Shown: piece after piece, positions 1-21,556 of the stretch
Layout of the letters: every line of letters begins with the position of its first letter
How positions within the stretch are numbered: position 1 is the stretch's first letter
From: a virus
IMG/VR virus record: IMGVR_UViG_3300007512_000232
Coordinates: 1 to 21,556 of that record
DNA: 21,556 bases
Direction: 5' to 3' (one strand)
The notes under the pieces: generated by a model
What the model saw: the letters and a program-made list of their open reading frames with translations, nothing else
What the model was told of the DNA's origin: nothing
Databases searched by the model: none
Position numbers and translations under genes: made by a program

Positions 1-330
1 TTTCTTTTTATCCTTTTTTTCTACGATATACTTTGAGTCTGCCTCGTTTACAGAAACCTCTTTCCCAGTCGGACCCGATTGCGATTTCACGACCCACCCA
101 GGGCCCTCGGGAAGTTTGTCACTCTTTAGTCCCTCGACTCGCTTGGCTGCCTTTGCTCCAAATTTCTTTCCGACCTTTGCTGCTCCGACAGAACTCGCAG
201 ACTGCGAGACATGACCGATGACCTTATAGTGCGTCACCCATCCCTTTTTATTCTTGACGGCAACATAGACAGGAACCTGTCGTTTTCCTACATTGGTGGC
301 TTCTGTGATATATTTCAGAAAGGATTTCAT
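1..330 (-). CDS. Putative internal head protein with capsid-targeting-like N-terminus (partial)
   Basis: The reading frame is open from the ATG at 330 to the window edge, giving 110 residues; the C-terminus lies outside. It begins MKSFLKYITEA, very close to the T4 internal-protein leader MKTYQEFIAEA. In T4 that leader sends proteins into the prohead and is cut by gp21 after a (Leu/Ile)-x-Glu motif; here the candidate cut is after Glu10 (I-T-E|A). The rest is lysine-rich with two Gly-Trp-Val segments (residues 30-32 and 78-80). The start overlaps the upstream stop by one base (TAATG) and has a purine-rich ribosome binding site (AAGGGGAG), so translation is probably coupled to the upstream gene. 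No enzymatic family is recognised. The head role is inferred from the leader, the basic composition and the late promoter of the cassette. Confidence 0.7.
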   Translation of the reverse strand, partial: MKSFLKYITEATNVGKRQVPVYVAVKNKKGWVTHYKVIGHVSQSASSVGAAKVGKKFGAKAAKRVEGLKSDKLPEGPGWVVKSQSGPTGKEVSVNEADSKYIVEKKDKKK

Positions 331-569
331 TATCTCCCCTTGACAGAACTCGAAACGGTGGCAACCGAGACAGGCTTCCAGTAGTCCCCGGAAGTCTTCT
401 TGTTTCGCTTGTCGGCTTCTTTCTGGGCCGCAGCTTTTGTTCGATAGACCTTCTTCCTGTCATACTTCCCATGCTCGTCCTGGGATTTGTCGGCCTGCGC
501 GGAAGGATTTCTCTTGAACAGCCAGAACCCCTTCTTTCCTTCTTCGAGATATTTTTCAAAAGAAATCAT
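330..569 (-). CDS. Small basic putative internal head protein
   Basis: This gene encodes 79 residues. It begins MISFEKYLEEGKKG, which fits a capsid-targeting leader with a gp21-type site after Glu10 (L-E-E|G). The remainder is rich in Lys, Arg and Gln and has aromatic clusters (FWLFK near 15-19, YWKP near 63-66). The ATG overlaps the upstream stop codon (ATGA) and follows GGAGG with a 7-base spacer, which fixes the start and implies coupled translation. The segment EEGKKGFWLFK closely resembles an internal segment of the upstream 661-residue protein (EEGKKDGMWIVK at 257-268), so the cassette probably grew by duplication. No characterised family is recognised; the virion role is inference. Confidence 0.7.
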   Translation of the reverse strand: MISFEKYLEEGKKGFWLFKRNPSAQADKSQDEHGKYDRKKVYRTKAAAQKEADKRNKKTSGDYWKPVSVATVSSSVKGR

Positions 570-2551
570 TTCCGCCCCTCCGATGCCTTGAGTTTCGCCA
601 TTGCTGCCTTCCAGGCCTTGACACCCTTTGGGTTGTCTCCTCCTTTTCCGACTCCGGCGGCTCGCAGTTCTGCCTTGGAGGGGCTTCGCCCATTAATTCG
701 CTTGTAGTTGCTGTTGAACATTCCCTGACGTTCGTCAAAGTCTGGATTGCGCTTCCGTGTGATGTTTCCGGGTGCATAGGTTTCATTTGTGGCAAACTTT
801 TCAAGATCCCGCACAAGTGACCCAGGAGTCAGCTTCCCACCGGGGCGAACACCCATGACCTTGTTTGCAGCCGTTTCTATTTCACGGAACTCTGCAAAGG
901 GAATATCAAAGACCCGAGTCCTTGTATATTTTGCCATGAGTTTCTTGTATTCCTTGGCTGCCTTTTTGGCTGCGCTGCGTTCCCATCCGGTCAGGCCGGA
1001 ATTCGTTGCCTCGTCAAAAACAGTCGTCATCTCCTCAATCTCTTTCTCAATGTCCTCATATTCCCGAATGCCTTTTGCCATAATGTTGCCCTTGGCCGAA
1101 ACTGTCATCTTCTGCAAACCAAAATGCTTCTTTGTTGCGGCAATTCTCTGAGAATGTGAACCCTTTTGTTTCTCATAGAATGCCTTAATTTCGTCATGGT
1201 CAGGAATGCTGCCACCCTTGACCCTGAAGTGGCGATCACCTCCCATGCCACTCTCATAGACATTCACACTTTTTGCAGGGACTCCCTTGACTTTCTTTGA
1301 TGACCCCACGGAAATGACATATGTCTTTGATGCCTTGTCATAGGAATCCACCTTGCCTTTTGTTTTCTTTCCTGTCTTTGGATCAGAAAAAGAAACCATG
1401 TCATACTTTCCAAAAACAGGATTTTTTCCTCTTCCGCTTTTTGAGGGATCGAGTGCAAGAGGGTTATCTAATTTCTTTTTCCCTTTTTTGTTTTTGAGCT
1501 TGTCTCGGAGCTTTGCGCGTTGCCCTGATAATCTCTTTGCTGCTGCCCGCGCCGTGGGTGACCGCAGCGGCTTGTCCTTTGGGAATTTCCCGCCCATGCC
1601 ACCTTCGTCAACAATCTCCAAAACATCTTCTTTCACAAGTTTGCCTGTATATCCCCGCGCAATCAACTTCTTCAAAAATGCCTCGGCTTTTTTGTGGGTT
1701 GCCGGAGTTGTCGTTCCGGCAGGCTTTCCTGTCTTGGGATCGGAATACTTCACGATCCACATTCCATCCTTTTTTCCTTCTTCAATCTCCTCTCCCCATC
1801 GCTTCTTTCCTGTCAGCGTGTCATATCGTGCCGCCTTCGCGAGAGCGTCATGGGACTGACCATATTTGAATGTCTGTGTGCTTCCGGGTTGATTCCATCC
1901 TTTCACAATGATTCCGTTCATTCCCTGTTTCTTGACATTTTTCAAAAACTTCTCGGCTTCCTTCTTTCCGTCTACCACAGAAATCTTGACAGGGCCGCTC
2001 TTCTTTGCGGAATACTTCACGGTGTATGGGTCTTTGGATTGCCCCATTTTGTAGCCTGCGTCACGGGCTTCGTCCTGTCTGGCCAAATGGTCCCCATAAT
2101 CCTTTCTGTTCTTCTTTGCACTTGCCGTCATTCCCTTTTCTTTTCCTGCTGCTTTCTTGGCTTTCTTTCCTGCTGCCATGGCCTTTGCCCGAGTCGGCTC
2201 GTTGCCTGTCATGACGGTGGTGTTCTTTCCATACTTGATGGTCTGGAGCATCCATCGGAAATCCCCCTTGGGAGTTTTCTTTGTGTGTACCATGAGAACG
2301 TTTTCGTTCATTTCTTCTTCATTTTCTTCAAAATTCTTTCTCTTCGTAGTGATTCGCTTGTTTCGGGGGCTTTCTCCCGGTTGCCGTGAAATACTCTGTT
2401 TGAAGGCATTCCGTGTTCGTTTGTCAATAATCTTCTTGTCCTTCGGAGAAAGGGCGTCATACTCTTTCTGACTTCTGGGAGACTGCACTTCTCCGCGTTG
2501 TCTTGCGCTGGTGCCTTCGTCTAATACTCTGAGGTTTTTGAATGTCTTCAT
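566..2551 (-). CDS. Large lysine-rich modular protein, putative internal head polyprotein
   Basis: This gene encodes 661 very basic residues with no recognised enzymatic domain. The N-terminus MKTFKNLRVLDEG has the look of a capsid-targeting leader with a (Leu/Ile)-x-Glu site at L10-D-E12|G. Exact internal matches lie at I256-E-E258|G and I505-E-E507|M. Internal repeats are visible: residues 176-217 align with 265-307 (VKYS...Lys/Ala helix...G-x-x-VK). DPKTGK occurs at 271-276 and 390-395, and a GMGG element occurs near 318-321 and 435-438. A late promoter lies 54 bases upstream and two genes with similar leaders follow in overlap. In T4, gp21 cleaves such proteins in the prohead and the products are injected or neutralise DNA. 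That role here is inference; an alternative is a structural adhesin or decoration protein with low-complexity linkers. Confidence 0.75.
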   Translation of the reverse strand: MKTFKNLRVLDEGTSARQRGEVQSPRSQKEYDALSPKDKKIIDKRTRNAFKQSISRQPGESPRNKRITTKRKNFEENEEEMNENVLMVHTKKTPKGDFRWMLQTIKYGKNTTVMTGNEPTRAKAMAAGKKAKKAAGKEKGMTASAKKNRKDYGDHLARQDEARDAGYKMGQSKDPYTVKYSAKKSGPVKISVVDGKKEAEKFLKNVKKQGMNGIIVKGWNQPGSTQTFKYGQSHDALAKAARYDTLTGKKRWGEEIEEGKKDGMWIVKYSDPKTGKPAGTTTPATHKKAEAFLKKLIARGYTGKLVKEDVLEIVDEGGMGGKFPKDKPLRSPTARAAAKRLSGQRAKLRDKLKNKKGKKKLDNPLALDPSKSGRGKNPVFGKYDMVSFSDPKTGKKTKGKVDSYDKASKTYVISVGSSKKVKGVPAKSVNVYESGMGGDRHFRVKGGSIPDHDEIKAFYEKQKGSHSQRIAATKKHFGLQKMTVSAKGNIMAKGIREYEDIEKEIEEMTTVFDEATNSGLTGWERSAAKKAAKEYKKLMAKYTRTRVFDIPFAEFREIETAANKVMGVRPGGKLTPGSLVRDLEKFATNETYAPGNITRKRNPDFDERQGMFNSNYKRINGRSPSKAELRAAGVGKGGDNPKGVKAWKAAMAKLKASEGRK

Positions 2552-2604
2552 GGCATTGGGTTTCCTTTATGTAAAAAGGCATAGAGAATGTAGAGATACA
2601 CCTT

Positions 2605-2612
2605 TATTTATA
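2605..2612 (-). promoter_or_regulatory. T4-type late promoter octamer TATAAATA
   Basis: The minus strand reads TATAAATA exactly, the octamer recognised by the gp55 late sigma factor in T4-like phages. It lies 54 bases before the ATG of the 661-residue gene. It supports late expression of the three-gene cassette at the left end. Confidence 0.8.
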
Positions 2613-2688
2613 AAAAGGTTTTGGGCGAAAAAATTCTGGCGAAAAATTTGAGAATCGAATATACTTGATGGTGCTAAACCCCAATCTC

Positions 2689-2742
2689 AAAAAAGGGGGC
2701 CCGGTTGGCCCATCAATGGCCCCCTGGCCCCCACCGGGCCCC
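2689..2742 (-). terminator. Rho-independent terminator-like hairpin
   Basis: A perfect 10-bp GC-rich stem pairs 2696-2705 with 2733-2742 (ACCGGGCCCC and its complement). On the minus strand it is followed by CTTTTTT (complement of 2689-2695). The 27-base loop contains further GGCC self-complementary parts. No gene lies directly upstream on the minus strand, so it ends either read-through transcription or an untranslated RNA, just before the late promoter. Confidence 0.65.
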
Positions 2743-3100
2743 TCATAAACTTTTCGGTGTTGCACCCCTCTAAGAGAAATCAGAAGGTTCTTAGAATGCC
2801 CTCACGCCGCCCCCACACACAATACCTCACAGGTTGATTCTAAGAGGACTGTGATACGTCTAAGATTCCTCTGAGATGTCTTAGAGATGTCTATGCGATG
2901 TCATGGGGTATATACGTTATCTATATTTTACACTATGATACCTCAGAAAAATGTCAGATATATCTTAGGTGGCAATATTCAAATATATTTTCAATTATAT
3001 GCTCAATGTCATATGGAAATATATACGATATTGGCCAGCACGCATGACGACCTGGTGCCTCGATACCCTCTGATACATTTCTGAGTATTTCAATATAAAT

Positions 3101-3162
3101 TAAAAAGGCCCCCCTCACATCAGCAGAGAACCCTACGAATAGGTGCCGATATGAGGGGGGCC
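3101..3162 (-). terminator. Terminator-like hairpin, possibly bidirectional
   Basis: Positions 3107-3120 pair with 3149-3162 through 14 positions with one mismatch, dominated by a GGCCCCCC/GGGGGGCC run. On the minus strand the stem is followed by TTTTTAATTT, a reasonable terminator tail. On the plus strand it is followed by ATTTTG, a weaker one. The 28-base loop holds a small CCTA/TAGG hairpin, so this could instead be part of a structured RNA. Confidence 0.55.
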
Positions 3163-3219
3163 ATTTTGTAATTGCAAATTATAATGAATTTGAGTATATC
3201 AGAGGAGGTTCAGAAGGAG

Positions 3220-3256
3220 TCCGCCGAGCCTTCGAGCAACTCGGCGGAGGCTCGGC
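3220..3256. other. Two mutually exclusive GC-rich stems
   Basis: A 9-bp perfect stem pairs 3220-3228 with 3240-3248 (TCCGCCGAG/CTCGGCGGA). An 8-bp perfect stem pairs 3223-3230 with 3249-3256 (GCCGAGCC/GGCTCGGC). The left arms overlap, so only one can form at a time. There is no T-tract after either. A nearby perfect 7-bp inverted repeat lies at 3286-3302. Function unknown. Confidence 0.45.
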
Positions 3257-3430
3257 CAAGGAAACTCAGAGAAAACTCAGAAATTATATGTGAATCACAT
3301 ATGCTATTGGAAAACGCTATCGCCTCGGGGGACTCTGAGGCTTCTCTGAGGGGTCTGTGCGTGTTCCTCACAAAAAAATCTGCGGCGTCTCTGCGGTGTC
3401 AGCTAAGACCGCTGGAGAACCCCTGAGAAA

Positions 3431-3470
3431 TCCCAATTTATCCCACTTTACCCCACCTCATACCACACTA
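3431..3470. repeat. Four tandem degenerate 10-mers
   Basis: The consecutive 10-mers are TCCCAATTTA, TCCCACTTTA, CCCCACCTCA and TACCACACTA. The first two differ at one base; the last two are diverged. The array runs straight into a plus-strand TATAAT (3469-3474). The period is close to one helical turn, as in iterons or activator sites. Confidence 0.4.
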
Positions 3471-3520
3471 TAATTGTGTTATGGAAGAACTCAGAGGCAC
3501 GCGAAGATGAAAAGGCCGCA

Positions 3521-3562
3521 AAAAACCCCCTGCTCTCCATAAAAAAAGGAAAACAGGGGGTT
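3521..3562 (-). terminator. Terminator of the uvsY-to-ParB-like operon
   Basis: AACCCCCTG at 3524-3532 pairs with CAGGGGGTT at 3554-3562. On the minus strand the stem is followed by a run of six T (complement of 3520-3525). It lies 33 bases past the stop codon of the 460-residue gene and is the natural end of the long operon. A pyrimidine-rich stretch follows on the plus strand, so it might also work in that direction. Confidence 0.75.
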
Positions 3563-3595
3563 CTTCTTCTTTCTTTCTTTCTATCTCTCTATATT

Positions 3596-4978
3596 CTACT
3601 TATTGGCACCATGAATCGGATAGGAAAATGAATCCACATCAACTTCAAATTCAACCTTGTGCCTCTTCACATACTTCTTGAAGTTATTCACAAGTTCTAT
3701 ACGACCATTGTTGCCATCACTATTGTATGACAGATCAGTCTTGGAAAAATTCTTTCTTTCCTTGTCTACCTGCCCATCTTCTTCCATCTTGCCGAGCCAA
3801 TGGAGCGTCTTCATCACGGAAGGCTTCATTCCGAGCTTATGATTGAACTTGTTCCGATGCACAAATTCCACAAACCCATCATGATAGGGCGATCCTTGGA
3901 CACCCATTGCTTCTGCAATCACATACTGAATAGGGCTGTCGATTGCAGCAGGAGTGAACGTCTTTGGATCAAAAATTCTATCCAAATACTCCTGATGAAC
4001 AGGGGTGATTCGATGGCCGTCTGCACGAAACTTAATCATGGAGGCAGCCTGCGAAATGGCATCCCAACGGCACACACGCTTTGCACCATCCGTCAGGGCA
4101 CCATGCCGGGCGCATTGCTCGTCATTGAAAAGATGCTCTGCCTGATATGCCACAAACTGCTCCTTCTTTATTCGGTCAGAGGCATTTTTGGTATGCTCAC
4201 CGGGAAGTGGCCTAAACGATCCCTGCCCTCCCTTGTGACCACTCTTTCCCCAGAGTTGAGGAAAGGTCATGCAGGCAACCAAATTCTGGGCATATGCAAA
4301 CGAACAATCATTGTACTTCTTGGAAGTTGGCTCAAACCCTACCCTTTCAAACATGGAACCAAGGATGTCAGAGCCTGTTTCGGTCGCAAGGGAACTGTCA
4401 ATGGACTCATAGAAACTTTGCATTTCCTCAAAAGTCGCAACCTCCACATACTCCACCCATACATGCGAAGGAACTTCCTTCACAACACCAAGACGTATGG
4501 ACGCAATACGACAATTTCCATTAAGAAGAAATTGATCGCCTTGGTGGCCTTCAATGATCGGATTGTCCAGGTTGCCCGTATGGTATACGTCATATCCTGT
4601 CAACGTACATATCACAAAGTCCCGACAATGCTCTGGGCCCCATTCTTCCAGATTTTCTCGTTGGGCCGACTTCAAAACTCTTTCGTCAGTCCTTCGATTT
4701 CCCGGAAACTTGGTGACACCATAGACCACCTCAATTGGTGTCTTCACCTGCCCTTTGAACAGATCGTCATAGGAGCGATTGGAAATCACCACTCCTGACG
4801 GCAACGTCTGCCCGGCGGTTTTGCTTCCACCACCACCACCACCACCACCAACTGCACCTCGGATCGGTGGTGCCGTTGCTGTTGCTGCCGTCATGAAAAA
4901 CGGCAATTCTGGTTTTTTGTTGTTATTGTCAGTCAGGAAATTAGTTTTTCCCCTTGACATTCTTTTGTTTTGTTTCAT
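3596..4978 (-). CDS. Protein with possible ParB-type N-terminal fold and polyglycine linker
   Basis: The chosen start (ATG at 4978) gives 460 residues (MKQNKRM...). It follows AAAGGA at a suitable distance, better than the in-frame starts at 5077 or 5011. After a low-complexity N-terminus and eight consecutive glycines (residues 44-51), residues about 60-200 contain LLNGNCRIASIRLG (151-164), followed by a V-x-V strand and a helix ending Y-x-x-IDS. This pattern recalls the 'GxxR' core of ParB/KorB-like domains (usually DGxHR). The C-terminal half, with several Cys and His residues, is not recognised. It is the last gene before the terminator and follows a Mom-like gene. ParB-fold proteins are known beside phage DNA-modification genes, so a role in base modification or DNA binding is possible. 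The fold call is tentative. Confidence 0.6.
   Translation of the reverse strand: MKQNKRMSRGKTNFLTDNNNKKPELPFFMTAATATAPPIRGAVGGGGGGGGSKTAGQTLPSGVVISNRSYDDLFKGQVKTPIEVVYGVTKFPGNRRTDERVLKSAQRENLEEWGPEHCRDFVICTLTGYDVYHTGNLDNPIIEGHQGDQFLLNGNCRIASIRLGVVKEVPSHVWVEYVEVATFEEMQSFYESIDSSLATETGSDILGSMFERVGFEPTSKKYNDCSFAYAQNLVACMTFPQLWGKSGHKGGQGSFRPLPGEHTKNASDRIKKEQFVAYQAEHLFNDEQCARHGALTDGAKRVCRWDAISQAASMIKFRADGHRITPVHQEYLDRIFDPKTFTPAAIDSPIQYVIAEAMGVQGSPYHDGFVEFVHRNKFNHKLGMKPSVMKTLHWLGKMEEDGQVDKERKNFSKTDLSYNSDGNNGRIELVNNFKKYVKRHKVEFEVDVDSFSYPIHGANK
4827..4850. repeat. Trinucleotide microsatellite (CCA x8)
   Basis: Eight uninterrupted CCA units on the plus strand encode the eight glycines of the neighbouring protein on the minus strand (GGT codons). 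Slippage by whole units would change linker length without breaking the frame. Confidence 0.85.
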
Positions 4979-5001
4979 GATATTTCTTTCCTTTCGTGTT
5001 T

Positions 5002-5049
5002 GAGGCAACATTGCCTCGCCTTCTTGCTTTTTTGCCTGCACAATGCAGG
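5002..5049 (-). promoter_or_regulatory. Two small hairpins in the leader of the ParB-like gene
   Basis: GAGGCA-ACAT-TGCCTC (5002-5017) and CCTGCA-CAA-TGCAGG (5035-5049) are perfect 6-bp stems in the 95-base gap before the ATG at 4978. Neither is followed by a T-tract on the minus strand, so they are not typical terminators. They could be RNA processing or stability elements. Confidence 0.35.
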
Positions 5050-5073
5050 AAAAATTCTCACAAATCAGACAAA

Positions 5074-6030
5074 TCACTCCCCTCTATTCTTTGGATAATC
5101 AAGGGGCAGTTTCGGGTTGTTCTTCAAGAGCAGTTTTCTCAGACGCTTGGTTTCCTTCTTTCCTCTTCCCATCACATATACATACTTATGCTTCGGTGCA
5201 GCAATGCGTTTTTTACAGGCAGCCTTTTTGTCCTTGGCCATCTGTTTCAATTTGACGGCAACTTCGACTGGAATGGCACTCCAATTGACCTTGTTCTTGG
5301 GAGTGCGCCATTCTGGTTTCCATTCATATCCCAGTTCTTTGGCATAGCGGACGAAACTGGATCGCTCTGAAAATGCCTTGTCTCCCTTCCATCCTTTTCC
5401 CTCAATGAAATACTGGTGCTTTGTGCCCGATGTCTGCCCCAAATATGCCCATGAACATGCCTGATATATGGTCCCCAATTCCTTTGCATCTGGGTCCGAA
5501 TAGGCAGTAAAGAATCTGAACTCTGTGTGCTTCACCATCCATCGAATTGCCTCCATGATGATGTGAGATCCCAGGTTCTTGGGTCCAAAAGAAATGCAGG
5601 CACCACGCGCAATGAGTTTTTCCTTGTCTCGCATATCCTTTCCCAGCAGGTTGGAAAACGCATTCGGAGTTGCCATGATGATGACGCCAGATAACACACG
5701 GGGCTTCCCTGGAACATTCAAATACCATGCAAAGCGATGTGTGAGCCATGTGGGCATTTTGCCCAGCCACTCATGGCGTTCGATGAATTGAACGAGTTGT
5801 CTGCACTTGGCCTTGTCCGTCTTGGGAACGAACTCAAACTCAAAATCAGATGTGCGAAGAGCATCGGCTTCTTCTTGTGTAAGATTGGCATCCTTCAAAT
5901 CTTGCTCACGATTGACATCTCGGATATGCCCCTGCCAACACTTGTCTCCGTCATACTTGTCGAAGCGTTCATGCGGAGGGATATATCCTGTATGGGCATT
6001 TTCGTCTTCCATGAATTTCAATAGAGACAT
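5074..6030 (-). CDS. Mom-like GNAT-fold protein, putative DNA base modification
   Basis: This gene encodes 318 residues; the ATG at 6030 follows AAGGGA, four bases after the gp46 stop. Residues about 75-230 resemble the acyltransferase-like Mom family of phages: HEWLG (86-90), a hydrophobic strand SGVIIMATPN (114-123), LIARGA (139-144), PKNLGS (150-155) and the characteristic YSDPDAKELGTIYQACSW (177-194) with AYLG at 195-198. The C-terminus is strongly basic, with PKHKYVYVMG (279-288) and a KKETKRLRK tail that could bind DNA. In phage Mu, Mom modifies adenine so that host restriction enzymes cannot cut. The match is by remembered motif pattern, not a search. A different GNAT substrate (protein or small molecule) is the main alternative. 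It is probably co-transcribed with gp46. Confidence 0.6.
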   Translation of the reverse strand: MSLLKFMEDENAHTGYIPPHERFDKYDGDKCWQGHIRDVNREQDLKDANLTQEEADALRTSDFEFEFVPKTDKAKCRQLVQFIERHEWLGKMPTWLTHRFAWYLNVPGKPRVLSGVIIMATPNAFSNLLGKDMRDKEKLIARGACISFGPKNLGSHIIMEAIRWMVKHTEFRFFTAYSDPDAKELGTIYQACSWAYLGQTSGTKHQYFIEGKGWKGDKAFSERSSFVRYAKELGYEWKPEWRTPKNKVNWSAIPVEVAVKLKQMAKDKKAACKKRIAAPKHKYVYVMGRGKKETKRLRKLLLKNNPKLPLDYPKNRGE

Positions 6031-6034
6031 TCAT

Positions 6035-7753
6035 TTATCCCTTCGACGAGAAACCGCGAACCTTCTCAAACTTCAGCGTATTGTCAAAGCGGTCAATCAA
6101 GTCCACCTTATGTGAAATCACAAAAACGTTCGTGTCCTGTGACTGCTTGAAAAGCAGCTTGCCCATGACCTCATCGGCACCAATGGCATCAAGACTTCCA
6201 TCGAACACTTCATCCAATATCAACAGATTGGTATTCACACTATTCTTCAACTCGGCAATCTTTCGCCATGTGAACAGCAGAGCCAAATCAATGCGTGCCT
6301 TCTCTCCTTCTGAAAAAGACGCATATGTGAATTCGTCCAAGTGTCGTGACTTGATGGTTTCATTGAAAGTCTCGTCTATCTCAAACTTCACGAAAAAATC
6401 CAAGTCCTGTAGATGTTGATTCACCTGGGCATTGATGATGGGCAGATAGTTCTCAATGATCTTGGCTTTGATGCCGGAATCCTTCAGGAGTTCATATGCC
6501 ACATCATGGGTTTTCTTAGTTCCACTCAATGCCATCTGGGAAATTTCCAATTCTTCCAATTCGCCCTCAATTTCCTTTAGCACCTGGGCCCTATCTCCCA
6601 TGTCCGTTTCTGCAATGGCATCTTCGATGTCTTCAATTTCTTGTTTGGTTGTGACCTGAGATTTCTTCATGGCAACAAGGCTGGCTGAAACCTTATTGAG
6701 TGAATCACGATGCTCTGCGTATTCGGTTTCCATTATGTGCAGGGCATCCATGTCTTCGTCGATTGTCCCTATTGTGCCCATGAGTGATTTGATGGCATCC
6801 TGTAGTTCTTTCTCTTTGCTCCCCTTTGTGGAAATCATGCCATCGCGAAACGTTGCATCAATGTCCTGTTCGCAGGTAGGGCAATTGGAGTTGTCCTCAA
6901 AGAATTTGAGTTCCTTCTTGACCTTGTTCTTGTTCTTCTGCAAGTCCCTGAATATCTCATCTGCCTGCTTCTTTTTTGACTCCAATGGGGTCTTTTTGGA
7001 ATTGATGGATGCCTCCAGAAGCTCACATTTCGCTTCTAAGGCACTTAGTTTTTTCTCCCCTACCCCAACCTCCACTTGTGCCTTTCTCAGACTTATTTGC
7101 TTCTTTTTTAATTCTTCTTCGCGTTCCTTCTTTGATGCGCTGATATTGGATTCTTGGAGTGATTTCTTCTCCTCTACTAGCCCTATACGCGAGTTGGTGT
7201 CCTTGATGTCCGTCTTGAGTTCTGACAATTTCCCTTTCAGCAAAACGTTCATATCCGAGAAAATCTCAATGTCCAAGACATCCTCTACCACCTTGCGCCT
7301 ATCCGCCGGAGTCATCTGCATGAACGAATCGTAACGCGCACCGAGAATGACCACAGAACAAAAACTCTTGTAGTTCATCTTGAGAATGGATGTCTCAAAG
7401 TGATTCTGGAAATCCTTTGCACTCGCATTCTTGTCAAGTGCCATGTCATTACACGATATGTCAAAGACGGCAGGTTTCAATCCACGACGAACCGTGTAGT
7501 TTTTCTTGCCAATGGAAAACTTCAATTCGACTACGCAATCCTTCTGGTTCACGCTATTCACCAATGCAGGCTTATTGATGTTGCGATATGCCTTGCCGAA
7601 TAGTGCAAATGTCAATGCGTCCAACAGGGTAGACTTGCCGCTTCCGTTCTTGCCAATAATCAGCGTGTTCTTCTTGCTATTCAAATTGTATTCTGTAAAC
7701 GTGTTTCCACTCGAAAGAAAATTCTTGTATTTGAGTGTTTTAAATACGATCAA
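6035..7753 (-). CDS. 46: gp46, SbcC/Rad50-like ATPase subunit of recombination nuclease
   Basis: This gene encodes 572 residues. It has the N-terminal Walker A GKNGSGKST (34-42) and a central coiled coil (about 170-430) interrupted by a zinc-hook CPTC (291-294). The ABC signature SFSEGEKAR lies at 479-487, and Walker B LLILDEVFDGS (510-520) is followed by a switch His (ISHK, 546-549). With gp47 it forms the Mre11/Rad50-like complex that resects DNA ends and degrades host DNA in T4. T4 gp46 has a similar length. The start is a TTG at 7753, with AAGGAGG seven bases before it. The preceding gene is pyrB rather than gp47, so the usual adjacency of the two subunits is broken. Confidence 0.97.
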   Translation of the reverse strand: MIVFKTLKYKNFLSSGNTFTEYNLNSKKNTLIIGKNGSGKSTLLDALTFALFGKAYRNINKPALVNSVNQKDCVVELKFSIGKKNYTVRRGLKPAVFDISCNDMALDKNASAKDFQNHFETSILKMNYKSFCSVVILGARYDSFMQMTPADRRKVVEDVLDIEIFSDMNVLLKGKLSELKTDIKDTNSRIGLVEEKKSLQESNISASKKEREEELKKKQISLRKAQVEVGVGEKKLSALEAKCELLEASINSKKTPLESKKKQADEIFRDLQKNKNKVKKELKFFEDNSNCPTCEQDIDATFRDGMISTKGSKEKELQDAIKSLMGTIGTIDEDMDALHIMETEYAEHRDSLNKVSASLVAMKKSQVTTKQEIEDIEDAIAETDMGDRAQVLKEIEGELEELEISQMALSGTKKTHDVAYELLKDSGIKAKIIENYLPIINAQVNQHLQDLDFFVKFEIDETFNETIKSRHLDEFTYASFSEGEKARIDLALLFTWRKIAELKNSVNTNLLILDEVFDGSLDAIGADEVMGKLLFKQSQDTNVFVISHKVDLIDRFDNTLKFEKVRGFSSKG

Positions 7754-7774
7754 TTCTCTTCCTCCTTATTTGTC

Positions 7775-8734
7775 TTATTGGTTCAAAATAAAATCAGTAT
7801 CACTCAACAACATGACGAGCAGGGCCATACGAATATATAGGCCGTTCTCTACCTGTCTGAAATATGCCGCTCTCGGGTCATTGTCCACTTCGGGCAACAA
7901 TTCATTTACCCTTGGAAGTGGATGAAGAATTCGTGCATCGGGTTTCATCAGTTTCAATAAATCAGCATCAACACGATACTCGGCTTGCCTATGATATTTC
8001 TGATACAACGCAAAATCGTTTTGGTCGAATCGTTCCTTCTGTAACCGTGTCTGATATATCACATCGACCTTTGGTGCAACATCTTTCAGGTCTGCACTAA
8101 TGGTCAAGGGAATATCTTTTTCGGCAACATGGAGCAGGAGTTCTCGCTTCAGCTTGACGAACTCAGGAGATACCAAATACAGATGACCAATGTCCTTGTA
8201 TTGTGCCAAGAGATATAGCAAAGAATGAATGGTCCGACTGTGTGCCAAGTCACCAACCAATGCAATGCTCTTTCCATTCACTCCACCACATTCTCGGCGT
8301 ATGGTATACAGGTCAATGAGTGCCTGTGTCGGATGCTGGCCCTCTCCATCCCCGGCATTGATGATGGGTGTATCCGGGCAAACCAATGCAGCCGCTTCGG
8401 CGGCACCCTCCTGTGAATGTCGAAGGACAATCACATCCGAATAGGCAGCAACCGTGCGAACAGAATCTTCAAGCCGTTCTCCCTTTGCTGCCGAAGAGAA
8501 ATTTGTTGCGCTCTCTGTGGAGATAACATCCCCGCCCAACTTTTTCATTGCTGCCTCAAACGAAAATCGTGTGCGAGTGGACGGTTCATAGAAAAGCGTT
8601 GACATGAGAAACCCTGAGTTTCTGAGCATGGGAATCGGATTGTCTCGTATCTTGTCTGTCACCTCAAAGATTCGCTTTAGTGTTTTCTTGTCAAATTGCT
8701 GTGCCTTCAAAACGTGTTTCATGTCTTCTCTCAT
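7775..8734 (-). CDS. pyrB: Aspartate carbamoyltransferase catalytic chain
   Basis: This gene encodes 319 residues with ATG at 8734 after AAAGGA; a second ATG four codons on is possible. The enzyme joins carbamoyl phosphate and aspartate to carbamoyl aspartate, the committed step of pyrimidine synthesis. All classical active-site residues are visible, almost in E. coli numbering: S52-T53-R54-T55 in FYEPSTRTR, K84, R105 (LRHSQEGAA), H134 and Q137 (GQHPTQ), R167, R230 and Q232 (TRLQKER), and L273-P274 (HPLPR). The length matches PyrB (about 310 residues). No PyrI regulatory subunit is in the window, so the product is probably an unregulated trimer. It sits 16 bases after gp47 and 21 bases before gp46, in the replication operon, and would feed pyrimidine supply during infection. 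Ornithine carbamoyltransferase is excluded by the HPTQ and TRLQKER motifs. Confidence 0.96.
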   Translation of the reverse strand: MREDMKHVLKAQQFDKKTLKRIFEVTDKIRDNPIPMLRNSGFLMSTLFYEPSTRTRFSFEAAMKKLGGDVISTESATNFSSAAKGERLEDSVRTVAAYSDVIVLRHSQEGAAEAAALVCPDTPIINAGDGEGQHPTQALIDLYTIRRECGGVNGKSIALVGDLAHSRTIHSLLYLLAQYKDIGHLYLVSPEFVKLKRELLLHVAEKDIPLTISADLKDVAPKVDVIYQTRLQKERFDQNDFALYQKYHRQAEYRVDADLLKLMKPDARILHPLPRVNELLPEVDNDPRAAYFRQVENGLYIRMALLVMLLSDTDFILNQ

Positions 8735-8750
8735 TATAACGATTTCCTTT

Positions 8751-9797
8751 TTATGCGTTTGAAATTGCCTCTTCAAATAACGATCTCATCAACCCCTTGA
8801 CCTCATCCTTATTGTCATAGGGCGCTTGCTCCACATAGTCATTCAGAATTTCAAGCGTGGATTTTGATTCGATATGCTCTAGTGCCACATCATCACTATT
8901 CAATACGTCCGTATTGTCAATGATTTGTAAATGCCAAGGGTCTGCCGCTTCCATCTCTATGACGAACTTGTCGAAGATATACTGGTCATTTATTTCATTT
9001 GCAATAACCTTGACTGCCCTTCGTGTATACTCCGAGAAGTCAACCTTCCCGGCAAGAAATTCATCCTCTACATCTGCATCATAGAACACCTTGGAAAACA
9101 TCTTGAGTGGATTGGGCACAAATTCCAATTCGAGCGTGTCTGTATCGAACACATGGAATCCACGCTCTTCTCCATAGTCAATCCATGTCTGTTCAAATGG
9201 GCTACCCAAATACCACACGTTGTCTATATGTGACCGTGTGTGAAAATGCCCGGAAAACACCATGTCGAATCGCCCGAAGACTTTTCTGTCCATGCCATCC
9301 ATTGACACCGAACCCTTTGCAAACGGAAACCCAACAAGATTCAAATGACCAAAGATAATCTTGGCCCGTGAGTTTTTGATGCACTTGATGGTGTCGTCCT
9401 CGTTTCCCGAATTAATCCAAGGCACCATGAGAACGTTCAGACCATCGAAAGAAACTTCGGTTGCCTCTTCATATACGTCAATGCCATCATTGAACAGGCA
9501 GTCCATTGAATTGACACGATTGGTATTCTTGTAGTAGGTGTCATGGTTGCCAATGATAATGGAAAGGTCATACTCGTATCGCATTTTGTCAATGACCTTC
9601 TTGAACCGATGCAATGTCTTGTAACTAATCCACTTGCGCCTGTCCGTCACATCTCCAAGATGGATAATGGACTTAATCTTGTGCTTCTCCAAATACGGAA
9701 AGAATTGCTCATACCAAAACCTCTCTTGATACGCCGCAAAGGTATCGCTGTCTCCGCGAATCCCTGCATGAGTATCTGTCACCAATGCGATTTTCAT
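8751..9797 (-). CDS. 47: gp47, SbcD/Mre11-like nuclease subunit
   Basis: This gene encodes 348 residues starting MKIALVTDTHAG. The ATG at 9797 is preferred over that at 9806 because GGAGG is nine bases upstream of it and directly abuts the earlier one. Metallophosphoesterase motifs are in order: DTH (8-10), GD (48-49), GNHD (83-86), GH (150-151) and GHFH (183-186). With gp46 it makes the exonuclease used for recombination-dependent replication and host DNA degradation. The start lies one base beyond the gp55 stop codon, so translation is likely coupled. pyrB follows after 16 bases. Confidence 0.96.
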   Translation of the reverse strand: MKIALVTDTHAGIRGDSDTFAAYQERFWYEQFFPYLEKHKIKSIIHLGDVTDRRKWISYKTLHRFKKVIDKMRYEYDLSIIIGNHDTYYKNTNRVNSMDCLFNDGIDVYEEATEVSFDGLNVLMVPWINSGNEDDTIKCIKNSRAKIIFGHLNLVGFPFAKGSVSMDGMDRKVFGRFDMVFSGHFHTRSHIDNVWYLGSPFEQTWIDYGEERGFHVFDTDTLELEFVPNPLKMFSKVFYDADVEDEFLAGKVDFSEYTRRAVKVIANEINDQYIFDKFVIEMEAADPWHLQIIDNTDVLNSDDVALEHIESKSTLEILNDYVEQAPYDNKDEVKGLMRSLFEEAISNA

Positions 9798-9798
9798 A

Positions 9799-10410
9799 TT
9801 ACACATCCTCCGGCTTCACGTTTGTTGCATACTGTAGAAGGTTGTTCGCTGCCACCGCTGCCTTCTTTTTCTTTTTAACTCCTCGCTTATGTTTAATTTC
9901 TTTTTTCTTTTGTACAGAATCCTCAAAGGTTCCAATAAACTCACTCATATTGTCATATAATTTTGTAAATCCAATACTGGTGGCTCCGTTCTTTTGATGT
10001 TCGTTGTTATGTTCGTTTAATATTTCTATTATTTGAGAATTTTCTAATGATTTATATTTGACATAAAGCTGCTTCTTTTCTTTTTGTATTCTTCGCAAGA
10101 ACGCATAATATATAATTTGAGTAAAATAGGCAAATGGATTCTTTGACTTTTCTGGATCAAAATTATGAATATACTGAATGCAATTTTCTATGCCATCTGA
10201 AATCATGTCTTCTCGAAATGCATAATTAATGAAATTTGATTTATAAGAGAGCCTGTTGGCAATGCTCATAAAGATTTTTCCAATGTCATCGGGAACTGTT
10301 GGCAGTTCCTTTCCTGCCTCTTTGGCTTCTTTTGTTGCAGCCTTAAATTCAATCATATATTGAAGAAATTGTTTGTTGTCTACATAATGTTCTGGTTTCT
10401 CCCTGCTCAT
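9799..10410 (-). CDS. 55: gp55, RNA polymerase sigma factor for late transcription
   Basis: This gene encodes 203 residues (T4 gp55 has 185). The N-terminal EHYVDNKQFLQ and the block FREDMISDGIENCIQYIHNFDPEKSKNPFAYFTQIIYYAFLRRIQKEKK (about 65-113) match the sigma region 2-like core of gp55. That core directs host polymerase to TATAAATA late promoters, and several exact copies are in this window. The C-terminus is lysine-rich, KRGVKKKKK. The ATG overlaps the uvsW stop (ATGA) and follows AGGGAG. Its place in an operon with a sigma-70-type promoter fits a middle-to-late switch. Confidence 0.95.
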   Translation of the reverse strand: MSREKPEHYVDNKQFLQYMIEFKAATKEAKEAGKELPTVPDDIGKIFMSIANRLSYKSNFINYAFREDMISDGIENCIQYIHNFDPEKSKNPFAYFTQIIYYAFLRRIQKEKKQLYVKYKSLENSQIIEILNEHNNEHQKNGATSIGFTKLYDNMSEFIGTFEDSVQKKKEIKHKRGVKKKKKAAVAANNLLQYATNVKPEDV

Positions 10411-11909
10411 ACAAGACTCCCTTTATTTTTTGATGCTGTTGCTTTTGGTAATTTTACGTTATATGATTTTACCTTGAACTTCTCTGATTTGTAGATGTCG
10501 AACCTCTCTTGGTAGTGACGAAGAGCAAAGTTTCTTGTCTTTCGGCCACACGACAGGTCATCTACAATATCATACAGGATTGCCTGTTCGTCCTCGTCCT
10601 CCCCCAACCTTCTCAATGCTCGCCCAATGCTCTGCAATGTTCTGATGCGCGACTTGCCGGGATGAACAAAGACCACATTGTTGAGTCGTTTGATGTTGAT
10701 ACCCGTAGAGTAGACACCAACGGATGCAATGATGATTGCATTTTCTTCTTGTTCTACCTGCGAGCGAACTGCCTCCCGGTCGTTGACATTCGTACCCCCA
10801 TGCACAAAAAAGACCTTTCGACCATCAATGTTTATCATGTCGAACAACGGGACACCATGCTTTTCTATATAGTTGAACAAGACGAGCGTGTTTCCTTCAA
10901 GACTCAGAACCAGATTCTTGATGAACCTGTTTCGCGAATCGCTGCCTACAAGATAATCAATTTCCTCTTGGTATTTTAGTTTGGACGACACCTTCTCTTC
11001 GTGTTTTAATATAATTGCCTTGACAATGAAATCCGAAAGCACCTTTTCGTCAATGAGCTTCTTGGTTCCAATGACCTTTCGGACTGGCCCGAGCAACCCT
11101 TCGATGACCAATTTGTTTGTCTGCATTCCATCCAAGGTTCCTGTCGTGCCGAAACGATATTTGACATTGGGTGTCTTTGTCAGAATACCCATGAGCGATT
11201 TGGCTTTTACTCCATGACACTCATCGACCACCACCATTCCGAACTGTTCAAAATAATCCTTGCGGAGACGAAAGAGCGACTGCCATGTCGAAATCACAAT
11301 AGGGCATTCGGTTTCCTTTGGTCGGCCCGACATGATTTGATGAATGCCAATATCCGAAGGCATATTATAGTCGGCAAAGTCCTGGGACATCTGTGCCACT
11401 AATGATGTAGTCGGAACAATGATAAGAATCTTCTTGTTCTGTGCCTCCATATAGAACCGAGTGAGCAGATAAATCATAAGGCTCTTGCCGGAACCCGTAG
11501 GCGAAAGCAAGAGCATCCTCCGCTTTCGGACTGCTGCCACAAACGCATCCACTTGGTAATTTCTTGGTGTGTATTTGGAAGGAATCCCCAGAGTTTCAAT
11601 GAACTCGACTGCCTCATGGACAGAAAAGTTCTCGTCTGCATCAGATTCTACGTCTTCATACTCTACAACATAATCTCGCTCTTCGGCAAATGCATTGATA
11701 TATGACACCAGCCCTGCATAGATGGTTCCGTCCTGTATGTTAAAAAGTCTAATTTTTCCATCCCATGTGCCATGCCTATAGGCCGGCATGAACCGATAGC
11801 CCGGAACCTCAAATGTGAAATGGTCTGACAATTCACGGAGGGCAGAGCGTTCGTCTGAGCGGACACGAAGATAGACTTCGTTCAGTTTCTGGACTTTGAG
11901 TATATCCAT
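10407..11909 (-). CDS. uvsW: UvsW, ATP-dependent DNA/RNA-DNA helicase
   Basis: The product has 500 residues from ATG at 11909 (MDILKVQ). The frame is open further to a GTG at 11960, but T4 UvsW also begins MDI and the upstream part overlaps uvsY. The N-terminal substrate-recognition domain (about 10-100) contains PAYRHGTWDGKIRLF. Superfamily 2 helicase motifs follow: SPTGSGKS (136-143), IIVPTTSL (163-170), DECH (229-232), TTGT (255-258), and QSIGRALRR (426-434). UvsW unwinds branched DNA and R-loops and helps the shift from origin- to recombination-dependent replication. The ribosome binding site is weak, so expression may depend on coupling to uvsY 17 bases upstream. Confidence 0.96.
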   Translation of the reverse strand: MDILKVQKLNEVYLRVRSDERSALRELSDHFTFEVPGYRFMPAYRHGTWDGKIRLFNIQDGTIYAGLVSYINAFAEERDYVVEYEDVESDADENFSVHEAVEFIETLGIPSKYTPRNYQVDAFVAAVRKRRMLLLSPTGSGKSLMIYLLTRFYMEAQNKKILIIVPTTSLVAQMSQDFADYNMPSDIGIHQIMSGRPKETECPIVISTWQSLFRLRKDYFEQFGMVVVDECHGVKAKSLMGILTKTPNVKYRFGTTGTLDGMQTNKLVIEGLLGPVRKVIGTKKLIDEKVLSDFIVKAIILKHEEKVSSKLKYQEEIDYLVGSDSRNRFIKNLVLSLEGNTLVLFNYIEKHGVPLFDMINIDGRKVFFVHGGTNVNDREAVRSQVEQEENAIIIASVGVYSTGINIKRLNNVVFVHPGKSRIRTLQSIGRALRRLGEDEDEQAILYDIVDDLSCGRKTRNFALRHYQERFDIYKSEKFKVKSYNVKLPKATASKNKGSLV

Positions 11910-11926
11910 GTGGGTGTGTAGTTCTT

Positions 11927-12391
11927 TTAACCGTTGATTCCGTTCGTGAACTGCTTCCACTTGATTGCATTGGTGATCTGAAAACTGCGATTGTTGATGC
12001 TACTGATAATAGAATTCAACAGGGCACACTTTTCTCGCTGGTCGCCAATCATGACCAAGTTTTGAATAACATCCGGGTCGCCTTCGACATACTTTGGAAC
12101 ATCTCCCTTGAGAATCTTGAGAGTCGGCGGTTTCCAATTTCGTTCTTCAAGGTCTTCTTCACACATCTTCCCAGAGTAATATTCGTGCTTGTCCTTCTCC
12201 AGCATCTTGTGGGTGAACATCATTCGGTTGAGGATGCGATTCTCATCGTTCATAATTTTCATGTATTTGGAATGTAGCTGGGGAATCTTGAGGCTTTCAA
12301 GGTCAAGCTCCAGATCGTCAATCTTGGAATCCACATCCCAGAGTTCATGAATCATTTCTAACGTGAATGGTTTTTCTTCAAGAGTTGTCAT
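11927..12391 (-). CDS. uvsY: UvsY, recombination mediator
   Basis: This gene encodes 154 residues (T4 UvsY has 137). It loads UvsX recombinase on gp32-coated single-stranded DNA. Supporting features are the acidic N-terminal helix (MIHELWDVDSKIDDLELD), the central HSKYMKIMNDENRILNRM and HEYYSGKM segments, and the position immediately before uvsW, as in T4. It is the first gene after a consensus sigma-70 promoter and a leader of about 110 bases. The ribosome binding site (GAAAGG, 11-12 bases before ATG) is moderate. Confidence 0.93.
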   Translation of the reverse strand: MTTLEEKPFTLEMIHELWDVDSKIDDLELDLESLKIPQLHSKYMKIMNDENRILNRMMFTHKMLEKDKHEYYSGKMCEEDLEERNWKPPTLKILKGDVPKYVEGDPDVIQNLVMIGDQREKCALLNSIISSINNRSFQITNAIKWKQFTNGING

Positions 12392-12439
12392 GTTTTAAAT
12401 ATACCTTTCATTTTCAATATAATATATGTGAAATTGCTA

Positions 12440-12488
12440 TTTTATTTAAAACTCCAGTTTTATTTAAAATCCAGCCCCAGCCTGGAGT
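12440..12488 (-). promoter_or_regulatory. Structured leader of the uvsY operon, possible attenuator
   Basis: Two adjacent 17-18-base near-copies lie at 12440-12457 and 12458-12474 (TTTTATTTAAAA then CTCCAG or TCCAG). On the minus-strand RNA, ACTCCAG (12488-12482) can pair with CTGGAGT (12457-12451), followed by TTTAAA. Alternatively CCAG can pair with the nearer CTGG, followed by ATTTTAAA. The two options compete. This looks like a weak attenuator or RNA switch. Confidence 0.35.
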
Positions 12489-12507
12489 CCTCTCACACAT
12501 GGGGCCT

Positions 12508-12535
12508 ATTATAATCACCAAACAAGAGGTGTCAA
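12508..12535 (-). promoter_or_regulatory. Consensus sigma-70 promoter for the uvsY operon
   Basis: On the minus strand, TTGACA (12535-12530) and TATAAT (12513-12508) are both perfect, with a 16-base spacer. The expected start of transcription is near 12501, about 110 bases before the uvsY ATG. It lies just after the gp3-position gene and separates the late structural block from the replication block. Use by unmodified host polymerase is inferred. Confidence 0.85.
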
Positions 12536-12543
12536 GCCCAAAC

Positions 12544-13047
12544 TCAAATTTTTTCGTAGGTATATGTCAGATACCTGAAGGTTGCCGATGCCTTGATTCC
12601 TTCAATATCGGCAGATGCCGAATCAAATAAAACTTCTGATAAATTAGTTGGAAATAGGTCTTTAAATATAATTTGATAATTGGGGTTCATATTTGAATTC
12701 AGGACGGTGAGCGTTGCATCTGAATAAATGTGCTTTTCCTTTTGGGCGTCATATTCTGGATATTCGTGAGGGAAGCCCAGGCCAGCCATCCAGTCATAGA
12801 GTTCCTTCCAATTCTGAAGGTCTTCGTCCACAAGAAACTGAATGTTCAATGGGTCAAAAACAAGGGTGTCTCCGGGGACTGCCGTCTGAAGAAATGGGGT
12901 AGGCTGGGGTGCCTCACCAAGAGTGATTCCGGGGAGGTTTACCGAAGTCAGAAACCAATTGGTGTTCGGAAGCACTTCAATATAAAATCGAAACCCTACA
13001 GGAGATAGGTAGTTGATGTTGTCTGGTGAATTGAATGATTTTGCCAT
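12544..13047 (-). CDS. Tail-tube-like protein in the gp3 (tail completion) position
   Basis: This gene encodes 167 residues. The sequence SPVGFRFYIEVLPNTNWFLTSVNLPGITLG (15-44), PGDTLVFDPLNIQFLVDEDLQNWKELYDWM and the C-terminal TFRYLTYTYEK resemble the tube-fold tail proteins of T4-like phages (gp19/gp54/gp3 group). In marine T4-like genomes the gene between gp23 and uvsY is usually annotated gp3, the tail completion protein, about 170 residues long. The ATG at 13047 follows AGGAGG by eight bases. A degenerate late octamer (CCTAAATA, 13068-13075) is just upstream. Which tail role it has cannot be settled from sequence alone. Confidence 0.8.
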   Translation of the reverse strand: MAKSFNSPDNINYLSPVGFRFYIEVLPNTNWFLTSVNLPGITLGEAPQPTPFLQTAVPGDTLVFDPLNIQFLVDEDLQNWKELYDWMAGLGFPHEYPEYDAQKEKHIYSDATLTVLNSNMNPNYQIIFKDLFPTNLSEVLFDSASADIEGIKASATFRYLTYTYEKI

Positions 13048-13086
13048 GCACGGTGCCTCCTATTGTGTATTTAGGCGACGGGCGGC

Positions 13087-13138
13087 CGAAAAGAAACGAG
13101 GAGTGTCTCTCTGTATGAGAAAGACACCCCTCGATTTC
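13087..13138 (-). terminator. Terminator after gp23
   Basis: CGAGG and GTGTCT (13097-13108) pair with AGACAC and CCTCG (13122-13133) with one mismatch, flanked by GAAA/TTTC pairs. On the minus strand the stem runs into TTTCTTTTC. It follows the gp23 stop by about 25 bases. The plus strand also has a T-rich tail, so it may act in both directions. Confidence 0.75.
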
Positions 13139-13161
13139 TTTTTTTATACTACTTGGTATTA

Positions 13162-14505
13162 CTAGCCAGCAAGATTGTTGACTGCAAATGCCCTGTAGTA
13201 TCGGTTGTTCTGACCAATCGCCACGGTGGAGATGCCAGTTGTCGTTGCAAATGGATTCACACCGACACCGTAGCGGGTCTTGAATCCAATCTTGGGTTGG
13301 AATGTTTCCTCGCCAATTGCACGGACCATCTGGAGTGGAACGTATGGGCAGTAGAACATTCCTGCGTCATATGGCGACGATCCCTTATATCCGACACACA
13401 CAAAGTCGTCTGCGGTGAAGGAGTAGGGGTCAATGTAGACCTTGAGTCCTGCACCAATGGTTCCGGCAAATGTGCTTCCTGTGTCGTCTACCGTGAGTGC
13501 GGCAGTCGGGTCAAGAACACCAGCCGTTGCAAGAGCAGAAGCAACATCACTTGAGCAGAGAATGAAGTTGCCCTTCCCTCGACGAGTGTTCTTTGCAATG
13601 GCATTGGCTTCTGTCTCAATCTTGTAGACAAGAGCCTTGAATCGCTCCACAAGCCAGCGACCATCAAGTGAACCAAGCCCTGCTGCATTATTACCAGAAG
13701 GTGCGGCACCTCGGGCGTCAATGGCAGGTCTGCCAGTACAACTCATGTAAATCGAGCGAACAATTTCACGATTGATTTCTGCGTTGATCTCGGTCGTGAG
13801 AATATTTGCAAGCTCAGTCTCGGCATCAAGACCATGAATTGCCTTCAAGTCCTGTGCCAGTTCTACCGAATACTCTGCCTTGAGGGCCCGAGTAACGGCA
13901 GTCACACTCGACTTGTCGATCTTGAATGACATGGAAGGAATCTGGTTGGTTGCAGCAGAGCCCCATGCCTCGCCCTTTGCTGTCGTGTTACCTGTAAGAA
14001 TACCAACATCTTCGGTTGACGCGGCATTGAACATGAGGTTGGCGTGCCCGGTGCCATTCCAGACAGGCTTGTTTGCGCCTGTGTTTGGATTGGCAGCCGA
14101 ATAACCAGACTTGGCTTCGTCGTAGAATGCATTTGCGCCATCGGCATCGCCTTCGTTCCGCGTGCCATATGTTGGGCGAAGTGCAAAAATCAGACCCGTC
14201 GGGCCGGACATTGGCTGGACACCCATGACATCAAATGCAATGAGATTAGGAGCAGTTCGTCGCACAAGGCTGATAAGAACAGGGTCAAACTTGGCAACAT
14301 CGCCCGTGACTGTTTCTGGGGCAAGAGATTCGCCAAGAAGACTTGTCGAACCCGCTCCTGTTACTGATGCTTGTTCTTGAAGAGCTATCTCTTGCTGCTC
14401 AAGCATGTGTGCTGTGACAACCTTTCGGTAATTATTCTTGATCTCAGGAAGATCCGTATGGTCAAGAACTGGTTGCCATTTGTTAACTAGCTGTTCATTC
14501 AACAT
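13162..14505 (-). CDS. 23: gp23, major capsid protein
   Basis: This gene encodes 447 residues (T4 521). It is recognisable by PNLIAFDVMGVQPMSGPTGLIFALR (near 86-110), YSVELAQDLKAIHGLDAETELANIL, EINREIVRSI, GYKGSSPYDAGMFYCPYVPL and GFKTRYGVGVNPFA. It assembles the hexamers of the head. The N-terminal propeptide probably ends at L57-G-E59|S60, which aligns with the T4 cut after Glu65 and fits gp21 specificity. AAGGAG precedes the ATG, and a late promoter octamer lies 60 bases upstream. A terminator follows, consistent with a very abundant monocistronic late message. Confidence 0.97.
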   Translation of the reverse strand: MLNEQLVNKWQPVLDHTDLPEIKNNYRKVVTAHMLEQQEIALQEQASVTGAGSTSLLGESLAPETVTGDVAKFDPVLISLVRRTAPNLIAFDVMGVQPMSGPTGLIFALRPTYGTRNEGDADGANAFYDEAKSGYSAANPNTGANKPVWNGTGHANLMFNAASTEDVGILTGNTTAKGEAWGSAATNQIPSMSFKIDKSSVTAVTRALKAEYSVELAQDLKAIHGLDAETELANILTTEINAEINREIVRSIYMSCTGRPAIDARGAAPSGNNAAGLGSLDGRWLVERFKALVYKIETEANAIAKNTRRGKGNFILCSSDVASALATAGVLDPTAALTVDDTGSTFAGTIGAGLKVYIDPYSFTADDFVCVGYKGSSPYDAGMFYCPYVPLQMVRAIGEETFQPKIGFKTRYGVGVNPFATTTGISTVAIGQNNRYYRAFAVNNLAG

Positions 14506-14564
14506 GTGTTTACTCCTTAAAAAATCGTTGAATTAGATAATCTCTTCAACAGTATCCTAATGTT

Positions 14565-14572
14565 TATTTATA
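14565..14572 (-). promoter_or_regulatory. Late promoter of gp23 (TATAAATA)
   Basis: There is an exact minus-strand TATAAATA 60 bases before the gp23 ATG and just past the gp22 stop codon. Confidence 0.85.
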
Positions 14573-14574
14573 AA

Positions 14575-15843
14575 TTATTGATTTTCAACAACAGTTCTTC
14601 CAAGCGTACTTACATATGCAGCCATCGTAGAGTTTGGTGGTGCCTCTTCGGTGCCTGCAAGACCATTCTCAGAAACTTCAAACTCTTCATCAAGGGTGGT
14701 CGTCTTTCCATGAACTGTCCTTGGGAAATAATTCTCTTTAATTGTCTCAAGAGCAGTTCGATATTGGTCTACATCTTCAAAAGCAACTCCCTCTGCAAGG
14801 CCCTTCATCTTCTCTGATTCAATATCAGTCAGTTCATCAGAAAGGCTTGTCAGAATTTCATCCTTTTGAAATCCTTTGACCTTTGAAAAAAGGTCAATAT
14901 TTTTTTCGACGGTTTCATTGAGTTCTTGTTCCAACTGGTCAACTCGCTCGGCAAGACTGTCTACCACATCGACCTTCTCTTCTGGAACATCAATGTAATG
15001 GTCTTCAAACAGTTGCTTGAGTCCACCAATAAATTCTTCGGTAATTTCCGACTTGATCCCGCGCTCGATTGCAAGTTCGTTGTCCTTGATCCATTCTTCT
15101 ACAACATAGGACAGATAACTATCCACCTTGTCGGTGATTGTGGAAAGGATGGATGCCTCTGATTCCTGCAACTTGGCACCAAATGATGCTTCCATTGATT
15201 CCAGTTCAGAATTAATCTTTGCAACCACGGCAGCTTCAAAAATTGTCTGAACCTGTGACTTGAATTCTTCTGAGAGATCATTCTCTCCAAAGATTGCATT
15301 AAGGTCTTCTGAAATATCAATATCATCGCTGGTAATGACCGTGCGCTCAATGGAAAGGGGAATTTCAATTGAATCGTCATCCTCATCTTCTTCTACAGCT
15401 TCTCCAAGAAGGTCGTCCATGAGCTTGGCATATGCACCTGCCAGCTTTTCGGCATCTGTGTCCTTCATGGTTTCAAAGATTGAACGAATCATTTCTTGCT
15501 TGGTCGTGGGAAGGTCGCTCTCTTCGGCCACCTCTTCGGCAGACTCTTCCGCATTAGTCTCTTCTTCTTCATAGACTTCAATTTCGGAAGGATCGTCGCC
15601 CTCTCCCTTGGTTTCTGCCCCTGCCTTGACCTTCTTCTTGCTCAACTTCTTGCCCTTGGGTGTGGCGGCCTTTGTTACCTTACCACTCTCAGGAGCAGAA
15701 CCAGTTGCACCACTTCCAGGCTTGTCTGGAGATTCGGTAGAATCTTCTGCCAATTCGTATTCAATCTCATTTGCAATATCATTTGCAATCTGGTCAATTT
15801 CTTCATCAATTGAGATTTCTGCGGTATTTAATTCGGTTGCCAT
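14575..15843 (-). CDS. 22: gp22, prohead scaffolding core protein
   Basis: The product has 422 residues from ATG at 15843 (MATELNTAE). TAAGGAG lies nine bases upstream of this ATG and abuts or follows earlier in-frame starts (15879, 15852), so those are rejected. The protein is strongly acidic and mostly helical. It has a Lys-rich island (about 63-75), long Glu/Asp runs, and a C-terminal coiled coil around residues 290-370. It is longer than T4 gp22 (269 residues) because of the low-complexity N-terminal third. Scaffold is degraded by gp21 after capsid assembly, and many (Leu/Ile)-x-Glu sites are present. Identity rests on composition and position between gp21 and gp23. Confidence 0.88.
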   Translation of the reverse strand: MATELNTAEISIDEEIDQIANDIANEIEYELAEDSTESPDKPGSGATGSAPESGKVTKAATPKGKKLSKKKVKAGAETKGEGDDPSEIEVYEEEETNAEESAEEVAEESDLPTTKQEMIRSIFETMKDTDAEKLAGAYAKLMDDLLGEAVEEDEDDDSIEIPLSIERTVITSDDIDISEDLNAIFGENDLSEEFKSQVQTIFEAAVVAKINSELESMEASFGAKLQESEASILSTITDKVDSYLSYVVEEWIKDNELAIERGIKSEITEEFIGGLKQLFEDHYIDVPEEKVDVVDSLAERVDQLEQELNETVEKNIDLFSKVKGFQKDEILTSLSDELTDIESEKMKGLAEGVAFEDVDQYRTALETIKENYFPRTVHGKTTTLDEEFEVSENGLAGTEEAPPNSTMAAYVSTLGRTVVENQ

Positions 15844-15893
15844 TATATCCATCTCCTTAGAAAGAATGGAAGAATCCAAAGGTTATTCTTAGT

Positions 15894-15901
15894 TATTTAT
15901 A
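15894..15901 (-). promoter_or_regulatory. Late promoter of gp22 (TATAAATA)
   Basis: There is an exact minus-strand TATAAATA 51 bases before the gp22 ATG, four bases beyond the gp21 stop. Confidence 0.85.
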
Positions 15902-15905
15902 AATC

Positions 15906-16562
15906 CTACAATTTTGACAAGAAGTTTTTGAAGAGATTTATCTTTGCCTCTTCCAACTCCTTCCTTCTTGCTTCCATGTTTACTTGCTTCTTGTATTGTT
16001 CTATTTCTTTTTCTCGTATGACGCCATTATCCCAGATCCATTCCTTCCCCTCCATGATACCCTCGACAAATGCTTCTGGAGCAGACGGGTCTGCAACAAT
16101 ATCTGCGGCAGTTGCAAGATAAAAGTCATCTTGAACCACATTGGTTCCACGTTGATTCTTGAGTGAACCCATGCCGCGTGAAGAAACACCCAACTTGGCA
16201 CCTTCGTCAATGAGATTCTTGACAATCTTGCCATAGGGGGTGTCCATGATCTTTGCCTTGCCAATCCAGTTGTTTCCATCTTCCTTGAGTTCCTTAATCA
16301 TATGCGAAACTCGTTCAAGGTTGACTACCGGACCATCGGGGTGGCCAAGTTCTCCAAATGCCCTGTTCTGGTCAACATAGTTTCCGATGTACTTGTATAC
16401 TTCTTTGTTCAGGACTTCTTTGGGATAGATGCGGCCATTGCGATTCTTTTGTTCGGCTTGCATGAACACGCCCTTGATATAATGACTCTTTTCACCTTTG
16501 GCATTCTCTTCTGTGACAAACTCAATATTTTCGTCTGTCATGATTTCGGTGATTAGCTTCAT
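15906..16562 (-). CDS. 21: gp21, prohead core protease
   Basis: This gene encodes 218 residues, close to T4 gp21 (212). The order of motifs matches: YIKGVFMQAEQKNRNGRIYPK (28-48), ELGHPDG with the likely catalytic His74, KLGVSSRGMGSL with the nucleophilic Ser at 127 or 128, and DIVADPSAPEAFV. It is a serine protease of the prohead that cuts scaffold, gp23 and internal proteins after (Leu/Ile)-x-Glu. The charged coiled-coil tail is probably removed by self-cleavage. The ATG is two bases after the stop of the small upstream gene, whose last codons supply the GAGGAAG ribosome binding site. Confidence 0.95.
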   Translation of the reverse strand: MKLITEIMTDENIEFVTEENAKGEKSHYIKGVFMQAEQKNRNGRIYPKEVLNKEVYKYIGNYVDQNRAFGELGHPDGPVVNLERVSHMIKELKEDGNNWIGKAKIMDTPYGKIVKNLIDEGAKLGVSSRGMGSLKNQRGTNVVQDDFYLATAADIVADPSAPEAFVEGIMEGKEWIWDNGVIREKEIEQYKKQVNMEARRKELEEAKINLFKNFLSKL

Positions 16563-16564
16563 TG

Positions 16565-16747
16565 TTATGCTTCCTCGTCTTCGGATGCAGCTTCAACATC
16601 ATTCAACCAGCGATTTGAAACTTCCATCTTTTTCGTTTTAAGGGCATCGGAAACCTTAGAAAATAAAACAGAATTTATCTTGTCTGCCATTTCGGAAGGC
16701 TTTTCCCCAAGAGCATCTTTGATTGCCGCTTTAATTGTAGTTTTCAT
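16565..16747 (-). CDS. Small prohead core protein, gp67-like
   Basis: This gene encodes 60 residues with a helical N-terminal part (VLFSKVSDALKTKKMEVSNRWLND) and an acidic C-terminus (EAASEDEEA). Its place between portal and protease is that of T4 genes 67/68, which encode prohead core components. T4 gp67 also ends in a run of acidic residues. A late promoter octamer lies only 21 bases before the ATG, and GGAG precedes it at a suitable distance. Sequence similarity to T4 gp67 is weak, so the call rests on position and composition. Confidence 0.75.
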   Translation of the reverse strand: MKTTIKAAIKDALGEKPSEMADKINSVLFSKVSDALKTKKMEVSNRWLNDVEAASEDEEA

Positions 16748-16767
16748 TATAAATATCTCCTATTCTT

Positions 16768-16775
16768 TATTTATA
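16768..16775 (-). promoter_or_regulatory. Late promoter before the gp67-like gene (TATAAATA)
   Basis: There is an exact minus-strand TATAAATA directly after the portal stop codon, 21 bases from the ATG of the next gene. The predicted leader is very short but still includes the ribosome binding site. Confidence 0.75.
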
Positions 16776-18461
16776 TTACTTAGCATCTTCAGCAAGTTGT
16801 CTTTGTTTGGCATTCACCAGTTTAATTGTTTTTAATTTGTCTTTTGGGGATGACGTTTCCTGTTGTTGCTGCCTCTGAGGATTTCTGTCGGCACCATTGT
16901 TATCTGAATCGTCTTCTTCTTCATGATTTCCAAGAATCGCATCCGGGTCAATATCTCCCTCTTTGACTTCATCGGCAATTTCATTATCTATTTGTTTGAT
17001 TTCCTCTTCTGTCTGAGAAAGAACATTCTTACGAAGCCATTCTTGAGAATAATATTTGCCAATATATTCATCCATTGTCTGTGCAATTTCCATCCGCTCG
17101 CGCATAATTTCCGTGTGCTTGAGTTCGGCAAAGTGTGAATCTTGTCGGAAATTATATTCTACCAACGTCTTGATGACATCCCAGTCTTCTTTGGACAAAA
17201 TGCCCTTGAGTTGTAATTGCTTTCCGAGCAAATCATCAAACAACGTAGAGAATCGGTAACGAAGTCGATTGACAAACTTACCAAACTTGACTTCATCGCG
17301 TGTGATTTCTGTTGCTCGACCCAAAGAAAACGATCCCTCTGGTTCAAGCCTTGAAACAGGAACACCCAATGCCTTGTAGAGTTTCTTCTTGAAGTAGATA
17401 ATGTCTTCAATCTCTCCAAGATTTGTGCCTCCGGGAAGTGTCGTGATTTCCGTACCACGGCCGCCCTCTCTACGGGGAAGCCAGTAGTCTTCAAGCATGG
17501 ACATGTGCTTGCGGTCATCACGCACCTCTCCGGTGGCAGTATCATACACGACCTTGTTCTTGAACTTTGACATAATACTCGAAAGATATTGTTCTGCTTT
17601 TATCTTTGGAAGGTTTCCGACATCGACATAAAAGATGCGCCTTTCCGGGGCCCGAGAAATTCGATAGATGACTGTTGCGTCTTCAAGCATTTTGAGTTGA
17701 TTCATGGGCTTGATTGCCTTATGAAGATTGCCCAAAATCATTTTCTTTGTGGGGTCAAGAATACCGGAATGAATATGTGATATGCTGTCCTTCGCAATTC
17801 GCAGGCCAGTTTGATCGCTGCTGCTACTATATCCAACTCTTGGGGCAATGCCGCCCGGATAATACAAGTAATATTCAGTTACATTCTTGGGCAAAGATAC
17901 CAATGATTTGTTTTGAGAATTCTTTCCCTTGACCTCGCGCACCTTTTTGACTTGTCTTGGATCAACCGGGCGAAGTTCTTGAATACCATCTCTTGGATTC
18001 TTGGTATCAATCATTACATGATAATATAATCTTCCATCAACATACCACTTTTTAAATATGTCATAGGCAAATTCATGAAAAGAGAGCAAGCGCAAAACTT
18101 CATCAAACTCATCTGAAATTTTATTCTTGATTGAGTCTGGAATGTCAATCCCACCAAGAGAAATTGCAACAGGAGACTTTCCTTGCTCTGTGATGACTGC
18201 TTCATTTATAATATCATCAATGGCAAGCTCGACCTCTGGGTTCATGGACATTTCGCGATAACGAGTGATTAACTCAATTTCATCCTTGACAGAACCCTCA
18301 AGATCAAGATACGTTCCATAGGCACCACCAGTTACATTGGGCGCCGACTCTACGGTTAATGCTGCATCAAGATTTTCTGGAAGAGAAAACGATTGAAGAC
18401 GTTCTTCGGGAACATCTTCTTTGTCCCTTCCAATTGTGAAGCCTAATAATTTAATTGCCAT
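16776..18461 (-). CDS. 20: gp20, portal vertex protein
   Basis: This gene encodes 561 residues (T4 524). Recognisable parts are ELITRYREMSMNPEVELAIDDIINEAV (about 62-88), YYHVMIDTKNPRDGIQELRPVDPRQ, APERRIFYVDVGNLPKIKAEQYL, and YKALGVPVSRLEPEGSFSLGRATEITRDEVKFGKFV. It forms the dodecameric ring through which DNA is packaged and which starts prohead assembly. The C-terminus is a low-complexity Asp/Asn/Gln-rich tail. GAGAGG is nine bases before the ATG. No late octamer is found in the 82-base gap to gp19, so it is probably co-transcribed with the tail genes. Confidence 0.96.
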   Translation of the reverse strand: MAIKLLGFTIGRDKEDVPEERLQSFSLPENLDAALTVESAPNVTGGAYGTYLDLEGSVKDEIELITRYREMSMNPEVELAIDDIINEAVITEQGKSPVAISLGGIDIPDSIKNKISDEFDEVLRLLSFHEFAYDIFKKWYVDGRLYYHVMIDTKNPRDGIQELRPVDPRQVKKVREVKGKNSQNKSLVSLPKNVTEYYLYYPGGIAPRVGYSSSSDQTGLRIAKDSISHIHSGILDPTKKMILGNLHKAIKPMNQLKMLEDATVIYRISRAPERRIFYVDVGNLPKIKAEQYLSSIMSKFKNKVVYDTATGEVRDDRKHMSMLEDYWLPRREGGRGTEITTLPGGTNLGEIEDIIYFKKKLYKALGVPVSRLEPEGSFSLGRATEITRDEVKFGKFVNRLRYRFSTLFDDLLGKQLQLKGILSKEDWDVIKTLVEYNFRQDSHFAELKHTEIMRERMEIAQTMDEYIGKYYSQEWLRKNVLSQTEEEIKQIDNEIADEVKEGDIDPDAILGNHEEEDDSDNNGADRNPQRQQQQETSSPKDKLKTIKLVNAKQRQLAEDAK

Positions 18462-18475
18462 AAAATGTAGCCTCT

Positions 18476-18532
18476 CCAGCAGGGGTGGATTGATATATAA
18501 TACCTATATGTGTATATATGTTCCCCTGCCGG
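18476..18532 (-). promoter_or_regulatory. Long-loop hairpin between gp19 and gp20
   Basis: CCAGCAGGGG (18476-18485) pairs with CCCCTGCCGG (18523-18532) with one mismatch. The 37-base loop is rich in TATATA. On the minus strand the second arm ends directly at the GAGAGG ribosome binding site of the portal gene. No T-tract follows. It could regulate portal translation or protect the message. Confidence 0.4.
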
Positions 18533-18543
18533 ATAGGTTTTGA

Positions 18544-19086
18544 TTAGGTTGTTTGTGTCTTGTCGTCTGCAATCTGCCAGTAATCATATTGCCATGTGAC
18601 GGCAAACTCTTCGACTGCATCATTTTGATCCCATCCTAATTCAATGGCTGCAACCGAGGAAGGCCAACAATTAATCATGGTAATCATTTTGGCAACTTCA
18701 CCCTCTTTCTTGTAATGCGTCACCTGTGCATCAACCTGATAATCATTTCCTGCAATAGTCCTCAAGTTTTCGCCATGTCCCTGGATGGAATTCATCCAAT
18801 TGACAAGCCCGGCATGAATGGCAAAGTCTTCGTCATTAATGACAGTCGTTGTCCATTCGGCAAACGTTCGATTGCCTGCCAACTTAATATTCCTACCAAA
18901 GTAGGGAACTTCAACAAGACCGATGTCTGCTCCGGGAATCTGGGCACCCTTGCACATAAAAGTCATTTTCTGACCCGCTTCGCCGGGATTTACTGCACCC
19001 GGAAAGGGAATCGTGACCTCATATAGATTGGGTCGGGCACCCTGGCCAACAAGCTCGGCTCTGAAATTATTAATTGAAAAAGGCAT
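18544..19086 (-). CDS. 19: gp19, tail tube protein
   Basis: This gene encodes 180 residues (T4 163). FRAELVGQGARPNLYEVTIPFPG at the N-terminus, FMCKGAQIPGADIGLVEVPYFGRNIKLAGNRTFAEWTTTVINDEDF, and the C-terminal VTWQYDYWQI are typical of the T4 tail tube family. It polymerises into the inner tube surrounded by gp18. AAGGAG precedes the ATG. Its gene follows the sheath gene with a 48-base gap holding a near-consensus late octamer. Confidence 0.95.
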   Translation of the reverse strand: MPFSINNFRAELVGQGARPNLYEVTIPFPGAVNPGEAGQKMTFMCKGAQIPGADIGLVEVPYFGRNIKLAGNRTFAEWTTTVINDEDFAIHAGLVNWMNSIQGHGENLRTIAGNDYQVDAQVTHYKKEGEVAKMITMINCWPSSVAAIELGWDQNDAVEEFAVTWQYDYWQIADDKTQTT

Positions 19087-19117
19087 TATTTACTCTCCTT
19101 GATATGTATCCTAATTC

Positions 19118-19125
19118 TATTTATG
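19118..19125 (-). promoter_or_regulatory. Possible late promoter of gp19 (CATAAATA)
   Basis: The minus strand reads CATAAATA, one base from the late consensus, 32 bases before the gp19 ATG. It is weaker evidence than the exact octamers. Confidence 0.5.
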
Positions 19126-19134
19126 CTCTAATCC

Positions 19135-20886
19135 TTAGAATTTGCCTACAACTTCTGAGAAATCAACCCCAGTCTTGACGGCAATAAAGTTCAACTGAAT
19201 GAAGTTGATTGAGCGAGCAGGTTTGATGTAAATATCACCAACGAATTCATTTCGGTCAATGACGCTCCCCGGATTGTTTGTTTCGTCACACACAACCTTG
19301 AACTCATTGATACCTCTTCGACCCTTGACATCCCGAAGGAATGGTTCAACCATGTTTCGGAATTGAGCCCGAGTGAACTCGTCATTGAATTCAAAGAGTG
19401 AGAACTTGGCGGCAGTCGAGATTGCCTTTTCCAATAGGATGAACAATCGTCGGACATTGATTCGGTCAAAGGCACTTGGCTTGCTCTGAGAGGTCTTGTC
19501 CCCATAGAGAAGTGTTCCTTGGCCCGGGAATGTCACAACGGGGTTCACTCCATTCTTGTATAGTTCGTCCCGATGTGCCTTTGAAGGGTTGTATGCCAAC
19601 TTGACAACGTTCTTGATTTGACCACGGTTGTATCCGGCAGGACTCCACCATGTATCTCTTGTGTTGTCCGTCCGTGCAGTCAGACCTGCAATGTCGCCAT
19701 TCAGAGGAACCCAACGATAGACATCATTGTACTTGTCATACTGATACTTCCATCCACTATCGCAGAATGCATAGGATGTATTTTTGTTGATTTTATTGGG
19801 CTTGAATCCTGTGAGTTTGTTGGTAACATTATCCAGGGCGGTGGCAGCATCGGATGCCTGTACAATATCCTCCTTGGTGGGAGAATAGAATGTTACGGCG
19901 TCCTTGCGCGTGGTTGCAATATCAATTGCATACTTGATATTGGTTTCTCGGTCGCCTTCGCCAGAAACCGATGCGCCGCCCGCTCCTGCCATGATTAAGG
20001 AAACATCTTCTTGGTCGGAATCTGCAAAACGGTCATATCCAGTCTGGAAGGTTGCCGCAGAAAAGTTTGCGGGTCCATCTGATCCTCCTCCGAGTTTCAG
20101 AGATGCCCGACCGGCGGCAGTATTTCCAAACGTGGTGCCGTCTGCCGCAAGCGTTCCATAAGTGGCTTCGGTTGCCGCAGTTGCCGACGCAACTCGAATA
20201 TACTTGGATTTGTTATTAATTACCGTCTTGAAGTAAATATTGTCCCCGGCATTATCTTTTGCATCCGATGCCTTTGAAAGAAAGGGATACAATTCCAGCA
20301 CACCGTTTGCAACACCAGAAAAGTGCCCAAGGGGAGAGTCAATGACTGCAATATGCAGTTCGTCGCCAGTTGCACTACGGTCGGCTGCCCAATCGGATGT
20401 TCCCGGAGCATCAGAGAAGTATGTGTTTGGCCACCAATTGGAGAATCCGTTTGCCCCGTTAATCGTTCCGGCATGGTCACAGAGTTCAACAGTCAGTTGA
20501 TTTCCAAGTTGCCCTGGATACTTGGCAAAAAAGGTATTGCTTGTAGGCTCATTTCCATCAAAGTCTTCATTATTTTTGATTTGAACTCCTGTCCCTAAAG
20601 AATTTTCGTGGGCATTATATGCCGTTGTGGGAGCAACGCGAACCAGTCGCAGGGCATTTGAATACGCCAAGAAGTTTGCGGCAGTAAAAAAATCAACATC
20701 GGTATTTGAATCGGGCTTTCCAAACATAGAAACGAGGGTGTCTTCTGAGTTGACCAGAGTAACCTTGTCTACGGGGCCCCATGTGAACCGTCCTGCAAAT
20801 GCACCGATGGCAGTCGAGACTGCGGGGATGACAGTCGTCAAGTCAATTTCAGATACATTTACACCGGGGGAAACTTGAAATGGCAT
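19135..20886 (-). CDS. 18: gp18, contractile tail sheath protein
   Basis: This gene encodes 583 residues (T4 659). The N-terminus VSPGVNVSEIDLTTVIPAVSTAIGAFAGRFTWGPVDKVTLV and the C-terminal FVGDIYIKPARSINFIQLNFIAVKTGVDFSEVVG are diagnostic for T4-type sheath. The C-terminal core also has INVRRLFILLEKAIS and FEFNDEFTRAQFRNMVEPFLRDVKGRRGI. Subunits form the contractile sheath. The middle region (about 90-320) is the variable surface domain and accounts for the shorter length. AAAGGAG is eight bases before the ATG. A late promoter lies upstream. Confidence 0.97.
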   Translation of the reverse strand: MPFQVSPGVNVSEIDLTTVIPAVSTAIGAFAGRFTWGPVDKVTLVNSEDTLVSMFGKPDSNTDVDFFTAANFLAYSNALRLVRVAPTTAYNAHENSLGTGVQIKNNEDFDGNEPTSNTFFAKYPGQLGNQLTVELCDHAGTINGANGFSNWWPNTYFSDAPGTSDWAADRSATGDELHIAVIDSPLGHFSGVANGVLELYPFLSKASDAKDNAGDNIYFKTVINNKSKYIRVASATAATEATYGTLAADGTTFGNTAAGRASLKLGGGSDGPANFSAATFQTGYDRFADSDQEDVSLIMAGAGGASVSGEGDRETNIKYAIDIATTRKDAVTFYSPTKEDIVQASDAATALDNVTNKLTGFKPNKINKNTSYAFCDSGWKYQYDKYNDVYRWVPLNGDIAGLTARTDNTRDTWWSPAGYNRGQIKNVVKLAYNPSKAHRDELYKNGVNPVVTFPGQGTLLYGDKTSQSKPSAFDRINVRRLFILLEKAISTAAKFSLFEFNDEFTRAQFRNMVEPFLRDVKGRRGINEFKVVCDETNNPGSVIDRNEFVGDIYIKPARSINFIQLNFIAVKTGVDFSEVVGKF

Positions 20887-20943
20887 TGTATTTTCTCCTT
20901 TGAGGATATGGCAAGCTCAAATGACCATAAACTAATTCCTGAA

Positions 20944-20951
20944 TATTTATA
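20944..20951 (-). promoter_or_regulatory. Late promoter of gp18 (TATAAATA)
   Basis: There is an exact minus-strand TATAAATA 58 bases before the gp18 ATG, in the gap after the terminase stop. Confidence 0.85.
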
Positions 20952-20968
20952 AAAAAGGAGTTTTTCAT

Positions 20969-21556
20969 TCAATCATTTACATGAAACCAAACTTGCCCGT
21001 CGCCATCCGTAAATGTTTGTTCTTCCATTCCGGCATCCACAAAACCAAAAGGTAAAATATCTTCTTCCAATAGTCGCATCTTCTCTTCTAAGAGTTGTTT
21101 TCGGATGTCAAGGTCTGTGATGTCCTTGAAATGTGGCTGAGAAGACAGCCATGCAAACAACAAAAGCGTCATCACAAGATCATCATGACATCCGACATCA
21201 GCTTCGTATGACCCTGCCTTGGAAACAAAAGAACTCAATTCTGAAATGGTATCAAAATCATTGACAATTAATTTACTCTCTTCGATCAGACTTTTGAGCA
21301 TGGAACATCCGACCTGTTTGACTTTCTTGGACATGGTGAGTCCCAGGTCTGTGGTGCCTTTGCCGAATCCAGAATCAAATACTTGCCCTGCGCGGCCGCG
21401 TGTGGAAATCATCACAATATTTTCATATTCAATTTCATTGTGGAGAATGTCGGCAACCTGTTTTCCAATTCCATTGACTTCCACAAGAACATAGGCTTGA
21501 TTATATTTCTCAGCCACCGATGCAATGACATTAGGATATATCAGAGGGGTAATTGA
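20969..21556 (-). CDS. 17: gp17, terminase large subunit, C-terminal nuclease part (partial)
   Basis: The frame is open to the window edge, giving 195 visible residues; the ATPase domain lies outside. A GTG at 21517 is an internal codon rather than a start, since coding continues upstream (SITPLIYPNVIAS...). The visible part is the RNase H-like nuclease domain. Its acidic residues probably include Glu in VLVEVNGIG and the Asp pair in GCHDDLVMTLLLFAW. The ISTRGRAGQVFDSGFGKGTT segment is also typical. The protein cuts concatemeric DNA and drives packaging through the portal. Gene order gp17-gp18 matches T4. Confidence 0.95.
   Translation of the reverse strand, partial: SITPLIYPNVIASVAEKYNQAYVLVEVNGIGKQVADILHNEIEYENIVMISTRGRAGQVFDSGFGKGTTDLGLTMSKKVKQVGCSMLKSLIEESKLIVNDFDTISELSSFVSKAGSYEADVGCHDDLVMTLLLFAWLSSQPHFKDITDLDIRKQLLEEKMRLLEEDILPFGFVDAGMEEQTFTDGDGQVWFHVND

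Follow-up and report, generated by a model that had tools for sequence, protein, structure and literature searches.

The window analysed here comprises an entire IMG/VR record (21,556 bases) and covers only a fragment of a phage genome. On its minus strand it carries pyrB, a gene for the catalytic chain of aspartate carbamoyltransferase (ATCase), as an open frame of 319 amino acids from ATG to TAA (7775..8734). Upstream lies gp47, encoding an SbcD-like nuclease subunit (8751..9806, minus strand; PHROG 100, E = 2e-97), and downstream gp46, encoding an SbcC-like subunit and listed with a TTG start (6035..7753, minus strand; PHROG 77, E = 6e-161). The flanking gaps on the same strand are short, with 16 nt between gp47 and pyrB (8735..8750) and 21 nt between pyrB and gp46 (7754..7774), and each includes a Shine–Dalgarno-like stretch (AAAGGA and AAGGAGG, respectively). 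A first-pass annotation had described a complete pyrB between gp47 and gp46, tightly spaced, with its own ribosome binding site and every classical catalytic residue; the frame, the gaps, the PHROG assignments of the neighbours and the profile match and site residues given below bear this description out.

Farther upstream on the minus strand are genes for a gp55-like late sigma factor (9799..10410; PHROG), the UvsW helicase (10407..11960; Pfam and PHROG) and the UvsY recombination mediator (11927..12391; Pfam and PHROG), the last being the first gene of the operon proposed below. Adjoining gp46, two genes downstream of pyrB, is a gene for a Mom-like DNA modification protein (5074-6030, minus strand; PHROG 1384 and Pfam Mom); an ORF of the same length and with a similar start lies near gp46 in two relatives (L004 and L006). 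The window further includes the terminase C terminus, gp18, gp19 (18544-19086), gp20, gp21, gp22 and gp23, and a second tail-tube-like gene between gp23 and uvsY (12544-13047, minus strand; PHROG 45). With gp18–gp23, gp46/47, gp55, UvsW and UvsY all present, the window has the gene content of a T4-like myovirus, where the T4 names are assigned from PHROG and Pfam labels and common usage. Its major capsid protein, gp23, is about 53% identical to those of Synechococcus phage S-CREM1 and the Methylophilales phages Melnitz, the closest isolates among the matches listed. The N termini of two minus-strand ORFs (330-569 and 566-2551) may resemble the sequence that targets internal proteins of T4 to the capsid.

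The PyrB protein matches the NCBIfam equivalog TIGR00670 over its full length (304.8 bits against a cut-off of 236.95) and both Pfam carbamoyltransferase domains, and in profile comparisons its ATCase scores are far above those for the ornithine and putrescine carbamoyltransferase models. Residues compared at the carbamoyl-phosphate and aspartate sites are kept throughout (S52, T53, R54, T55, S81, K84, R105, H134, Q137, R167, R230 and P272-L273-P274); their roles follow general background on the enzyme and a study of Arabidopsis thaliana ATC (PMC7878868). An AlphaFold monomer model (mean pLDDT 91.1) has Arabidopsis ATC as its best solved structural match (Z = 44.4, r.m.s.d. 1.4 over 306 residues), which is also the top match among solved sequences (334.7 bits, 53% identity); E. 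coli PyrB matches with Z = 42.4 at 36–37% identity. The nearest cellular proteins are likewise only about 53% identical. Internal stops are absent, and dN/dS values of 0.132 against L004, 0.093 against L007 and 0.114 against L295 (with dS saturated in the latter two comparisons) indicate that pyrB is under purifying selection; gp47 and gp46 give 0.083 and 0.108 against L004. At the level of sequence, the identity of the gene as an ATCase, its intact active site and the selection on it are thus established, as are the gene order and the plant-type loop described below. The product is predicted to have ATCase activity and to form a homotrimer.

The pattern TATAAATA, which we take to be the T4 late promoter, occurs six times on the two strands of the window, compared with 0.28 expected, and none of 100 shuffles reached six. 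On the minus strand, it lies upstream of gp23 (14565..14572) and at 2605, 15894, 16768 and 20944; four of these five stand directly before virion or head-assembly genes and the fifth (2605-2612) before ORF 566-2551. The pattern is absent from 2613 to 14564, and hence from the stretch between uvsY and gp46. Upstream of uvsY is a putative sigma70 promoter with the exact pattern TTGACA-16-TATAAT (12508..12535, minus strand), the only exact match in the window at spacings of 16–18; 7 of 300 simulated windows hold one, and sigma70-like matches overall are in modest excess (24 versus 14.9 in shuffles); a pattern of this kind does not in itself demonstrate function. At the matching place in relatives, we read TTGACC-16-TATACT (L132) and TTGACA-16-TATACT (L135, in which the downstream ORF is a candidate UvsY). 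From uvsY through gp46, the listed genes overlap or are no more than 21 nt apart, so they are most simply read as a single operon, early or middle in timing. These patterns suggest that pyrB belongs to a putative host-sigma70 operon with the recombination genes, away from the late promoters, and they fit the earlier proposal of expression at the onset of DNA synthesis in so far as they point to expression with DNA-metabolism genes.

The gp47–gp46 interval and viral relatives of pyrB

The comparison of gp47–gp46 intervals that the first-pass annotation had proposed was run on 159 loci recovered by gp47 or gp46 matches, limited to the best 80 for either gene, and 145 of them have both genes on one strand; these loci are not independent (3300008624_000034, for example, is in both lists). 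The gap, its length extrapolated from BLAST ends, is below 100 nt in 87 loci, 100–500 nt in 24, 500–1500 nt in 30 and above 1500 nt in 4. Five of the 145 loci, from four contigs, have pyrB inside it (L136, L216, L217, L218 and L221), and on this count the idea that pyrB is a widespread, ordinary gene of the phage group was rejected; it is rare at this site, yet not unique among phages. The order gp47–pyrB–gp46 was read in 3300008624_000034, 3300009129_000015, 3300049899_000143 and 3300049999_000186, in the last of which gp46 is cut off by the contig end.

Relatives at 99–100% and at 90% identity have pyrB beside gp47 in other contigs; in the 90% relative, gp47 is on the same side of pyrB and an ORF of 268 amino acids separates pyrB from gp46. 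In a more distant relative (L007, PyrB 73% identical), pyrB lies elsewhere: gp47 and gp46 adjoin on the same contig (L140), with pyrB downstream. The 73% identity of pyrB between the window and L007, compared with only 46–47% for gp47 and gp46, implies that pyrB is more constrained or has moved between phages. The nearest relative without pyrB in the gap (L137, gp47 60% identical; a 4.7-kb contig, so pyrB could lie elsewhere) has in its place a gene with NUMOD3 motifs, a homing-endonuclease PHROG match and a GIY-YIG match just below the cut-off. With such a gene in the same gap, the gp47–gp46 interval looks like an insertion hot spot.

Two alignment scans of IMG/VR recovered 32 and 56 loci with PyrB relatives, together 72 contigs, so that pyrB is not a single curiosity; many of these contigs lie outside the T4-like group and a few may be host DNA. 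After leaving out partial viral PyrBs, the proteins form 42 clusters at 95% identity, and some of the contigs exceed 300 kb. In a phage collection, 35 records match PyrB, many of them resembling host DNA (L010, for example, has pyrB beside bacterial housekeeping genes); one record of 595 kb, LR756511, is apparently from a huge phage. Among chosen representatives, pyrB is often a few kilobases from a DNA polymerase, ligase or helicase gene. It lies by a T4-type RNase H and an exonuclease in L295 (62% identity), and near PhoH, a gp44-type clamp loader and a clamp-like gene (match below the cut-off) in L018 (51%). Genes for a clamp loader, DNA polymerase A and DNA ligase are near neighbours of pyrB in different phages (L018:7830-8777, L030:2221-4464 and L039:3661-4794). 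One viral PyrB relative (L040:4965-5864) has the aspartate-site arginines replaced in the automatic alignment (R248 to A and R310 to P) and is possibly a non-catalytic carbamoyltransferase.

A protein family of about 265 amino acids (23–64% identity) directly adjoins pyrB in ten diverse phage loci, which comprise 7 of the 14 representatives examined plus L038, L040 and L041 (L315:4143-4955, L319:4111-4950, L328:4135-4953, L302:4005-4832, L037:4192-4983, L009:5197-5985, L040:4131-4913, and, on the minus strand, L298:4132-4917, L041:4023-4811 and L038:4108-4917). None of seven members tested had a PHROG match and none of six a Pfam match above the cut-off, and a structure model of the protein had a low pLDDT of 45. 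Of 50 loci of the family recovered in a wider scan, 23 have pyrB within 3 kb and 27 do not; as 7 of the 14 representatives also have no such neighbour, the idea that pyrB of large phages always has this partner was rejected.

Genes related to PyrB function were also sought. The regulatory chain PyrI (PF01948) was found in 0 of 11 pyrB records, all fragments, by a search that was positive in 7 of 14 control genomes, and the large chain of carbamoyl-phosphate synthetase (CPSase) in 0 of 8, again all fragments. A Pfam scan of 40 proteins (PyrB and 39 ORFs chosen from the wider contigs) yielded 11 families, and apart from the two PyrB domains none belongs to pyrimidine synthesis. Since the contigs are fragments, PyrI, CPSase and other pyr genes could lie elsewhere in the genomes.

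The plant-type CP-loop and its distribution

The CP-loop of PyrB spans residues 78–86, N-F-S-S-A-A-K-G-E (8477..8503, minus strand), and F79 corresponds to F161 of Arabidopsis ATC. According to work on the plant enzyme (PMC7878868), UMP acts by blocking the active site, with no need of a partner chain, and contacts S162, A164, A165, R136, T137, R187, H215, R248, R310, V250 and the PLP loop; the F161A substitution abolishes this inhibition, a second role of F161 is in subunit timing, and the abstract calls the UMP loop exclusively conserved in plants. The phage loop is identical to that of Arabidopsis at F161, S162, S163, A164, A165 and K166. Across 20 compared sites (UMP contacts, loop and active-site positions), 19 are identical, the sole difference being V250, which is I169 in the phage; at the same sites E. 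coli matches Arabidopsis at 15, human CAD at 15 and Pyrococcus at 16, and none of the three has the Phe. Each of the six distinct PyrBs in the T4-like clade has the loop Phe, even where identity falls to about 50%. Sister phages vary at A164T (L004 and L007) and A165I (L018 and L019), so together with the V250 difference, the affinity for UMP may differ. On these residues, we predict that the phage ATCase is inhibited directly by UMP through its plant-type CP-loop.

The Arabidopsis enzyme (PDB 6YPO, 6YS6 and 6YW9) is thus 53% identical to the phage protein and shares its F-S-S-A-A-K loop; it works without a regulatory chain, and none was found in the 11 partial phage records. It differs in being a chloroplast enzyme with a transit peptide, whereas the phage gene sits within a recombination cluster and has Ile for V250. 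E. coli PyrB has the same fold, but its loop is T-S-L-G-K-K, without the Phe (the row comes from OR845269, a record filed as phage whose DNA is E. coli-like), and it is controlled through PyrI, which was found in 0 of the 11 partial phage records. The first-pass annotation had suggested that, without a regulatory chain, the enzyme could escape CTP feedback. The enzyme may escape CTP; escape from pyrimidine feedback overall is not supported, as the loop is of the plant type and keeps F79. The closest solved enzyme is blocked by UMP without a partner, so a missing PyrI does not imply feedback escape, and the regulatory part of the earlier interpretation is doubtful.

The Phe is present in 2 of the 80 nearest cellular loci (L044 and L046) and in 15 of 72 viral loci, 10 of them T4-like and five outside this group (L020, L306, L307, L326 and L332). 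The pattern F-S-S-A-x-K-G-E occurs in 14 of 279 genomes of the phylum to which a Pacearchaeota genome belongs, in 16 of 286 for a Saccharibacteria genome and in 7 of 140 for a Myxococcales genome, with genomes without pyrB included in these denominators; the matches lie inside carbamoyltransferase genes in 7, 10 and 1 cases, two of which are only distantly related. Exact F-S-S-A-A-K loops are present in L362, L368 and L369 of the Saccharibacteria-phylum set. Across all IMG/VR contigs, a longer pattern occurs in seven, all already in the T4-like pyrB group. The cellular rows comprise the 80 nearest and another 37 retrieved through the loop pattern (of which 18 are carbamoyltransferases, L357 and L375 being distant at 33% and 39%), so the Phe is over-represented among them. 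Beyond plants, then, a loop with Phe is present in Patescibacteria, in DPANN archaea and in a number of phages, including one T4-like clade. Given its presence in Patescibacteria and archaea, it may serve subunit timing rather than UMP sensing.

In a tree built without the loop columns (45 rows chosen from 91, with most F-type cellular rows having been fetched by the loop), all six rows from T4-like phages fall into a single clade (99/94). With moderate support (91/95), 20 of 22 F-type rows group together with the Y-type L047, joining the T4-like phages with F-type ATCases of Arabidopsis, Patescibacteria and archaea; the tree leaves the order within the group unsettled, and the argument that the plant loop shows a plant origin of the phage gene was therefore rejected. 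One F-type cellular protein (L369) falls outside the group, with the virus L020. Another tree, from which proteins below 230 amino acids (including L042, L043 and L303) and L010 were left out beforehand and L332, L334, L357, L375 and L016 (clustered with the window) were dropped, needs five changes between virus and cell labels, four forced by starred branches; two of the five concern L021 and L024, both possibly host DNA. Somewhat short of even odds, in our estimate, is a broader proposal: that UMP-sensing, regulator-free ATCases form one family beyond plants, in Patescibacteria, DPANN archaea and a clade of marine T4-like phages, and that these phages use theirs as a self-braking pyrimidine valve expressed with recombination genes.

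Proposed role of the phage ATCase

To our knowledge, phages have seldom been described as taking part in de novo pyrimidine synthesis. In the open-licence literature, as far as its available text goes (including PMC6008428, PMC8545117 and PMC4751646) and without proof of absence, the reports of phage ATCase are the cyanophage claims and one EC 2.1.3.2 count in a stromatolite virome table. Published accounts describe pyrBI or carbamoyltransferase as pyrimidine genes of Synechococcus phages MS29 and S-SZBM1 (PMC10436341 and PMC9146016). The 'pyrBI' of MS29 (OP807803, W02:C1:172645-173337) matches Carbam_trans_N of the TobZ/NodU type, a family unrelated to ATCase, and the whole MS29 record holds no OTCace_N match; it is apparently ruled out as an ATCase by family, and the named cyanophage case that was tested is thus a different enzyme. 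S-SZBM1 is absent among the PyrB matches in the phage collection and is likened by published description only.

The best overall explanation, to which we assign a probability of roughly 0.58, is that the window encodes an early, active, homotrimeric and UMP-braked ATCase that makes pyrimidines more readily available. Its catalytic chains would assemble as a homotrimer and join carbamoyl phosphate to aspartate, the reaction that commits the cell to making pyrimidines de novo; the carbamoyl phosphate and the later pyr enzymes would be those of the host. The host-sigma70 promoter before uvsY would drive pyrB together with uvsY, uvsW, gp55, gp47 and gp46, and with such cotranscription the enzyme is expected to appear with DNA replication and recombination, not with virion genes. 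It would bypass the CTP/UTP control of a PyrI-dependent host ATCase and could replace the host enzyme if the infected cell shuts down its pyr genes. The UMP brake would let it run while UMP is drained into dNTPs and slow it as UMP builds up. The operon and its timing, the UMP inhibition and the benefit to the phage are all things that we infer. If the enzyme is UMP-sensitive, the phage kept a brake that one might expect to be discarded, and the loop described as plant-exclusive is more widespread. The phage ATCase may then act as a valve under regulation and not as one without a brake.

The main benefit could instead be replacement, that is, supplying the pyr step most repressed in an infected host, against nucleotide limitation and not for flux control. 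In Lactococcus, a 36-fold repression of pyrB is reported at 15 min after infection by phage sk1, the top of the range for pyr genes (PMC10986495), and a prophage system of B. thuringiensis causes a strong drop in pyrB (PMC9700832). Such repression gives a reason to carry this step, although in other phages and hosts, and CPSase was not found beside phage pyrB (0 of 8 records). Both hosts, however, are Firmicutes with no link to this marine phage, and we consider replacement as the main benefit rather unlikely; it is in any case compatible with the UMP-braked enzyme that we prefer.

A trimer without a regulatory chain could also be nucleotide-insensitive and force pyrimidine flux up, as proposed for the chlorovirus PBCV-1. 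Its A169R, the known viral ATCase, is a virus-encoded catalytic chain like the phage protein; it is described as having no regulatory subunit, with early expression, presumed insensitivity to CTP and UTP and a two-fold rise in ATCase activity in infected extracts (PMC10142491; chloroviruses are also treated in PMC3602175). PBCV-1 differs in being a eukaryotic algal virus, the best match of A169R is an algal host gene, and the likeness is by description only. The lack of PyrI in the 11 partial records and the variation at loop positions 164 and 165 among sister phages would fit a feedback-free enzyme, but the phage keeps the Phe on which UMP inhibition depends in Arabidopsis, together with nearly every other site compared, and plant-type ATCases work without a regulatory chain. 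We regard this reading as unlikely.

That the gene encodes a carbamoyltransferase acting on a different substrate or serving a different purpose, such as DNA or metabolite modification near the Mom-like gene (5074-6030) two genes downstream, is very improbable: one cyanophage does carry an unrelated carbamoyltransferase of the TobZ/NodU kind, but here the aspartate-binding R167 and R230 and the PLP loop are kept, ATCase models score far above the ornithine and putrescine models, and in L007 pyrB has different neighbours. Although some PyrB matches in the phage collection are host DNA, as in L010, the chance that misassembly or host DNA explains the gene is negligible, and this idea is refuted by identical junctions in contigs of other samples; the 90% relative with gp47 on the same side and the identity of only about 53% to the nearest cellular proteins also speak against it.
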